From contig CADAGX010000016.1 of the NCBI GenBank assembly GCA_902787575.1, forward strand, positions 1-64,000: a stretch of 64,000 bases of DNA. The letters are read 5' to 3'. The notes under the pieces are model-generated. The model did no database searches and was not told the origin of the DNA. It saw only the letters and a program-made list of their open reading frames with translations. Position 1 is the stretch's first letter. Each line of letters starts with the position of its first letter. The stretch is from an uncultured Bacteroidales bacterium. Its GTDB lineage: Bacteria; Bacteroidota; Bacteroidia; Bacteroidales; Bacteroidaceae. Shown piece after piece: positions 1 to 64,000 of the stretch. Made by a program: the position numbers and the translations under genes.

Positions 1-11
1 TATAGAAGAAG

Positions 12-392
12 ATGAAAAAGACGAATAATAGTGAATTTCTTCCGTCAAATGAAGATGTGACACAGTTCTTAATGCTAAGAGAACTGGCCCAAGGGTTATA
101 TGACGAAATGAAGGATTTGTCAAAAAAATCTCCTAACGAGACTCTTAACCAATTTAAGATTAAGAGTCTGAATCGGGTACTGACACCAATCAAAGAGATT
201 TTAAAGAAGGAACCTACAGCATTGTTTCTTGATGTCTTGGAAGAATCCTCGTTACCCACGAATAGTGATATTGTAATAATATTTTCTCGGTATCTTACTT
301 CAATACAGAAGTTTGAGGATAGGTATCATAGGGTTGATCCACTTAAGCATTCGAAAAGGTGGAATACTAAGGAAAACCCGATTAAAGTATGA
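12..392 (+). CDS. Hypothetical protein, 126 aa
   Basis: I do not recognise this protein. It is a soluble, charged, mostly helical 126-residue product with no signal peptide or membrane segment. The middle (about residues 30-65) is rich in Lys, Asn and Leu, and the C-terminus is basic. The last four bases overlap the start of the next gene (ATGA-type overlap), so the two are probably translated together. Codon use and base composition are A+T-rich like the rest of the first 3.8 kb and unlike the G+C-rich genes after base 4000, which fits an acquired segment. It could be accessory or mobile-element cargo; no function can be read from the sequence. Confidence 0.6.
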   Translation: MKKTNNSEFLPSNEDVTQFLMLRELAQGLYDEMKDLSKKSPNETLNQFKIKSLNRVLTPIKEILKKEPTALFLDVLEESSLPTNSDIVIIFSRYLTSIQKFEDRYHRVDPLKHSKRWNTKENPIKV

Positions 393-619
393 CACAAGAT
401 GAGAAGTGGCTGTTGAAATACAATGAGGTGGTTGCGTTTATTGAAAACAATAAGCGGAACCCTTCTAAGCACCGGTTAGAAGAGCATGATATGCTTAACT
501 GGCTCAAGGCTAATAGGAAGAAGATGAATGCCGGGGAGATGAAGGAGGAACGGCTTGTGAAATTTAAGAAGCTGCTGGCGTTGATGGAAGGGTATAAAAG
601 GAAGAATCAGTACCATTAG
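389..619 (+). CDS. Small protein resembling a helicase-associated repeat domain
   Basis: This 76-residue protein has one compact helical domain with an aromatic/basic pattern (WLLKYNEV, then HDMLNWLKANRKKMNAGEM, then a Leu/Lys-rich helix). The pattern resembles the helicase-associated domain copies found at the C-terminus of Bacteroidota mobile-element helicases. Here it stands alone without a helicase motor, so it is either a free small DNA-binding protein or a leftover of a larger gene. It overlaps the upstream gene by four bases. The family assignment is from memory of the motif and is moderate; a DNA-binding role is inference. Confidence 0.5.
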   Translation: MTQDEKWLLKYNEVVAFIENNKRNPSKHRLEEHDMLNWLKANRKKMNAGEMKEERLVKFKKLLALMEGYKRKNQYH

Positions 620-1002
620 CCATTCGGGGACATGGCATTTATATTACACTCACTCCTTTTCCCAAATACGACGAAGAGGGAAATGTAGTATATGAAGATA
701 AACAGATAAAAGAGATACACTTTGCATGCAAAGGATATTGTGACCATAAGTCATGTCAACCTCTTAAAGTTCATTATCGTGGTCAATGGGAAGATATTGA
801 CGAACTAAAGAATCCCACAACGTGGATAAAACTTTTGATGGCTTTCATCAATGGAATATATGATAATCATGATTTAAGTGCAGAAGTATTTAAGACAATG
901 AAGCGAATGTTCACACGAAGTTATCCTTATGTTGCTCGAAATATGACTTCTAAAGAAAAAGAGCGTGTTAGAACACTGCTGCAATTCGGATTGATGGATT
1001 AA
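598..1002 (+). pseudogene. 5'-truncated remnant of an unknown gene
   Basis: An open frame runs from the stop at 595-597 to TAA at 1000-1002 (about 134 codons), but it has no ATG, GTG or TTG start in its first 80 codons; the first ATG is at 838. The translation has protein-like composition, with a Cys-containing stretch (CKGYCDHKSC) about 40 codons in and a helical C-terminal half ending FGLMD. The beginning overlaps the 3' end of the preceding small gene. The best reading is the 3' end of a gene whose 5' part was lost when this segment was assembled. The family is unknown. Confidence 0.45.
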
Positions 1003-1225
1003 TGTTAGTAACTCCCCCTCTTAAGCACGAATACATAAATTATCTGAGATAGTGTTTTGATGAGCGATACTTTTAACATTTTAACAATTAACAAATAGAT
1101 TTTGTGGCTCTGATCCATTTAATCATAAGATAAGGGCGAGGGAACCGTTAATCTCTCATAGAGAAAAGGGCTCATCTGAGGTAAACCTGCTCACGTTATT
1201 TTGAATTATATATATATGTAAATAT

Positions 1226-2158
1226 ATGTTTGAAGCAATACAAACTACAGGCGGTGTATTACATCCGTCAGACATTGAGTTCATAAACAAATGCATCTGC
1301 GAAGTGTTCAATTGTGAACCTCAAGATATCACAGAATTGCAGCCTTTGCAAAAAGGATTGTCAAACTCAGTTTTGTCTTTCCGTTATAATGGCGGAAAGT
1401 ATGTTTTCCGTTATCCTGGTTTAGGCTCAGAAATACTTATTGACCGTGGGCGCGAGTCTATTGTACAAAAGCAGATAGAAGAAGCCGGTGTAGATACTTC
1501 ATTGGTGGCGATGAGTGTCCGCTATGGTTGGAGAATTTCTAGATTTGTAAAGACAAGAACATTTCAGTACCACGATGTGAATGATATGGTTAGAGGTATT
1601 CTCCAAATCAGGAAACTTCATTCTGCTAAGCCAAAGGTTCGGTGGGAGTTTGACATCAAGGAGAAGTGGGAGTCTATCCGCGATATGACACCAGCGGACA
1701 AGTATGGTGAAAACTATGCTGATTTCCCTGAATTCAAAGAAGTCAAGGAACGTATATATAAGCTCTACGAATTAGCAAAGACAGATGGCATTAAGAAATG
1801 TTTGACACATGGAGATTGCCGAGATGAAAACTTCTTGATTAATGACAACGAAATTCATTTGATTGACTGGGAGTATGCTGGATATGGTGATCCTGGCTTT
1901 GATATTGGTTCTTATGTCTGCGGTGGTGACCATTCTGAGGAAGAGGTTGACAGAATACTGTTCACCTATTTTGGTCGTAAACCATCTATTAATGAGCAGA
2001 GACATTTCTATGCCTATATTGCTATCACGGGTTTCTTTTATATGCACTGGACCATGTATAAAGAATCCCAAGGTCAGGTTATTGGATACCTAAAACCTCA
2101 GTGGTATCATTTTGCAAAAGAATATAGCAAGAAAGCATTGCCATTGTATAACGAATAA
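1226..2158 (+). CDS. Choline/ethanolamine kinase-like phosphotransferase (LicA type)
   Basis: This 310-residue protein belongs to the choline kinase/aminoglycoside phosphotransferase fold and should transfer phosphate from ATP to choline or a related amino alcohol in the cytoplasm. The N-lobe has the GLSNSV loop (residues 44-49). The catalytic loop reads LTHGDCRDENFLI (His195, Asp197, Asn202), followed by the metal-binding LIDWEYAGYGDPGFD segment (about 212-226). LicA-type kinases have a similar length. The next two genes are nucleotidyltransferases on the same strand, 12 and 25 bases apart, so the three probably form an operon that makes a CDP-activated head group for surface glycans. The substrate is inferred from context; ethanolamine or another small alcohol is possible. 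The gene is A+T-rich compared with genes after base 4000. Confidence 0.8.
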   Translation: MFEAIQTTGGVLHPSDIEFINKCICEVFNCEPQDITELQPLQKGLSNSVLSFRYNGGKYVFRYPGLGSEILIDRGRESIVQKQIEEAGVDTSLVAMSVRYGWRISRFVKTRTFQYHDVNDMVRGILQIRKLHSAKPKVRWEFDIKEKWESIRDMTPADKYGENYADFPEFKEVKERIYKLYELAKTDGIKKCLTHGDCRDENFLINDNEIHLIDWEYAGYGDPGFDIGSYVCGGDHSEEEVDRILFTYFGRKPSINEQRHFYAYIAITGFFYMHWTMYKESQGQVIGYLKPQWYHFAKEYSKKALPLYNE

Positions 2159-2170
2159 AAAGATAATGAT

Positions 2171-2890
2171 ATGACATACATAGTATTAGTAGCCGGTCAA
2201 GGCAAGAACCTTCAGCCTTTAACGCTAAGTCACCCCAAAACCCTATATAAGTTGGATGGTAAGACTACCGTTCTCCAGCGCCTTGTTCGTTCTATACGGA
2301 AGCATGACAAAGAAGCTGAGATCGTAGTGGTAGTTGGCTTTATGTACAAACACATCCAGAAAGAACTGGAGGATGACAATGTGACATTTGTGCACAATCC
2401 GTTCTATTCTGTTACGAGTTCAATGGGCTCACTGTGGTTTGCTAAGGCTTACCTCCAAAGAGAAAACGTTGCAATCATCAATGGCGACATTGTGGTGAGT
2501 GATAAGCTGATGAACGACGTTATTTGTGCTCATACTGATGTGCCGTATGTTCTATTAGATAGCAAGTGTACGGAAGGCAATAAGTATAACGTTCAAGTGC
2601 AAGGTGAAAAGGTCTGTGTAATGAGTAAAAATCTTACAGAGTTCATAGGTAATTACGCGAGCGTAACAAAACTGGATGCAGTATCTTCTCGTTTTGTGCT
2701 GGAGCAACTTAATCAGATGGTGAACGAAGGCATGTATAATCTTTTCTTTGAGGACGCTTTGGTTCAGATGATATTTGATAAGAATTTTGAGTTGTATTAC
2801 ATGGACATTAAGGATTATCAATGGACAGAGGTTGATAATGTTGATGACTTGTTGAAAGCTCGTCAAATTCAAGCTGAAAGTAAAAAGTAA
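2171..2890 (+). CDS. LicC-like nucleotidyltransferase (CTP:phosphocholine cytidylyltransferase type)
   Basis: This 239-residue protein has the sugar-phosphate nucleotidyltransferase fold. The N-terminal nucleotide loop is LVAGQGKNLQPLT with the following HPKTLYKL (residues 6-28), a variant of the usual GxGxRLxPLT...PK signature with Asn in place of Arg. The NPFYSVTSSMGSLWFA stretch (about 77-92) and IINGDIVV (about 98-105, metal-binding Asp) match LicC-type enzymes, which join CMP to phosphocholine. It starts 12 bases after the kinase stop. Together with the kinase it would convert choline to CDP-choline for transfer to a surface polymer. No phosphocholine transferase (LicD) lies in this window, so the acceptor is unknown. 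Confidence 0.75.
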   Translation: MTYIVLVAGQGKNLQPLTLSHPKTLYKLDGKTTVLQRLVRSIRKHDKEAEIVVVVGFMYKHIQKELEDDNVTFVHNPFYSVTSSMGSLWFAKAYLQRENVAIINGDIVVSDKLMNDVICAHTDVPYVLLDSKCTEGNKYNVQVQGEKVCVMSKNLTEFIGNYASVTKLDAVSSRFVLEQLNQMVNEGMYNLFFEDALVQMIFDKNFELYYMDIKDYQWTEVDNVDDLLKARQIQAESKK

Positions 2891-2915
2891 TAAGTAATAT
2901 GTTTAAATCGGAAGA

Positions 2916-3647
2916 ATGAATTACGCTATTATTATAGCAGGCGGAGTAGGAAGCCGTCTGGGTGCGCCTGTACCTAAGCAATTTGTGGAGGTGTTGGGCA
3001 AACCTGTAATTGCCTATACAATGGAACATTTCCAGAACCATCCAGAGATTGACGCTATTGAATTGGTTTGTGTAGATGGATATCAAGACCACTTGAAGGC
3101 AATAACAGAGAAATACGGTATAACTAAATTACTCAAGATAGTCAAAGGTGGCTCTGAATATGAACGTTCAATCATGAACGGTGTAGCAGGTCTTGAAGGA
3201 ATAGCAAAACTAGGCGATATTGTGACTATTCACTGGGCCGCATCACCATTCCTTTCCGAAGAAATGATTACAGACAATCTTCGTGTGTGTGGAGAGAAAG
3301 GCAATGCCATCACAGCAAGCTACTCATATCTCCTTTATGGTAGTAATGATGGTGATTGTTCTTTGAAGGCCATCAATCGTGAATCGTTCATGACTCTTTC
3401 TGCGCCTCAATCATTCCGTTACGAAGTAATTACAGACTTATATAAGCAGGTAGAGGAAAAGCATTTGTTTGAAACAATAGATGAACGTCATACTACTGTT
3501 TTCATGGCTGAGTTGGGAATACCGCTCTATTTCTCAAAAGGTAGCCATACAAACATTAAAATAACGACTAAGGAGGATATAGATTTGTTCTTGGGCTATC
3601 AGTTGGCAAAAAAATACAAGAAGGAGCATCCTGAAGAATGGGATTAA
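2916..3647 (+). CDS. IspD/TarI-family cytidylyltransferase with altered active-site motif
   Basis: This 243-residue protein is of the IspD/TarI cytidylyltransferase family. The N-terminal signature IIIAGGVGSRLGAPVPKQF (residues 5-23) is intact, including the catalytic Arg and Lys. The usual second motif, HDxxRPF in the family, reads HWAASPF here, so the conserved Asp and Arg are replaced. Because it sits with a choline-kinase-like and a LicC-like gene, a role in activating a polyol- or amino-alcohol-phosphate for surface decoration is more likely than isoprenoid synthesis. It follows the previous gene by 25 bases. The true substrate cannot be told from sequence. Confidence 0.7.
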   Translation: MNYAIIIAGGVGSRLGAPVPKQFVEVLGKPVIAYTMEHFQNHPEIDAIELVCVDGYQDHLKAITEKYGITKLLKIVKGGSEYERSIMNGVAGLEGIAKLGDIVTIHWAASPFLSEEMITDNLRVCGEKGNAITASYSYLLYGSNDGDCSLKAINRESFMTLSAPQSFRYEVITDLYKQVEEKHLFETIDERHTTVFMAELGIPLYFSKGSHTNIKITTKEDIDLFLGYQLAKKYKKEHPEEWD

Positions 3648-3671
3648 CAATAGAGAGAGGTGCATAGAAGG

Positions 3672-3812
3672 ATGGACGAGTCACTGAAACAACTGAAAAT
3701 TAAGGCAGATGTCGTTTTCTTGGGTGATTCTTTGACATATTATGGTGACTTTGCTCTTGTCATTCTAGATAAAGTGGTTTGCAACCTCGGATTACGGGGA
3801 AATACTATTTAA
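3672..3812 (+). pseudogene. N-terminal fragment of an SGNH/GDSL hydrolase
   Basis: A 46-codon frame begins MDESLKQLKIKADVVFLGDS and continues LTYYGDF. The FLGDSLT block is the first catalytic block of SGNH/GDSL hydrolases, which are usually about 200 residues. The frame ends at TAA 3810-3812 where a GNT-type block II would begin, so only about the first fifth of a hydrolase remains. It starts 24 bases after the cytidylyltransferase with an upstream AGAAGG ribosome site and is A+T-rich. It ends exactly where a different, G+C-rich gene fragment begins. It is probably non-functional. Confidence 0.65.
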
Positions 3813-3990
3813 GTTCTCTCCCGGGGCTGCAGAGCTGCCCTGTCATCGGGTGGTGAACAAGGAGGGACGCACGGCTCCTGGATGGAGTAAGCAACGGGCA
3901 TTATTGGAGGAAGAGGGCGTTCGGTTTAAAGCCAATGGGAATGTGGAAATGAGTAGGTTTCTTTGGGAACCTTTACTAATTGAAAATTGA
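3811..3990 (+). pseudogene. C-terminal stub of a methylated-DNA--cysteine methyltransferase (MGMT/ATL family)
   Basis: The frame ending with TGA at 3988-3990 encodes about 55 codons containing LPCHRVVNKEGR (PCHRV is the active-site signature of O6-alkylguanine-DNA alkyltransferases), then QRALLEEEGVRF and VEMSRFLW, all typical of the C-terminal third of this family. There is no start codon and the N-terminal part is missing; the frame fuses at its 5' end to the A+T-rich segment. The last codons (LLIEN) come from a short AATTGAAAATTGA repeat that also precedes the next gene. I read this as a host gene cut by insertion of, or recombination with, the acquired segment. Confidence 0.7.
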
Positions 3991-3998
3991 TAATTGAA

Positions 3999-4451
3999 AT
4001 GAATATTGGAGACAAGGCGCCTGAGATTTTGGGCAAGGACGAACAGGGACGGGAAATCCGCTTGAGCGATTACAAGGGTCGGAGGCTGGTGCTGTATTTT
4101 TATCCTAAGGACAATACGAGCGGCTGCACTGCGGAGGCGTGCAGCTTGCGCGACCGCTATTCGGAATTGCAAGGGAGAGGATACGAGGTGGTGGGCGTGA
4201 GCCGTGATTCGGCCGCGTCGCACCAGAAGTTTAAGGCGAAGCACGAACTGCCCTTCCCGCTGATTGCTGATGTGGACCATGTGCTGCTTGAGGCCATGGG
4301 CGCATGGGGCGAGAAGTCGATGTATGGCAAGAAGACGATAGGCACCATCCGCACGACTTTCATCATTAATGAGGAAGGAATCATCGAGCAGATTTTTTCT
4401 GGCAAGCAAGTCCGAACAAAGGAGCATGCCAGTCAGATTCTGGATGCCTGA
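3999..4451 (+). CDS. bcp: Thiol peroxidase, BCP/PrxQ type
   Basis: This is a 150-residue peroxiredoxin that reduces hydrogen peroxide and organic hydroperoxides using thioredoxin. The peroxidatic Cys43 and resolving Cys48 lie in the BCP signature SGCTAEACSLRD (residues 41-52); the FYPKDNT strand precedes it, and GTIRTTFIINEEG follows near residue 110. The length is normal for the family. I chose ATG 3999 because it gives the usual N-terminus MNIGDKAPEI; an in-frame TTG at 3987 lies inside a short AATTGAAAATTGA repeat that forms the upstream spacer. Cytoplasmic antioxidant; no promoter is evident. Confidence 0.93.
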   Translation: MNIGDKAPEILGKDEQGREIRLSDYKGRRLVLYFYPKDNTSGCTAEACSLRDRYSELQGRGYEVVGVSRDSAASHQKFKAKHELPFPLIADVDHVLLEAMGAWGEKSMYGKKTIGTIRTTFIINEEGIIEQIFSGKQVRTKEHASQILDA

Positions 4452-4510
4452 AGTGAGTGCCGCATAATCATCCCAACTAAACTCGGAGAGAGAAACGAAA
4501 GGAAGAATTC

Positions 4511-5686
4511 ATGGCGAAGAAAGTTTTTGTCAGCGGTTGTTACGACTTGCTCCACTCGGGGCACGTGGAGTTTTTCCGTCAGGCGGCACAGTATGGCGAC
4601 TTGTATGTGGGGATTGGTTCGGACCAGACAATTCTGGGTTACAAGCATCACCGGACGGTTTACTCCGAGCAGGAGCGCCTCTTCATGGTAAAGAGCATCC
4701 GCTACGTGAAGGACGCATACATCAATGCGGGCAGTGGCGTGATGGATTTTGTGCCCACACTGGATATCGTGAAGCCCGATATCCTGGTTGTGAACAGCGA
4801 TGGCGGGAATGACGAGAAGCGCCGCCTGTGTGCTGAACGCGGAATCGAGTATGTGGTGCTCGAGCGGGTGCCGCAGCAGGGGTTGCAGGCGCGTTCTTCC
4901 ACCGCCCTGAAGAAGACGGAGAGTCAGATACCCACGCGTCTCGACCTTGCCGGCACGTGGATCGACCAGCCGTATGTCTCTTGCCACGCGCCGGGCTGGG
5001 CCATTACCATCTCTTTGGAGCCGACTTTCGACGTGCGGGAGCGTTGCGGCCTCTCGACATCGACTCGCAACATGATTAAGAAAATTTGGCCATACCAGTT
5101 GCCCAATATGAATCCCGAGATGCTGGCGAAGCTGGTGTTCTGTTTCGAGAACGACCCGGAGCGCAGCGACGGAATCATCAGCGGGGCGCAGGATTCCATT
5201 GGCATTTGTGTGCCTGGGCTCAGCAGGCATTATTACGACAATCGCTTCTGGCCCGAGAAGATAGAGACTTGTCTGGACGAGGCCGTTCTGCAGTGGCTCG
5301 AGGCGCACTTGGTGATGATTCCGATGCAGCCGCGCCAGCCGGGTTGCTCTGTGGTGGAGGGGAAAGACATCACTGCGCCCAAGGTGAAGGCTTTGGCACG
5401 TGCAGCGGACGACTGCTGGCAGGCCATACTGCGGATGCAACTCGAGGAGTTCGCAGCCGCCTACCGTGCCAGCTTCGATGCGCAGGTGGCCATGTTCCCG
5501 GCCATGGTGCAGGGCAGCGTGCCGCGGTACATCCGAGAGTATTCTGCCCTGCCCGAAGTCCTCGCCTGGAAGATGCCGGGCGCAGGCGGGGGCGGCTATT
5601 TGGCTTGCGTGGTGAGCGACGCAGCCCGCTTCTCATCAGTTCACAGCGAAGCAATTCGCCTAACAATTCGTCGTTCCGGCTTCTAA
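4511..5686 (+). CDS. Bifunctional-type protein: cytidylyltransferase-like domain fused to degenerate GHMP-kinase-like domain
   Basis: Residues about 1-135 are a nucleotidyltransferase of the TagD/RfaE-C type with the HSGH signature (residues 15-18) and an ERLFMVKSI block. Residues about 140-391 resemble the galactokinase/fucokinase (GHMP) family: an early RLDLAGTW block, a central SGAQDSIGI block in place of the usual Gly/Ser-rich ATP loop, and a C-terminal MPGAGGGGYLACV loop. This two-domain protein occurs in Bacteroidota next to fucose or rhamnose genes, and here it precedes FucP and a RhaM-like mutarotase. A sugar-nucleotide role is likely but the substrate is unknown. The GHMP ATP loop is degenerate, so kinase activity is doubtful. 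Confidence 0.75.
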   Translation: MAKKVFVSGCYDLLHSGHVEFFRQAAQYGDLYVGIGSDQTILGYKHHRTVYSEQERLFMVKSIRYVKDAYINAGSGVMDFVPTLDIVKPDILVVNSDGGNDEKRRLCAERGIEYVVLERVPQQGLQARSSTALKKTESQIPTRLDLAGTWIDQPYVSCHAPGWAITISLEPTFDVRERCGLSTSTRNMIKKIWPYQLPNMNPEMLAKLVFCFENDPERSDGIISGAQDSIGICVPGLSRHYYDNRFWPEKIETCLDEAVLQWLEAHLVMIPMQPRQPGCSVVEGKDITAPKVKALARAADDCWQAILRMQLEEFAAAYRASFDAQVAMFPAMVQGSVPRYIREYSALPEVLAWKMPGAGGGGYLACVVSDAARFSSVHSEAIRLTIRRSGF

Positions 5687-5688
5687 AA

Positions 5689-6111
5689 CTTTGGCCGTTG
5701 GCCGTTGGCTCTTTAAAGAAGTATTATGAGAGATTTTCGCAAATATGAAGTTTGGAAGAAAGCAGTTGACATAGCTGATATGGTGTACGCCATCTGTGGC
5801 GGCCTTCCTAAATACGAATTATATGCTCTTGGCGACCAATTAAGAAGAGCGGTCGTTTCAATTTCATCCAATATAGCAGAAGGTGCCTCAAGGACTTCTA
5901 CAACTGAGTTTATTCATTTTCTCGAGATAGCCATGGGTCCTGCTTTTGAGGTTGAGACTCAATTATTCATAGCAAAGAAACGCAACTATGTTAGTGAGGA
6001 AGTATATTTGAATTGTGTAAAAGACCTCCAGTCTTTAGAACGTCAGTTGAACACTTTCATTACAACGCTGAAATGAGACAAAGCCAAAAGCCAAAAACCA
6101 AAAGCCAAAGT
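5689..6111. repeat. Inverted GCCAA-type repeats flanking the four-helix-bundle gene
   Basis: Left copy at 5689-5711 reads ACTTTGGCC then GTTGGCC units. The right copy at 6077-6111 is its inverted form, GCCAAAAGCC-type units ending GCCAAAGT. The two face each other around the S23-type gene. Related units with the same ACTTTGG edge occur at 15620-15780, about 29675-29705, 18428-18465 and 48060-48127. No transposase or clear target duplication was seen. Confidence 0.6.
5726..6076 (+). CDS. Four-helix-bundle protein of the S23 (23S rRNA intervening sequence) family
   Basis: This 116-residue protein matches the S23/four-helix-bundle family: it opens with RDFRKYEVWKKAVDIADMVY and has the conserved LRRAVVSISSNIAEGASR block (about 40-57). 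The family was named after ORFs in 23S rRNA intervening sequences and also includes Avd-like accessory proteins of diversity-generating retroelements. Here it is a free gene between two genes of a fucose-type cluster, A+T-rich compared with both, and flanked by inverted GCCAA repeats. Its TGA overlaps the ATG of the downstream transporter. A mobile or selfish origin is likely; the molecular role is unknown. Confidence 0.85.
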   Translation: MRDFRKYEVWKKAVDIADMVYAICGGLPKYELYALGDQLRRAVVSISSNIAEGASRTSTTEFIHFLEIAMGPAFEVETQLFIAKKRNYVSEEVYLNCVKDLQSLERQLNTFITTLK

Positions 6112-7380
6112 ATCGTCGCCAGACGATATTTACTCCCTTTCGTGGCCGTCACCTCGCTTTTTGCGCTCTGGGGCTTTGCCAACGACATCACCAACCCCAT
6201 GGTGGCAGCCTTCCAGACGCTGATGGAGCTGCCTGCTGCCAAGGCCAGCCTCATTCAGTTTGCCTTTTATGGCGGGTATGCCACCATGGCAGTGCCTGCC
6301 GCGCTGTTCATTCGGCGCTTCAGTTACAAGAGCGGCATCCTGTTGGGACTGGCCCTGTATGCCATTGGCGCCTTCCTGTTTATTCCCGCAGCCGCGCGCC
6401 AGAGCTTCACTTTCTTCTGCTTCTCGCTGTATATCCTGACCTTTGGCCTTGCCTTTCTCGAAACCACGGCAAACCCGTTCATCCTTTCGCTGGGCAGCAA
6501 GCAGAGCGCCACGCGCCGGCTCAACCTCGCGCAGAGTTTTAATCCCGTAGGCTCGCTTGCTGGCATGGCTGTTGCGTCCATGTGCGTGCTGCCCAACCTG
6601 CTGTCGGATGCCCGCGATTCGGCCGGGCGCATCCTCTTTCCTGCGCTCTCCGAGGCCGAGAAGGCCAGTATCCGGCTCCACGACTTGGCCGTCATACGCA
6701 ATCCTTATGTGGCGTTGGGCATCGTGGTGGTGCTCATATTCCTCGTAATAGCCTTCATTCGGGTTCCAGCCACGCATTCGAGCGAAGATGTGCCCGGCAG
6801 CGTCCCGTCCTCGCTCTCGCGTCTGTGGCACAACCGCGCTTACCGCGAGGGCGTGGTGGCGCAGGCTTTTTACGTGGCGGCGCAGATAATGGTGTGGACC
6901 TTCATCATCCAGTATGCCGACCGCCTTGGCCTCGACAAGTCCACCGCGCAGAACTACAACATTGTGGCCATGTGCCTGTTCCTTTCGGGCCGTTTCGCCT
7001 CCACTTTTCTAATGAAGTATGTGAAAGGACAGACGCTGTTGGCGCTTTTTGGCCTTGGCGCAGCGTTCTGCTCGCTGGGTGCCGTGCTGATTGTCGGCCT
7101 GCCGGGACTTTATTTCCTAGTGGGGATTAGCTTCTTCATGAGCCTGATGTTCCCCACTATCTACGGCACTGCCCTCGAGTCCGTCCACCAGTCCGATGCC
7201 TCGCTAGGCGCCGCGTTTCTGGTGATGGCCATCGTAGGTGGCGCGCTGATGCCTCCGCTGCAGGGCGCGATTATCGACTTTGGCACGATTGCCGGTCATC
7301 CGGCAGTGAATGTGAGTTACGTGTTGCCACTGTTGTGCTTCGTGGTGGTGACCCTGTATGGAATAAGACATAGAACGTAA
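6073..7380 (+). CDS. fucP: L-fucose:H+ symporter family transporter (FucP type)
   Basis: This is a 12-helix major facilitator protein of the FucP group, which imports L-fucose or a related sugar with protons. The family signatures are visible: FALWGFANDITNPM in the first helix and LETTANPFILSLG in the central part, with RRLNLAQSFNPVGS following. I chose ATG 6073, which overlaps the TGA of the S23 gene. The first dozen residues (SQKPKTKSQ) are encoded by the GCCAAAAGCC repeat, so the repeat has supplied or replaced the original 5' end. The mutarotase gene follows after two bases, so the two are cotranscribed. Exact sugar specificity is inferred. Confidence 0.88.
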   Translation: MRQSQKPKTKSQSIVARRYLLPFVAVTSLFALWGFANDITNPMVAAFQTLMELPAAKASLIQFAFYGGYATMAVPAALFIRRFSYKSGILLGLALYAIGAFLFIPAAARQSFTFFCFSLYILTFGLAFLETTANPFILSLGSKQSATRRLNLAQSFNPVGSLAGMAVASMCVLPNLLSDARDSAGRILFPALSEAEKASIRLHDLAVIRNPYVALGIVVVLIFLVIAFIRVPATHSSEDVPGSVPSSLSRLWHNRAYREGVVAQAFYVAAQIMVWTFIIQYADRLGLDKSTAQNYNIVAMCLFLSGRFASTFLMKYVKGQTLLALFGLGAAFCSLGAVLIVGLPGLYFLVGISFFMSLMFPTIYGTALESVHQSDASLGAAFLVMAIVGGALMPPLQGAIIDFGTIAGHPAVNVSYVLPLLCFVVVTLYGIRHRT

Positions 7381-7382
7381 GG

Positions 7383-7718
7383 ATGAAAAGATATTGTCAA
7401 ACGCTGACGTTGGTAGACGACGAGGAACTTATTGCAAAGTACGTGGAGGCGCACGCCCATGTCTGGCCCGAAATTATCGCCGGGCAGCATCAGGTGGGCA
7501 TTCTCTCCATGCAGATTTATCGCCGCGACCGTGTACTTTTTATGATTTGTGACACGGTGGACGATTTCGACTGGCATCGCGACATGGCGCGCCTCGCTTC
7601 GCTTCCCCGTCAAGCAGACTGGGAGGCCTACGTGGCGCAGTTCCAAGGTGCACTTGCCACGGCTCGCAGCGACGAGAAGTGGCAGCTGATGCAGAAGATA
7701 TTTGATTCGGAGAGTTAG
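7383..7718 (+). CDS. L-rhamnose/L-fucose mutarotase family protein (RhaM/DUF718)
   Basis: This 111-residue protein belongs to the RhaM mutarotase family, a small ferredoxin-like alpha/beta fold that interconverts the alpha and beta anomers of deoxy-hexoses. The AHAHVWPEI block (about 23-31) carries the family His and Trp, and the C-terminal KWQLMQKIF helix is typical. It follows the FucP gene by two bases and is closed by a strong terminator, so it is the last gene of the sugar-uptake operon. Fucose is favoured by context over rhamnose. Confidence 0.85.
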   Translation: MKRYCQTLTLVDDEELIAKYVEAHAHVWPEIIAGQHQVGILSMQIYRRDRVLFMICDTVDDFDWHRDMARLASLPRQADWEAYVAQFQGALATARSDEKWQLMQKIFDSES

Positions 7719-7743
7719 CATGTCGCACGTGCGACGGAGATTG

Positions 7744-7783
7744 CAGAGGGCCGATGCTTACGAGCGTCGGCCCTCTGTCGTTT
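7744..7783 (+). terminator. Rho-independent-type terminator after the fucose cluster
   Basis: Perfect 11-bp stem (CAGAGGGCCGA, 7744-7754, pairing with 7767-7777) with a 12-base loop, followed by GTCGTTT. It sits 26 bases after the mutarotase stop. Confidence 0.75.
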
Positions 7784-7829
7784 CGCGGCCATGCTGCATC
7801 TCCGGAAACCACGAAATATATCTGTGGAT

Positions 7830-7860
7830 TTTGTGTTCTGGATGAAAATCGTTACCTTTG
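7830..7860 (+). promoter_or_regulatory. Bacteroidota promoter of the flavodoxin gene
   Basis: TTTG at 7830-7833, 19-base spacer, TACCTTTG at 7853-7860: a full match to the TTTG/TAnnTTTG consensus. The start codon is about 50 bases downstream. Confidence 0.75.
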
Positions 7861-7911
7861 CCCCGCTACAAATGTTGAGCATGTATATTAACCTATAAAG
7901 TTTGAAAGATT

Positions 7912-8505
7912 ATGAAGAAGCTGTTTTTGATGGCACTGCTCGCTGTGAGCGTGCTCTCGTGTGCCAATCGTTCGAAAACTGCTGCAGGCGATGCCGCAGC
8001 CGACAGTGCTGCAGTGGCTGAGCCCACTGAGCCGCAAGGCAACAATGTGCTGATTGCTTTTTTCTCTGCCACGGGCACCACGCGGGCTGTGGCCGAGAAG
8101 ATGGTGCACAGTTTCGAAGCCGACCTGTATGAGATTATCCCTGCCGAGCCTTACTCCGAGGCCGACTTGGACTGGCGCAACGCCAAGTCGCGCAGTTCGG
8201 TGGAGATGAAGGACGCGAAGGCGCGCCCTGTGCTGGGCAATTCGAACATCCGCGTCTCGAAGTACGAACTGGTGTATCTGGGCTACCCCATTTGGTGGGG
8301 CGTGGCTCCGCGTATCATCAATTCTTTTATCGAGAGTCAGCAGTGGGACAGCGTGCGCGTCATCCCGTTTGCCACGAGTGGCGGCAGTCCTGTGGAGCCC
8401 AGTGTGGAAGCATTGCGCAAGTCGTATCCCGAGATTCGATTCGAGGACGGCATCCTGTTGAATAACGTTCGCGAGGATGGCCTCTGCGGCGAGATAGAGG
8501 AGTAG
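7912..8505 (+). CDS. Flavodoxin-domain lipoprotein
   Basis: This 197-residue protein has a lipoprotein signal (MKKLFLMALLAVSVLSC, lipid-attached Cys17), a short Ala-rich linker, and a flavodoxin fold from about residue 43. FFSATGTTRAVAEKM (about 49-63) is the FMN-phosphate loop and YPIWWGVAP (about 125-133) the second FMN-contact loop. Exported flavodoxin-like proteins are common in Bacteroidales and are presumed to move electrons or act as quinone reductases at the cell envelope; the partner is unknown. It is transcribed from its own strong consensus promoter. Confidence 0.85.
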   Translation: MKKLFLMALLAVSVLSCANRSKTAAGDAAADSAAVAEPTEPQGNNVLIAFFSATGTTRAVAEKMVHSFEADLYEIIPAEPYSEADLDWRNAKSRSSVEMKDAKARPVLGNSNIRVSKYELVYLGYPIWWGVAPRIINSFIESQQWDSVRVIPFATSGGSPVEPSVEALRKSYPEIRFEDGILLNNVREDGLCGEIEE

Positions 8506-8586
8506 AAGCCCCACCCCCTATCCCCTCCCGAGGGAGGGGATGCGCCCTTACCAATCACTCCCGCGATTGCCCGAGGGACGGGGGCT
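8506..8586. repeat. Intergenic palindromic repeat
   Basis: An inverted repeat CCCCTCCC/GGGAGGGG at about 8520-8540 is followed by GCGCCCTTACCAATC and CGCGATTGCCC, which are degenerate pieces of the roughly 73-bp palindromic repeat found at 18804 and 18920. It fills the gap between two genes and may act as a transcription stop. Confidence 0.55.
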
Positions 8587-8606
8587 TATAACTATGTATT
8601 AATGTG

Positions 8607-9473
8607 ATGAAGCAGAAGGTAGCTTTGGTGCTGGCCAGTGGTGGAGCCAAAGGCTTTGCCCACATCGGGGCCATCGAAGTGTTGGAGCACGAGAACTTTG
8701 AGGTGGCATCGGTGGCGGGTACCTCCATTGGCGCGCTCATAGGAGGCATCTACGCAGCGGGCGGCCTCGGGAAGGTGAAGGAATGGATGTATTCGCTGAG
8801 CCGCGGCAAGATATTCTCGCTGATGGACTTCACGCTGAGCACGCATTCCCTGCTCAAGGGCAACAAACTGATGGATGCCCTGCAGGCGCTCGTGCCCGAC
8901 CAGCGCATCGAGGACCTGCCCATCCCGTACTGCGCCGTGGCCACAGACATCAAGACGGGCGAGGAAATCGTCATCCGCGAGGGCAGTCTCTTCGAGGCCA
9001 TACGTGCCTCCATCTCGCTTCCGCTGGTGTTTACGCCCGTGGAGGACGACGACCGACTGCTCATAGACGGCGGCATCACCAACGGCCTGCCGCTGAACCG
9101 CGTCAGCCGCACGGAGGGCGACCTGCTAGTGGCCATCAATCTGGAGGACTACGAGTGGGACGAGCCGACGGACACCGGCTCGCCGCGGCTCCTCTCGCTG
9201 CCGTTCTTCGGGAAAGTGCGCACGCGAAAGAGTGGGGTGAACGCCAACTATCTGACTATGCTCTATCGCTCGCTCTCCATTGCCATGAAGAAGAATGCCG
9301 AACTGATGGTGGAAAATTGCCGCCCGGACATCTATCTGAATGTGGACATGCACGAATTCGGGAGTTTCGACTACGACCAGGCACGCGCCATCGCAGCTCT
9401 GGGCCGCGATCAGATGCGAGCAGCCGTGAAACGATACAAGGCATCTGTGGCGTCGCGGGCGGGAAAATTCTGA
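8607..9473 (+). CDS. Patatin-like phospholipase (RssA type)
   Basis: This 288-residue serine acyl hydrolase has the patatin catalytic dyad: the oxyanion-hole loop LASGGAKGFAHIG (about 9-21), GTSIG (nucleophile Ser40) and DGG (Asp near 154). There is no signal peptide, so it is probably cytoplasmic or loosely membrane-bound. It should cleave acyl esters of phospholipids or similar lipids; the physiological substrate is unknown. I chose ATG 8607 over GTG 8604. Confidence 0.87.
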   Translation: MKQKVALVLASGGAKGFAHIGAIEVLEHENFEVASVAGTSIGALIGGIYAAGGLGKVKEWMYSLSRGKIFSLMDFTLSTHSLLKGNKLMDALQALVPDQRIEDLPIPYCAVATDIKTGEEIVIREGSLFEAIRASISLPLVFTPVEDDDRLLIDGGITNGLPLNRVSRTEGDLLVAINLEDYEWDEPTDTGSPRLLSLPFFGKVRTRKSGVNANYLTMLYRSLSIAMKKNAELMVENCRPDIYLNVDMHEFGSFDYDQARAIAALGRDQMRAAVKRYKASVASRAGKF

Positions 9474-9516
9474 CTGCACGTCGCAACTTTTTTCTCACAC
9501 GTAATATTCATCGCAA

Positions 9517-10740
9517 ATGAGGGTCGCAATTATTGGTGCAGGCGCAGCGGGCTGTTTTTGTGCAGTCCGCCTCAGTGAGTTGCGGCCCGAGGCAGTGGTG
9601 GAGGTATTCGAGGCTGCCGCCCGGCCAATGGTGAAACTCTCGCTTACGGGCGGTGGCCGTTGCAATCTCACCAATACGTTTCGCAGCGTCCGCTCGCTTT
9701 CGCAGGTATATCCGCGTGGCGAACGCCTCATGGCGCGTGCCCTGAAGGTCTGGGACCAGCGCGACGTGATGCGCTGGTTCGAGCAGCGCGGAGTGGCGCT
9801 GGTGGAGCAGGCGGATGACTGCGTGTTCCCGCGCTCGCAGGACGCGGGGCAGGTGGTGCAGACACTGCTCGCAGCCATGCGCCGCAGCGGAGTGGCGCTC
9901 CGTCTCGGGCATAGGCTGCAGCGTGTGGAGCCTCAGTCCGACGGCTACGTGCTGCACTTTGCGGCCGCCGAGCCGCGCTCCTTCGATGCGGTGGTGGTCT
10001 GCACCGGAGGCGCCCCCACGATGCAGCGCCTGCAGATGCTGTCCGAGCTCGGGCTGGAATACGTTGCACCCGTGCCTTCGCTCTTCACTTTCTGCATTTC
10101 CGACCCGTCGCTTTGTGCGCTCTCGGGTGCCGTGGTGGAGCCGGCTGGCGTCTCGCTCGTAGGCACTCGCTTTCGTGCCGAAGGCGCCCTGCTGGTCACG
10201 CATTGGGGCGTGAGCGGTCCGGCCATCCTGAAGCTCAGCTCGTATGCAGCGCGCTGGCTGTCGGAGCACGACTATCGGGCCACGCTGTGTGTCAATTGGC
10301 TTGGCGCGGCCAACGAGGACACGGCTCGCAGCCTGCTGCTCGACCTCCGCAGGCGCTATGGGCAACGCCTGATTTCGAGTGCCTGGCCCGAGTGCCTGAC
10401 AGCGCGGCACTGGGCACTGCTCGTGCACCGCTGCGGCCTGGATGAGAGGATGCGGTGGAACGACCTGTCGGGACGCTTGCTCAATCGCATGGTGGCTGTG
10501 CTGACCTCGGACACTTACCCTGTCAGTGGCAAGTATCGCCATAAGGAGGAATTCGTGACTTGTGGCGGCGTTTCGCTCGCCAGCGTTCAACTCTCCACAC
10601 TCGAGGCCAAGGCCCATCCGCACCTCTACTTCGCAGGCGAGGTGCTCGATGTGGATGCCATCACGGGCGGCTTCAATCTGCAGGCTGCGTGGAGCATGGC
10701 CGAGGTGGTGGCGCGAGGCATTGCCGCTAACAGCAAATGA
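9517..10740 (+). CDS. FAD-dependent oxidoreductase of the HI0933/BaiN family
   Basis: This 407-residue flavoprotein has the N-terminal dinucleotide-binding motif IIGAGAAG (residues 5-12), the family block SLTGGGRCNLTN (about 43-54) and the C-terminal FAGEVLDVDAITGGFNLQ block that closes the FAD site. The family includes BaiN, an enzyme of bile-acid dehydroxylation, but most members have no known substrate. It starts 43 bases after the patatin gene and is followed six bases later by the phosphopantetheinyl transferase gene, so the three may be one transcript. Confidence 0.87.
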   Translation: MRVAIIGAGAAGCFCAVRLSELRPEAVVEVFEAAARPMVKLSLTGGGRCNLTNTFRSVRSLSQVYPRGERLMARALKVWDQRDVMRWFEQRGVALVEQADDCVFPRSQDAGQVVQTLLAAMRRSGVALRLGHRLQRVEPQSDGYVLHFAAAEPRSFDAVVVCTGGAPTMQRLQMLSELGLEYVAPVPSLFTFCISDPSLCALSGAVVEPAGVSLVGTRFRAEGALLVTHWGVSGPAILKLSSYAARWLSEHDYRATLCVNWLGAANEDTARSLLLDLRRRYGQRLISSAWPECLTARHWALLVHRCGLDERMRWNDLSGRLLNRMVAVLTSDTYPVSGKYRHKEEFVTCGGVSLASVQLSTLEAKAHPHLYFAGEVLDVDAITGGFNLQAAWSMAEVVARGIAANSK

Positions 10741-10746
10741 CAAGAC

Positions 10747-11376
10747 GTGTTATACATTAACAATCATATAAACCGTTACACGGAGGCCGACATAGAGCGC
10801 CTCATGGAGCAGCTGCCCGAGTGGCGGCGCAGTCAGGCCATGCGCTTCCGGCATTTCGAGGGCCGCCGCCAGTCGGTGCTCGCCTATATGGAATTGTGCC
10901 GCGGCCTCAGCGAGGAATACGGCATCAGCGAGGTACCGGAATTTCTGTACGACGAACACGGAAAGCCCACACTGGCCAGTTATCCCCACATCCACTTCAG
11001 CCTGAGCCATTGCCGCCAAGCGGTGGGCTGTCTGCTGTCGTCTGCACCCTGTGGACTCGACATCGAGACGGTACGACCCCTGCGCGAGAGCCTGATGCGC
11101 CATTGCATGAACGAGACGGAGCAGACGCAGATTCTGTCGGCCGAGGAGCCCGCTGTCGCTTTCACCCGTCTGTGGACGCAAAAGGAGGCTGTGCTGAAAC
11201 TCTTGGGCACGGGGCTGGCTGGCGGACTCAAGGACGCGCTGGAGAATCTGAACGTGAGAGGAATAGCGCTGCATACAGAATTTTGTTTAGGACATTCCGT
11301 GCTTCTGAGTACTGCACTTTGCGGTACAGATTCGACAAATTTGGAATGCCAGATTCGACAAATTACAGAATTTTAG
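10747..11376 (+). CDS. 4'-phosphopantetheinyl transferase superfamily protein (Sfp type)
   Basis: This 209-residue protein should move the phosphopantetheine arm of coenzyme A to a Ser of an acyl or peptidyl carrier protein. The Mg-binding GLDIE motif (Asp105, Glu107), the FSLSH block (84-88) and WTQKEAVLKLLG (143-154) are the three Sfp signatures. The start is a GTG at 10747, six bases after the upstream stop; the next ATG (10804) would remove a conserved part. The last 25 residues fall in a low-complexity stretch with a 15-bp direct repeat (11328-11342 and 11350-11364), so the C-terminal tail may be recent. Confidence 0.85.
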   Translation: MLYINNHINRYTEADIERLMEQLPEWRRSQAMRFRHFEGRRQSVLAYMELCRGLSEEYGISEVPEFLYDEHGKPTLASYPHIHFSLSHCRQAVGCLLSSAPCGLDIETVRPLRESLMRHCMNETEQTQILSAEEPAVAFTRLWTQKEAVLKLLGTGLAGGLKDALENLNVRGIALHTEFCLGHSVLLSTALCGTDSTNLECQIRQITEF

Positions 11377-11423
11377 GCACATCTGTTTTTTGATATTTAG
11401 ACACGAAAAAACTTTCTTTTTTC

Positions 11424-11454
11424 TTTGAAGAAAACATAATTGTACCTATATTTG
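11424..11454 (+). promoter_or_regulatory. Bacteroidota promoter of the large lipoprotein gene
   Basis: TTTG at 11424-11427, 19-base spacer, TATATTTG at 11447-11454: a perfect consensus match, 39 bases before the ATG. Confidence 0.8.
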
Positions 11455-11493
11455 CGGTGACGAACACCTTATTAACTTTTAAATAGTACAGTT

Positions 11494-13824
11494 ATGACAA
11501 AAAAGTTTTTCTATGTGGCAAGCATGATTTTGTGTGCCATGTTTGTTTTTAATGCATGTTCGGATTCGAACGACAGCAAGCCGGCCGTAACACCCGACCC
11601 GCAGACTGGAACAGGCATTAGCCAGGGAACTGCAGTGAAACCTGCCAACATGAAGATGTCTGGCCTTTCGGGCTTCGTGTATGACGCAGAGGGAAATGTG
11701 CTGTCGGGCGTAACGGTTACCTCCGGAGACGAGACATTCGTCACTGGCTCGGATGGCGGTTTCAAACTCGACAAGGTGAACAGCAAGAGCGGACGTACAA
11801 TCGTCAAGTTCTCTTGCGGCGGCTATGTGGATGTGGTGCGTTCTTACAATACGAAGGACGGTGACGTCTGGGAAGTGGTGATGCTCTCGTCCTACAATCC
11901 GACCAAGTCAGCTTACAAATACTTCAAAGCCACCCAGAGCGCCACGATTGCTACGCCAACCGGCATGAAGGTGGACGTGCAGTCCGACGGCTTGAAGTTC
12001 GCCGATCAGGATAGGACAATCAGCCAGTATGATGATGCATCCGTGAATGTGATGTATCTTAGCCCAGACGATGAGACCTTCGCACAGTCCATGCCGGGCG
12101 GTGACCTCGCTGCAGTGCGCACGGACGGCTCGGAGGCACAGCTGGTTTCCTACGGTATGACCAAGGTGGATATGGACATCTACGGCTACAAGGCACAGTT
12201 GGCTGACGGCAAACCTGCCACGCTGACGTTCCCCGTGCCCGAGAAGTTCAAGGACAATACGCCAGACGAGATTCCTCTGTGGAGCTTCAACGAGGAGACC
12301 GGACTCTGGGAAGAGGAAGGAATTGCCACCTACGATGCCACCAATAAGGTTTACGTAGGTACCGTCACTCATTTCTCTTGGGTGAACCTCGACTATCCCG
12401 AGAAGCGTGCCACGGTAAAGGTCGTTGTAAAGGACCAGTCGGGTGCCCTGCTGCCCAATGTGAAGGTTGATATTGACGGACAGCGCACATGCTTTACAGA
12501 CGTGAATGGTGTGGCTGAATGCTACGTGCCCACAAACACCTCGTTCTACGTGACCATCCATTCGGAAGACTACAGCAACTATACTCCCGAAGTGAAGGAG
12601 GAAGTTCCTGCAATGCCTCAGGCTGGCGCAGAGAAGACTGTGGAAATCGTGCTTCCCACGCTTGCCCATATCAGCGGCAAGGTTGTGAACAGTGGCAAGG
12701 GCAATTCGCTGGCTACACTCTGGATTGAGTACAATGGCAAGGAAACGAAGCGCGTACACAATGACGCTCAGGGCCAGTTCTTCATGAACGCTCCGGCCGA
12801 CTACAAGGGCGACGCCAAGTTGATGATGCGTTCAAGCGACGGCAAGCTCGAGGCTTACGACATCAAACTCGACGGTCAGGACCACGCTTACACGCTCACC
12901 ATCAAGACCGACAAGGCTACAGGCGGCTCCTTCACGTTTACCGCAGCAGACGGCACAAAGGAGACAAGGGTAATTCCGCCCACATACTATGAGGATAATT
13001 CAGGTGTGGAAATCGTAGATAACAAGCTGGGTGTGGACGCCGAAGGCTGCTACTTCTACATTGACAATTACAACGAGTCCAAAACTACATATAATAATGT
13101 ATATATAAGCGGTTGGTCAGACGGCAGGAGCATTACGTGCGACTCCACGGCAACCGTGAAGGTGGCAGTAAACGAGTTTAACAACTACACGTTCACAGTC
13201 TCCGGCTCTGCTACCTTATCTTATTGGGAGAACAACCAGTCGGTGAAAAAAGAAGGCACCATCAGCGGCTCCTTCACCCTGCCATTACTGGGTAAGGGTA
13301 CGACAATCCGCAACATCACGAAGCGCGAATCATTCTTCCCGTCCTTCACTCCGTGGATTGACGGCAAGAAGGCAAACATTGGTTTCTGCGTGACGGAAAG
13401 CGAGAAGTTCGGCACAGGTGTGGCACTCTGGTTCTTCGACAAGACCCTGACTTATGATGATTATAAGGCATACAAGGATTTGGCTGTGAAGGCACTGGGC
13501 GCGCCCATTGAAACCTCAGATACCGAAGAAGGAGGTCAAGGTCAGGATATCGCCTACTCGTACTTCTTCAAGGATGGCAAGTACATCATGGTGTCCTTCT
13601 GCCCGTGGCGCGATGTGGACGAAGAGTATCTGGAAGAGGAAATGAAGTACATGGAGATGGGCTTCCATGCACTCATGGAGAACCACGCTGCCCGCATCCA
13701 CGTTCACGCACTCGAAGGCGTGAAGGTTGACCCCCAGAGTCTGATGTTCATGCACGGCCGCGTGAAGGCAAACAAGGATGCTGACTGGCGTCCTGAGTGG
13801 ATAAAGAGAAGAATGAGACCGTAA
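11494..13824 (+). CDS. Large lipoprotein with carboxypeptidase-regulatory-like (Ig-fold) modules
   Basis: This 776-residue exported protein has a lipoprotein signal with the lipid-attached Cys22 in FNACSD. Three beta-sandwich modules of the carboxypeptidase-regulatory type can be seen: about 57-130 (LSGFVYDAEGNVLSGVTV), about 308-380 (VVVKDQSGALLPNVKVDI) and about 392-470 (ISGKVVNSGKG). Between the first two lies a WSFNEETGLWEEEG block that resembles the FAM171-like extracellular region. The C-terminal 200 residues have no recognisable family. It is expressed alone from a perfect promoter and is closed by a terminator. It is probably surface-exposed and adhesive or glycan-linked, but no function can be assigned. 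Confidence 0.8.
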   Translation: MTKKFFYVASMILCAMFVFNACSDSNDSKPAVTPDPQTGTGISQGTAVKPANMKMSGLSGFVYDAEGNVLSGVTVTSGDETFVTGSDGGFKLDKVNSKSGRTIVKFSCGGYVDVVRSYNTKDGDVWEVVMLSSYNPTKSAYKYFKATQSATIATPTGMKVDVQSDGLKFADQDRTISQYDDASVNVMYLSPDDETFAQSMPGGDLAAVRTDGSEAQLVSYGMTKVDMDIYGYKAQLADGKPATLTFPVPEKFKDNTPDEIPLWSFNEETGLWEEEGIATYDATNKVYVGTVTHFSWVNLDYPEKRATVKVVVKDQSGALLPNVKVDIDGQRTCFTDVNGVAECYVPTNTSFYVTIHSEDYSNYTPEVKEEVPAMPQAGAEKTVEIVLPTLAHISGKVVNSGKGNSLATLWIEYNGKETKRVHNDAQGQFFMNAPADYKGDAKLMMRSSDGKLEAYDIKLDGQDHAYTLTIKTDKATGGSFTFTAADGTKETRVIPPTYYEDNSGVEIVDNKLGVDAEGCYFYIDNYNESKTTYNNVYISGWSDGRSITCDSTATVKVAVNEFNNYTFTVSGSATLSYWENNQSVKKEGTISGSFTLPLLGKGTTIRNITKRESFFPSFTPWIDGKKANIGFCVTESEKFGTGVALWFFDKTLTYDDYKAYKDLAVKALGAPIETSDTEEGGQGQDIAYSYFFKDGKYIMVSFCPWRDVDEEYLEEEMKYMEMGFHALMENHAARIHVHALEGVKVDPQSLMFMHGRVKANKDADWRPEWIKRRMRP

Positions 13825-13851
13825 TGCGAAAGCGCATTCGCGCCATAAACG

Positions 13852-13890
13852 GAGCGGGGCAGGGCACCAACCTTGCCCCGCTCTGTCTTT
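13852..13890 (+). terminator. Terminator after the lipoprotein gene
   Basis: Ten-bp G+C-rich stem (13852-13861 with 13874-13883) followed by TGTCTTT, 28 bases after the stop codon. Confidence 0.75.
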
Positions 13891-14111
13891 CTTGGCACTC
13901 CGAGCCAATTCCACAAAAGCGAAAAACGTGTTTCCCGTGTTTTTCTTTGTCCTGCCGAGACTAAAAACAATACGCGACACGCCTCCAATACTGCCTTTTT
14001 CGGAATTTGACAAGCTCCACCTTCGGACAGAGCACTGCCCTCACCAAGCTCTCAGGCACGAAACGACATCGAGTCGTTTCTCTCCGGCCTGGTCTTGCCC
14101 TACGCGAGCCA
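13891..14111. repeat. Gene-free spacer with a degenerate 73-bp-type repeat
   Basis: No gene is seen. From about 14002 the sequence (GAATTTGACAAGCTCCACC, then GCCCTCACCAA and, near the end, GCCCTACG) is a diverged copy of the palindromic element found intact at 18804-18877. Confidence 0.5.
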
Positions 14112-14464
14112 TTGCTTTTCTCTCACTTTTTCGTAACTTTAACCTGTGGTTGAAGTTACTTCGTCTCGGCAGAAAAAGAAAACTTCGGTTTTCTTTGTTC
14201 TGCTCTCGATTTATTCGTAACTTTGGCTGTGCCCAAGTTGCTCCCGTTCGGAAAAGCCAAAATAAATTTTGCTTTTCTCTCACTTATTCGTAACTTTGAG
14301 TCTCGACTCGAAGTTACTTGCGTTCGGAAGAAAAAAGAAAGGGTTTTCTTTTGTTCTTCTCTCACTTATTCGTAACTTTAACCTGTGGTTGAAGTTACTT
14401 CGTCTCGGCAGAAAAAGAAAACTTCGGTTTTCTTTGTTCTGCTCTCGACTTATTCGTAACTTTG
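14112..14464 (+). promoter_or_regulatory. Array A: five tandem repeat units, each with a full promoter
   Basis: Five boxes TAACTTTG or TAACTTTA start at 14134, 14218, 14291, 14373 and 14457 (73-84 bases apart), each preceded by TTG or TTTG at 19-20 bases. All but the first and fourth end in G or have a full TTTG, and all share TTATTCG or a close variant just before the box. The last unit (TTTG 14433-14436, TAACTTTG 14457-14464) is 24 bases before the ATG of the aldo/keto reductase. Between boxes are two hairpins per period (GTAACTT arms; CAGAA-AGAAAA arms). The same family is seen at 36101-36297, 37157-37430 and 49339-49614. Confidence 0.75.
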
Positions 14465-14488
14465 CAAACGAGAAAACAGAGATACAAG

Positions 14489-15613
14489 ATGACTTACAAC
14501 GATTTTCAGGACCTGAAACTCTCGGCACTGGGCTTTGGCTCTATGCGCCTGCCCGTGATAGACGGAGATGACAACCGGCCCGACGAAGCGCGGGTGCAGG
14601 AGATGGTGGACTATGCCATGAGCCACGGAGTGAACTACTACGACACGGCTTGGGGCTATCACGGCGGAGCTTCGGAACCGGTGATGGGGCGCGCACTGGC
14701 GCATCATCCGCGCGAGTCGTTCTTCCTTGCCACCAAGTTTCCCGGCTACGACCTGAGCAATATGCCTCGGGTGAAGGAGATTTTCGAGCAGCAGCTCGAG
14801 CGCCTTCAGGTGGAATACTTCGATTTCTACCTTATTCACAACGTTTGCGAACTGAACATTGACGCCTACCTCGACCCTCAGTACCACATCTACGACTATC
14901 TGATGGAGCAGCGGCGCCTCGGACGCATCCGCCATCTGGGCTTCTCGGCCCACGGCTCGTACGAGGTGATGGAGCGCTTCCTTGCGGCCTATGGTGCGGG
15001 CATGGAGTTCTGCCAGTTGCAGGTGAACTGGCTCGACTGGGACTTCCAGAAGGCCAGCAGCAAGGTGGAGCTCATCCGTCAGCACGGCCTGCCGCTCTGG
15101 GTGATGGAGCCGTTGCGCGGCGGCAAGCTCTGTTCGCTCGCACCGGAGTACGCAGAGCGTCTGCGCGCACTCCGTCCCGACGAGACGCCCACGGGCTGGG
15201 CTTTCCGCTTCCTGCAGGCGGTGGATGCCACAGTGGTGCTCTCGGGCATGTCCTCGCTGGAGCAGCTGAAGTGCAACGTGCAGATTTTCTCGGACCGACA
15301 GCCGCTGGACGAGAAGGAACGTGGCGTGCTGATGGAAATCGCGCACCAGATGGTGACGCCCGGCACGGTGCCCTGCACCGCTTGCCGCTACTGTACGAGC
15401 CACTGCCCCATGGAGCTGGACATTCCTGCCCTGCTGGCGCTCTACAACGAGCACAAGTTCTCGGGTGGCGGCTTCCTGGCTCCGATGGCTCTGATGTCGT
15501 ATCCCGAGGACAAGAAGCCGCAGGCCTGTCTGGGTTGCGGCAGTTGTGCAGCCGTCTGCCCGCAGCAGATAGACATCCCGGGCACGCTGGCCGATTTCTG
15601 CGAGATACTCTAA
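14489..15613 (+). CDS. Aldo/keto reductase with C-terminal 2x[4Fe-4S] ferredoxin domain
   Basis: This 374-residue protein has an aldo/keto reductase barrel (GFGSMRLP at about 17-24; Tyr in YDTAWGYHGG, Lys in ATKF, His in LIHNV as catalytic residues) followed from about residue 300 by a ferredoxin-like tail with two cluster motifs, CTACRYCTSHCP and CLGCGSCAAVCP. Such fusions are typical of anaerobes and are presumed to couple carbonyl reduction to ferredoxin; the substrate is unknown. I chose ATG 14489 because it lies just downstream of the last promoter unit of array A; the upstream TTG would start inside the -7 box. Confidence 0.88.
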   Translation: MTYNDFQDLKLSALGFGSMRLPVIDGDDNRPDEARVQEMVDYAMSHGVNYYDTAWGYHGGASEPVMGRALAHHPRESFFLATKFPGYDLSNMPRVKEIFEQQLERLQVEYFDFYLIHNVCELNIDAYLDPQYHIYDYLMEQRRLGRIRHLGFSAHGSYEVMERFLAAYGAGMEFCQLQVNWLDWDFQKASSKVELIRQHGLPLWVMEPLRGGKLCSLAPEYAERLRALRPDETPTGWAFRFLQAVDATVVLSGMSSLEQLKCNVQIFSDRQPLDEKERGVLMEIAHQMVTPGTVPCTACRYCTSHCPMELDIPALLALYNEHKFSGGGFLAPMALMSYPEDKKPQACLGCGSCAAVCPQQIDIPGTLADFCEIL

Positions 15614-15788
15614 CCCCTGAAGGGGACTTTGGCCTTTAGCCTTTAGCTTTTGGCCAATAGCCAACGGCCAATAGCCAACGGCCAACAGCCAACAGCCAAC
15701 AGCCAACAGCCGATAAGAAGGGGGACTTTGGCCTTTAGCCTTTAGCTTTTGGCCAAAAGCCAATAACCAAAAGCCAATAGCCGATAAT
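15614..15788. repeat. GCCAA-type repeat cluster between reductase and MscS genes
   Basis: Two direct copies of a block that starts GGGGACTTTGGCCTTTAGCC (about 15620 and 15721) are each followed by runs of seven-base words such as GCCAATA, GCCAACG and GCCAACA. The ACTTTGG edge is the same as that next to the S23 gene at 5689. Confidence 0.7.
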
Positions 15789-18425
15789 ATGAAACGAATT
15801 CTTTTTTCTCTGCTTTTGTGCCTCGTGTGCGCAGTGCAGAGCTTTGGAGTACTTAAGGAGAAAGATTTGGCCCGCACCTTGGGCGTGCTGAAGGCCGAGT
15901 TGCAGGTGGACTACGAGCGGCAGCAGGCCTTCATGGCCATGTACGAGCAGCAGGGCACGCAGCAGCACCACCAGCTGGTCTCGTACATGCAGCAGTGCGA
16001 GCAGATAGGGCTGATGCTCTTCTCGCAGAACGTAGAAAACACGTTCGACATGGCCTACGCCTGCCAGCAGGCCACCACCCTCTACCGCCAACTCAACCGC
16101 CCGGGCGGCAAGATGATGCAGTACGACCGCATCATCTCGCACCTCGAACGCGAGATAGAGCGCTACGATGCGCTCATCGGTTCGCTCAAGAGCATGCCAC
16201 CCGTCACGCAGGATGCAGACGAGGCGCTCACCGAGAGCGACACCATCCTGCTGCAGGCCATCGACTCGCTCGAGAACGCCCGCACCTTTGGCCAGCCTGC
16301 GCCCGACGAGAACGCCGGCCCGAAGGCACCACTCGTAGAAGGCGAGGCCGAGCCCGAGCAGGGCGAGCCGCTCTTTCTGCGAGGCCAGCAGTTGCGCGAC
16401 CGTGCCGACTGCCTCACCTACGCCCAGACGCTGCGCGACAACATGCAGCAGTTCCTCGAGACGATGCAGGCCGAGAGCTCGTATTACCAGAGCGTCCGCG
16501 ACAAGGTGGAGCGCCTCAACGCGTTCGCTCAGGGCCGCTACAAGATGCTGCAGGACAACATTTTCCGCAACGGCACCAGCAACTACTTCACCATGCTCTC
16601 CACCCTGCCGCGGCAGATAGCCCGTGCGCAGCGTAGCGTGAAGAACAAGTACGAGCCCTTCAAGGGTCACGAGTCCAACTTCTCCGAGTGGCGTGGCGCC
16701 TACGTGCTGTTCATCAGCGTGTTCGTGGTCTTCTACCTCTTCTTGGCGCTCGCCCTGAGCTACGTGTTCCTGCGCTGGCTGCTGCCCAAGCGCTGGCGTG
16801 GCGAGGACTTCCGCCTCAAGCGTCAGATGCTCAACAATGTGGTGGGCATCGCCCTCTTTGCCATATTCGTCATGGTGGTGCGCACCTTTGCCCATCACAA
16901 CATAGTGCGCATGGGCACCGGGCTCATCATCAACATGGCCTGGCTCATGGAAGTCATCTTCCTGAGCCTCTACATCCGTCTGCGTGGCGAGCAGATGCGC
17001 CATGCGGTGCAGATATACATGCCACTGCTCTTTGTGGCCTTTCTGGTCATCATGTTCCGCATCGTTCTGGTGCCCAACATCATAGTCAATCTCGTCTATC
17101 CGCCTCTGCTGCTCCTCTTCACCGTCTGGCAGCTGTGGAGCGCCAGCCGCCACCGTGCCGGCCTGCCCATGCTGGATATGATATACACCCACATCACCAG
17201 CGCCACCATGGTGATAACCTGCGTGGCAGCGTGGGCCGGCTATTCGCTGCTGGCCGTGCAGATAATGATATGGTGGACCTTCCAGCTGGCCGCCATCATG
17301 ACCATCACCTGCATCTACGACCTCATGGAGATGTACGAGAATCGCGTCATGGTGCTTCGCATCCGTCCCGACCTGAAAGAGCGCCTTGCTGCAGGCGACG
17401 AGGCCGCCACCTCCGAAGCCGCAGCCCTGCGAGGCGAGATGCGCACAGGTCGCTACATAGGCAAGACCTGGCTCTACGACCTCGTAAACCGCACCCTCGT
17501 GCCCATCCTGGGCGTCCTCTCCGTGCTCTTCAGCATCTATTGGGCCGCCAAGGTGTTCGAGATGACCAGCGTCTGCTACAAAGTCTTCATGATGGACATC
17601 ATCTATCAGAAAGGCTTCATCCGCATCTCACTCTTCAACCTCTGCCTCGTGGCCTCGCTCTGGTTCGTCTTCCGCTATCTCAACTACTGCATCCGCAGCA
17701 CCTATGTCCACTATCGTCGCCAGATGCTTCGCGGCGAGGGCGAGCTCAACTTCACGCTGGCCAAGAACGTCATAGCCATCCTCGTGTGGGGCCTCTATCT
17801 GATCATAGCACTCTTCATACTCGAGGTGCCCAAGAGCGGCATCTCCATCGTCACGGCCGGTCTGGCCACCGGTCTCGGTTTCGCCATGCAAGACCTCATA
17901 GAGAACTTCTTCTATGGCATCAGCCTCATGACGGGCCGCCTGCACGTGGGCGACTACATCGAGTGCGACGGCATCCAAGGCAAGGTAGAGAGCATCACCT
18001 ACCAGAGCACCCAGATAGTGACACCCGACGGCTGCGTCATAGCGTTTCTCAACAATGCCCTCTTCCGCAAGAACTTCAAGAACATGACGCGCAACCACCG
18101 CTACGAGCTGATAAAGATACCCGTGGGCGTAGCCTACGGCACAGACGTGGAGCGTGTGCGCCAGTTGCTCATCGAGGCCATCACACCACTCTGCCGCAAG
18201 AAGAACATGGCCGGGCAGTGCGTCACCAACATTGCGGAGCAGCCGCTGAAGGTGGTCTTCGTAGATTTTGGCGAGAGCAGCGTAGACCTGGCCGTAGTGG
18301 TGTGGATGCTGGTGGAGGAGAAGATAGCCCTCTCGGGCCGCATCAAGGAAGTTATCTACAACACGCTTGGCGCCAATGGCATAGAGATACCGTTCCCGCA
18401 GCGCGACGTGCACATGAAAGGGTAG
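15789..18425 (+). CDS. Large MscS-family mechanosensitive channel
   Basis: This 878-residue protein starts with a signal peptide (MKRILFSLLLCLVCAVQSFG), then a periplasmic coiled-coil region to about residue 290, then about eight to ten membrane helices, and a C-terminal MscS core. The core shows the Gly/Ala-rich pore helix (ITAGLATGLGFAMQ-like, about 690-705), NFFYGISLM, and the beta domain beginning VGDYIECDGIQGKVESI. The layout resembles the large MscK/YbdG-like channels, which open under membrane tension and protect from osmotic shock. Both flanks are repeat DNA, so no operon is apparent. Confidence 0.87.
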   Translation: MKRILFSLLLCLVCAVQSFGVLKEKDLARTLGVLKAELQVDYERQQAFMAMYEQQGTQQHHQLVSYMQQCEQIGLMLFSQNVENTFDMAYACQQATTLYRQLNRPGGKMMQYDRIISHLEREIERYDALIGSLKSMPPVTQDADEALTESDTILLQAIDSLENARTFGQPAPDENAGPKAPLVEGEAEPEQGEPLFLRGQQLRDRADCLTYAQTLRDNMQQFLETMQAESSYYQSVRDKVERLNAFAQGRYKMLQDNIFRNGTSNYFTMLSTLPRQIARAQRSVKNKYEPFKGHESNFSEWRGAYVLFISVFVVFYLFLALALSYVFLRWLLPKRWRGEDFRLKRQMLNNVVGIALFAIFVMVVRTFAHHNIVRMGTGLIINMAWLMEVIFLSLYIRLRGEQMRHAVQIYMPLLFVAFLVIMFRIVLVPNIIVNLVYPPLLLLFTVWQLWSASRHRAGLPMLDMIYTHITSATMVITCVAAWAGYSLLAVQIMIWWTFQLAAIMTITCIYDLMEMYENRVMVLRIRPDLKERLAAGDEAATSEAAALRGEMRTGRYIGKTWLYDLVNRTLVPILGVLSVLFSIYWAAKVFEMTSVCYKVFMMDIIYQKGFIRISLFNLCLVASLWFVFRYLNYCIRSTYVHYRRQMLRGEGELNFTLAKNVIAILVWGLYLIIALFILEVPKSGISIVTAGLATGLGFAMQDLIENFFYGISLMTGRLHVGDYIECDGIQGKVESITYQSTQIVTPDGCVIAFLNNALFRKNFKNMTRNHRYELIKIPVGVAYGTDVERVRQLLIEAITPLCRKKNMAGQCVTNIAEQPLKVVFVDFGESSVDLAVVVWMLVEEKIALSGRIKEVIYNTLGANGIEIPFPQRDVHMKG

Positions 18426-18598
18426 GGCAGCCAATAGCCAACAGCCAACAGCCAACAGCCAATATATATGCACAGCCCACTGCAAAAATGCAAATTTGCA
18501 AAAAAAATGAGAGAGGGCGGGCTTGTCAAATTCCGCTCGCCAAGCCTTCCTCATCACGTGTGTCATTCCTCCTGTCGTCGGAATGACAATGGGGAGCG

Positions 18599-18795
18599 AT
18601 TAACCCCGAAGGGGTGTTAGAGCACAGGCAGGGGTGAAGCCCTTGCAAAAGGATGCGCCCCGCTTGGCAGCCCTGAAAGGGCGGCAGAATGATCGCGCTC
18701 TGTCGCACCTTCGGCGCTCTGTCGTACGTACGAACCAGTAGCAGGGACTCTCGCCCCTGCCTGTATTCTCCTGCCCCTTCGGGGCGTTATTCTGT
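18599..18795. repeat. Imperfect 195-bp palindrome (MITE-like)
   Basis: The left arm, TAACCCCGAAGGGGTGTTAG then ACAGGCAGGGG, is matched on the other strand by the right arm (CTGCCCCTTCGGGGCGTTAT, preceded by CCCCTGCCTGT). The centre contains GCCCTGAAAGGGC. There is no open reading frame of note. It may be a non-autonomous mobile element or a REP-type structure. Confidence 0.55.
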
Positions 18796-18803
18796 GGCGC
18801 GCG

Positions 18804-18877
18804 GAATTTGACAAGCCCCACCTTCGGGCTGCGCCCTCACCAATCGCTTGAACGCATAACGCGCGATTGCCCTACCC
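18804..18877 (+). repeat. 73-bp palindromic repeat, copy 1
   Basis: Starts GAATTTGACAAGCCCCACC and ends GCGCGATTGCCCTACC. CAATCGC and GCGATTG form a hairpin inside. A near-identical copy is at 18920-18988 and an inverted one at 36342-36415. Confidence 0.8.
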
Positions 18878-18919
18878 GTGATGTCTACTATTCGCGAAGC
18901 ACCTGGCTCGCTGTAGGGT

Positions 18920-18988
18920 GAATTTGACAAGCCCCGCCTTCGGGCTGCGCCCTCACCAATCGCTTGAACGCATAACGCGCGATTGCCA
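18920..18988 (+). repeat. 73-bp palindromic repeat, copy 2
   Basis: Near-identical to 18804-18877 (one C-to-G change in GACAAGCCCCGCC), in the same orientation and 116 bases downstream. Confidence 0.8.
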
Positions 18989-19230
18989 TGGGTGAAATGG
19001 GTCGCTTCGCTCGAAGTTATATTTAGAATTCGAATTTAGAATTACGTTTAAAATGCACTTTTTTGCATTTGACCTTCGGTCGAATGCTTCTCTCGCTCGG
19101 CATAGCCTAAAAGCAAGCTTTCGCCTCTGCGCTCACTCGATTTGCATTTTTGCATTTTTGCAGCGGAGAAAACTATGCACTATGAACTATGCACTATGAA
19201 CTATGGACTATGGACTAGGGCCACAGGCTG

Positions 19231-20535
19231 CTACAGCAGTGCGGGGAGCTCGAACAGGCGCGTGCCGTTGCTGCCCTTGATGAGGATGGTGCGGCCTATG
19301 AGTGGTGTGGTGCTGAGGGCGGCCTTCACCTGCTCTACGCTGCGGAAGAAGCGGATGTCGCCGCGTGGGCGGTCTATCATGGTGGAGGCTGCCTGGCTGA
19401 AGGCTTCGCCCACCAGCCAGATGGTGTCGGCGCCCACCATTTCGGTGGCCTGGCGTATGATGCGCTGGTGCTCGGCCACGCTGTCTTCGCCCAGCTCGCG
19501 CATCTCGCCCAGGATGAGCATCTTCTTCGAGGCCTCGAAGAAGGTGAAGTTCGTCAGGGCGGCTGCCATGCTGGTGGGGTTGGCATTGTAGGTGTCCACA
19601 ATGAGGCGGTTGCGCGCTGTCTGCTGCAGCTGGCTGCGGCTGTTGGTGGGCACGTAGTGGCCGATGGCGGCGTCTATCTTGTCGGCCTCCACTCCGAGCC
19701 AGTGGCCCACGGTGGCTGCGGCGCGTATGTTCTCTATGTTGTAGGTGCCCACGAGCTGTGTCTGTATGGTGTGCCACGGCTCGTCTACATCGGCCCGCCA
19801 CTGCACGGTGATGAGGTGGCTGCAGTCGGCCACGCGGCCCTCTACGTATGGTATCATGCGGTTCAGCCCGCGGTCTTCGGCCATGATGCGCAGGTGGTCG
19901 TCGAAGGCGTTGATGAAGACGAGGCCGTCGTGTGACTTCAGGTAGTCGTAGAGCTCGCCCTTGGTGCGCTTGACGCCCTCGAACGAGCCGAAGCCCTGCA
20001 GGTGGGCGCGGCCTACGTTTGTCACGAGTCCGCAGTCTGGCTGCACAATGTTGCACAGGGCTGCTATCTCGCCCGGATGGTTGGCGCCCGTCTCGATGAC
20101 GGCCACTTCGTGCTCCTGGCGCAGGCGCAGCAGGGTGAGCGGCACGCCAATGTGGTTGTTCTGGTTGCCTTCGGTATAGAGCACCCGGTATTTCTGGCCC
20201 AGCACGGCTGCGATGAGCTCCTTGGTGGTGGTCTTGCCGTTGGTGCCTGTGATTTGTAGTATGGTGTGGCCCCACTTGCGGCGGTGGAGGGCGGCCAGCT
20301 GCTGCAGTGTCTCCAGCACGTCGCTCACCAGCAGGCAGCGCGGGTCTGTGGCATACTCGTGCTCGTCTACCACTGCATAGGCGCACCCTGCTGCCAGGGC
20401 TGCTGCGGCAAAGGTGTTTCCGTCGAACGACTCGCCACGGAGCGCAAAGAAGATGGAGCCTTCGGGGCAATGGCGGCTGTCGGTTGTCACTGTGGGGTGC
20501 TGGAGGAATATTTCGTAGAGTTGTTCTGTGTTCAT
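19231..20535 (-). CDS. murF: UDP-N-acetylmuramoyl-tripeptide--D-alanyl-D-alanine ligase
   Basis: This 434-residue cytoplasmic ligase adds D-Ala-D-Ala to the UDP-MurNAc-tripeptide in peptidoglycan synthesis. The ATP loop GTNGKTTTKE (about 95-104), ETGANHPGEI (about 136-145), NVGRAHL (about 162-168) and DTYNANPTSM (about 310-319) are the standard Mur ligase blocks. The N-terminal VTTDSRHCPEGSIFFAL block is MurF-specific. It is transcribed leftward, away from folP, with its own -7 box 30 bases upstream. Confidence 0.95.
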   Translation of the reverse strand: MNTEQLYEIFLQHPTVTTDSRHCPEGSIFFALRGESFDGNTFAAAALAAGCAYAVVDEHEYATDPRCLLVSDVLETLQQLAALHRRKWGHTILQITGTNGKTTTKELIAAVLGQKYRVLYTEGNQNNHIGVPLTLLRLRQEHEVAVIETGANHPGEIAALCNIVQPDCGLVTNVGRAHLQGFGSFEGVKRTKGELYDYLKSHDGLVFINAFDDHLRIMAEDRGLNRMIPYVEGRVADCSHLITVQWRADVDEPWHTIQTQLVGTYNIENIRAAATVGHWLGVEADKIDAAIGHYVPTNSRSQLQQTARNRLIVDTYNANPTSMAAALTNFTFFEASKKMLILGEMRELGEDSVAEHQRIIRQATEMVGADTIWLVGEAFSQAASTMIDRPRGDIRFFRSVEQVKAALSTTPLIGRTILIKGSNGTRLFELPALL

Positions 20536-20564
20536 TGTTCTGTAGGTTTATGGGGTGTCGAGTG

Positions 20565-20572
20565 CAAAGATA
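20565..20572 (-). promoter_or_regulatory. -7 box of the murF promoter
   Basis: TATCTTTG on the minus strand, a match to TAnnTTTG, 29 bases upstream of the murF ATG. No clear TTTG is seen at the -33 position. Confidence 0.5.
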
Positions 20573-20665
20573 AGCTTTTTAATCCGAATATCGGGCATCT
20601 GACGTCTGGATTTCGCACTTTGGCGGGCTGTTTTTTTGTTTCTGGGCAGCAAAAGCGGAGAGACG

Positions 20666-20697
20666 TTTGTTTTTTTCGGAAATACTGCGTAACTTTG
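20666..20697 (+). promoter_or_regulatory. Promoter upstream of folP-cdaA
   Basis: TTTG at 20666-20669, 20-base spacer, TAACTTTG at 20690-20697: a perfect match. It is followed by about 150 bases of repeat DNA before the folP start. Confidence 0.75.
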
Positions 20698-20712
20698 TGG
20701 CCAACCTCAGCG

Positions 20713-20864
20713 GCCCCTAACCCCCTGAAGGCAGCCTCACCCCCAACCCCTCTCCAAGGAGAGGGGCGTAAACTATGAACTATGGACAGCTCCCTCCCCT
20801 CGCGGGAGGGCTGGGAAGGGGGCTTGCACTATGGACTATGCACTATGAACTATGGACTATGCAC
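20713..20864. repeat. Repeat-filled leader of folP
   Basis: Contains CCCTAACCCCCTGAAGG, CCCCTCTCC/GGAGAGGGG and CCCTCCCCTCGCGGGAGGG palindromes, then ACTATGGACTATGCACTATG-type words that run into the folP start codon. Confidence 0.65.
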
Positions 20865-21663
20865 TCTAAACGTTGGCGGCCGGCTGATGAATCTGGGCGA
20901 GCCGCGGGTGATGGGGATACTGAACCTGACGCCCGACTCGTTCTACGCAGAGAGCCGGGCGGAGACGGCCGAGCAGGTGGAGCAGCGCTGCCTGCAGATA
21001 CTTGCTGAGGGAGCCGACATCATAGACGTGGGAGCCTGCAGCACAAGGCCCGGTGCGGTGCCGGCCAGCGAGGCAGACGAGATGGCTCGGCTGGAGGCCG
21101 GACTCGGGGTGGTGCGACGCGTGGCGCCCGAGGCTGTGGTGAGCGTAGATACGTTCCGCTCGGCTGTGGCGCGCCGTTGCGTGGAGGAATACGGAGTGCA
21201 GATGGTCAATGACATCTCGGGCGGCGCGGCCGACCCGGACATGTTCGAGACCGTGGCCCGACTGGGAGTGCCGTATGTGCTGACCTACTGCGAGCCGGTG
21301 CGCGAGGACCTGCTCACCGAGGCGCTGCAATTCTTCGGCAGCAGCGTGCGCCGTCTGCATGCGCTGGGCGTGCGGGACATTGTGCTCGACCCGGGGTTCG
21401 GCTTCGGCAAGACGCTGGAGGACAACTACCGCCTGATGAACAGGCTGCAGGAGCTGGCGGTGCTGGGCCTGCCCATGCTGGTGGGCGTGAGCCGCAAGAG
21501 CATGATTTGGCGGCTGCTGGATTGCACGCCTCAGGACGCGCTGGGCGGCACGACGGCCCTGAATATGCTGGCGCTGACAAAGGGCGCTTCCATTCTGCGC
21601 GTGCATGATGTGCGGGCCGCTGTGGAGACGGTGAAGATATGGAATGAGGTGGCGAGCTTTTAA
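20845..21663 (+). CDS. folP: Dihydropteroate synthase
   Basis: This enzyme joins p-aminobenzoate to dihydropterin pyrophosphate in folate synthesis and is the sulfonamide target. VMGILNLTPDSFY, DVGACSTRPGA, SVDTFRSAVA, MVNDISGG, DPGFGFGK and GVSRKS are its standard blocks. The start is uncertain: family alignment needs the LNVGGRLMNLGEP stretch, so I chose ATG 20845, which lies inside an ACTATGG-type intergenic repeat and adds MNYGLCT; ATG 20887 is the alternative. The order folP-cdaA, 34 bases apart, is usual in Bacteroidota. A perfect promoter is about 150 bases upstream. Confidence 0.92.
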   Translation: MNYGLCTLNVGGRLMNLGEPRVMGILNLTPDSFYAESRAETAEQVEQRCLQILAEGADIIDVGACSTRPGAVPASEADEMARLEAGLGVVRRVAPEAVVSVDTFRSAVARRCVEEYGVQMVNDISGGAADPDMFETVARLGVPYVLTYCEPVREDLLTEALQFFGSSVRRLHALGVRDIVLDPGFGFGKTLEDNYRLMNRLQELAVLGLPMLVGVSRKSMIWRLLDCTPQDALGGTTALNMLALTKGASILRVHDVRAAVETVKIWNEVASF

Positions 21664-21697
21664 AGGTTACAATAAATAAGAAAGAAAGGAATAAGGC

Positions 21698-22477
21698 GTG
21701 CTGGACTTCGGAGTAAAAGATATGATAGACATCATCCTTGTGGCGGTGTTCCTCTTCTACAGCTACAAGGTGATGAAGCAGACGCGCTCGGTGAACATTT
21801 TCTACGGAGTGCTGCTGTTTGTCAGCGTCTGGATTGTGGTTAGCAAGATGCTGGAGATGAAACTGCTGGGCAGCATTCTCGACCAGTTGGTCAGCGTAGG
21901 TGCCATAGCCATTATCGTGCTGTTTCAGGAGGAGATACGCCATTTCTTCTATTCCATCGGAGCGCACGAACGCGCTCACAGGCTGCTGCGCTTCTTCCGG
22001 CCCGGGAGGAAGAAAGACGATGGCGACCTGAAGTACAGCCGCGAGACCATCATCCCAATCGTGATGGCTTGCCTGAACATGAGCAAGCAGCGCGTGGGAG
22101 CGCTGATTGTGATGCAAAACAACTTGCCGCTGGGCGACTTCATCCGCACGGGCGACACGGTGGATGCGCGCATCAGCCAGCGGTTGATAGAGAATATCTT
22201 CTTCAAGAACAGCCCGTTGCACGACGGAGCCATGATAATAGCAGGCAGCCGCATCACGGCCGCAGCCTGTATCTTGCCCATCAGTCACGACTTGGACATC
22301 CCTAAGGAGTTCGGACTGAGACACCGGGCCGCCAAGGGAATCAGTCAGGAGACCGACGCACTGGCCATTGTGGTAAGCGAGGAGACGGGCGGCATCAGCG
22401 CTGCATACGGCAACACGCTGCGCAGCGGACTGACAGCCGAGGAACTGGAACAGATACTGATGAAAGGAAAATTCTAA
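21698..22477 (+). CDS. cdaA: Membrane diadenylate cyclase (CdaA)
   Basis: This 259-residue enzyme makes cyclic di-AMP from two ATP. Two to three N-terminal membrane helices (about residues 8-75) are followed by the DAC domain, with the active-site blocks SPLHDGAMII (about 175-184) and LRHRAAKGISQETDA (about 208-222). The start is a GTG with an AAGAAAGGA ribosome site; the N-terminus MLDFGVKDMIDI matches other Bacteroidota CdaA proteins, so the next ATG (21722) would be too short. It is coupled to folP. The messenger acts in cell-wall and osmotic control. Confidence 0.93.
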   Translation: MLDFGVKDMIDIILVAVFLFYSYKVMKQTRSVNIFYGVLLFVSVWIVVSKMLEMKLLGSILDQLVSVGAIAIIVLFQEEIRHFFYSIGAHERAHRLLRFFRPGRKKDDGDLKYSRETIIPIVMACLNMSKQRVGALIVMQNNLPLGDFIRTGDTVDARISQRLIENIFFKNSPLHDGAMIIAGSRITAAACILPISHDLDIPKEFGLRHRAAKGISQETDALAIVVSEETGGISAAYGNTLRSGLTAEELEQILMKGKF

Positions 22478-22498
22478 CTTCAAAAAGATATAAGAAAG

Positions 22499-23509
22499 AT
22501 GAACGTAATGGAAGGAATTATCGCCCGTGCCAAGAGCCGCAGACAACGCATCGTCTTGCCTGAGAGCCTCGAGGAGCGGACGCTGACGGCTGCCGACGGA
22601 GCTCTGGCCGACTCGCTGGCCGACATCATCCTCATTGGGAACCCCGAGGAGATTCGCTCGCTGGCAGCGAAACTGCAGCTCGGAAACATTGACAAGGCCA
22701 CCATCATAGACCCTGCCACCAGCCCGAAGACCGAGGAGTACACTCAGCTGCTCTACGAGCTGCGCAAAGCTAAGGGAATGACACTGGAGGAGGCACGGAA
22801 GAAGGTGCTCGATCCGCTCTACTTTGGCTGTCTCATCATCAAGAGCGGCGACGCAGACGGACAAATCAGCGGTGCGCTGAGCACCACAGGCGACACGCTG
22901 CGGCCTGCGCTGCAAATCATCAAGTGTCAGCCGGGCGTCACATGCGTGAGCGGTGCCATGCTGATGCTCACACAGACACCTCAGTATGGCGAAGACGGCG
23001 TGCTCGTAATCGGAGACGTGGCCGTCACTCCCATGCCCGATGCAGCCCAGCTGGCGCAGATAGCAGTCTGCACGGCACAGACGGCACGCAGCGTGGGCGG
23101 ATTCTGCGAGCCACGAGTGGCCATGCTGAGCTTCAGCACCAAGGGCAGTGCCCGCCATGAAGTGGTGGACAAGGTGGTGGAAGCCACCCGACTGGCCCAC
23201 GAAATGGACCCCTCCCTGCAGATAGACGGCGAGCTGCAGGCCGACGCAGCACTGGTGCCCAGTGTGGGAGCCAAGAAAGCACCGGGCAGCCACATTGCAG
23301 GTCGCGCAAACGTGCTGGTGGTGCCCTGCCTGGAAGTGGGAAACATCGCCTACAAACTGGTGCAGCGGTTGGGCGGCGCAGAAGCCATCGGTCCCATCCT
23401 GCAAGGAATCGCTCGTCCGGTGAACGACCTCTCGCGCGGTTGCAGCGTGGAGGACATCTACAAGATGATAGCCATCACGGCTTGTCAGGCGCAGGATGCC
23501 ACAAAGTAA
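22499..23509 (+). CDS. pta: Phosphate acetyltransferase
   Basis: This 336-residue enzyme interconverts acetyl-CoA and acetyl phosphate in acetate fermentation. It is the short form, a single PTA domain without the N-terminal DRTGG region. Visible signatures are RIVLPES (about 17-23), [10 protein letters not shown] (about 118-127), [10 protein letters not shown], and the C-terminal [13 protein letters not shown]-like and [18 protein letters not shown] blocks. It starts 21 bases after cdaA and precedes ackA by 39 bases, so folP, cdaA, pta and ackA may be read together. Confidence 0.95.
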
Positions 23510-23548
23510 GAAATGTAGCAAGGCAAAAAAATAGATTTTCAAGAAGTA

Positions 23549-24799
23549 ATGTCAGAAACAAACAATGCAAGTTTTGCGCCCTCTCCCGCAGCAAAGGGTG
23601 AGAGGGTGCTCATTTTGGTGCTCAACTGCGGCAGCAGCAGTATTAAGTACGCACTCTATGATATGGCAGACCGCAGCGTGCTGACCTCGGGCGGCATAGA
23701 AAAAATCGGACTGCCCGACTCGTTCATAAAATTCAAGCTGGGTGGCGAGAAGTTCCAAATCAATCGTCCCGTGGAGGAGCATACAGCGGGCGTGCAGTTC
23801 ATTTTCGAAGTGCTGACTCAGGGCGAACACGCAGTGCTCAGTGACGTTCACGAACTGGCGGCTGTGGGCCATCGCATGGTGCACGGAGGCGAACGATTCA
23901 ACAAGAGCGTGCGGCTGACTCCGGAGGTGATGAAGGCTTTCGAGGCCTGCAACGACTTGGCGCCGCTTCACAATCCGGCCAACATAAAGGGCGTAAATGC
24001 GGTGAAGGCCGTGCTGCCCGACATTCCGCAGGTGGGCGTCTTCGATACTGCGTTCCACCAGACGATGCCCGACTATGCTTTTATGTATGCGCTGCCCTAC
24101 GAACTCTATACAAAGTATGGCATTCGCCGCTACGGCTTCCACGGCACGAGTCACCGCTACGTCTCGCAGCGTGTCTGCGAGTATTTGGGCATTTCGGCAG
24201 AAGGAAAACGCATCATCACCTGCCATATTGGCAACGGTGCCAGCATAGCCGCTGTGAAAGACGGCAAGTGCGTAGACACCAGCATGGGGCTGACACCGCT
24301 CGAAGGCCTGATAATGGGCACTCGCTCGGGAGACATCGATGCCGGCGCTGTCACCTATCTCATGGACAAGTTTAATCTCGACACCCGAGGCATCAGCAAT
24401 CTGCTGAACAAGAAGTCGGGACTGGCAGGAGTGAGCGGCCTGAGCAGCGATTTCCGCGACATACTGGCCGGAATAGCAGACGGCAACGACCGTGCACGCC
24501 TCGCCAAGGAGATGTACACCTATCGCATCAAGAAATACATTGGCCAGTACGCAGCAGCAATGGGCGGAGTGGACGTTATCCTCTTCACTGGCGGAGCTGG
24601 CGAGAATCAGTGGGAAGTGCGCGAAGGCGCCACCCGCGGACTGGAGTTTATGGGCGTCAGGATGGACGTTGCGAAGAATCGCGCCTGCCGAGCCACGGAA
24701 GCTGTCATCAGTGCAGACGACAGTCCCGTTACCGTCTGCGTCATTCCCACAGACGAGGAGCTGATGATTGCGCTCGATACGCAGGCGCTGATGGGTTGA
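23549..24799 (+). CDS. ackA: Acetate kinase with repeat-derived N-terminal extension
   Basis: This protein converts acetyl phosphate and ADP to acetate and ATP. LVLNCGSSSIKY, MVHGGE, FDTAFHQTMP, YGFHGTSH, HIGNGAS and FTGGAGEN are all present, so it should be active. AckA proteins normally begin within a few residues of the LVLNCGSSS strand, but here the ATG at 23549 adds about 20 residues (SETNNASFAPSPAAKGERV). That stretch contains a CCCTCTC/GAGAGGG palindrome at 23579-23606. Either the repeat inserted in frame near the start, or translation starts at GTG 23606. Confidence 0.93.
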   Translation: MSETNNASFAPSPAAKGERVLILVLNCGSSSIKYALYDMADRSVLTSGGIEKIGLPDSFIKFKLGGEKFQINRPVEEHTAGVQFIFEVLTQGEHAVLSDVHELAAVGHRMVHGGERFNKSVRLTPEVMKAFEACNDLAPLHNPANIKGVNAVKAVLPDIPQVGVFDTAFHQTMPDYAFMYALPYELYTKYGIRRYGFHGTSHRYVSQRVCEYLGISAEGKRIITCHIGNGASIAAVKDGKCVDTSMGLTPLEGLIMGTRSGDIDAGAVTYLMDKFNLDTRGISNLLNKKSGLAGVSGLSSDFRDILAGIADGNDRARLAKEMYTYRIKKYIGQYAAAMGGVDVILFTGGAGENQWEVREGATRGLEFMGVRMDVAKNRACRATEAVISADDSPVTVCVIPTDEELMIALDTQALMG

Positions 24800-24835
24800 G
24801 AAGCGACAGAGAACAGGTTAATATAGGCAGGAAAC

Positions 24836-26950
24836 ATGAAGAAGACGCTGTGCCTGACGTTGCTTGCTGCCTCACTCGTGGCACAAGGCCAACGCGAGAA
24901 GACGACATTCCAAACGGCGGAGCGGTGGAAACCCACCACCGACTTGCGCGCTGATGCTGTCATGGTCTATGGCACTCGCTCAGGCGGCGGTGCCACTTTT
25001 AGCGAGCGCGTGCAGAGCTGGCGCGAGCGTGGCTACACGACCCACTACATGACGGGCATTGCGTGGGGCGGCTATGCCGACTACTTCATTGGCCTGTGGG
25101 ACGGGCGCCGGCATATGGACGAGGGCCAGAAGGCTGCGTCGGGCGACACCATCATGCATGGCCGGCAGACGCCTTACATCGTGCCCACGAAAAACTTCCT
25201 GAAGTATTTCAAGGAGCGGCAGATACGTCCGGCCATTGAGGCCGGCATAGATGCCATTTTTCTCGAGGAACCCGAGTTCTGGGCGAGGGCCGGATATAGT
25301 GAGGCCTTCAAACGCGAGTGGCAGGAATACTACGGATTCCCGTGGCGACCGCCTCACAAGTCGGCCGAGAATACGTATCTTGCCAACAAGCTCAAGTATC
25401 ATCTCTATTACCGCGCGCTGGACGAAGCGTTCTCCTACGCCAAAGCGTTGGGTGCCGAGCGCGGCATGAAGGTTCGGTGCTATGTGCCTACGCATTCCCT
25501 GCTCAACTATACCATGTGGGGCATCGTCTCGCCCGAGGCGTCGCTCGCCTCCATGCAGAGTTGTGACGGCTACATTGCTCAGGTCTGGACTGGCACGTCT
25601 CGCGCACAGAATTACTTTAACGGAGTGCGGCGCGAACGCGTCTTCGAAACGGCCTTTCTGGAGTACGGTTGCATGGAGTCGATGGTGCGCCCCACAGAGC
25701 GCAAGGTTTTCTTCCTGACCGACCCCATCGAAGACCGTGCAGTCGATTGGGAGGACTATCGCCGCAACTATCAGGCCACCTTCGCTGCCCAACTGCTCTA
25801 TCCGAGTGTGGCAGACTACGAGGTGATGCCTTGGCCCGACAGAATCTACGAGCGGCTTTATCGCGTCAGCAGTCAGAGCGACTCGATGGCTCGCATTCCT
25901 CGCTTCTATTCCACACAGATGCAGGTGATGATTAACGCGCTGGGCCGTATGCCTGTCAGCCACTCGCGCGTCAGCGGCCCGCAGGGAGTGAGCGTCCTGA
26001 TGGCCAATTCGCTGATGTTCCAGCAGCCGATTCGCGGGCAGAACTATTCAGACCCGCACCTCTCGGACTTCTTTGGCCTGGCCATGCCCTTGCTGAAACG
26101 CGGAATCCCCGTGGAGATAATGCATCTGGAGAACGTGGCATACCCCCAGACATGGGCCGGACAGAAAGTGCTACTGATGACCTACTCCAACATGAAGCCG
26201 CTCTCGCCAGCCGCCCATAGCCACATAGCCGAGTGGGTGCGGCAGGGAGGCCACCTCATCTACTGCGGGCGCGATGATGATGCCTATCAGACCGTCAGCG
26301 AGTGGTGGAACCAGCAGGGAAACCACTATGCCGCTCCGTCGGAACATCTGTTCGCCTTGCTTGGCATTCCGGCGCGTGCCTCTGGTCGCTACACAGTGGG
26401 CCGCGGCACAGTAAGCATCATCCGTCAGGACCCCAAGGAGTTTGTGATGAAGCCGCAGGCCGATGCTCCGATTGTGGAGTGTGTCAGGCAGGCATACGGG
26501 CCGTGGCAGGAAACAAACCACCTGCAACTTTCGCGCCCGCCATACGTCATAGCTGCTGTGATGGACGAGGCTGCATCCGACGAGCCGCTCCGGTTGCAGG
26601 GCTCCTACGTAGATTTGTTCGACCCAGCGCTGCCATGCCTCACAGAGAAGGTGGTCCGTCCGGGCGAGCAAGCCTTCCTTTTCGACCTGCAGACCGTCGG
26701 ACGCAAGCAGCCGCAGGTGGTGGCCGCAGCCTCGCGCCAATACGACGAGCAGCGCACGCGCCACAGCTACAGCTTCACGGCCAAGAGTCCCGCTGAGACG
26801 GACAATGCGATGCGCATCCTGCTGCCCCGAGCGCCGAAACGGGTGAGCGTCAGTGTGCCCTCGCAGTGGGAGTGGGATGCACCCACGCATACAATGCTCC
26901 TGCGCTTTGAGAACCAGCCCGATGGCGTGAGGGTGGAAATCAGTTTCTAA
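24836..26950 (+). CDS. Secreted glycoside-hydrolase-like protein (TIM barrel plus GATase-like domain)
   Basis: This 704-residue protein starts with a short signal peptide (MKKTLCLTLLAASLVAQGQ). Residues about 30-340 look like a TIM-barrel glycosidase: DAIFLEEPEFW near residue 140 has a Glu-Glu pair in a position typical of a catalytic acid, and VRCYVPTHS follows. Residues about 380-530 resemble the class-I amidotransferase-like domain of GH42-type beta-galactosidases (VSVLMANS, VLLMTYSNM, WVRQGGHLIYCG), and the end is a beta-sandwich. I do not recognise the exact family, and the substrate is unknown. It lies 36 bases after ackA and 16 before the TPR gene. Confidence 0.6.
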   Translation: MKKTLCLTLLAASLVAQGQREKTTFQTAERWKPTTDLRADAVMVYGTRSGGGATFSERVQSWRERGYTTHYMTGIAWGGYADYFIGLWDGRRHMDEGQKAASGDTIMHGRQTPYIVPTKNFLKYFKERQIRPAIEAGIDAIFLEEPEFWARAGYSEAFKREWQEYYGFPWRPPHKSAENTYLANKLKYHLYYRALDEAFSYAKALGAERGMKVRCYVPTHSLLNYTMWGIVSPEASLASMQSCDGYIAQVWTGTSRAQNYFNGVRRERVFETAFLEYGCMESMVRPTERKVFFLTDPIEDRAVDWEDYRRNYQATFAAQLLYPSVADYEVMPWPDRIYERLYRVSSQSDSMARIPRFYSTQMQVMINALGRMPVSHSRVSGPQGVSVLMANSLMFQQPIRGQNYSDPHLSDFFGLAMPLLKRGIPVEIMHLENVAYPQTWAGQKVLLMTYSNMKPLSPAAHSHIAEWVRQGGHLIYCGRDDDAYQTVSEWWNQQGNHYAAPSEHLFALLGIPARASGRYTVGRGTVSIIRQDPKEFVMKPQADAPIVECVRQAYGPWQETNHLQLSRPPYVIAAVMDEAASDEPLRLQGSYVDLFDPALPCLTEKVVRPGEQAFLFDLQTVGRKQPQVVAAASRQYDEQRTRHSYSFTAKSPAETDNAMRILLPRAPKRVSVSVPSQWEWDAPTHTMLLRFENQPDGVRVEISF

Positions 26951-26966
26951 CCGCGAACAAAGACGA

Positions 26967-27800
26967 ATGAGACAGCTGATACATAGAATAACGCATCTGG
27001 CCGCCACCCTGCTCTTGTGTGCCACCGTTGCAGCACAGAGCTACCAGACGGAAGTGGAGAAGGCTCTTTCGGCGCTGGCAGCTGACAGCCTGGACGTGGC
27101 AGAGGCTCATCTGCGCGAGGCTATGCACATCCAGCCAGCTGCGGCATCCAATGCCATCCTGCTTCGCTATCTTGGTCAGATACAGGAACGTCGCGGCCAA
27201 TTGGATAAGGCGCTCGAATCGTATAGCCTCGGGCTGCAGCAAGCCCCTGCCTCGCAGGAACTGCTGCTCAACAGAGCCAGCCTCCACCTGCGTCTCTCGA
27301 ACGAGTCACGCGCTCTCTCAGACTACGAGGCCGTGCTGACCGCTAACCCCGACCAGCACGAGGCCCTCTTCTTTCGCGCCTACCTGCTTTCGAAGCAGCG
27401 GCTCTACAAACAGGCGCGCCTCGACTACGAGCGGCTGATCCGTCTCGACCCGATGCACGAGAAAGCACGCCTCGGACTGGCACTCCTCAACAACAAAGAC
27501 AACCGCCCGCGCGAGGCCATGGAACAAATGAACTTGCTGGTGCAAGTCTTTCCCACACATGCAGCCAACTATGCAGTGCGTGCTGGTATGGAACAGGAGC
27601 GGCGCCAGTACGAATTGGCGCGCCACGACTACGACAAAGCCATAGAGCTCGAGCCCGGGAACGCGGATTACTACCTCTCGCGTGGCGCATTCCTGCTCAG
27701 CATCAAGAAGAAGAAACTGGCGCGTGCCGATTTCCAGAAAGCACTCGAGTGCGGAGCCAGCCGCGAGGACGTGGCCGCCCTGCTGCAGCAGACGCGCTGA
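26967..27800 (+). CDS. Exported tetratricopeptide-repeat protein
   Basis: This 277-residue protein has a signal peptide (MRQLIHRITHLAATLLLCATVAAQ) and six to seven TPR units over the rest of the chain, recognisable by the repeating pattern of a small residue, Leu and Tyr (for example NAILLRYLGQIQERRGQLDK and ALSDYEAVLTANPDQHEAL). TPR proteins form protein-binding scaffolds, and in Bacteroidota such exported forms are often linked to envelope complexes. It starts 16 bases after the glycosidase-like gene. No specific partner can be named. Confidence 0.8.
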   Translation: MRQLIHRITHLAATLLLCATVAAQSYQTEVEKALSALAADSLDVAEAHLREAMHIQPAAASNAILLRYLGQIQERRGQLDKALESYSLGLQQAPASQELLLNRASLHLRLSNESRALSDYEAVLTANPDQHEALFFRAYLLSKQRLYKQARLDYERLIRLDPMHEKARLGLALLNNKDNRPREAMEQMNLLVQVFPTHAANYAVRAGMEQERRQYELARHDYDKAIELEPGNADYYLSRGAFLLSIKKKKLARADFQKALECGASREDVAALLQQTR

Positions 27801-27868
27801 ACCTCACAACCTCAAAACGAGATAGCTAGATAACCTTAAAACCAGATAACCTCACAACCTCAAAACCT

Positions 27869-28255
27869 ATGAAACGTGCTTTATCTCTTTTCGCCCTGTT
27901 CGCTGGTCTGATGCTCTCTTCGTGCGGCGACAATGGCAGCTGGGAACCCATTAAGATGACCGAGAATATGCTCGAGGTGCCGGCTGGCGGCGGCATTGTC
28001 ACCACGCGTTTGCTGAACTATCCCATCGTGGAAATTCTCGGTCTGGTGCGCGACGGTCAGTCTGTGGCGCCCATCAACTCCACACCCTACATGCTGGAAA
28101 CAACCTATCTGAAGGCTGTCCTCGAGAATCGCATTCTCACCTTTACCGTAAACGCGACGCGCGACACGGTGGCCCACACCTTCGCACTCGAGACGCAGAA
28201 CGGCAACGCCTTCTATACGGTGGTCGTAAAGCAGGCGGCCTACAAGGGGGAATAA
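27869..28255 (+). CDS. Small lipoprotein, possibly BACON-like domain
   Basis: This 128-residue protein has a lipoprotein signal ending LMLSSC (Cys about 19). The mature part is a single beta-sandwich-like domain with strands such as MLEVPAGGGIVTTRL and ILTFTVNATRDTVAHTFAL, like BACON or other Ig-like domains of Bacteroidales lipoproteins. The 60 bases upstream consist of CTCACAACCTCAAAAC-type words, another short repeat. A bidirectional terminator follows. Function unknown. Confidence 0.65.
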   Translation: MKRALSLFALFAGLMLSSCGDNGSWEPIKMTENMLEVPAGGGIVTTRLLNYPIVEILGLVRDGQSVAPINSTPYMLETTYLKAVLENRILTFTVNATRDTVAHTFALETQNGNAFYTVVVKQAAYKGE

Positions 28256-28273
28256 GATTTCCGCCCAACGAAA

Positions 28274-28320
28274 ACGCGCGGGGATGTGTCGTTGGTGACA
28301 TTTCCTCGCGCGCGTACCTT
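28274..28320. terminator. Bidirectional terminator between the lipoprotein and purA
   Basis: Long stem of ACGCGCGGGGATGT (28274-28287) with ACATTTCCTCGCGCGCGT (28298-28315), one to two mismatches, followed by TACCTTATATTAT. It lies between two convergent genes. Confidence 0.7.
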
Positions 28321-28351
28321 ATATTATATATGTGCCGTGCTGATCCGCGTC

Positions 28352-29626
28352 CTACCGGGTGCGCTGTATGGTCTGTGCGCGGTCCGGCCCCACACTCACT
28401 ATGGTGATGGGTGTGTGGGTCTCCTGTTCGATGAATGCGATGTAGCGGTTGAAGGCCTCGGGGAAATCCTTCTCCGACGAGAGGCGTGTGAGGTCGGCTT
28501 GCCAACCGGGGAAGTCGCGATAGACGGGTGCCCAGCCTTCGGTGTCGTAAGGCATGTCGGTCGTGACTTGGCCATCCTTCTGGTACGCTACGCAGACGCG
28601 AACCGTAGGGAAGTCGTCGAGTACGTCACCCTTCATCATGATAAGCTGGGTGACGCCATTGATGGCAATGGCGTAGCGGAGCGCCACGAGGTCGAGCCAT
28701 CCGCAGCGGCGGTTGCGTCCCGTCACTGCGCCGTACTCGTGGCCGATCTGGCGGATGCGGTCGCCAGTCTCGTCGAACAGTTCCACGGGGAAGGGGCCAC
28801 TGCCCACGCGGGTGCTGTAGGCCTTGAAGATGCCAAATACTTCGCCTATGGCTGTGGGCGGCACGCCCAGCCCGGTGCAAACTCCACCACAGACGGTGCT
28901 GCTGCTGCTGACGAAGGGGTATGTGCCGTGGTCGATGTCGAGCAGGGTGCCCTGTGCGCCTTCGGCCAGAATGTGCTTGCCCTGCGCGAGTGCGCTGTTG
29001 AGTTCGATTTCTGTGTCGGCGAGTGTGAACTGGCGCATGTACTCGACGCCTTGGAGCCAGAGCTTCTCGTCTTCTGTAATGTCGAAATCTGTGTAGCTGA
29101 GGTCGCGCAGTATCTGCAAGTGGCGGGCCTTCAGGGCTTCGTACTTAGGCAGGAAGTCGTTCTCTATGTCGCCCACGCGCAGGCCTGTGCGGCTGGCTTT
29201 CTCGCTGTATGCAGGGCCGATGCCCTTGCCTGTGGTGCCTACTCGTGCGGCACCCTTCGCTGCCTCGTATGCGCGGTCGAGCACGCGGTGCGTGGGCAGT
29301 ATCAGGTGGGCGCGGCGGCTGATGTGGAGCCGGCTGTGCAGGTCGTAGCCTGCCGCTTCAAGCTCTTGGGCCTCGGCCATGAAGAGGTCGGGAGCGATGA
29401 CGCATCCGTTGCCGATGATGTTGAGTTTCCCCTCGTCGAAAATGCCCGAGGGGATGCTGCGCAAGACGAACTTCTTGCCATCGAAAATGATGGTGTGGCC
29501 GGCGTTTGGACCGCCTGCGAAGCGTGCCACTATGTCGTATTTGGGCGTGAAGACGTCCACCACCTTGCCTTTGCCTTCGTCTCCGAAGACGATGCCCAGC
29601 AGGGCATCCACTTTTCCTTTTGCCAT
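28352..29626 (-). CDS. purA: Adenylosuccinate synthetase
   Basis: This 424-residue enzyme joins aspartate to IMP with GTP in AMP synthesis. The N-terminal GDEGKGK loop (about 16-22), FAGGPNAGHTI (about 36-46), and GTTGKGIGPAYSEKASR (about 128-144) are typical. The C-terminal GPDRAQTI block is also standard. It is read from the minus strand directly after a Fur-type regulator gene (61 bases), an order usual in Bacteroides and relatives. Confidence 0.95.
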   Translation of the reverse strand: MAKGKVDALLGIVFGDEGKGKVVDVFTPKYDIVARFAGGPNAGHTIIFDGKKFVLRSIPSGIFDEGKLNIIGNGCVIAPDLFMAEAQELEAAGYDLHSRLHISRRAHLILPTHRVLDRAYEAAKGAARVGTTGKGIGPAYSEKASRTGLRVGDIENDFLPKYEALKARHLQILRDLSYTDFDITEDEKLWLQGVEYMRQFTLADTEIELNSALAQGKHILAEGAQGTLLDIDHGTYPFVSSSSTVCGGVCTGLGVPPTAIGEVFGIFKAYSTRVGSGPFPVELFDETGDRIRQIGHEYGAVTGRNRRCGWLDLVALRYAIAINGVTQLIMMKGDVLDDFPTVRVCVAYQKDGQVTTDMPYDTEGWAPVYRDFPGWQADLTRLSSEKDFPEAFNRYIAFIEQETHTPITIVSVGPDRAQTIQRTR

Positions 29627-29687
29627 TATGTTACAGTTGTGTGTGTTATACTTGGGTTCTTTCTGTTTTTATTCTCCGGGCTGTTGG

Positions 29688-30185
29688 CTAATGGCCAAAG
29701 TCTCCTTTTGATGTGCGAGCCGAGGCTTGGCGACGGAGCGCCTGCGTGCATTTCTTGCACTGGCCGTGCAGGTAGAGTACGGGCTGCCGGACGCTGAAGA
29801 GGCGTGCCTTGAGGCCCGAGAGGTACTTGATGAGCTCGGGGCGCTCGAGGCGTCGGATGCTGCCGCATTCCTGACAGACCAGATAGACGCGGGCTGCGTT
29901 GCTGGCCTGAAGCTCGTAGTGCGCGGCACGCGTGAGCGTGTGCTTTATGACAAGGCGAGCCTCGACAAACGTCTCCAACGTATTGAAGAGTGTGGAGCGG
30001 CTCACGTGGAAGGCTCCCTCGCTGCGCATCTTTTCGTCGAGTTGGGGGATGGAGAAGATGTCGGAGAATGCGCAGATGACGCGCAGCACCTCGTATCTCT
30101 CGGGCGTGCGGCGCATCTGTTTTTGGGCAATGTACTCGTCGAGCCTTGCCTTCATGCGCTTGTATAATTCTTCTGTGTGCTCCAT
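29688..30185 (-). CDS. Fur-family metal- or redox-responsive repressor
   Basis: This 165-residue regulator has an N-terminal winged helix (RRTPERYEVL, then HVSRSTLFNTLETFVEARLV as the recognition region) and a dimer domain with a structural Zn site (CQECG near residue 106 and CKKC near 145). It is of the Fur/PerR/Zur superfamily; which metal or oxidant it senses is not clear. The tail SKGDFGH is encoded by an ACTTTGGCC-type repeat, so the original C-terminus has been replaced. Start at 30185 puts the ATG about nine bases after a -7 box; ATG 30155 is an alternative. Confidence 0.87.
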   Translation of the reverse strand: MEHTEELYKRMKARLDEYIAQKQMRRTPERYEVLRVICAFSDIFSIPQLDEKMRSEGAFHVSRSTLFNTLETFVEARLVIKHTLTRAAHYELQASNAARVYLVCQECGSIRRLERPELIKYLSGLKARLFSVRQPVLYLHGQCKKCTQALRRQASARTSKGDFGH

Positions 30186-30193
30186 TCCGTATG

Positions 30194-30201
30194 CAAAGAT
30201 A
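30194..30201 (-). promoter_or_regulatory. -7 box of the fur-purA promoter
   Basis: TATCTTTG on the minus strand, eight bases upstream of the fur-type ATG. No clear TTTG is seen at the proper distance. Confidence 0.5.
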
Positions 30202-30274
30202 CGCATTTTGGCGAAAACTGAGCGCGATACGGAGGGGAAATACGTGTAAAAAAATAAATTCGTCGGGCGGCGCG

Positions 30275-30826
30275 TTAACGGTCGAGTGCGCTCAGCGTTG
30301 CGTGAATGGCTTTTCGCAGATGCAAATCGGCCTGTGGCAGCAGGGCTGCGGCTTGGTCGCGCAGTTCGAGGGCAGAGCGCTCGTTGAGCTCTGCGCCCTG
30401 TGAAAGCAGGCGTGCCAGAATGAGGAAACCGCAGAGTTGGCGCATGGGGCTGTCGGCCGCAATCCATTGGAATGCCAGCTGGGGAGCCCATGGCTCGCGC
30501 GAGAGCAGGAACATGGAGCAGGTCTGGGCTATCTCGGCTGTTGGCATCTGGTCGACCCAGATGTCTGCCACCTCGGCCGGCATCTGGTCTATGGGCATCA
30601 GGAGCGAGGCCAGAATCTTGCATTCGCGCACATTCTCGTGCCAGAGGGCTTGAGCCAGAGCACGACTGGGCGTAAACTCTCGAGCAATTTCCTGCAGACG
30701 AGGCAGCTCGACTCCGAAAACGAGTCGATAGGGCATGCCGGCCGCGCGCATCTGGGCCGAGAGCACTCCGTTCATGGCGGCGCGCAACTCCTTCTTTATC
30801 TCCTTTATCTGTTCGGTCGTATCCAT
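30275..30826 (-). CDS. DNA alkylation repair-like HEAT-repeat protein (AlkD family)
   Basis: This 183-residue protein resembles the small AlkC/AlkD-type DNA glycosylases built of helical HEAT-like repeats: FGVELPRLQEIAREF, ALWHENVRECKILASLLM and PMRQLCGFLILARLL are family-like helices. It would remove or sense alkylated bases. It is shorter than classic AlkD (about 230 residues), and I cannot confirm the catalytic Asp and Trp, so glycosylase activity is uncertain. ATG 30826 was chosen because it gives a plausible N-terminus. It lies 14 bases after the peptidase gene on the same strand. Confidence 0.75.
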   Translation of the reverse strand: MDTTEQIKEIKKELRAAMNGVLSAQMRAAGMPYRLVFGVELPRLQEIAREFTPSRALAQALWHENVRECKILASLLMPIDQMPAEVADIWVDQMPTAEIAQTCSMFLLSREPWAPQLAFQWIAADSPMRQLCGFLILARLLSQGAELNERSALELRDQAAALLPQADLHLRKAIHATLSALDR

Positions 30827-30840
30827 GTGGCAGGGAAAAA

Positions 30841-32796
30841 TCAGACGATACCGCAGTACTGGCGGCCGTAGCGCAGCATCTGCTGGTCGTACGGTTCTCC
30901 GTATCGGATGCGGACATCCGCGATTTCGCCTTCGGTGCCGCGCACCAGTTCGTATTGCGGGTTGATGAATCCTTTGTATGGCGCCAGATTTAAGCGCTCG
31001 TAGCGTGCCAATATCTCGCGGTGAAGTGTGGCGTCGAGCCGGACTCCGTATGTTTCCACCAAATACGACGCGGCGGCATAGTCGCCCTCGCTCTTGATGC
31101 GCTGCACCTCGCGCAGCAGGCATGCAAAGGCGGTGCGCAGCAGCGAGTAATCCTTGATGCGCAGGAAGGTCTTCCCCGCGTGTCGCTCGAGGCAGAGAGC
31201 TGACGCGTAGTGCTCCATTACCCATCTGGCTATGAGCGCACGGTTGCGCATGTGCGCTTCCTCTATTTGATGACCGGGCTGTATGCGTACCATCTGAGTC
31301 AACAGCCCGTTCAGCAGGTAGGTGTAGTAGTTTGCCTTGTACGCTTCGGCGTCTGGCAGCAGACCCAGCTCCACGAGTTTCGCATCTGCCAGATAGTAGA
31401 GCGCAAAGAGGTCGGCGCGTGCTTCCTCAATGACACTCGCATAGTTCTTCAGGCTGTCGGCTGTCACGTTGGGCTTCATCTGCCCGCTGCCGTGGCCAAG
31501 ACATTCGTGGAGGTCGGTGTGGAGGTCGTCGCAGAGCGTGCCGTAGCGACTGATGAGCTGCAGCGTCTCCGTGTCGATGACAAACTCCTCGCGGAAGCCG
31601 CTTCCTTTGGCGGCTTCGTCGTATGCCTTTGTGAGGTTCGAAATCGTCACGCTCTTGCTGCCGTATTCAGCTCGCAACCAGTCGCTGTTGGGCAGGTTGA
31701 TGCCGATGGCGCTGGCGGGATACAAGTCTCCGCCCAGCATGGCGGCCTGAATCACTTTGGCCGAGACGCCGCGGCACTCCCTTTTGCGGTAGCAGGGGTC
31801 CACGGGCGAGTGGTCTTCAAACCACTGCGCGTTGTCGCTCAGCGTCTGAGCCCGGCGAGTGGCTTCTTTGTCGAGCAGATTTACGTATCCTTCCCAGCTT
31901 GCTTTCAGTCCCAGCGGGTCGCCGTAAACTTCGATGAAGCCGTTTGTGAAATCTATCTCGCCATCCGTCTCCTGCAGCCACTGGATGCTGTATTGGTCGA
32001 AGGTCTGCAAGTCTCCTGTCCTGTAAAAATCAATCAGCGTTTGGATGACCTGTTGCTGCCGCTCGTTCTCGGCATAGGGTAGGGCGCTCGTGAGTTCGCA
32101 GATGATGTGGTCGATGGCTTTTCCATACAAGCCTCCGCTGCGCCACACTTCTTCCTTCAGCTGGCCGTTCTCCTTCACGAGTCGGCTGTTGAGCCCGTAC
32201 ATTACGGGGCGCAACGCATCGCCGCTTGCCTTTTGTCGGGCATAGAAGGCTTCTGCCTCGGCTTGCGTAACGTCTTCTCCGTAATAGTTGCAGGCCGAGG
32301 TGAGGACGATGTCCTCGTCTCGGCTTAGATTTACGCGCTTGCTCTCTACCGAAGGGTCGAAGATGACGGGCCAAAGTTCATCTATCATCTGCTCTCTCGT
32401 CTCGCCTTCTTGCAGCGGGAGCAGACGTTCGTCGAGTTGCATTACTGCCTCGCGCAGGAATTCTTGGCTGAATTCGGGCAGAAGTTTTTGGCAGCCGTAG
32501 TGGTGGTGAATGCCGTTGCTGAACCAGACACGCTTCAGATAGATAGTGAAGACTCTGAATTGGTCTGTGTCGCGTTCTGTGTAGTTTTCATAGACGGCTT
32601 CCAGCAGGCGTCTGATGCGCAGGTTGTACCGTCCGTTTTGATCCCAGAGGATGTCGCGTCCCCACAATGCAGCTTCGCTGAGGTGGTAAACCAGCAGTTT
32701 CTGCCTCAGGCTGAGATTTTCGAAGCCGCGCACTTCGTAGCGCAGCATCTGAAGGTCTGCAAAGCGTTCGTCATTGTAGGTGAATGCGTCGTTCAT
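30841..32796 (-). CDS. Dipeptidyl peptidase III family metallopeptidase (M49)
   Basis: This 651-residue zinc peptidase carries the two M49 motifs: HECLGHGSGQ (430-439, the family HExxGH with Cys in the x position) and EEARAD (457-462). DPP III enzymes remove dipeptides from the N-terminus of short peptides. No signal peptide is present, so it is cytoplasmic. Its start codon directly abuts the stop of the AraC-type gene, so the two are translated in sequence; the AlkD-like gene follows. Confidence 0.9.
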   Translation of the reverse strand: MNDAFTYNDERFADLQMLRYEVRGFENLSLRQKLLVYHLSEAALWGRDILWDQNGRYNLRIRRLLEAVYENYTERDTDQFRVFTIYLKRVWFSNGIHHHYGCQKLLPEFSQEFLREAVMQLDERLLPLQEGETREQMIDELWPVIFDPSVESKRVNLSRDEDIVLTSACNYYGEDVTQAEAEAFYARQKASGDALRPVMYGLNSRLVKENGQLKEEVWRSGGLYGKAIDHIICELTSALPYAENERQQQVIQTLIDFYRTGDLQTFDQYSIQWLQETDGEIDFTNGFIEVYGDPLGLKASWEGYVNLLDKEATRRAQTLSDNAQWFEDHSPVDPCYRKRECRGVSAKVIQAAMLGGDLYPASAIGINLPNSDWLRAEYGSKSVTISNLTKAYDEAAKGSGFREEFVIDTETLQLISRYGTLCDDLHTDLHECLGHGSGQMKPNVTADSLKNYASVIEEARADLFALYYLADAKLVELGLLPDAEAYKANYYTYLLNGLLTQMVRIQPGHQIEEAHMRNRALIARWVMEHYASALCLERHAGKTFLRIKDYSLLRTAFACLLREVQRIKSEGDYAAASYLVETYGVRLDATLHREILARYERLNLAPYKGFINPQYELVRGTEGEIADVRIRYGEPYDQQMLRYGRQYCGIV

Positions 32797-33282
32797 TCAG
32801 TCTTTTTCCTGCTTGCGGCTTTTGCTGGCTTTCAACTTCTCGCGTCGAACGCGCAGCTTTGTGCTCAGCTCTTGTGCGTTTCTTTCGCGGAATTCGCGAG
32901 GACTCGTGCCGGTGCGTTTATAGAATGCTGCGTAGAAGGACTGGCGGTTGGCAAAGCCCACTGCCAGGGCGATGTCTTCCATTGTCATCTTCTGGTTAGC
33001 CTTATTCTTGAGCATGTACATTGCGTCCTTGATACGGAACTCGTTCACCATTTGTGAGTAGTTGTCCTGGAATCTCAGGTTGATGACCGCGCTGATGTAG
33101 CGGGTATTCGTGCCAAGTTCCTCCGAGAGTTTCTGGGCTGAATAATTCGGGTCACGGTACTTCTTCTCCACAACAAATTTGGCCATGATTTGCTGGTACA
33201 GTTCCTCCACCACTTTTGGATTCAACAAAGACCTGTAGAGCGGGGCCTTCATTTTTTTTTCAGTTAAATTGTACTTTGACAT
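32797..33282 (-). CDS. AraC-family transcriptional regulator
   Basis: This 161-residue protein is mostly an AraC-type helix-turn-helix domain: NYSQMVNEFRIKDAMYMLKN, MEDIALAVGFANRQSFYAAF and FYKRTGTSPREFRER are the usual two-helix pair. There is no large ligand-binding domain; a short helical segment (about 20-50) precedes it, so it resembles the small cytoplasmic output domains of Bacteroidota. ATG 33282 was chosen because it is 34 bases after a -7 box; the upstream TTG at 33378 would lengthen the protein by 32 residues. Target genes may be the abutting peptidase operon. Confidence 0.8.
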   Translation of the reverse strand: MSKYNLTEKKMKAPLYRSLLNPKVVEELYQQIMAKFVVEKKYRDPNYSAQKLSEELGTNTRYISAVINLRFQDNYSQMVNEFRIKDAMYMLKNKANQKMTMEDIALAVGFANRQSFYAAFYKRTGTSPREFRERNAQELSTKLRVRREKLKASKSRKQEKD

Positions 33283-33315
33283 CTTTTTTAAGGTATGAAA
33301 AGTATTAAAGGTTTG

Positions 33316-33323
33316 CAAAGATA
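33316..33323 (-). promoter_or_regulatory. -7 box of the AraC-regulator promoter
   Basis: TATCTTTG on the minus strand, 33 bases upstream of the chosen ATG. No clear TTTG is seen at -33. Confidence 0.5.
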
Positions 33324-33374
33324 TAAAATGTTTCTTTATTTTGTCGGTTTTTATGAATAAGTTTTCAAAAATAC

Positions 33375-36071
33375 TCAAATTGGGTGAGTTTCGGGCGAAT
33401 CGGACAGGAAATGTTCGGCTTTTTCGTGCTCTTCGAGTGCCACTCTGAGGCGTGCTATCTGCATGGCCGTCTCGTCTCTTTTAGCTTCGAGGCTGTCTCG
33501 CTGTCCCACGATGGAGATTTGCAGTTCGTCTTCGTCCACCTTTCCTCTTCCTCCCTCGGCCTGCAGTGCTATGAGGCGGCTGTTCAGGTCGTCTGTCTTG
33601 GCTTGGCTTTGTGCTACCTGCAGTTTCAGTTGAGTCAGCCGTTGGCGAAGCTCGTTCCAGTCTCTCTCTTGCGAGAATACGCTCTCCAGTTCGGCATATT
33701 GCACGGGCGGATTGTGGAGGTTGAAGGTGCGAATCCAGTGGTCCAGCACGTTGCGTTCCTGCAGGTATTGTGCATTGAGTTCCTCTTCCGTCTGGGCGTA
33801 ATTGTCGTCTCGGCCCTTTATGCGGTCGGTCTCGTGCTGAATCTGCAGCGCAGCCTCGCATTCCTTTTCTTCCAGCGCGCGTGCCTCGAGCGTCTGTTTC
33901 AGTTGCAGCGAGTAGTAGGTGCGGGCATCCTGCTCACCCATGATGCGCTGGCATTCGTTGCGAGCCTCGTCTGCGCGGTCCAGACACGTCTCCATGCGGC
34001 TGTGGCGGCGATCCTGCTCGGTTTGCAGAGTGTGCAGTCTCGTCTCTTCGCATTCGAGCAGGTGTTGCTCCACGGCCAATTTCTCTTCCGCCTGTCGAAT
34101 CCTCTGATTCGTATCGCCCCAGTCGGCCATCAGCTTCTGTATGCGTCCCTTCAGTCCCTCGCGGCTGCTTCGCCACTCGCTGAGCCATTCGGGTATGGTG
34201 ATGAACTTGTCGAGCCTTTCGTACACGCCGCTGTAGTGCTGCCTCTCTTGGTCTATCTGCTGTTGTATGCGCTCCACCTGTCCTGCCATCACTTGGCAGC
34301 CGGTGTTCACCTCGTTCAGGCGTCCCGTCAGGTCGCCTTTCTTCTGTTCCTGCTGCTGCAGTCGTGCCGAGAGGTTGTTGATGGAGTCCATGTGATAGGT
34401 GAAGGTGTCCAGCTCTTTCTGCGCTTGCTCCGAGGCGCTTGTGGCGTTCTCTATCAGCTGCCGTAGCATGGCCTGCCGGGCTTCCAGGTTGGTGCTCTCC
34501 GAGCATTCGGCAAACGACTGGTCGAGTTGTGCATAGAGTTGCCACTCGCCGACGTCTTCCGCCTGTCGGGCCTTGATGTGTGCCAGTGTGTCTTCCTCCA
34601 CCTGTTGCCGTCCTTTGCAGTCCGCCAGTTCCAGCCGCAGTGCTTCGAGGTTTGCCTGCTTGCTCTTCGTCTCGGCCGAGAGCAGTTCGAAGTCTGTCTT
34701 GAACTCGCCTATGAGCTTGCTCTGTTCCAGCATGCTGTCGCTGTGGAACGGGTGGTGCACGGCTCCGCACACCGAGCAGCTGGTACCCTCCTTCAGGTCG
34801 GCCCGCAGTTGTATCACGTTCTGGCTCTTGCTCAGCATGTAGGTGTACTCCTTCTCATGACAGAGGCGGCTCAGTTGTGCCACTTCTGCCTCCAAGGCCC
34901 GAATGCTCTCTTCCGTATGGTTGATGTGCAGCCGCAGTGTGTTCAGCGTCTGTGTCTTCTCTTCTATGAGGGTGTAGCCAGTGGAGATGCGATTCCAGAG
35001 CGACTGCGCCGAGAGTAGCATTTGCCGTCTTCCCTTCAGTTCCATGGCTCGTGTCTGCATCTGTACGCTGCTCTGTCCCTGAATGTTTGTACGGAAACGG
35101 GCAATGTCGTCGTTCAGCGTGTTGATTTCCGAACAGATGTCCTGATACTGCGCGAAGATGCGCCTCAGCAGTTCGTTCTCCTCGTTCTGCCTCGTCTCAG
35201 CCTCGCGCTGTCTCTGCTGCAGCGTCTCCAGCTGCGTCTCTATCTCTTGCAGGCGGTCCAGCAGCAACAACACCGTCTCGCCGTGCTCCAGCATCCGCTC
35301 GTGCATCTCTATGCCCTGCCGCCGCGTGCGCTCCTGCTCCAGCACTGCTGCAAGGTTGTCCCTCGCAGCCGAGTGTTCGCGTATGGAATCTGTGGCGGCC
35401 TCCATCTGCAGGGCTGCGCGGTGCTCCTCTTGCTTCAGGTAGGCAATCTCCTGACTGAGCGTCTCGGCGCCAGCTGTCAGCTGCATGCCACGGAACGTCT
35501 CCTCGAGTGTCTGGCGGAGCCGCGTCTCGGCCTGCTCTCGTTCCTCTGCAGCCTGCTGCGCCACCTTTTGGCGCGTGGCAAAGAGTTCCTGTGCCTCGTG
35601 CCCGTCGCTTTCCGCCTGCAGGCGGTCTTGCCTGTTCCGCTGAATGGCCTGCTCCAGTCCCTTCATGCGCAAGAACGTGGCCATGATGCCTTCGAAGCGC
35701 TCGAAGCGCTCCAGTTCGCGTTGCTCGTCCGCCATCATAGCTAGCTGCTTTGTCAACTCGCCCAGCTGCCTTTTTTCCATGTCCAGCGTGAGCCTTACTT
35801 CGCTGTATCTTCGCAACCACTCCTGACTCGTACGCAAACGCTCCAGTGCCTCCTCCGTGCCTCGCAATTTAGCTTCGGCCAGACCCAGTGCCTCGCGAGT
35901 GCGCTGCAGCTGCTGCGCAGTCATCAGACCCGCAGGCTGACGTCTCGCCGCAGGCACAGAAGGACGTGCCGCCACTGGCGACATCACAGGAGTCACAGGG
36001 GCTTCCGATACGGCCTGTCCGCCTGTCTCCTCGTCTCTTCTCTTCTGACTTTTGATTCCGAATAAACTCAT
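33375..36071 (-). CDS. Zinc-hook coiled-coil protein lacking ATPase heads
   Basis: This 898-residue protein is almost entirely coiled coil, rich in Glu, Gln, Arg and Leu, with a zinc hook near the middle: CSVCGAVHHP at about residues 432-441, like the CxxC hook of Rad50/SbcC. Arms of about 370-430 residues lie on each side. Rad50 and SbcC carry ATPase halves with Walker A at the N-terminus and signature/Walker B at the C-terminus; neither is seen here. The N-terminus (about 1-55) is a Pro/Ala/Arg-rich tail, and the C-terminus ends in a short acidic helix. It is expressed from promoter array B. A structural or DNA-linking role is possible. Confidence 0.75.
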   Translation of the reverse strand: MSLFGIKSQKRRDEETGGQAVSEAPVTPVMSPVAARPSVPAARRQPAGLMTAQQLQRTREALGLAEAKLRGTEEALERLRTSQEWLRRYSEVRLTLDMEKRQLGELTKQLAMMADEQRELERFERFEGIMATFLRMKGLEQAIQRNRQDRLQAESDGHEAQELFATRQKVAQQAAEEREQAETRLRQTLEETFRGMQLTAGAETLSQEIAYLKQEEHRAALQMEAATDSIREHSAARDNLAAVLEQERTRRQGIEMHERMLEHGETVLLLLDRLQEIETQLETLQQRQREAETRQNEENELLRRIFAQYQDICSEINTLNDDIARFRTNIQGQSSVQMQTRAMELKGRRQMLLSAQSLWNRISTGYTLIEEKTQTLNTLRLHINHTEESIRALEAEVAQLSRLCHEKEYTYMLSKSQNVIQLRADLKEGTSCSVCGAVHHPFHSDSMLEQSKLIGEFKTDFELLSAETKSKQANLEALRLELADCKGRQQVEEDTLAHIKARQAEDVGEWQLYAQLDQSFAECSESTNLEARQAMLRQLIENATSASEQAQKELDTFTYHMDSINNLSARLQQQEQKKGDLTGRLNEVNTGCQVMAGQVERIQQQIDQERQHYSGVYERLDKFITIPEWLSEWRSSREGLKGRIQKLMADWGDTNQRIRQAEEKLAVEQHLLECEETRLHTLQTEQDRRHSRMETCLDRADEARNECQRIMGEQDARTYYSLQLKQTLEARALEEKECEAALQIQHETDRIKGRDDNYAQTEEELNAQYLQERNVLDHWIRTFNLHNPPVQYAELESVFSQERDWNELRQRLTQLKLQVAQSQAKTDDLNSRLIALQAEGGRGKVDEDELQISIVGQRDSLEAKRDETAMQIARLRVALEEHEKAEHFLSDSPETHPI

Positions 36072-36100
36072 CAGCTGCTTGCCATACGCATATTTTGCTG

Positions 36101-36297
36101 CAAAGTTACGAAAAAGTGAGCGAAAAGCAAAATTTATTTTGTCTTTTCCGAGCGCAAGTAACTAAAACCGCAGGTTAAAGTTACGAATAAGTCGAGAGAT
36201 GTGCAAAACGAAAGACGAAGTTTTTCGGTTGCGCACATCCGAGCGGAAGTAATTTGGGCCGCAGGCCAAAGTTACGAAAAGTTGAGCGAAGAACAAA
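36101..36297 (-). promoter_or_regulatory. Array B: three promoter-carrying repeat units
   Basis: On the minus strand, boxes TAACTTTG (36101-36108), TAACTTTA (36176-36183) and TAACTTTG (36267-36274), each with TTTG 19-20 bases upstream (36128-36131, 36204-36207, 36294-36297). They face the zinc-hook gene; the nearest ends 29 bases before its ATG. Confidence 0.75.
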
Positions 36298-36341
36298 GAA
36301 AAACGCATTTTCTTTTTTTGCCGAGATAGTTAACACCCGAT

Positions 36342-36415
36342 GTAGGGCAATCGCGCGTTATGCGTTCAAGCGATTGGTGAGGGCGCAGCCCGAAGGTGGG
36401 GCTTGTCAAATTCCG
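36342..36415 (-). repeat. 73-bp palindromic repeat, inverted copy
   Basis: Exact or near-exact reverse complement of 18804-18877, about 17.5 kb away. Confidence 0.8.
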
Positions 36416-36466
36416 AAATGGTACGAAACATTTCCAACTATGGACTATGCACTATGAACCGTCTCT

Positions 36467-36550
36467 CCACGCCACGCGTCGCATGCTCTCACGCCACGCG
36501 TCGCAGTTGAGCAAACCACGCGTCGCAGTCGAGCAAACTACGCGTCGCAG
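36467..36550. repeat. Four ACGCGTCGCA words
   Basis: ACGCGTCGCA occurs four times at 20-30-base intervals, spaced by GAGCAAAC-like words. Related GCGACGCGTCGC palindromes occur between lysC and lysA at 62130-62215. Confidence 0.65.
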
Positions 36551-37156
36551 CGAGCGTATCGACATGCGATACCTGGCTCAAAAGAGGGCTCGATTTTGCA
36601 CTTTGCAATTTGCACTTTGCAATAAGGGTACACCTCCCCTATATAATTAGTTAATCAATGATTGATTAATGATTATATATATATATATATATAGTCCACA
36701 CGCACACACAAATGCAAAATGCAAAATGCAAAATGCAAAATGTTGTTCGGCTGCTGTTGATTTTCAGACGATTGTGCGTTCATTTGTCTCGACGTGCCAC
36801 ATTTTGCTGCAAAAATCCGGCGCTCAACGGTCTAAAACAAGGCGGGTGAGGACGCATTTTAAGGCTGCTCAAGGCCTCGTTTGCAGCCTTTTGGCGTACA
36901 GTCGTCTGTCAGCCCCTGTTTTTTTTGCCCTCTGAATGGCATCCAAAATAATGCACTAAATGGCACGTTTTGGGTGGGTAGGCACATACTTTTGTGGACT
37001 TTTAGGGGTCTAAACCTCACCTTAGCGCCCCAATTTATAGCATCTAAAACACCACGTGCACTTCGTTGCGCGAAGAACAAAAATCCTTTCTTTGCACTTT
37101 GCAGTTTGCACTTTGCAATAAGGGGTAAGGTGTGCGTTCGGAAAAGGCAAAATAAT
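36551..37156. other. Gene-free spacer with short tandem repeats
   Basis: No gene is seen. It holds an (AT)n run of about 22 bases (36673-36695), GCAAAAT words (36711-36740), TTTGCACTTTGCAAT-type words at about 36597-36622 and 37098-37122, and a 250-base stretch (about 36790-37060) without obvious structure that includes GGCATCCAAAATAATGCAC. The stretch might hold an ancient gene remnant, but no convincing frame was found. Confidence 0.6.
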
Positions 37157-37430
37157 TTTGCTTTTCGCTCACTTATTCGTAACTTTGGCCTACGGCCCAA
37201 GTTACTTCCGCTCGGCAGAAAAAGAAAAATTGGTTTTTCTTTGTTCTGCTCTCAACTTATTCGTAACTTTAACCTTTGGTTTTAGTTACTCTCGTTCGGA
37301 AAAGCCAAAATAAATTTTGCTTTTCGCTCACTTATTCGTAACTTTGGCCTACGGCCCAAGTTACTTCGTCTCGGCAGAAAAAGAAAAATCCGTTTTTCTT
37401 TGTTCTGCTCTCAACTTATTCGTAACTTTG
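37157..37430 (+). promoter_or_regulatory. Array C: four promoter-carrying repeat units upstream of hisS
   Basis: TTTG/TA-box pairs at 37157/37180, 37240/37264, 37316/37339 and 37399/37423, with spacers of 19, 20, 19 and 20 bases and a period of 75-84. The two spacer types alternate. Boxes are TAACTTTG except the second (TAACTTTA). The last box ends 27 bases before the hisS ATG. Confidence 0.8.
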
Positions 37431-37457
37431 TCCCCCAAAATTACAAAACACAGAAAG

Positions 37458-38816
37458 ATGGCTCAGAAACCAAGTATTCCCAAGGGGACGCGCGACTTTG
37501 GCCCACAGGAAATGGCGCGCAGAAACTATATTTTCGATACCATTCGCGAGGTCTATTCGCTCTTCGGCTTCCAACAGATAGAAACGCCGGCCATGGAGAA
37601 CCTCTCCACGCTGATGGGCAAGTATGGCGAGGAGGGCGACAAGCTGCTCTTCAAGATTCTCAACAGCGGCGACTTCCTGCGCGAGGCTGACCCCGACTGC
37701 TTGGCTGCAGGGGCCAGTGGACGACTGGCTGCACAGCTCTGCGAGAAGGGCTTGCGCTACGACCTGACGGTGCCCTTTGCCCGTTATGTGGTGCAGCACC
37801 GCGAGGAACTGACGCTGCCCTTCCGTCGCTACCAGATTCAGCCCGTCTGGCGAGCCGACCGTCCGCAGAAGGGTCGTTACCGTGAGTTCTACCAGTGCGA
37901 TGCGGACGTGGTGGGCACCGACTCGCTGCTCAGCGAAGTGGAGCTGATGCAGATAGTGGACGAAGTGTTCCATCGGTTCGGCATCCGCGTCTGTATCAAA
38001 ATCAACAATCGCAAGGTGCTCTCTGGCATTGCCGAGCTGATTGGCGAGGCGGACAAGATTGTGGACATCACGGTTGCCATCGACAAATTGGACAAGATTG
38101 GCCCCGAGGCGGTGGCCGACGAGTTGCGCGAGGCAGGTCTTAGCGACGAGGCCGTCGTAAAGCTGCAGCCCATACTCGGCTTGCATGGCTCGAACGAGGA
38201 GAAACTCGCTGCAATGCGCGCTCTGCTGACGGACAGCGAGACGGGACTGAAGGGATTGGACGAGGTGGAGTACGTGATGAGTCACTTGCTGCAGATGCGC
38301 TCTGAGGTGGAATTCGACCTCACTCTGGCACGCGGACTGAACTACTATACGGGCTGCATCTTCGAGGTGAAGGCGCTGGATGTGCAGATAGGCAGCATCA
38401 CAGGCGGTGGCCGCTACGACAATCTGACGGGCATTTTCGGCATGCCGGGACTGAGCGGAGTGGGCATCAGCTTCGGTGCCGACCGCATCTATGATGTGCT
38501 GAACCAGTTGCAGCTCTATCCCCAGACGGTGACCAACGCCACTCAGCTGCTCTTCATCAACTTTGGCGAGACGGAGACGGCCTACTGCCTGCCCATTCTG
38601 GCCAGGCTGCGCAAGGCCGGCATCCGCTGCGAAATCTATCCCGATGCCGCCAAGATGAAGAAGCAGATGCAGTATGCCAATCAGAAGCAAATCCCGTTTG
38701 TGGCATTGGCAGGAGAAACGGAGATGGCCGAGGGCAAGGTGACGCTCAAGGATATGCAGACGGGCCAGCAGCAACTGCTCACGGCTGAAGAAATGGTGGA
38801 ACGCCTCTCTCGCTAA
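37458..38816 (+). CDS. hisS: Histidyl-tRNA synthetase
   Basis: This 452-residue class II synthetase charges tRNA-His. The N-terminal KGTRDFGP block (about 8-15), motif 2 region [15 protein letters not shown] (about 134-148), the histidine-specific [12 protein letters not shown] (about 294-305), motif 3 [11 protein letters not shown] (about 334-344) and a C-terminal anticodon-binding domain are all present. I chose ATG 37458, which gives the normal N-terminus and is the first start after the last unit of promoter array C. Confidence 0.95.
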
Positions 38817-38891
38817 AAGCCACCTCCTTCCCCGCGCAGAGCGTAAATAGAAAATCAGTAAATAGTAAATCGGTCAATAGTAAATCCGTCA

Positions 38892-39278
38892 ATGGGTAAG
38901 TTTCGCCACCTCATCTTATATGGCCTGATAGGGAGTTTCTCGGCGGGTCTGGACTTTGTGGTGTTCTGGTGCCTCTCGCAGGGAGCGAAGTTGCCAGTGC
39001 TGGCAGCCAACAGCATTTCTGTGCTGGTGGGCATCACGGTAAGCTTCTGCCTCAATCGCACTTTTAACTTCAAGGTGAAGGACCGCACGGCTCGCCGCTT
39101 CCTCATCTTCCTCAGTGTGGGGCTTGCCGGCCTCTGCCTGAGCAACCTGATTCTGTGGGTGGGAGTGGGACCGTTGCAGCTGCCCAAGGTCGTAGCAAAG
39201 CTGTTGTCCATCGTGCTGGTGGTCTTCTTCCAGTTTCTGCTTAATAAATATGTAACCTTCAGAACCGTTCGTAGCTGA
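38892..39278 (+). CDS. GtrA-family membrane protein
   Basis: This 128-residue protein has four membrane helices and the GtrA/DPMS pattern (LILYGLIGSFSAGLDFVVFW, SFCLNRTFNF and FLLNKYVTFRT near the end). GtrA-type proteins are thought to flip prenyl-linked sugars across the membrane. The stop overlaps the ATG of the glycosyltransferase by one base, so the two work together. The bases before the ATG are AAATAGTAAATCGGTCAATAG-type words, and the ATG itself lies in the last, diverged copy. Confidence 0.85.
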   Translation: MGKFRHLILYGLIGSFSAGLDFVVFWCLSQGAKLPVLAANSISVLVGITVSFCLNRTFNFKVKDRTARRFLIFLSVGLAGLCLSNLILWVGVGPLQLPKVVAKLLSIVLVVFFQFLLNKYVTFRTVRS

Positions 39279-39997
39279 TGGAAAAAATATATTTCGTGAT
39301 GCCGGCTTATAACGAGGCGGCCAACATTTCAGAGACCATAAAGGACTGGTATGCAGTGGTCGAGCGCATCAATCGTGAAGGCGAGTGCTGTGCTGTGCTG
39401 GCCGTGGCCGACGACGGAAGCCGCGACGAGACGTATCGCATCATGTCGGAGTTCCGGCTCGAGCACTTCGAGCCCCTGACCAAGCCCAATGGCGGGCACG
39501 GGCAGACGGTGCTCTATCTGTATCGCCACGCGCTGAACCACGGAGCCGACTTCGTCTTCCAGACCGACTCGGACGGACAGACCTCGCCCGACGAGTTCTG
39601 GCAGATGTACGCTGCCCGTCACGACTACGACTTCCAGATCGGGCACAGAAACCACCGGCAAGACGGGTGGCAGCGGGTGCTCGTGACACGGACGCTCCGG
39701 CTGCTTGTCTGGCTCGTTTTCGGCCAGTGGGTAACGGATGCCAACACGCCTTTCCGTCTGATGCGGGCCGAGTCGTTGCGCCAGGTGATCTGGCTCATTC
39801 CCGACGACTTCTTCCTGTGCAATGTGGCCATCTCGGCCATTGCCGTGAAGCGGCATTATGCGGTGCGCTTCCTTCCCATCACGTTCCGGCCGAGGCAAGG
39901 CGGTGTCAACAGCATCAACATGAAGCGGATAGTGAAAATCGGCTGGAAGGCCATTGGCGACCTCTGGCGCATAAATGCCCGCTTGCGGAACAGTTGA
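39278..39997 (+). CDS. Glycosyltransferase family 2 (polyprenyl-phosphate glycosyltransferase type)
   Basis: This 239-residue GT2 enzyme likely moves a sugar from a nucleotide donor to a lipid phosphate on the cytoplasmic face. MPAYNEAANI (about 4-13), VADDGSRDETY (about 43-53) and the metal-binding QTDSDGQTSPDEF (about 90-102) are GT-A signatures. It overlaps GtrA by one base and is followed after one base by a membrane glycosyltransferase-like gene. Together they resemble a lipid-linked sugar system like GtrA/GtrB plus a third transferase. Confidence 0.87.
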   Translation: MEKIYFVMPAYNEAANISETIKDWYAVVERINREGECCAVLAVADDGSRDETYRIMSEFRLEHFEPLTKPNGGHGQTVLYLYRHALNHGADFVFQTDSDGQTSPDEFWQMYAARHDYDFQIGHRNHRQDGWQRVLVTRTLRLLVWLVFGQWVTDANTPFRLMRAESLRQVIWLIPDDFFLCNVAISAIAVKRHYAVRFLPITFRPRQGGVNSINMKRIVKIGWKAIGDLWRINARLRNS

Positions 39998-39998
39998 C

Positions 39999-41432
39999 AT
40001 GAAGGCCGCGAAACATCGTCTCTGGTTGCCTTTGCTGTGGCTTGTGCTGGCCGTGGCCCTGTCTTCGGGCCATCGGCTCTCGCCTTTCTGCTCGCAGGTG
40101 CCGCTGTTCGACTCCTCCATTTTCATCGCCTGTGCGCAGTGGATGCGCGACGGGCTGGTGATGTATCGCGACCTCTTCGACCACAAGGGCCCCTTCATCT
40201 ACCTCTACGACTGCCTCGGCCTTGCTGCGGGTGGGCTGACGGGTCTCTGGCTGCTGGACGTCCTGTGGCTCGTGCTCTCCACCCTGCTGACTTATCGCAC
40301 CTGCCGCCTCTTTGCCTCTTGGCAGGCTTCCGCTGTGGCCGCCACCCTGTGCCTCGGAGTGCTCAGCAGCGTGGCCGGAGACAATACGGTGGAGCTGGTG
40401 GCTTTGCCCTTTCAGGGGCTGGCCGTCTGGCGGATGCTGAGCGCCCTGCGGCGGAAGGAGGCAATGAGCTTTGCCGACATTTTCCTCTCGGCTGCCTGCT
40501 TTGCTGTGGTGGCCCTGCTGAAACCCAACATTACGGCCTTCATGTGCCTGTTGGCGCTTGCCGTTTTCGTGCAGTTGTGCCTCCAGTGGAACGCTCGCCA
40601 CCTTCTTCGGTACCTTGCCGCAGCCGTGCTGGGCCTCGCAGTGGTGGTCATTCCCGTGACAGCCTATCTGCTGGCGGGCCATGCATGGCCCGATTTCGTG
40701 TCTGCCTTCTGGACTTTCAATACCGAGTACTCTGCCGGGCAGGGTTGGAGCGAGCGGATGCACAGCTCCGTCCGTCTTATTTTTCTTTACACGCCGAGCC
40801 TCCTTTCTTGGCTCTTTGTGCTGTGGGCATGCTGGAGGGGCTGTGAGCGAGCTGCCATGTGGCGGCTGCTGCCCGTGCTCGTGGTGGGAGCCTGGCTCAA
40901 TGCCGGACTCTCTGGTTTCCCGTTCCCTCATTACATGGCGCCCGTCTATCCCATGCTGGCACTCTATGCTGCCGCGGCCCTGCAGGGAGTCTGGTCGCAG
41001 CCGCGCCCCTGGCGCATGCTTGCCACAGCGCTCTGCCTCCTCTCCTTCGGCTTTTCGTTGCGAGGCGTGCAGCGCTCGGTGCGCCTTTATGTGCGCAGCC
41101 GCTCAGAGATGGCCGATGTGCGTGCCATGGCGCAGTACGCAGCCCGTCGTGTACCGGCCTCCGGCAGCATGGCCGTGCTCTATGGCGATGCCAACCTCTT
41201 TGTGCTTTCGGGCTGTCGCCCCGCCTCGAAGTATTTCTATCAGCACCCTATCTGCCGCGTGCGGCCCTCGATGGTCGACTCGCTGCAGGCTGACATCTGT
41301 CGCCGCCGCCCGCAGCTGATAGTCTGCCCCGTGGAGCACATTATGTCCTGCCCCATAAGCCTTCCCACGGGCTATGTCCGCCTCACAGATGCGCCTCGCC
41401 GCTTTGTGGTGTACGGCTTGGCGGCAGACTGA
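39999..41432 (+). CDS. Membrane glycosyltransferase-like protein (GT39/ArnT-like)
   Basis: This 477-residue protein has about ten membrane helices and an early loop with DHKGPFIYLYD (about 63-73), like the Asp/Glu-containing first loop of GT39/PMT-type enzymes that use lipid-linked sugars on the periplasmic side. The C-terminal part is a small soluble domain (about 370-477). It starts one base after the GT2 stop and probably forms the third member of the GtrA-GT2 set. The acceptor is unknown. Confidence 0.75.
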   Translation: MKAAKHRLWLPLLWLVLAVALSSGHRLSPFCSQVPLFDSSIFIACAQWMRDGLVMYRDLFDHKGPFIYLYDCLGLAAGGLTGLWLLDVLWLVLSTLLTYRTCRLFASWQASAVAATLCLGVLSSVAGDNTVELVALPFQGLAVWRMLSALRRKEAMSFADIFLSAACFAVVALLKPNITAFMCLLALAVFVQLCLQWNARHLLRYLAAAVLGLAVVVIPVTAYLLAGHAWPDFVSAFWTFNTEYSAGQGWSERMHSSVRLIFLYTPSLLSWLFVLWACWRGCERAAMWRLLPVLVVGAWLNAGLSGFPFPHYMAPVYPMLALYAAAALQGVWSQPRPWRMLATALCLLSFGFSLRGVQRSVRLYVRSRSEMADVRAMAQYAARRVPASGSMAVLYGDANLFVLSGCRPASKYFYQHPICRVRPSMVDSLQADICRRRPQLIVCPVEHIMSCPISLPTGYVRLTDAPRRFVVYGLAAD

Positions 41433-41503
41433 TGCTGCCCGAGGCAAAGGGCCTTTGCTCTTTGTAAAAATTCGTAGAAAGTTTGTCGAAACGCGAAGCA
41501 CCG

Positions 41504-41535
41504 TTTGGCTGTCTCGCAGAAAAGGTGTTCCTTTG
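41504..41535 (+). promoter_or_regulatory. Possible promoter of the kinase-AraC fusion gene
   Basis: TTTG at 41504-41507, 20-base spacer, TTCCTTTG at 41528-41535 (one mismatch to TAnnTTTG), 20 bases before the ATG. Confidence 0.4.
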
Positions 41536-41555
41536 TGGCGAAAAACGGACAAAAC

Positions 41556-42461
41556 ATGGAAAGTTCACTCAAGACGAACCCCATCCTGACCATTACTGGC
41601 AGCGACAGCACTTGCCTCTCGGGCGTGCAGGCCGACCTGAAGACCATTTCCCAACTGGGTGGCTATGCTGTGACGGCCATTACCTCAGTGACCGTGCAGA
41701 CGACGCTTGGCATTCAGGAGTTCTTCGACTTGCCGGCTGGCATCGTGCGCGGGCAGGTGGAGGCCGTGATGAATGATGTGGCGCCTCGGGTAGTGAAGAT
41801 TGGCTTGGTTCGCACGCGCGAGACGTTGGACGTAATTGTCGACTTGCTGCAGCGCTACAGACCCGAACATGTGATTTATGCGCCCGTCTTCCGTTCCGCT
41901 CGCGGCGAGGTGCTGGTGGGCAAAGAACTGATAGCCGACATCTCGGATCGCCTGCTGCCGCTCTGCTCACTGGTGGTGAAGCCGGAGGCAGACGCCACGC
42001 ACGGACAAGCAAACCGCTATGCCAGCGCCCTGGCTTTCTACCTGAACAGTGGCTACAGCGAGGCGGAGGCCGACGCAGCGGCTCACAAATTCGTGCGTGC
42101 CTCGTCGGGGCAGACTTCGCTGCAGGGGCGTGGCGGAGAACTGTACCGCGAATTCCTGACTCGCGTGGCGCGTCACTGGCGTACGAACAGCGATGTCAGC
42201 TTTTATGCCGAGGCGCTGAACGTGAGCATGAGGTATCTGGCACAAGTGACGCGCCGTGCCGCCAACCAGACGCCCAAGGCTATCATAGAAGAACACGTGG
42301 CGCGCGAGGCTGAAAGCGCCCTGCGCAGCACGGACAGTACTGTGCAGGAGGTGGCTCGTGCGCTGGGCTTCTCGTCGCAGGCTCACTTCTCGAAATTCTT
42401 CCGCAAGGTGCGAGGCGTCAGTCCTTCGGAGTTTCGCCGAAGAGGAGGGCGCAAATGGTAA
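41556..42461 (+). CDS. ThiD/PdxK-like (degenerate) domain fused to an AraC helix-turn-helix
   Basis: Residues about 9-205 match phosphomethylpyrimidine/pyridoxine kinases: ITGSDSTCLSGVQADLKT (about 12-29), SVTVQTT, VKIGLV and VIYAPVFRS. The end of the kinase fold is altered: where active enzymes have a Gly-Thr-Gly-Cys ATP loop, this one has THGQANRYASALAF, and the preceding strand block is missing, so ATP use is unlikely. Residues about 207-301 are an AraC domain (VQEVARALGFSSQAHFSKFF, GVSPSEFRRR). It lies upstream of pdxS and pdxT on the same strand. I infer a ligand-sensing regulator of vitamin B6 synthesis or salvage. Confidence 0.8.
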   Translation: MESSLKTNPILTITGSDSTCLSGVQADLKTISQLGGYAVTAITSVTVQTTLGIQEFFDLPAGIVRGQVEAVMNDVAPRVVKIGLVRTRETLDVIVDLLQRYRPEHVIYAPVFRSARGEVLVGKELIADISDRLLPLCSLVVKPEADATHGQANRYASALAFYLNSGYSEAEADAAAHKFVRASSGQTSLQGRGGELYREFLTRVARHWRTNSDVSFYAEALNVSMRYLAQVTRRAANQTPKAIIEEHVAREAESALRSTDSTVQEVARALGFSSQAHFSKFFRKVRGVSPSEFRRRGGRKW

Positions 42462-42473
42462 ATCCGTACTTTC

Positions 42474-42676
42474 AAAATGGTGAGAGGTGAGAGGTGAGAG
42501 GTGAGAGGTGAGAGGTGAGAGGTGAAAGATTCGCTAACCACTAACCGCTAACCACTAACCGCTAACTGGTGAGAGGTGAGAGGTGAGAGGTGAGAGGTGA
42601 AAGATTCGCTAACCACTAACCGCTAACCACTAACCGCTAACCGCTAACCGCTAACCACTAACCACTAACCACTAAC
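42474..42676. repeat. Tandem-repeat block upstream of pdxS
   Basis: Runs of GAGAGGT, then AAAGATTCG, then CTAACCACTAACCG words; the whole composite unit is duplicated (about 42477-42566 and 42567-42676) with different copy numbers. It fills the spacer between the AraC fusion and pdxS. The copy number may vary by slippage. Confidence 0.85.
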
Positions 42677-42690
42677 CTTTACTTTATATT

Positions 42691-43569
42691 ATGATAATTA
42701 CAGAACGTATGATGCTTAACCGCCAATTGGCACAGATGCTGAAGGGCGGAGTGATAATGGACGTAACGACACCCGAGCAGGCTCGCATTGCCGAGCAGGC
42801 GGGCGCTTGTGCAGTGATGGCCTTGGAGCGCATACCGGCCGACATTCGTGCGGCAGGTGGTGTGGCTCGCATGAGCGACCCTGCCATGATTCGTGGCATA
42901 CAGGAGGCCGTCAGTATTCCCGTGATGGCTAAATGCCGCATCGGGCACATTGCTGAGGCTCGCATTCTGCAGGCCATAGAGATAGACTACATAGACGAAA
43001 GCGAGGTGCTCAGCCCGGCAGACGATGTGTTTCACATCGACAAGACTCAGTTCGATGTCCCGTTTGTGTGCGGTGCGCGAAACCTTGGCGAGGCGTTGCG
43101 CCGAATAGCCGAGGGCGCCACCATGATTCGCACCAAGGGCGAGCCCGGCACAGGCGATGTGGTGCAGGCCGTCAGTCACATGCGGCAGATGCAGGCCGAC
43201 ATTCGCCGCCTCGCTTCGCTGCGCGAGGATGAGCTCTTCGAGGCCGCCAAGCAGTTGCAGGCACCAGTGGAACTGGTTCGCTACGTGCACGAGAACGGCA
43301 AGCTCCCTGTGGTGAACTTCGCAGCTGGTGGTGTGGCCACTCCGGCCGATGCTGCGCTGATGATGGAACTGGGTGCCGAGGGCGTTTTTGTGGGCAGCGG
43401 CATCTTCAAAAGCGGCAATCCTGCCAAGCGTGCAGCGGCCATAGTGGAGGCTGTGACGGCTTGGAAGGACGCCAAGCGGCTGGCCGAACTCTCGGCCGAT
43501 TTGGGCGAGGCCATGGTTGGCATCAATGCACAGGAGATAGAACTGCTGATGGCAGAGCGCGGGAAATGA
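42691..43569 (+). CDS. pdxS: Pyridoxal 5'-phosphate synthase, synthase subunit
   Basis: This 292-residue TIM-barrel enzyme makes PLP from ribose 5-phosphate, glyceraldehyde 3-phosphate and ammonia. [13 protein letters not shown] (about 19-31), the first active-site Lys in VMAKCRIGH (about 78-86), the second in [13 protein letters not shown] (about 144-156) and [13 protein letters not shown] are intact. It works with the PdxT glutaminase, whose ATG overlaps its stop. The start is ATG 42691; ATG 42709 is possible. Confidence 0.95.
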
Positions 43570-44111
43570 GAATCGGTGTGCTGGCCCTGCAAGGGGCATT
43601 CGTCGAACACGAGCAGGTGCTGCGTCGGCTGGGCGCCGAGGTCTTTGAGATTCGCAGCCTCGGGGATTGGTTGCGCCCGAAGGACGGCCTCGTGCTGCCC
43701 GGTGGAGAATCCACTGTGCAGGGTCGGCTGCTGCGGCAGACAGGACTCTTCGAACCCATGCGCCGCGAGATTGCTGCCGGGCTTCCCACGCTTGGCACCT
43801 GCGCCGGCCTGATTTTGCTCTCGCCGCTCCACTTCGGTACGATGAGCATGCAGGTTCGCCGCAACGCATACGGTCGGCAGCTGGGCAGTTTCCATACGCT
43901 GGGCAGCGTGAAGGGAGTGGGCGAGGACGTGCCCATGACATTCATCCGTGCGCCTTACATCGAGTCGCTCCTTTCGCCACAGGCCGAGGCCTTGGCTTGG
44001 GTGGGCGGACGTATCGTGGCAGCCCGTCAGGGCCGACAGCTCGTCACGGCTTTTCATCCTGAGTTGGACAACGACCTCAGGCTTCACAGCCACTTCCTGG
44101 CCACACTCTGA
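43566..44111 (+). CDS. pdxT: Pyridoxal 5'-phosphate synthase, glutaminase subunit
   Basis: This 181-residue class-I glutaminase supplies ammonia to Pdx[16 protein letters not shown], the PGGEST loop (about 46-51), the nucleophile in GTCAGLI (about 78-84) and the FHPELD His-Glu pair (about 163-168) are complete. Start ATG 43566 overlaps the pdxS stop (ATGA), so translation is coupled; longer in-frame starts would lie inside pdxS. Confidence 0.95.
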
Positions 44112-44140
44112 GCGCTGGTCGTAAGTGCGGCCGCGTTTTT

Positions 44141-44172
44141 CTTGCACGATTCGGAAGAAAAGCGTATTTTTG
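44141..44172 (+). promoter_or_regulatory. Promoter of the DUF4348-type lipoprotein gene
   Basis: CTTG at 44141-44144 with TATTTTTG at 44165-44172, spacer 20, about 34 bases before the ATG. Confidence 0.6.
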
Positions 44173-44205
44173 CAGCGCTAAAAAGAAAGTTTTCCGGTGA
44201 AAAGG

Positions 44206-45054
44206 ATGAAACGCGAAAAGGTGCTTTGTGTGCTTCTGTGGCTGGCGGCTGCGCTTCTGGCGAGTTGCGGCCATGCTTCTTCTTCCGGCAAAGACGAGGC
44301 GGAGTCTGATACGCTGAGCGTGGATTCGCTCGTGGAGGCTGACCCGGATGCCGATGCTGACGGCCTGCCGGACGATGCAGAAGATGCGCGGATGGACGAG
44401 AACTTCGACGATTTTATCTACGCCTTTGTGCGCAATCCGCGTCTTCAGCGTGAGCGTGTCTCGTTCCCGTTACCCAAGACGGATGTGGACGGAGGGCAGA
44501 AAATGCTGCGACGCCTGAATGTGCACGGTGAGTTCCGCTTTATGGAGGGCGACTATTACACCGTCTTTTATGGCGATGCCAGCCAGATAGATGAACAAAA
44601 GGGACGGCCGCACGAAATGGTGAGCGTGGAACGCATCGGGCTGGAGGACGGACGCGTGGAGGTGTATGATTTCCAAAGGCGCGACCGGCGCTGGATGCTG
44701 ACGGCCATCCGCTCGCAAGGCTTGGCCGAAAACGAACTGGCCGACTTTCTCGTTTTTTATGCGCGCTTCAGCAGCGACACGCTTTTCCAGCAGCAATGCA
44801 TTGCGCAGCCGCTGCGCCTCTCGGTCTTCGACCCCGAGGAGGACGATTACATAGAGGGCACCATTGATGCCCGCCAGTGGCGCTCGTTCTGTCCCGAGGT
44901 GCCGTCCACGGTTGTCACGAATGTCATATACGGGCAGGTCTATCGGCCCGACCACATGGTGCTGCAGAAATGCGGCTCAGCCAGCGGAATGCAGGAACTC
45001 TTCACGTTCCAGCGCGAGCGTGGCGGCTGGCGGCTGACGTCTTACGAAAACTGA
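44206..45054 (+). CDS. DUF4348-type lipoprotein
   Basis: This 282-residue protein has a lipoprotein signal (LWLAAALLASCGH, Cys about 21), an acidic Asp/Glu-rich linker (about 30-65), and a domain beginning FDDFIYAFVRNPRLQRERVSF that matches the DUF4348 family of Bacteroidales. The function of the family is unknown. I chose ATG 44206; an in-frame GTG three codons upstream is possible. The murB start follows nine bases after the stop, so the two are cotranscribed. Confidence 0.75.
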   Translation: MKREKVLCVLLWLAAALLASCGHASSSGKDEAESDTLSVDSLVEADPDADADGLPDDAEDARMDENFDDFIYAFVRNPRLQRERVSFPLPKTDVDGGQKMLRRLNVHGEFRFMEGDYYTVFYGDASQIDEQKGRPHEMVSVERIGLEDGRVEVYDFQRRDRRWMLTAIRSQGLAENELADFLVFYARFSSDTLFQQQCIAQPLRLSVFDPEEDDYIEGTIDARQWRSFCPEVPSTVVTNVIYGQVYRPDHMVLQKCGSASGMQELFTFQRERGGWRLTSYEN

Positions 45055-45062
45055 ATCGCAGA

Positions 45063-46106
45063 ATGACGGTTACGAAGAACGCTTCGCTCCTGAAGCACAA
45101 CACGTTTGGCATCGAGGCCACTGCAGCCGCATGGGCCGAATACGACTCGGAGAACGAACTCCGCCAGCTGCTGACGCTCGTAGAGGAAGGCCAGTTGCCG
45201 CGTCCCCTGCTGCATGTTGGTGCGGGCAGCAACTTGCTTTTCCTTGCCGACTACGCTGGCACAGTGCTGCATTCGCGCATCGGAGGCGTGGAGGTGTTGG
45301 CCGAGACGCCCGAGGAGGTGCTTGTGCGTGTGGGCAGCGGCATGGTGTTCGACCGCTTTGTGGAGTATGCGGTGGCTTGCGGCTGGCATGGGCTGGAGAA
45401 TCTCTCGCTCGTGCCCGGCGAAGTGGGCGGCGCAGCCGTGCAGAACATCGGAGCCTATGGAGTGGAGGCCGCGGACTTCATAGAACGGGTGGAGGGCGTG
45501 TGGCTGGCAGACGGGCACCGCGACGAGTGGCCGAAAACTGCGTGTGATTATTCCTATCGCCACAGCATCTTTAAGTCAAAACTGCGTGCAGAAATTGCTG
45601 TGACGGCTGTCACGTTCCGGCTCTCTAAGGTGTTTTCTCCTCGCCTCGACTATGGCGGCCTCCGCAAGGCAATGGCCGAGCAAGGGCTCGACGAGGCGCG
45701 GCTCAGCCCCCAGCAGTTGCGCGAACTGGTGATTTCAATTCGTCGGAGCAAACTGCCCGACCCGCAGGTGCTGGGCAACGCAGGCAGCTTCTTTATGAAT
45801 CCGGTGGTGGAGGCTGCGGCCTACGAGCGTCTGCTTGCCTCGTATCCCGCAATGCCATGCTATCCGCTGCCCGACGGACGGGTGAAGGTGCCAGCCGCCT
45901 GGCTTATCGAGCGCGCTGGTTGGAAAGGCCGGCAAATGGGGCCTGCAGCGGTTCACGACCGTCAGGCTTTGGTGTTGGTGAACCGGGGCGGAGCCACGGG
46001 CCGCGACATTCTGCGGCTCTCGGATGCTGTCCGCGAGGCTGTCCGTCAGCAGTTTGGCATCGACTTGCAGCCCGAGGTGAACATGATAGGCAGCGCGTCT
46101 CTCTGA
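45063..46106 (+). CDS. murB: UDP-N-acetylenolpyruvoylglucosamine reductase
   Basis: This 347-residue FAD enzyme reduces the enolpyruvyl group to make UDP-MurNAc for peptidoglycan. NTFGIEATAAAW, VGAGSNLLFL (about 56-65), VPGEVGGAAVQNIGAYGVE (about 117-135), YRHSIFK, GNAGSFFMNPVV (about 238-249) and the C-terminal PEVNMIG (catalytic Glu) are all present. It is the type I MurB form. It follows a lipoprotein gene by nine bases. Confidence 0.95.
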   Translation: MTVTKNASLLKHNTFGIEATAAAWAEYDSENELRQLLTLVEEGQLPRPLLHVGAGSNLLFLADYAGTVLHSRIGGVEVLAETPEEVLVRVGSGMVFDRFVEYAVACGWHGLENLSLVPGEVGGAAVQNIGAYGVEAADFIERVEGVWLADGHRDEWPKTACDYSYRHSIFKSKLRAEIAVTAVTFRLSKVFSPRLDYGGLRKAMAEQGLDEARLSPQQLRELVISIRRSKLPDPQVLGNAGSFFMNPVVEAAAYERLLASYPAMPCYPLPDGRVKVPAAWLIERAGWKGRQMGPAAVHDRQALVLVNRGGATGRDILRLSDAVREAVRQQFGIDLQPEVNMIGSASL

Positions 46107-46132
46107 CGCCCTTGCGCTGCTGCGTTTCCCCC

Positions 46133-47398
46133 TTAGAATTTCTTGATTTTGAACTGCGGATTTATGCGCAGATAAATGCCGAACGAGAAGTTCAGCTCGT
46201 TGGAGCGTGCTGTCTGGGCCGAGCCTCCGAGCCATGTCTGGTAGGCTTCCGCCTCTGCGCCGAGTACGTAGTGCGTGGCAAACGTATGGTGGAAGTCGGC
46301 GCGCAGATGGGCCGTGCTGACGCCCTGGTGGCTCTCGCCGTCTCGGACAGAGAGGGTGGAGAAGAAGTGATTGCCGTAAAGGCTCACAAAGTGGCGTGGC
46401 GCACGGAAGAATCCTCCGCCCAGCGAGAGGCCGCAGCGCAGGTCGGTGCTGGCAGTGGCATGGTAGGCGATGCCCGAGTCGAAGGGCCAAAGGTGTCCGC
46501 TCTGCTGGTAGGTGGCCAGTACAGAAGCCTCGGCCGTGACGCGCTCCACCGCTTGCCGCTTTGGCGTCCATCGCATTCCGGCTCCGGCAGCGGCATTGCA
46601 GAGCGTCTGCACGCCCAGTGCAGTGGTGTCTTGCTCGCCGCCGCGATGCTGGATGACGAGCTGCAGCGGCATGTACCACGATACGGCTCTCCCCACCGGA
46701 CAGAGGCCGATTTCCCACGTCGAGCCTACGGTGAATGCCTCCTGATGCGAGTCCTCTTCGAAGATGTAGCTCTGCCAGTTGAGCCACGTGTCCATATGGA
46801 AGCGCCAGAAACTGCGTGTCGGGAATCCGTCGCGGCCGCGTGCCAGCCGCATCTTGTCCCAAAGCAGCTGGAAACCCATCTCGGGGTCTTGCGAGAGGTT
46901 GCCTTCGGGATTCCAGAGCGGCAGGCCGAGGCGGTGGTTCTGCGCACCGTAGATGTCGCCCATTACCACTGTCAGATGGCGGAACTCGGCCTTGGCTCTG
47001 AGCCATGGCAGAGCGTGCGCTCCGTGTTGATACTGCTGCCCTTTCCAGCGGCCAATGTCGTGATAGACGTAGCAGGGATACTTGTTGGCTCCGTCAAAGA
47101 TGAGCGCATGGGCACCCAGCTCCACTTCCACCTGCCGGAGTGGCGTGTAGAGTAGCTTTGGCCTTACCCAAAAGCCCGGCAGCGAGTAGCCCTTGGTGAG
47201 GGCGCTGCTGTATTCGTTGTCGCGGAAGAATGCGAGGGCGTCCACTTCGGCACGCAGCACGCGCAGTTGGCTCCGGTCTATCCGATAGGAGTCGGCTGCC
47301 AGCTGGTCCCACATCTGCGCCGCAGCACTCAGCGAGAGGCTGAGCAGGCAGGCGGTCAGCAGGCTCGCTCTCCAGTGGCGGAAGTACGCACGTCTCAT
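46133..47398 (-). CDS. Predicted outer-membrane beta-barrel protein
   Basis: This 421-residue protein has a signal peptide (about 1-28, SLSAAAQ) and a long series of amphipathic beta strands with aromatic girdles, ending in the strand GIYLRINPQFKIKKF. It looks like an outer-membrane barrel of a conserved Bacteroidota family of unknown function. Its start overlaps the stop of the DedA gene by four bases, so the two are translationally coupled. It is convergent with murB. Confidence 0.65.
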   Translation of the reverse strand: MRRAYFRHWRASLLTACLLSLSLSAAAQMWDQLAADSYRIDRSQLRVLRAEVDALAFFRDNEYSSALTKGYSLPGFWVRPKLLYTPLRQVEVELGAHALIFDGANKYPCYVYHDIGRWKGQQYQHGAHALPWLRAKAEFRHLTVVMGDIYGAQNHRLGLPLWNPEGNLSQDPEMGFQLLWDKMRLARGRDGFPTRSFWRFHMDTWLNWQSYIFEEDSHQEAFTVGSTWEIGLCPVGRAVSWYMPLQLVIQHRGGEQDTTALGVQTLCNAAAGAGMRWTPKRQAVERVTAEASVLATYQQSGHLWPFDSGIAYHATASTDLRCGLSLGGGFFRAPRHFVSLYGNHFFSTLSVRDGESHQGVSTAHLRADFHHTFATHYVLGAEAEAYQTWLGGSAQTARSNELNFSFGIYLRINPQFKIKKF

Positions 47399-48015
47399 TT
47401 CCTTCCTTTATATATAAGGTATAGTATCACGGCTGCGCCCACTGCCAGCATGGCCACTTTCAGCTCGCCACTGTATTCCGAGATTTTCTCGTCCAGCTGC
47501 CCGCTGAAGTTCCGCCCAATGTAATAGCCCATGCCTGCGAGGATGCTGTTCCAGATGCCTGCGCCCAGACAGGTGTAGAGCATGAAGCGTCCCAGCCCCA
47601 TGCGAGCCAGTCCGGCCGGAATGCTTATCAGCTGCCTGACGGCCGGCACCAGTCGGCCTACGAAGGTTCCCAGCGCTCCGTGGCGGTCGAAGTACTGCTC
47701 GGCCTGCACCACTTTGGCCTCGTCTATCAGGCACATGTGTCCCAGCCGGCTGCCCGCGAACTTATATACCAGCGGGCGGCCCAGCCAGAGCGCCAGTCCG
47801 TAGTTGATGAGCGCGCCCAGACAGGCACCCACTGTGGCGCTCAGCACCACCAGCAGCACGTTCTGTTCGCCCGTGGTGGCGCACATGTATGCTGCAGGCG
47901 GCACCACCACTTCGCTCGGGAACGGGATGAAACTGCTCTCAATGGTCATCAGCAGCAGGATGACACCGTAAGAAAGATGCTCGAGGCACCACGCAATAAA
48001 AGGAATGCTTTCCAC
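47395..48015 (-). CDS. DedA-family membrane protein
   Basis: This 206-residue protein is of the DedA (VTT domain) family: FIPFPSEVVVPPAAYM (about 31-46), GACLGALINYGLALWLGRP (about 62-80), the FVGRLVPAVRQLISIPAGL loop (about 117-135) with its Arg and Pro residues, and five to six membrane helices. DedA proteins move lipid carriers such as undecaprenyl phosphate. It is read before the outer-membrane barrel gene. The upstream spacer is TTAGAGG and TTGGCTA words. Confidence 0.85.
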   Translation of the reverse strand: MESIPFIAWCLEHLSYGVILLLMTIESSFIPFPSEVVVPPAAYMCATTGEQNVLLVVLSATVGACLGALINYGLALWLGRPLVYKFAGSRLGHMCLIDEAKVVQAEQYFDRHGALGTFVGRLVPAVRQLISIPAGLARMGLGRFMLYTCLGAGIWNSILAGMGYYIGRNFSGQLDEKISEYSGELKVAMLAVGAAVILYLIYKGRK

Positions 48016-48017
48016 TA

Positions 48018-48140
48018 TTATATTAGGTTAGAGGTTAGAGGTTAGAGGTTAGAGGTTATTGGCTATTGGCTATTGGCTATTGGCTATTGGTTAGTGGTTG
48101 CCAAATGCCAACGGCCAAAGCCAAAGTAAATACCTATTTA
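48018..48140. repeat. Repeat spacer with TTAGAGG and TTGGCTA words
   Basis: Six TTAGAGG-type words (48025-48058), then TTGGCTA words (48059-48090) and GCCAACGGCCAAAGCC, ending GCCAAAGT, the inverse of the ACTTTGG edge of other GCCAA clusters. It is followed by AAATACCTATTTACTATTTAC. Confidence 0.75.
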
Positions 48141-49328
48141 CTATTTACTCCCCGCCCTCGGGAGGGGATTGGGGGAGGGGCTGCTTGGCAGTATATTTTT
48201 GCGAAACACCCGTTTGTCCGTCAGGCGCCAGCGGCACCAGTCGGCAGCCTCCCAAAGCGGCGCCACGAATTGCAGCACTGGCAGGCTCAGACAGTAGGTG
48301 CTAAGGCCCAGCCTGCGCGTGGTGAGGCGCAGCATCGTTTGTCTCAGGGCTTGCAGGGCGAGCCACATGGCGCAGATGGCAGCCACTACATAGTAGTTCC
48401 CCCACAGCAGCACCAGCATGCCCACTACCACTGCGGGCAGCAGCCACCCCGCCGCCACTTGCAGCAGGTACCTGAGGTGTATGGCCCAGCCGTGCCTCAT
48501 GTGGCGCCACGTCTCCATGCAGAAGACACGTTCCTCGTGCCACCGTCTGGCCGTGGGTGCCTCCTCCACGAGCTGAGCCTGCAGCCTGAGGTTGAGCGCG
48601 CAGCCGCCTGCGGGCACGTTGTGATTCACCAGTAGCGTCTCGGCTCCCACCTGCAGCGTCTGGCTCGACGCAAATCCCCTGTGACTGGCGAAGTGGCTGC
48701 GGCGATAGCAGAGCACACAGCCCTCTGCGCTGTACGGTCTGCCCAGCTCAGACTGCGGTAGCCACCGCATTTGCCGCCAGAGGCGCAGGAACTGCGCTTT
48801 GCGCGCTGGCCGCTCCGTCGGCTCGTAGCGCACCGGGCCGACAGCCGCCACCTTGTCTTCGCCGAGCGACTGAGCCACCGTGAGCAGCCAATCCTTGCCC
48901 GTGGGCATGCAGTCCGGGCGGACGAACACCACCCAGTCGTGGGCCGCAGCCTTCATGCCCAGTGTCATGGCCATGCGTCGGAGGCTGATATCGCGTGCCG
49001 AGGCTGGCAGGCTCGTCTGGCGGAGTTGAGGATAAGCGTATGCGAAGTGCTCCAGCAGAGAGCGCGTCTCGTCTGTGCTGCACATATCCACTGCTATGAC
49101 CTCGAATTCTGCAGGGTAATCCTGTTCGAGCAGCAGCGGCAGCAACCGACGGAGCCGCTCCGCCTCGTTTTGGCAGGCCACCACCACCGAGACGCCCGGC
49201 ACGTCCGCTCTCACAGGCTGCAGTGCCTGCCGAGCCGCCATACGCCCCAAGCGTCCGAACTCCCATGCCTGCCAAAGGCAGAGAACCCAGAGTACCACGA
49301 ATGCCAGATAGAGCGGAGCTAAAACCAT
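48141..49328 (-). CDS. Membrane-bound glycosyltransferase family 2
   Basis: This 395-residue enzyme has an N-terminal membrane helix, a GT2 catalytic domain (VSVVVACQNEAERLR at about 47-61; VIAVDMCSTDETRSLLE with the UDP-binding Asp; WVVFVRPDCMPTGKDWL) and two to three C-terminal helices. It likely builds a surface polysaccharide. The last 14 residues (SSPSPNPLPRAGSK) are encoded by a CCCTCGGGAGGGG-type palindromic repeat, so the original C-terminus has been replaced. Promoter array D lies 10 bases upstream. Confidence 0.83.
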   Translation of the reverse strand: MVLAPLYLAFVVLWVLCLWQAWEFGRLGRMAARQALQPVRADVPGVSVVVACQNEAERLRRLLPLLLEQDYPAEFEVIAVDMCSTDETRSLLEHFAYAYPQLRQTSLPASARDISLRRMAMTLGMKAAAHDWVVFVRPDCMPTGKDWLLTVAQSLGEDKVAAVGPVRYEPTERPARKAQFLRLWRQMRWLPQSELGRPYSAEGCVLCYRRSHFASHRGFASSQTLQVGAETLLVNHNVPAGGCALNLRLQAQLVEEAPTARRWHEERVFCMETWRHMRHGWAIHLRYLLQVAAGWLLPAVVVGMLVLLWGNYYVVAAICAMWLALQALRQTMLRLTTRRLGLSTYCLSLPVLQFVAPLWEAADWCRWRLTDKRVFRKNILPSSPSPNPLPRAGSK

Positions 49329-49338
49329 AATCCGGCTG

Positions 49339-49614
49339 CAAAGTTACGAATAAGCGAGCGATGTGCAAAACGAAAGACGAAGTTTTTCGGTTTTGAACAT
49401 CCGAGCGGAAGTAACTTGGGCGCAGCCAAAGTTACGAATAAGTGAGAGAAAAGCCAAATTTGTTCTGTAATTTAGCCGCTGCAAAAATGCAAAAATGCAA
49501 AAATGCAAAAAAGAGAGGGCTGTTGCCCTCTCTTTCCTATTTGCTGCGCTTGCGCAGAATGTCCTGAATATAGACTCGCACGCCAAAGTTACGAATAAGC
49601 GAGCGAAAAGCAAA
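49339..49614 (-). promoter_or_regulatory. Array D: three promoter-carrying repeat units
   Basis: On the minus strand TAACTTTG boxes at 49339-49346, 49427-49434 and 49584-49591, with TTTG at 49366-49369, 49455-49458 and 49611-49614 (spacers 19, 20, 19). All face the glycosyltransferase gene. Between the second and third lies a GCAAAAAT tandem (about 49480-49515) and a short spacer; a degenerate fourth unit is at about 49660. Confidence 0.75.
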
Positions 49615-49762
49615 ATTTATTTTGGCTTTTCCGAGCGCAAGTAACTTCGACCGCAGGCCAAAGGCGCGAATAAGTGAGCGAAAAGCGAGACGGCAAGCAG
49701 TGGCAATTTTCTATGCAGCAGGGCCGAAAATAAAAATAATGTGTGAGAAAATGAATTTTTTG

Positions 49763-49794
49763 TTTGCAAGTAATGAAGAAATACGTTATTTTTG
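49763..49794 (+). promoter_or_regulatory. Promoter of the first large GLUG protein
   Basis: TTTG at 49763-49766, 20-base spacer, TATTTTTG at 49787-49794: full consensus, 58 bases before the chosen ATG. Confidence 0.75.
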
Positions 49795-49852
49795 CGTCGG
49801 AAAGACCAAACTTAACTATCCATTTATTAACCTATTGCATAAAAGAAAGCTT

Positions 49853-52800
49853 ATGAAAAGATTTTTCTCTTCTCTCTGTCTCCTGACAGTGCTTGCATTG
49901 GCGGCGGGGACAAAGGTGCGGGCCATAGAGCCGAACGCAGCGGGCGTCTATGAGATTGCCACGCCTCAGGATTTGCTCGACTGGGCCGCCTTGGTGAACG
50001 CTGGCGAGTGGTCGGCCAAGGCCGTACTGACCGCCGACCTCGACATGCAGGGCGCCGAGACGGGTGTCTTCCCAGTGGGCGGAGCTGCCACGGCCGACCG
50101 CTTTGTGGGTTCGTTCGACGGACAGGGCCACCGCATCTCGAACTTCGTGCTACTGGACGAGTCGGGCGTGAACTATGGTATGTTCAATACGGGCCCGGGC
50201 GTAACGCTGAAGGATTTCTGGCTCGACAGCTCGTGCAGCATCACTGGCTCCGAGTTGGTGGGTCTCATTGGCCGTCACGACGGAGCCGGCACGTTTGAGA
50301 ACGTGGGCAACTGCGCTTCCGTGACGGGTGGCGGCAACAACATTGGCGGCTTCCTTGGCGCTGCCTGGGGAGCAGGAAACGGCTCTACGGTGCCGACTAT
50401 CTTCCGTAACTGCTGGTCGGCCGGCAAGGTGACCACAGACGAGGCGCACGCCAAGGCTACAGACACGGGCGCACTGAGCGGATGGTTCAACAACGGCTAC
50501 TTCGTCTTCACCAACTGCTGGACTACGGCCGAGGTGTCGCATCCCAAGAGTCAGGAGATGTATGTCTTCCGCAATGGTGCGGGCGCAAAATTCGAGTTCA
50601 CGAACTGCTACAGCCTGGCTGGCAAACAGCCCAACTTCACGCTGCTGCAGGGTGTCACGGCTGCCGACTTGGCCACGGGTGCCATTGCTTATCAGCTGAA
50701 TGGCGACCAGTCGTCCGTGAGCTGGTACCAGCGGATTGGGGTGGACGCGATGCCTTCGCCCTACGCTACTCGGGGTACGGTCTATCTGAACGGCCGTCTG
50801 CACTGCAATGATGAAGCGTACGAAGACGTGGAGTACTCGAACGAGAACAAGGGCATCCAGAAGGACAGCCACGACTACGCAAACGGCATTTGCTCGTACT
50901 GCGGCTCGCCAGACGTGAACTACAAGACGCAGAATGCCGAAGGCTACTACGAAATCTCGGACGAGAACGCCCTGATTTGGCTCTCCGAGATGGTGAAGGC
51001 CGGCTGCGACTCCATTAAGGCAGTGCTGACAGCCGACATCGACTTGGCCCAGCCGTGGCTGAAGCCCATTGGCAGCTCGGCAGTGCCCTTCGCAGGCAAG
51101 TTCGACGGACAGGGCCACCGCATCTCGGGCTTCAACATGGAGGCCACGGGCAGCTATGCGGGACTCTTCGGCTACGCAGTGGAGGCCGACATTTGCAACT
51201 TCAGCATCGAAGGCCTGCTCTTGTGCGTCGGAGCCGGCAACGGTGCGATAGGCTATGCAGCCAAGTCGAGCATCACAAACGTGCACTCGGCACTGAACAT
51301 CAATGCCACGGCTGCCGGTGTCACTCACACGGGAGGCGTCATTGGCGAGGCCTTCACCGAGACGCACCTCAACCGTTGCAGCTTCAGCGGCTCGCTGACC
51401 ATGAACGATACGAACCACGACTGCTTTGGCGGCATCTGCGGCTACACGGATACGGGCTGGTTTGAGAACTGTCTGAACGCCGGCACCGTCACGTTCGGCG
51501 CTCCCAACTGCTATGCTGGTGGCATCTTGGGCTATCTGAACAACGCTTCGTCCAAGGGACTGCACAACTGCCTCAATGTGGGACACGTCACATATTCCGG
51601 AGAAGGCGCGCCCACGTATGGCGGCGCCCTTGTGGGCCGTCTGCGCAAGTCGCCCTCTCTGTTCGGCACCAGCTACTGGCTCGAGGGCAGCGCCACGTGT
51701 GCAGCCGGTGATGTGGAGTATCCCAAGGGCTTGAGTGTGGCCAGTGATGCGCTGGTGAGCGGCGAAGTGACTTGGCGGCTCAACGGAGAGTCGTTCCTCG
51801 CTACGGCTTGGTTCCAGACCATTGGAGCCGATGTCTATCCGACGCTCGACCCGACTCATGGCATTGTCTATGCCACAGAAGACGGCTTCGGCTGTGTGGA
51901 CCGCGAGGACGAATCGACGTTCTACAGCTTCGTGGCCGGAGTGGTGCAGCACGAGACGGCCTTCGTGGAGGGGACAATGGCACAGCAGACGCTGCTCGAC
52001 GAGTATGCTGCCACGATTGCCCGGTGGTCGGCCATCGAGTCGTTCGAAGCCTTCTGTGAGGCCTACACCCAGGCGCTCCCGCAGCGCGACACCATTCAGC
52101 TTTCGGCCAAGGCCTATGCCAAGTATGTGGACGCCTGCCAGTATGCGGCCAATTACCTGCAGGAGAACAACATCTCTGGCATGGCCAGCGATGTGCTCAA
52201 CACCTATCTGACCCAGACCGTAGAGCCGGGCGTGGAGTATCCGCAGGGCTCGTACCTCTATATTACAGACACACGCCTGCTCAGCATCGAACAGCTGGCC
52301 GAGGAGACCGCTTTCGTCAACAAGATGCTCGAGTACGCCATTGCAGGCGGCATGGTGCCCGGCACTGAGGTGACCAAGCTGATGCAGAACCCCTCCTTCA
52401 CAGAGGGCTTTACGGGTTGGAATACCGAGTACGAAGGCGGCAGCATTGCCACGGGTGGTGAGACCTCCATCATGCGCATAGCCCGCGGTCTGAACAACTC
52501 GTCCTTCGACTTCCATCAGACCATCACGGGCGTGCCAAACGGCGTCTATATGGTCAGCCTGAACGGCCTGTTCCGTGCCAGCGAAGACTTCACCTCCACT
52601 TTCTATTCCGGCCAGTTCTATCTGGGCGAGAATGCCATCTACATGATGTCGCCCGGAGAGGATGTCATCTCGCAGGAGGACGCAGTGGATAAGGTGAACT
52701 CCTATCTCGAAGGCGACGTAGAGTATGTCTACGAAGACATCATAGGCTACGTGCCCAACAACATGATAGCCTGCTCCTACGCCTTCGGAGCCGGCCGCTA

Positions 52801-54505
52801 CCAGAATTTCGGCGCAGTGGAGGTGACAGACAGCACGCTCACCTTTGGCGTTCGCAATCTGGGCAACGGGCTCGCCAACTCGTGGCTGCCGTTCGGCAAT
52901 GTGCGCATCTTCTATCTGGGCACGCCCGACGAAGCCAGCCCGTCGCTCGACCAGGTAGTCTCGGGCTGTGTGGCTCGCGGCTACACCATCCTCGCCTTCC
53001 CGTGGAGCAGCGGCAGCGACTTTGCACAGTACCCCAACTTCAGCGAGGCACTGAAGGAGCAGCTGCAGCAAACCATAGACGCCGCAGCCGGGCCCCTCAC
53101 TGGAGCCGAGAAACTGCAGCTCATCGGCGAGTTCTCGCGAATCTTCAGCCAGATTTACACCTGCCGAATGGCTTACATCCGCTTGGCAGCTGCCGCAGAG
53201 AACCTGATGGACTACGTAGACAACATGATTTCCATCGAGCTCATCACAGAGGATGAGGGCGAGCCCTGGATGCTCAAGGCCATAGACGGCTGGAATGCCT
53301 ACCAAGACGGACTCGTCTCTGCAGCACAGGCCGACTCCATCACCGAAGAACTGGGCAAGACAGACTTCGTACTTCCCATGAAGAACGGAGCCTACCAGCT
53401 CGCATCGGTCGACGACCTGAAACTCTTCTCCGTGATTGTGGCCAACACAGCCGGCGTGGCCAATGCAGCACTCACCGCAGACCTCGACATGAGCGAGGTG
53501 GAAGACTTCACACCCATTGGCATGAGCGGCCATCCCTTCACCGGGACATTCGACGGACAGGGGCACAAGATTACGGGCTTCCGGCTGACTCCTACACAGA
53601 CCATGATGGGCCTCTTCGGCTATGTGAAGGATGGCGCTGTCAAGAACTTCAGCATCAGCGGCACCATCACCTGCCCGGGCGGCGGCACGGGTATCGGAGT
53701 GATTGGCTGGGCCGAAGGCGCCGCCATCAGCAACATCCGTTCGTCGCTCCAGATCGCAGTCACCGGCACAGACGTTCATCATGTGGGAGGCGTCGTAGGC
53801 AGCTTGCGCGTGCGGACATCCATCCAGCATTGCACCTTCAGCGGTTCGCTGTCAGCCGGCGCAAATAACGACTGCTTCGGTGGCGTTGTTGGCTACACCA
53901 ACGAGTACTGCAGCATCACCAATTGTGCCAACTACGGTACCGTCCTCTTCACCGCTCCCAACTGCTACGGAGGCGGCATCTGCGGATACCTCAACAACGC
54001 CTCCTTCTCCGGCATCCGGGATTGCATCAGTGTGGGCCGTGTAGGCATGGAAGACGGCAGCACGCCTCAGTACGGTGGCGCCATCATGGGCCGTCTGCGC
54101 GCATACACTGCAGACAACTTCGGCACCAGCTACTGGCTCGAAGGCAGCGCCACGCGCGGTACCGGCGAAAACCAGGAACCCAAGTGCATCAGCGCGACGG
54201 CCACGCAGATGGGTAGCGGCGAGATTTGCTTCGCCCTCAACGAGGCTCAGGACGGGATAGTATGGTTCCAGAACATTACCGAAGACCCCTATCCCGTACT
54301 CGATGATACGCACAAGGTAGTCATCAAGACCGAGGAAGGCATCTACAAGAACGAGGACGGCACGGCCGTCGCCCAGCCCGGGGCAGCCCCCTATGGGGGG
54401 TTTGGGGGCCAGCCAACGGCCGTTTACGACCTCTCCGGTCGCCGCGTAGAGCAGCCCGCCAAGGGCCTCTACATTGTGGGCGGCCGCAAGGTGCTTATAA
54501 AGTAA
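49853..54505 (+). CDS. Large secreted protein with GLUG-type repeats and carbohydrate-binding-like region
   Basis: This 1550-residue protein has a signal peptide (MKRFFSSLCLLTVLALAAG) and three blocks of GLUG-type beta repeats: about 28-330, 356-690 and 1180-1490. Each opens with a YEIATPQDLLDWAAL-like strand and contains FDGQGHRI(S/T)GF and a Gly/Leu-rich GLFGY step. Between them a helical region and a NPSFTEGFTGW module (about 845-1010) look like a carbohydrate-binding beta sandwich. The C-terminus (AVYDLSGRRVEQPAKGLYIV) is the short end motif common to secreted Prevotella/Bacteroides proteins. Likely surface adhesin or glycan binder; function unknown. Confidence 0.8.
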   Translation: MKRFFSSLCLLTVLALAAGTKVRAIEPNAAGVYEIATPQDLLDWAALVNAGEWSAKAVLTADLDMQGAETGVFPVGGAATADRFVGSFDGQGHRISNFVLLDESGVNYGMFNTGPGVTLKDFWLDSSCSITGSELVGLIGRHDGAGTFENVGNCASVTGGGNNIGGFLGAAWGAGNGSTVPTIFRNCWSAGKVTTDEAHAKATDTGALSGWFNNGYFVFTNCWTTAEVSHPKSQEMYVFRNGAGAKFEFTNCYSLAGKQPNFTLLQGVTAADLATGAIAYQLNGDQSSVSWYQRIGVDAMPSPYATRGTVYLNGRLHCNDEAYEDVEYSNENKGIQKDSHDYANGICSYCGSPDVNYKTQNAEGYYEISDENALIWLSEMVKAGCDSIKAVLTADIDLAQPWLKPIGSSAVPFAGKFDGQGHRISGFNMEATGSYAGLFGYAVEADICNFSIEGLLLCVGAGNGAIGYAAKSSITNVHSALNINATAAGVTHTGGVIGEAFTETHLNRCSFSGSLTMNDTNHDCFGGICGYTDTGWFENCLNAGTVTFGAPNCYAGGILGYLNNASSKGLHNCLNVGHVTYSGEGAPTYGGALVGRLRKSPSLFGTSYWLEGSATCAAGDVEYPKGLSVASDALVSGEVTWRLNGESFLATAWFQTIGADVYPTLDPTHGIVYATEDGFGCVDREDESTFYSFVAGVVQHETAFVEGTMAQQTLLDEYAATIARWSAIESFEAFCEAYTQALPQRDTIQLSAKAYAKYVDACQYAANYLQENNISGMASDVLNTYLTQTVEPGVEYPQGSYLYITDTRLLSIEQLAEETAFVNKMLEYAIAGGMVPGTEVTKLMQNPSFTEGFTGWNTEYEGGSIATGGETSIMRIARGLNNSSFDFHQTITGVPNGVYMVSLNGLFRASEDFTSTFYSGQFYLGENAIYMMSPGEDVISQEDAVDKVNSYLEGDVEYVYEDIIGYVPNNMIACSYAFGAGRYQNFGAVEVTDSTLTFGVRNLGNGLANSWLPFGNVRIFYLGTPDEASPSLDQVVSGCVARGYTILAFPWSSGSDFAQYPNFSEALKEQLQQTIDAAAGPLTGAEKLQLIGEFSRIFSQIYTCRMAYIRLAAAAENLMDYVDNMISIELITEDEGEPWMLKAIDGWNAYQDGLVSAAQADSITEELGKTDFVLPMKNGAYQLASVDDLKLFSVIVANTAGVANAALTADLDMSEVEDFTPIGMSGHPFTGTFDGQGHKITGFRLTPTQTMMGLFGYVKDGAVKNFSISGTITCPGGGTGIGVIGWAEGAAISNIRSSLQIAVTGTDVHHVGGVVGSLRVRTSIQHCTFSGSLSAGANNDCFGGVVGYTNEYCSITNCANYGTVLFTAPNCYGGGICGYLNNASFSGIRDCISVGRVGMEDGSTPQYGGAIMGRLRAYTADNFGTSYWLEGSATRGTGENQEPKCISATATQMGSGEICFALNEAQDGIVWFQNITEDPYPVLDDTHKVVIKTEEGIYKNEDGTAVAQPGAAPYGGFGGQPTAVYDLSGRRVEQPAKGLYIVGGRKVLIK

Positions 54506-54532
54506 GCCTGCGCTGACACACAAACTTTCGGT

Positions 54533-54562
54533 CCCCTCGCTCCAAAAGGCGAGGGGATTTTG
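54533..54562 (+). terminator. Terminator after the first GLUG protein
   Basis: CCCCTCGC (54533-54540) pairs with GCGAGGGG (54549-54556), eight-base loop, followed by ATTTTGT. Confidence 0.85.
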
Positions 54563-54720
54563 TCATTCGGCGGGCCGGTACAAAAAAACTTCCCTTCGAT
54601 TATTTAAGAATTATTAACACATAGAAATGGGAGATATGAAACATAAAAAGTAACTTTGCTCGTGAAATGAAATATAACAAGCAACTTTTTCCAACTAAAA
54701 ACACAACCTTTTAAAACAAA

Positions 54721-57700
54721 ATGCTTATGAAAAAGAGACTTTTACTCTGCAGCATCTTGCTTTCCGCAGCAAGTTTGCCATCCATGGCGCAGACGGCTCC
54801 AGTGGCCGACATTCTGGACGTGCAGTTCAATGCAGACGGCTCGGCAGTGGACGTCTCTCCAATGAAGAACACGGTGCAGTACATTGGCGACGGCACGCTG
54901 ATAGACAACAACTCGTACTTCGGTTGCAACGTACCCATCTTCAATAACCCTTGGGCCGGCAACTGCACGGGCTACTACCGCTTCGACTTCGAGGGCAACG
55001 AGGACGTGCTGGCTAAGCTGGCCGACGGACACAGTCTGGAGATGCTGGTGAAACCCAGCTACGAGGGCGACATCCAGGACGTGGAGGCCAAGCCCTTCAG
55101 TGCCATGCAGTCGGGCGGTACTGGTTTCTTGGTGAGCAAATCGACAGCTTCCGGTGCTGGCGGCAAGAACGTTTTCACCTTCCTGCCCAATGTATCTGAA
55201 GCGAATCCTACCAAGAGTACGTGGCGTTGGGCCACCAGCGACATCGTGCCTCGCTCGGGCATCTACTATCACGTAATCGGTGTATGGAACAAGGAGGAAG
55301 GGAAGGCCTACATCTATGTAGACGGATCACTTCGCAAGACGGTTGCCGCTCCCGGCAATTATCATCCTGCAACTGCTGGTTCCAACTGGTTCTGCATCGG
55401 CGGTGACGCAAATGCCAGCGGAGGCCATCAGGCATGGACGGGCGAAGTGGTGATAGCACGCGTCTATGACAAGGCACTCGATGCGGAGGAAGCCGACGCG
55501 CTGTGGAAACTCGTGGAGAAGCCCGAGAAGGAGGCCAACGCAGCTGCCTACATGGAGGTGGTGTCCGCCGGACGCACGTTCATAGAGGACAATGTGGCCA
55601 CGCAGAGCCTGACAGACGAATACGCTGCAGCACTGGACTCGCTGGAGAAGGCGGTGACGGGCAGCAGCACGTATCAGGAGCTGGACGAGCGGCTGGTGGC
55701 CGTAATGGCACTGCGTAAGCAGATGGATGCCTCGGTGACGGCCTACACGAGGTATCAGGAACGCGTGGATGCCACCATCGCCTACCTGGCAGAGAACGAC
55801 GACTTCGAAGGCGACGACCGCGACTCGCTGGAGGCTTACCTGAACGATTTCATCGAGCCCATGAAGGGATATCCCCACGGCTCCTTCTCCTATATTTGGA
55901 CCAACCGACAGCTGACGACCGAGGAGGTCACTGAGGAGGCTGCATGGGTGGAGCGGAAGCTGGCCACGGCCATTGCCAACGGATTCAAGCGCGGCTCGGA
56001 CATCACCAACCTGCTGACGAACGCCGGATTCGAGAACGGATTCACGGGCTGGAAGGGTACCACAGGTTCGGCCACAGCCAAGAGCCCGACCACCGACCTT
56101 ATCGGAGCCGAGGCTAAGGGCAAGAAGTTCGACATGTACCAGAAGATTACCGGCCTGACGAATGGCGTGTACGTAATCACAGCCACGGCCGCCTACCGTC
56201 CCTTTGACGACCGCTACAGCACCTACTATGCTGCCAATATGTATGCCAACGAGAACAGCGTCTTCCTGCCCACCGTCTTCGAGACACGTATCCCAGTGGC
56301 TGACGCAGAGGACGGAGTGAACTGCTACATCACACAGAACGGCTCGGATGCCGACATCGACTTGGAGATTGCAGACGATGGCAGTGCCGACATCGCCTCG
56401 TATGCCATCAATGGCAAGGTGGGCATCGCCAATGCTGCAAACGGCGGGCGAGCCGTCAGCTGTCTGGTGGCCAACGTAACGGACAGTACACTCGTGGTGG
56501 GCTTCAGCAACCCCAACGCTCAGGCCGCTTCCGACTGGACGGGCATCGCCAACATACACCTGATATATGCCGGCACGCTGGACGACGCAAAGCTCTATCT
56601 CGACCAGACGCTGGCTTGCATGGCAGCTCGCGCCACTACGATTATCAACATGGTGCCCGACTTGGGCAACGTGGACCAGAACCCCAATTGCTCGCAGACG
56701 ATTAAGGACAAGTTGCAGGCAGCCGTGGACGCAGTGGCCACCACCACTTCGCCCGAAGACAAGTACGCGCTGATAGGCACGTTCTCTGAACTCTGGAAAG
56801 AGTTTGACGAGGGCCGCAAAGCCTATCAGAACATGATTAGCGAGACGGAGACCGTGTACAGCATTGTCAGCGAGCTACACGCTGCTGGCAAGGTGACGGA
56901 CGAACTGTACGGCCAGGCTACGCAGGCTATTAGCAATATGTGGGATGCCTACGAACAGGGAAGCTATACCACCGAACAGGCCAACGCAATGGAGGCACTC
57001 GCTTCGCTGGGTCTGATAACGGCTCAGGACGAGGACGGCACGTACCTGATAAAGAGCGACTACGACATGGCTTACTTCGCATTGAAGGCCAACTCGCAGA
57101 CGGTGCACGTGAACGGTAAACTCTTGGCCGACATCGACTACTTCACCGAAATGCAGATGATAGAGGACTTCTGCGGCGAACTCGACGGACAGTTCCACAC
57201 CATCACGGTCAACATCAACCGCAATGACCGCGGAGCCGCACTCATCAACAACATGCGAGACGGCGGCTGCGTGAAGAACCTCACCGTTCAGGGAGACGTG
57301 CAAAACAGCAATAAGTTCGCTACGGCAATCGTGGCCAATACCTACGGCCAGACACGCATCTCGGGCATCACCTCTCTGATACACGTCACAGCCACCACAC
57401 CGGGCGATGCCGCTCACGCAGGCATCATGTCATGCTCGCGCGGCACAACCACTGTGAGCGACTGCGTCTTTGCAGGCATCATGGAGGGCGAAGGCCCCAT
57501 CAACTCCAGTGGTATCGTAGGCTGGACAGCAGGCATCACAGTGATAGAGAACTGCCTCCAGATTGGCAACATCAGCCTCTCAGAAGAGGGCAGCTACACC
57601 ATTGCCCGAGTGCCACTGCTCGTGGACATCTACAACTGCTACTATAAGAACGCATTTGGCGTCGAGCAGGGAACGCAGATTACAGACGAACAGCTGGCCA

Positions 57701-58740
57701 ATGGCGAGGTTTGCTACTTGCTCAACAAGGGCAACACCGAGAACCCCACTTGGTTCCAGACAATCGGCGAAGACCTCTATCCTGTGCCCAACCCGTCGCA
57801 TGGAGTCGTAGGCAAGAAAGCCGATGGCACGTACACCAACAATGCCAGCGAGTTCTATAAGGAAACACCGGCTCCAGACGATGGCACTCCGAAGGCCGAC
57901 CTGCTGGATGTTGTCTTCAACGAAGACGGTACAGCTGATGACGCTTCGCCCATGCACAATGACATCGCACTCGTAGGCGAAGAGACCTCTTCCGTCTACT
58001 TCAGCGAGACCTACCAGCGCAATGTGGCACACTTCGACAACCCCTACGGAAGCAGCTGCAACTCCTTCTATCAGGTGGCAAGCTACGAGAATAACGATGC
58101 CATCAGAAATGCACTCTCCGACGGCCACACGTTCGAGGTGCTCTGTATGACTAACTTCGAAGGCGACATCCCCAATGTGGAGTCAAAGCCATTCTCTGCT
58201 ATGCAGGCCGGCGGTACGGGCCTCATGGTGACAACCATCAGCGGCGCTCGCCAGAACGAATTCTGCTTCCTGCCCAATGTCACCACCAGCGGCAGCAGCA
58301 CTTGGCGCTGGACCACCAGTGGCGTAGTGCCCGAGTCGAAGAAGTTCTATCATGTGGTGGGCGTCTGGAACAAGGAAGAAGCACAGGCTTATATCTATGT
58401 AAATGGCGAACTGAAGAACACCATCAAGGCTCCCGGCCTCTTCAAGTACGCTTCCACAGGCTGCAACTGGTTCTGCGTTGGTGGCGACCCCGCTACGGCG
58501 ACCACTGCTCACGCTTCGTGGATGGGCGACATAGCCATTGCCCGTGCATACAGCAAGCCCCTCACACAGGCTGATGTGGCCTATCTGTGGAACAAGATTT
58601 CGAATCCCGACGAAGTCAAGTACATCCTCCAGAAGCCCGAGCCCACCTTCCGCGGTATCTACAACCTGGGCGGTGCTCGCCTCGACAAGCCTCAGAAGGG
58701 CATCAACATCATTGATGGCAAGAAGACGCTTGTGAAGTAA
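54721..58740 (+). CDS. Large secreted protein with two LamG-like domains and GLUG repeats
   Basis: This 1339-residue protein has a signal peptide (KKRLLLCSILLSAASLPSMAQ), then a LamG-like (concanavalin) domain at about 30-265, a helical/carbohydrate-binding-like part with NAGFENGFTGW (about 434), a GLUG-type region (about 780-1010) and a second LamG-like domain at about 1060-1295. The two LamG copies are clearly related to each other (both open with ILDVxFNxDG-like strands) and to the domain of the next gene. The tail (LDKPQKGINIIDGKKTLVK) matches the end motif of the upstream protein. ATG 54727 is an alternative start. A glycan- or host-binding role is inferred. Confidence 0.8.
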   Translation: MLMKKRLLLCSILLSAASLPSMAQTAPVADILDVQFNADGSAVDVSPMKNTVQYIGDGTLIDNNSYFGCNVPIFNNPWAGNCTGYYRFDFEGNEDVLAKLADGHSLEMLVKPSYEGDIQDVEAKPFSAMQSGGTGFLVSKSTASGAGGKNVFTFLPNVSEANPTKSTWRWATSDIVPRSGIYYHVIGVWNKEEGKAYIYVDGSLRKTVAAPGNYHPATAGSNWFCIGGDANASGGHQAWTGEVVIARVYDKALDAEEADALWKLVEKPEKEANAAAYMEVVSAGRTFIEDNVATQSLTDEYAAALDSLEKAVTGSSTYQELDERLVAVMALRKQMDASVTAYTRYQERVDATIAYLAENDDFEGDDRDSLEAYLNDFIEPMKGYPHGSFSYIWTNRQLTTEEVTEEAAWVERKLATAIANGFKRGSDITNLLTNAGFENGFTGWKGTTGSATAKSPTTDLIGAEAKGKKFDMYQKITGLTNGVYVITATAAYRPFDDRYSTYYAANMYANENSVFLPTVFETRIPVADAEDGVNCYITQNGSDADIDLEIADDGSADIASYAINGKVGIANAANGGRAVSCLVANVTDSTLVVGFSNPNAQAASDWTGIANIHLIYAGTLDDAKLYLDQTLACMAARATTIINMVPDLGNVDQNPNCSQTIKDKLQAAVDAVATTTSPEDKYALIGTFSELWKEFDEGRKAYQNMISETETVYSIVSELHAAGKVTDELYGQATQAISNMWDAYEQGSYTTEQANAMEALASLGLITAQDEDGTYLIKSDYDMAYFALKANSQTVHVNGKLLADIDYFTEMQMIEDFCGELDGQFHTITVNINRNDRGAALINNMRDGGCVKNLTVQGDVQNSNKFATAIVANTYGQTRISGITSLIHVTATTPGDAAHAGIMSCSRGTTTVSDCVFAGIMEGEGPINSSGIVGWTAGITVIENCLQIGNISLSEEGSYTIARVPLLVDIYNCYYKNAFGVEQGTQITDEQLANGEVCYLLNKGNTENPTWFQTIGEDLYPVPNPSHGVVGKKADGTYTNNASEFYKETPAPDDGTPKADLLDVVFNEDGTADDASPMHNDIALVGEETSSVYFSETYQRNVAHFDNPYGSSCNSFYQVASYENNDAIRNALSDGHTFEVLCMTNFEGDIPNVESKPFSAMQAGGTGLMVTTISGARQNEFCFLPNVTTSGSSTWRWTTSGVVPESKKFYHVVGVWNKEEAQAYIYVNGELKNTIKAPGLFKYASTGCNWFCVGGDPATATTAHASWMGDIAIARAYSKPLTQADVAYLWNKISNPDEVKYILQKPEPTFRGIYNLGGARLDKPQKGINIIDGKKTLVK

Positions 58741-58780
58741 GGCTCATCGAAAAAAAGACTGAGTCGCAAGACACGTGTTG

Positions 58781-58812
58781 CCCCTCTCTGAGTTTCACGG
58801 CTCAGGGAGGGG
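58781..58812 (+). terminator. Stem-loop between the second and third large secreted genes
   Basis: CCCCTCTCTGAG (58781-58792) pairs perfectly with CTCAGGGAGGGG (58801-58812), eight-base loop. No T-run follows, so it may be an intercistronic hairpin and not a full terminator. Confidence 0.6.
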
Positions 58813-58870
58813 AAACACTTTACAAACGCAACAACAGAACAAACTGCTTTGGCAGAAAAACAAACAAATT

Positions 58871-60772
58871 ATGAAGAGGAGATTCTTAGTGACGCTTCAG
58901 CTTGCCTTCCTCGCTTCGCCCCTCATGTGGGCACAAGTCACCAGGCAGATGAACGTTTACAGTGAGGGGAAACTGGTCTATACGGCAGACGTAGAGACGA
59001 TAGACAGCGTCACCTTTCAGGAGGTGACCAAGGCGCCCGCGGCCGACATCTTGGATGTCATTTTCAAGGCCGACGGCACGGCCGAAGACATCTCGCCAAT
59101 GAAGAATCCCGTCACCATCCCCTCCAGCAGCGGACTTTCCACTGTGTGGAGCAATACGTACAATCGCTATGTGGCTCGCTTCAGCAACGCGTGGGGTGGC
59201 TCGGCTTCAGGCTATTACAAGGTCGATTATACCAACAACGAGCAGTTCCGTAAGGCGCTTGCCGACGGCCATACACTCGAGGTTCTCGTCATGGGCGAGT
59301 TCACGGGAGCCGTGGCCAATGTCGAAGCCAAACCTTTCAGCTCCATGCAGTCAGGCGGCACAGGCTTCCTCGTAACCACAGTTAAAGGCGATCGCAAGAA
59401 CGAACTCTGCTTCCTGCCCAACATCTCCACCAGCGGCAGCAGCACTTGGCGCTGGGCCACCAGTGGCATCGTGCCGCAGGGACGAAGGTTCTATCATCTG
59501 GTGGGCGTCTGGAACAAGGAAGAGCAGAAAGCCTACGTCTATGTCGACGGCCAGCTCTGCAACACGGTGGATGCCTCGGGCGAGATGGTCTTTCCCACCA
59601 GCGGTGCCACATGGTTCTGCATTGGAGCCGACCCGAGCAACGCCACGGCGGCTCATTCCGGATGGGCAGGCGATGTCGTCTTGGCGCGTATCTACGACAA
59701 GCCGCTCGTGGCCGACGAAGTAGCCGCCCTCTGGGACGAGGTGGACGAGTATCAGGCCAATGCTGAGCCCGACATGGTGACGGACGTAGACTACCTTTCC
59801 GGCATGGCTGTCAAGGCTGGCAGTGCCTATGCCATCAGTGGTAAGGGCTTTGCCGAGGGCGACAAGATTCAGCTCATCGCGCCTTCCGGAGATGTTCCCG
59901 AACTGACAGCCGACTTGCAGCTGACGGCCGACGGCGTCCGCCTGTCGCTGCCTGCCGACCTTACTTCGGGCACCTATCGTCTGATGCTTGTGCGAGGCGA
60001 TAAGCGTCAAGACCTCGGCCAGACCACCTTCAGCGTAGTGGAGCAGATGCCTCGCGGCTGCAGGGTGATAGCTCACCGCGGCCACTGGAACGTGGCTGGT
60101 GCTGCGCAGAACTCGCGCCGCTCGCTGCAGAACGCGCTCGACCTCGGCGTCTATGGTTCCGAGACCGACATCTGGATTACAGCCGACGGCTGCCTGATGG
60201 TCAATCACGATGCCTCCTTCGGTGGCGTCAAGCTCGAGACCGCCACGGCCGAGCAGTGTCAGGCACTGACGCTCTCCAATGGCGAGAAAATGCCGCGCTT
60301 CGAGGAGTTCCTCGAGATGATGCAGGCCTACGAGGGGCCGACCAAGCTCATCATCGAGATAAAGACACATGCCGATGCCGCCCGCGGGCAGGCAGCTGCC
60401 GACTCCACTGTGGCCATGGTGCGCCGAATGGGGCTGCAGGACCGTGTGGAGTACATCGCCTTCAGTCTCGACATCTGCCGCCGCATCGTCTATAACGACT
60501 CAACGGCGCACGTGGCCTACTTGAACGGCGACAAGTCGCCTGCCACGCTCCACGAGTATGGCATCATGGGTCTCGACTATACGGCAGCCAAGATGCGTAG
60601 CAACCCCACTTGGGTCAGCGAGGCGCACGAGCTGGGCATGACCACCAACGTGTGGACCATCAACAGCCAGTCCGAGATTATCGAGATGAGCAACATGGAC
60701 CACGACTTCGTCACCACCAACGACCCCGAACTGGCGGCCAAGATTCTTCGCTACTACGAGGGCGCGCAGTAG
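58871..60772 (+). CDS. Secreted LamG-like/glycerophosphodiester phosphodiesterase fusion
   Basis: This 633-residue protein has a signal peptide (MKRRFLVTLQLAFLASPLMWAQ), a LamG-like domain (about 60-285) close to those of the upstream gene, an Ig-like segment (about 300-395) and a GDPD domain (about 398-630). The GDPD shows IAHRGHWN (His and Arg), ETDIWITADG (catalytic acids), NHD, and LIIEIK. GDPD enzymes split glycerophosphodiesters such as glycerophosphocholine into glycerol 3-phosphate and the alcohol. ATG 58871 was chosen to give a clean signal peptide. It follows the 1339-residue gene with no own promoter seen. Confidence 0.85.
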   Translation: MKRRFLVTLQLAFLASPLMWAQVTRQMNVYSEGKLVYTADVETIDSVTFQEVTKAPAADILDVIFKADGTAEDISPMKNPVTIPSSSGLSTVWSNTYNRYVARFSNAWGGSASGYYKVDYTNNEQFRKALADGHTLEVLVMGEFTGAVANVEAKPFSSMQSGGTGFLVTTVKGDRKNELCFLPNISTSGSSTWRWATSGIVPQGRRFYHLVGVWNKEEQKAYVYVDGQLCNTVDASGEMVFPTSGATWFCIGADPSNATAAHSGWAGDVVLARIYDKPLVADEVAALWDEVDEYQANAEPDMVTDVDYLSGMAVKAGSAYAISGKGFAEGDKIQLIAPSGDVPELTADLQLTADGVRLSLPADLTSGTYRLMLVRGDKRQDLGQTTFSVVEQMPRGCRVIAHRGHWNVAGAAQNSRRSLQNALDLGVYGSETDIWITADGCLMVNHDASFGGVKLETATAEQCQALTLSNGEKMPRFEEFLEMMQAYEGPTKLIIEIKTHADAARGQAAADSTVAMVRRMGLQDRVEYIAFSLDICRRIVYNDSTAHVAYLNGDKSPATLHEYGIMGLDYTAAKMRSNPTWVSEAHELGMTTNVWTINSQSEIIEMSNMDHDFVTTNDPELAAKILRYYEGAQ

Positions 60773-60826
60773 TGCGTCGTCCGGGGCTGAAGTTGCCACG
60801 CTGCACAGCTTCGGCCGATACGAATT

Positions 60827-60876
60827 GCGACCCGAGAGGTCAAGGCCTTTGGCCCGTCTCTCAGGTCGCATTTTTT
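60827..60876 (+). terminator. Terminator after the GDPD gene
   Basis: GCGACCCGAGAG (60827-60838) pairs with CTCTCAGGTCGC (60858-60869), one mismatch, followed by ATTTTTT. It lies between convergent genes. Confidence 0.85.
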
Positions 60877-60907
60877 GTGTTTGCGACGCGCGTCGGTAGG
60901 GTAGGCG

Positions 60908-62074
60908 CTACGCCAGTTCCTCGCTCGTGTAAGCCTTTGGCAGCGGCCGGCAGTTGTATTGGCTTGTCATCGTCTCGCCGTAGGCTCCGGCCGAGCGTAT
61001 GGCCACGATGTCTCCTCGCCGTGTGCCGTTGAGCTTGTAGTCGCGTGCGAAGACGTCGCTGCTCTCGCAGATGGGACCTACCACGTCGTAGCGCTCCTCC
61101 GGCAGCTGGCTTGTCAGGTTCTCCACGCGGTGCAGTGCTCCGTACAGTGCGGGCCGCACCAGGTCGGTCATGCCCGCATCGAGGATGGCAAATTGCTTCT
61201 CGGTGCCCTGCTTCACGTAGAGGCAGCGTGCGATGAGGCTGCCACACTGTCCCACCACGGCGCGCCCCAGTTCGAAGTGCAGTTGCTGCCCCGGCCGCAG
61301 TTGCAGGTGGCGTGCGTAGGTCTCGAAGTAGGCTTTCACGTCGGGCACTGCCTCTGCATCGGGCTCCTCGTAGCTGATGCCCAGTCCGCCTCCCACATTG
61401 ATGAGCTGCGGCGTGGGCAGTCCGTTGGCCTCCAGCTGCGCTTGCAGCTCGTTGATGCGATGGCAGAGTGCCTCGAAGTCGTCCATCTCCAGTATCTGAC
61501 TGCCGATGTGGAAGTGCAGTCCCACCAGTGCCACGTGCTCCATCTGGGCCGTCTGTCGTATGACGGCTTCCATGTCTTGCATGGCAATGCCGAACTTGTC
61601 TTCGGCGCGTCCGGTGGTGATGTGGTCGTGGGTGTGTGCGCCTACGTCGGGATTGATGCGGAGGCTCACTCGGGCCGTGCGCTGCATGCGAGCGGCTATC
61701 TCGCTTATCACTTCCAGTTCGGCCACGCTCTCCACGTTGAAGCACAGGATGTCTGCCTCCAGCGCCAGTGCGATTTCCCAGTCAGCCTTTCCCACGCCGG
61801 CGAACACGATTCCCGATGCCGGAAAACCTGCCGCCAGTGCTGCCCTGATTTCACCGCCGCTCACGCAGTCGGCTCCGAAGCCTGCGCGCACGATTCGCTC
61901 CAGCACCTTCGGGGTGTTGCAGGCCTTTATGGCGTAGTGCATGTGGTATTCGGGGTGCTGGCGTGTCTGCTCGCATATGGCGCGGAGCGTGGCGTCGAGC
62001 ACTTCCATGTCGTAATAATAGAATGGTGTGGGCAGTTCTTCGAACTGCTCTATTGGGAATCTGTTCTTTGTCAT
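60908..62074 (-). CDS. lysA: Diaminopimelate decarboxylase
   Basis: This 388-residue PLP enzyme makes L-lysine from meso-diaminopimelate. The PLP-binding Lys is in HYAIKACN (about 48-55); HFHIGSQI (about 183-190), GGGLGISY (about 221-228), CESSDVFARD (about 331-340) and YNCRPLP near the end are family blocks. I chose ATG 62074 (MTKNRFPIEQF); upstream in-frame starts fall in repeat DNA. It follows lysC on the same strand, separated by a palindrome-filled spacer. Confidence 0.94.
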   Translation of the reverse strand: MTKNRFPIEQFEELPTPFYYYDMEVLDATLRAICEQTRQHPEYHMHYAIKACNTPKVLERIVRAGFGADCVSGGEIRAALAAGFPASGIVFAGVGKADWEIALALEADILCFNVESVAELEVISEIAARMQRTARVSLRINPDVGAHTHDHITTGRAEDKFGIAMQDMEAVIRQTAQMEHVALVGLHFHIGSQILEMDDFEALCHRINELQAQLEANGLPTPQLINVGGGLGISYEEPDAEAVPDVKAYFETYARHLQLRPGQQLHFELGRAVVGQCGSLIARCLYVKQGTEKQFAILDAGMTDLVRPALYGALHRVENLTSQLPEERYDVVGPICESSDVFARDYKLNGTRRGDIVAIRSAGAYGETMTSQYNCRPLPKAYTSEELA

Positions 62075-62129
62075 TGGTGTGTTATCCTTGTCTTTACAAT
62101 CCCATTTCGAGGGTTTGCTGTCGCATCGT

Positions 62130-62215
62130 TTCACGCGACGTGTCGCGTGGCTTCATGCGACGTGTAGTTTTGCTTCACGCGACGCGTCGCATTTTCGATT
62201 GCGACGCGTCGCTGT
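62130..62215. repeat. GCGACGCGTCGC palindrome cluster between lysC and lysA
   Basis: Four 12- to 14-base palindromes (CGCGACGTGTCGCG, TGCGACGTGTA, CGCGACGCGTCGCA, TGCGACGCGTCGCT) at about 62137, 62157, 62178 and 62200. The same ACGCGTCGC word is repeated at 36467-36550. Confidence 0.75.
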
Positions 62216-62225
62216 TTTTCGCCCG

Positions 62226-63548
62226 TCAGTTGGTGCCAAACAACGTGTTGCTCAGCGCCTGCAGCGTGCGCTTTTTGTCTTCCGCCTTCACGAGGAACGA
62301 GATGTTGTGGTTCGAGCCGCCGTAGCTTATCATCCTCACGGGTATCTGCTTCAGTGCCTCGCATGCCAGCGTTTCGAAGCCGATGTTGTCCGACCCGAGG
62401 TCGCCCACCACACAGACGATAACCATGTCGCTGTCCACCATCACGGTGCCGTACTTCTTCAGCTCGTCGAGTATGTCCTCCAGATGGTTGGCGTTGTCCA
62501 CCGTCACCGATACGCCCACTTCGCTCGTGCACACCATGTCGATGCTCGTCTTGTGGAGTTCGAAGATTTCGAACACCTTACGCAGGAAGCCGTAGGCCAG
62601 CAGCATTCGGCTGCTCTGTATCTGTATGCAGGTGATGCCGTCTTTTGCAGCCACGGCCTTTATCTTTCCGTCCTGGAAGTTGTTGTCTATGATGGTGCCG
62701 GGTGCTGTGGGGTCCATCGTGTTGAGCAGTCTCACCGGCACTCCGGCAAACTTGGCCGGCTGTATGCAGGTGGGGTGCAGTATCTTGGCGCCGAAGTAAG
62801 CCAGCTCGGCAGCCTCCTCGAAGTGCAGCTGACGTACCGGCTCCGTGTGGTCCACGATGCGCGGGTCGTTGTTGTGCATCCCGTCTATGTCTGTCCATAT
62901 CTGTATCTCCTCGGCTTGCAGCGCAGCTCCGAGCAGGCAGGCCGTGTAGTCCGAGCCGCCGCGCAGCAGGTTGTCAATCTCGCCGTAGGCATTGCGGCAG
63001 ATGAAGCCTTGCGTGATGTAGATGCCATATCCCGGGTTCTCCTTGATGGCCGTGCTGATGCGTTCCTTTATGTAGTTGAAGTCCGGCTCAGCGTTCTTGT
63101 CGGTGCGTACGATGTCGAGTGCATTCAGCAGCAGCGTCTTGATGCCATGCTCCAGCAGGTAGTTCGTCATCATGTTGGTGCTGATGATTTCGCCCTGAGC
63201 CAGGATGACTTTCTCCTCGAACGACGTCACGTGCACCTTCGTGAACGAGCGCAGGTAGTCGAACTCCTCGTGCAGGAACTGCCGTGTGCGTTCCTTCCAC
63301 TGCTCGCTCTCGTAGAGTTCCTCCACGTGCTTCATGTATTTCTGCTCCAACAGGTTGATAATCGTGTTGGCGCCTTCCGGATTCTTCTTGTAGAGATAGT
63401 CCGAGATTTCCACCAGCGTGTTGGTGGTTCCCGACATGGCCGAGAGTACGACAATCTTCTGCTCCTGATTTGCCGTAATCAGCTGAGCCACTTCTTGCAT
63501 ACGTTGGGGCGTACCCACCGAGGTGCCGCCGAATTTCAGTACTTTCAT
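62226..63548 (-). CDS. lysC: Aspartate kinase (single-function)
   Basis: This 440-residue enzyme phosphorylates aspartate, the first step to lysine, threonine and methionine. KFGGTSVG (about 4-11), the GRGGSDYTA-like block LRGGSDYTA (about 203-211), DIDGMHNNDPR and FGAKILHP are kinase signatures. The C-terminal third holds two ACT domains that bind amino acids for feedback control. ATG 63548 gives the normal MKVLKFGG start. It sits 23 bases after ftsE and before lysA. Confidence 0.93.
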   Translation of the reverse strand: MKVLKFGGTSVGTPQRMQEVAQLITANQEQKIVVLSAMSGTTNTLVEISDYLYKKNPEGANTIINLLEQKYMKHVEELYESEQWKERTRQFLHEEFDYLRSFTKVHVTSFEEKVILAQGEIISTNMMTNYLLEHGIKTLLLNALDIVRTDKNAEPDFNYIKERISTAIKENPGYGIYITQGFICRNAYGEIDNLLRGGSDYTACLLGAALQAEEIQIWTDIDGMHNNDPRIVDHTEPVRQLHFEEAAELAYFGAKILHPTCIQPAKFAGVPVRLLNTMDPTAPGTIIDNNFQDGKIKAVAAKDGITCIQIQSSRMLLAYGFLRKVFEIFELHKTSIDMVCTSEVGVSVTVDNANHLEDILDELKKYGTVMVDSDMVIVCVVGDLGSDNIGFETLACEALKQIPVRMISYGGSNHNISFLVKAEDKKRTLQALSNTLFGTN

Positions 63549-63571
63549 TCTCTTTTTTAACTTTATTGGCG

Positions 63572-64000
63572 TTAGCCTTGTTCTTCTCTTTGTTCCGTGA
63601 TTCTTGTCTCCGGCTCCAGCCGCCCTTCCTCGCAGTGATACACCGTGCCGGGGAAGTACTGCGGCCACTGCAGGTTGTGTGTCGACACCACCACTGCCGT
63701 GCTGCTCTGTCGTCTTATCTCGTCCAGTATGGCCAGTATCATCTCGCCGTTTTCGTTGTCCAGATTGCCGGTCGGCTCGTCGGCCAGTATCAGTTCGGGC
63801 TTGTTCAGCAGTGCGCGTGCTATGCAGACGCGTTGCTGCTCGCCGCCCGACAGTTCGTATGTGCGGTGCTGCACCTTCGCCTCCAACTGCACCATCTCCA
63901 GCACCTCGCGGATGCGCTGTTCGCGTGCGTCGCGGTCCTTCCAGTCGGTGGCGCGCAGCACGAAGTCCAGGTTGTGGAACACCGAGCGGTCGGGCATCAG
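63572..64000 (-). CDS. ftsE: ABC transporter ATP-binding protein FtsE (C-terminal part; 5' end beyond the window)
   Basis: The visible 143 codons begin inside the gene at LMPDRSVFHNLDFVLRAT (the Q-loop/helical region of FtsE) and run to the stop. The LSGGEQQRV signature, ILADEPTGNLD (Walker B with the catalytic Glu) and the STHN switch are complete; Walker A lies outside the window. FtsE with FtsX links the divisome to cell-wall hydrolases. It is followed by lysC and lysA on the same strand. Confidence 0.8.
   Translation of the reverse strand: MMPDRSVFHNLDFVLRATDWKDRDAREQRIREVLEMVQLEAKVQHRTYELSGGEQQRVCIARALLNKPELILADEPTGNLDNENGEMILAILDEIRRQSSTAVVVSTHNLQWPQYFPGTVYHCEEGRLEPETRITEQREEQG

Follow-up and report, generated by a model that had tools for sequence, protein, structure and literature searches.

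Tandem hairpin units upstream of Bacteroidales genes: a candidate mobile element that would target and regenerate core promoters

Short hairpin units that carry a promoter consensus stand in head-to-tail arrays upstream of genes in an uncultured Bacteroidales bacterium and its relatives. Judging from comparisons of DNA sequence, we consider it likely that they are copies of a non-autonomous mobile hairpin element whose targets are core promoters, which it regenerates. A unit would insert directly 3' to the TTTG that closes an existing primary-sigma -7 box (TAnnTTTG), oriented like the promoter it enters. It would end in a complete promoter (a -33 TTTG in the 3' arm of the hairpin H2, 19-20 nt and TAnnTTTG), so that the native box would come to lie farther upstream and the gene would still have a promoter at an unchanged distance. 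This new box would in turn be a target, giving head-to-tail stacking of copies. Movement may proceed via single-stranded DNA folded so that its left block, acting like an IS200/IS605 guide, pairs with the cleavage site ending in TTTG, and the restored promoter would presumably fire.

The window (the whole 64,000-nt stretch of DNA that was analysed) contains all 15 TA-boxes that an earlier note had placed in four arrays. The pattern TTATTCGTAACTTT at up to two mismatches finds 15 matches, every one inside these arrays, against 0.11 expected from shuffles (0/100 shuffles attain 15). Array 1 (14112..14464, + strand) has five units upstream of the aldo/keto reductase gene starting at 14489; its gene-proximal -7 box TAACTTTG lies at 14457..14464 (+) and the -33 TTTG at 14433..14436 (+), within the 3' arm of H2, and the other boxes start at 14134, 14218, 14291 and 14373 (+). 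Array 2 (36101..36326, - strand, outer end by eye) has three units, including the H2 of the first, and reads towards the gene starting at 36071, with boxes at 36267-36274, 36176-36183 and 36101-36108 (-) and its gene-proximal -33 TTTG at 36128..36131 (-). Four units upstream of hisS form array 3 (37135..37430, +), where boxes lie at 37180, 37264, 37339 and 37423 and the hisS-proximal -33 TTTG at 37399..37402 (+). Array 4 (49339..49458, -) carries two units upstream of the glycosyltransferase gene starting at 49328 (boxes 49427-49434 and 49339-49346, gene-proximal -33 TTTG at 49366..49369, all -), and a further unit and a decayed copy occupy 49584..49690 (-), all but the box at 49584-49591 being placed by eye.

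The geometry described in the earlier note largely holds. A TTTG or TTG had been claimed 19-20 bases before each box: 14/15 units have TTTG at 19 or 20 bases, and the remaining one, at 14134, has ATTG at 19. For the claimed repeat spacing of 73-91, Tandem Repeats Finder gives periods of 75-84 for 14267-14464 and 37135-37430 (it does not report arrays 2 and 4), and within-array spacings in the wider locus set are mostly 66-91. The array-end boxes stop 24, 29, 27 and 10 nt before the start codons at 14489, 36071 (-), 37458 and 49328 (-), as the claimed range of 10-29 bases would have it. Every unit had also been said to point at the adjacent gene. The units of any given array do share one direction, but a short ORF and terminator-like sequence stand between the other array-4 units and the third (box 49584-49591; by eye). 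The third unit faces the short ORF and then a terminator-like inverted repeat (49510-49583), not a long gene (also by eye).

Three of the four gene names proposed earlier are confirmed by Pfam: the aldo/keto reductase with 4Fe-4S domains downstream of array 1 (14489..15613, +; PF00248, E 7e-34), the histidyl-tRNA synthetase HisS downstream of array 3 (37458..38816, +; PF13393, E 1.6e-36) and the family-2 glycosyltransferase downstream of array 4 (48141..49328, -; PF00535, E 3.5e-13). The name 'zinc-hook' for the 898-aa protein downstream of array 2 (33375..36071, -) was not borne out: the Pfam scan gave no match and NCBIfam only weak Rad50/SMC matches far below cut-off.

TAnnTTTG with a -33 TTTG is the stated consensus of Bacteroidota promoters (PMC7366714, in part). 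Over the wider set of loci, TTTG stands at 19/20 bases before 223/242 gene-proximal boxes, and at 18 or 21 before none. From the match to the consensus, the exact spacing and the conservation, we infer that the units act as promoters. They look unidirectional, since the reverse reading of a unit has TAnnTTTG in 0/173 cases and TTTG at 19/20 in 7/173. The earlier idea of several stacked promoters per gene holds only in part. TTTG stands at 19/20 before 58/67 interior boxes. Interior boxes look less constrained: all 242 gene-proximal boxes end in G against 52/67 interior boxes, and 15/67 interior boxes end in A against 0/242 (p = 3e-11). The gene-proximal box therefore probably does most of the work.

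One unit is ~75-90 nt long and non-coding, and consists of a stem-loop (H1), a left block resembling GAAGTTACTYNCGCTCG, a bulged, AT-rich hairpin (H2), CTCRCTTATTCG and then TAnnTTTG. Read gene-ward, a -7-like box comes first, H1 continues from it (e.g. TTTG-ACCTGCGGTC), and the left block (e.g. CGAAGTTACTYNCGCTCG), H2, CTCRCTTATTCG and TAnnTTTG follow, the -33 TTTG sitting in the 3' arm of H2. In the unit with its left box at 37339..37430 (+), the left box and H1 take up 37339-37363, the left block 37357-37373, H2 37374-37408 and the right motif and box 37410-37430. Folded as a single strand, this unit gives z = -5.6 and a second window unit z = -6.4 (both + strand). The two ends of a unit form a short inverted repeat, GAAGTTAC / GTAACTTTG, and the left block can pair with the box but lies ~10 nt away from the foot of H2.

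Both hairpins persist while their sequences change. H1 has at least three uninterrupted pairs in 78% of 76 distinct loops, against 11% of shuffled ones. H2 stems of at least 9 bp occur in 154/160 distinct sequences; 141 of those 154 are interrupted and 13 uninterrupted, and the first interruption falls 5-7 pairs from the foot in 98 of the 154. The mean energy of H2 is -8.5, against -2.5 for simple shuffles. A simple ungapped test of H2 complementarity gives a weak signal (0.68 against 0.55 swapped); the complementarity becomes visible once folding permits bulges. The maintenance of both hairpins despite changing sequence is what one would expect of a regulator acting at the RNA level, with H1 and H2 serving in 5' leaders as attenuators or processing sites. 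We hold this to be highly improbable. The Rfam scan of the window returned 0 matches above gathering score; if the gene-proximal promoter is the main one, transcription would start downstream of H1 and H2 and the transcript would hold neither; and, going by the anatomy, the 5' arm of the first H1 would be the native -7 box itself, untranscribed from that promoter.

Some units show further structure. In L042 (a unit near the 3493-3652 array) and L096 (the array near 5661-5674), extra hairpin segments are nested in H2 (by eye); they lie directly after ATTTG and themselves end in ATTTG, as if other TTTG sites were also used. Wobble pairs were considered as a guide to the active strand, but ordinary transition bias might account for the whole G-to-A excess in the left block, and we claim no strand.

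Under the preferred reading, in which a mobile hairpin brings a promoter with it, the box on the left of a unit would be native and the box on the right carried in. The comparison of left blocks started from 314 sites, 309 after removal of duplicates, with L119 left out; that of left boxes omits L119, L349, L379 and left boxes <30 nt from a sequence end, and 102 remain. The left block is complementary to the unit's own right box at the two variable bases in 120/174 units (permutation mean 69, maximum 83) and mismatched in 54/174. Where the two boxes are unequal (31 units), the left block fits the right box 21 times and the left box once, and a TAAC-type left block occurs in 0/47 units whose right box is TACC or TATC. 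Left boxes, on the other hand, are diverse in the 23 units with non-repeat left flanks (CC 8, AC 5, TC 5, others 5); TTTG stands at 19/20 before 9 of these 23, with at most two at any other spacing tested. Left and right boxes differ in 17/23 of these native-flank units, or in 14/20 without L021, L049 and L216, which look misassigned (the pattern misassigns some left boxes, e.g. L021, L040, L049, L071, L216 and L294). Since the left block fits the right box and the left boxes are diverse, the left block and right box would travel together and the left box would belong to the target. A recognised left block is absent from 135/309 right-end sites, some of which are promoter-only copies. Such copies, with a right end but without the left block or the 5' arm of H2, were seen in L041, L004, L010, L015, L065 and others; they may be remnants of deletion, insertions that were cut short, or donors.

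These flanks also bear on whether the units could be a conventional MITE, moved by a DDE transposase with target duplications, as proposed for the BrickBuilt element discussed below. Their intergenic place and multiple copies would suit a MITE, as would the short inverted repeat at their ends with its frequently complementary variable bases. Yet the flanking boxes differ too often to be a target duplication, the right box goes with the left block of its own unit, and the target is a specific box entered in a fixed direction. We give the MITE explanation almost no credence.

The most direct view of insertion comes from sites that are empty in one genome and filled in another. We located hisS in 126/139 congeners and read 90 upstream regions. 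Eight congeners, picked by eye from these 90, have one common native promoter (G015, G045, G099, G071, G055, G013, G043 and G120), and six of their sites are empty and two filled. The filled sites contain 84 nt (G045) and 87 nt (G071), each directly after the native box, and the distance from box to ATG is kept (24/24 for G015/G045, 30/30 for G099/G071). The cleanest pair is G015/G045, whose flanks agree on both sides; G071 has a diverged right flank, and decay has turned its displaced box into CAACTTTA. A rule-based count gives a right-end site in 11/90 regions and a left block in 3, under a rule that misses the G045 unit altogether and the G071 unit in part. By parsimony, the empty hisS state would be the older; the direction rests on parsimony because precise recombination between two boxes, possible in single cases, would also give an 'empty' site.

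A viral pair tells a similar story. L421 has 77 bp after TACCTTTG where L423 is empty, and the following 8 nt to the ATG are unchanged (8/8). The flanks are ~90% and 95% identical, and the left side is less clean: L421 and L423 share neither the box (TAAC against TACC) nor the 8 nt ahead of it. L422 is filled too, with left box TACCTCTG. At the two hisS sites and this viral site alike, insertion is 3' of a fixed short target, after TTTG, in one orientation and without duplication. Viral loci that are otherwise alike, L416/L422 on one side and L417/L421 on the other, have unlike right boxes and unlike bases just after them (TACCTTTGTCCCCTGTT against TATCTTTGCAGCCAAT), which looks like an exchange of the restored promoter end.

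Elsewhere, empty and filled states were harder to pair. For pgk and kbl (128 and 107 genomes matched), 30 orthologues were read each and recognised units found in the window's own genome only, apart from a near-match at pgk in L351. The upstream regions of most of the other orthologue pairs compared were too diverged to align. The locus represented by L053, L041 and L012 exists in three states (free of units, with a promoter-only copy, and with a unit as well as a promoter), with no clean junction. This last locus fits another account, in which ordinary promoters are duplicated in tandem and kept by selection, strongly expressed genes retaining several copies without any mobility. So do the variation in unit number between arrays and the near-identical neighbouring units of L003 and L049. 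We nevertheless regard duplication and selection as quite improbable: the same hairpin families occur at unrelated genes of one genome, complete units sit at native promoters in the few empty/filled sites found, and units combine a native left box with a left block that matches the right box. The claim that the repeats spread as portable promoters gains from the empty/filled sites, which indicate that units arrive as insertions, and from the distribution of the motif across the genome and genus described below.

The orientation of units relative to genes is not random in arrays lying between co-directional genes. Genes were taken from a simple purpose-made caller. A first set, the window plus 118 loci, comprised 153 clusters and 238 boxes. 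Between co-directional genes, 53 clusters point at the downstream gene and one away; the exception, L046, is a mixed-strand pair with an exact copy on the other strand. The remainder are 57 divergent, 3 convergent, 18 inside called genes (17 of them sense) and 21 at edges, and nine clusters are mixed-strand. For the window's own genome (a 2.65-Mb draft), 40 regions drawn from 100 listed of 151 motif places gave 39 clusters, counting only those with a match of at most one mismatch: 14 sense, 0 antisense, 21 divergent, 0 convergent, 2 in genes (sense) and 2 at edges. When the arrays between co-directional genes are pooled, 67/68 point at the downstream gene (p = 5e-19). Insertion 3' of TTTG in a fixed direction and without duplication, by a unit whose hairpin lies between pairable blocks and whose end is identical with its target, would give both this orientation bias and the head-to-tail arrays without selection. 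The unrelated genes downstream of units in the own genome look like rsmI, pgk, valS, leuA, dapF, kbl and others (from protein starts, by eye), and several downstream genes look housekeeping (by eye).

The motif is found throughout the genome and the genus. A 14-mer at up to two mismatches matches the own genome 151 times, against 15 for the reversed pattern. A 20-mer with TACC/TATC boxes occurs in 79/139 congeners, with up to 48 copies per genome and 671 exact copies in total (reversed control 0). At the level of the family, an exact 15-mer with TAACTTTG is present in 161/399 sampled genomes and 18/30 genera, the reversed pattern appearing once each in four genomes. A scan of named genomes for the exact motif with TAACTTTG gave at least 118 stretches (L001-L118). 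Among the listed stretches, 80 titles name Prevotella, Prevotellaceae, Bacteroidaceae, Muribaculaceae, Porphyromonadaceae, Bacteroidales or Candidatus Equimonas; Prevotella ruminicola KHT3, with units on its contig L053, is one strain-titled record among these 80 titles. Viral contigs of 4 to 145 kb yielded 12 stretches with the right end, 10 of them with a recognised left block; their phage status rests on the source collection, PHROGs giving weak matches for one of two proteins tested. Units of one genome have more similar H2 hairpins than units of different genomes (0.667 against 0.614; 67 units, five genomes; 0/2000 label permutations).

What might move the units? Guides of IS200/IS605 elements pair with their cleavage sites (PMC6006769, in part), and the units resemble these elements and REP/RAYT systems in their bulged hairpin, in a block able to pair with the cleavage site and in inserting 3' of a short sequence, always in one orientation and with no duplication (same source, in part). 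They could accordingly be REPs, or palindromes derived from IS200/IS605, moved by a Y1 (RAYT-type) transposase, and would then contain a promoter merely as a by-product of their target and end sequence. The hairpin with its end-pairing block, the absence of target duplication, the fixed orientation and the head-to-tail arrays all fit such guide logic as the available text of PMC6006769 presents it, and RAYT-like genes are present in the genus. We regard this explanation as possible but unlikely. The left block lies ~10 nt from the foot of H2 instead of directly at it, and the units follow none of the Y1 genes found. They also differ from IS200/IS605 ends and REPs in having one hairpin for both ends, a -7 promoter box as target and a promoter as 3' end.

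The search for an enzyme covered two families. Y1 transposases (PF01797) occur in 36/139 congeners and are not enriched with units. None of the 30 Y1 loci read contained a unit; they yielded only three near-matches to the right end, with two mismatches each. A single Y1 gene (L149) passed the threshold used for the window genome, and it was rejected as the mobiliser: it lies among different palindromes, GTAGGGAATTTG...CAAATTCC. A divergent RAYT-like family (alignment A1) occurs in 95/139 congeners in up to 13 copies. It, too, was rejected: A1 was seeded mainly from high-copy genomes, which favours a positive link, yet the correlation with unit number is negative (rho -0.25). A right-end-like site, without left block, was found in 1 of 30 RAYT-like loci, and neither family reached the thresholds used in the high-copy genomes G059, G071 and G074. 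The RAYT-like loci L432, L433, L435-L439, L447 and L451 are mostly open frames of 350-425 aa with PDHxH and DNPRRL in most and an extra C-terminal domain; three of the proteins against Pfam and two against NCBIfam all scored below cut-offs. An IS91-type search gave no match, but its controls were silent too, making it uninformative. IS200/IS605 is the closest working analogy, but the units do not belong there as far as the enzyme goes, since neither the Y1 nor the RAYT-like genes found track them.

The preferred reading, a mobile hairpin that targets and restores core promoters, invites comparison with other known systems. Integron attC sites are sequence-variable but structure-conserved bulged hairpins in head-to-tail arrays, with GTTRRRY cores and an integron integrase acting with attI. 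The units, too, are bulged, structure-conserved hairpins in head-to-tail arrays, but their ends show no GTTRRRY core on reading and they carry no cassette genes. The invertible promoters of Bacteroidales are Bacteroidota promoters associated with inverted repeats. The units differ in keeping one direction in nearly all arrays, and we saw no switch flanked by an inverted pair.

Two comparisons concern mobile promoters proper. Putative mobile promoters (Matus-Garcia, Nijveen and van Passel, 2012-2014) are promoter sequences repeated before non-homologous genes and thought to spread (PMC9208149 and PMC4596501, each in part). The units are likewise similar promoter-bearing sequences before unrelated genes in one genome. 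To our knowledge, neither a preference for core-promoter targets nor promoter regeneration has been described for putative mobile promoters. The units, which would target and regenerate the core promoter, would differ from that group in this respect. BrickBuilt, a MITE of Porphyromonas gingivalis, forms intergenic tandem units, has lacZ promoter activity in E. coli and was suggested as a possible mobile promoter; it consists of a 23-nt minisatellite between leader and tail, with IS5-like ends and bidirectional promoters, and the available part of its description reports it in P. gingivalis and P. gulae only (PMC4596501). Both elements are intergenic tandem units of Bacteroidota, but against the 23-nt core and IS5-like ends of BrickBuilt (PMC4596501, in part), our units have a period of 75-84 and end in GAAGTTAC/GTAACTTTG.

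The earlier note knew of no description of such a family. The literature we searched (including the motif letters as text, and covering few subscription papers) offered no description of the unit family, nor of an element that targets and restores a -7 box; the concept of mobile promoters is in print, however, and BrickBuilt represents a related idea in Porphyromonas. The novelty thus appears to lie in core-promoter targeting and regeneration, mobile promoters and promoter-carrying MITEs being known already. We lean slightly towards seeing the units as a new class of mobile DNA, whose target is the -7 box, which would insert 3' of TTTG via a folded strand, bring its own promoter end, heal the site it enters and make the next target: selfish hairpins that would rewrite core promoters across Bacteroidales, with phages as carriers. 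If true, many promoters of rumen and gut Bacteroidales would be promoter-carrying insertions, not ancestral sequence, and units could pile up before genes without switching them off. The element would exemplify how mobile DNA can avoid harm by targeting and restoring a core promoter, and would offer a route, possibly phage-carried, to quick change in promoter strength and copy number. It would also be a natural test bed for hairpin movement without an obvious transposase.

Other repeats were observed alongside the units. The Y1/RAYT-type gene of L149 (own genome, around C1:149956-150246) is embedded in many GTAGGGAATTTGCTTGTCAAATTCC palindromes and looks like part of an ordinary REP/RAYT pair; CGGAATTTGACAAG stretches resembling these palindromes lie near 14001-14027 and 36390-36416 of the window (by eye). 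The window also has 7-base tandem-repeat arrays of several different sequences, at 15653-15711, 42479-42677, 48025-48099 and other places.
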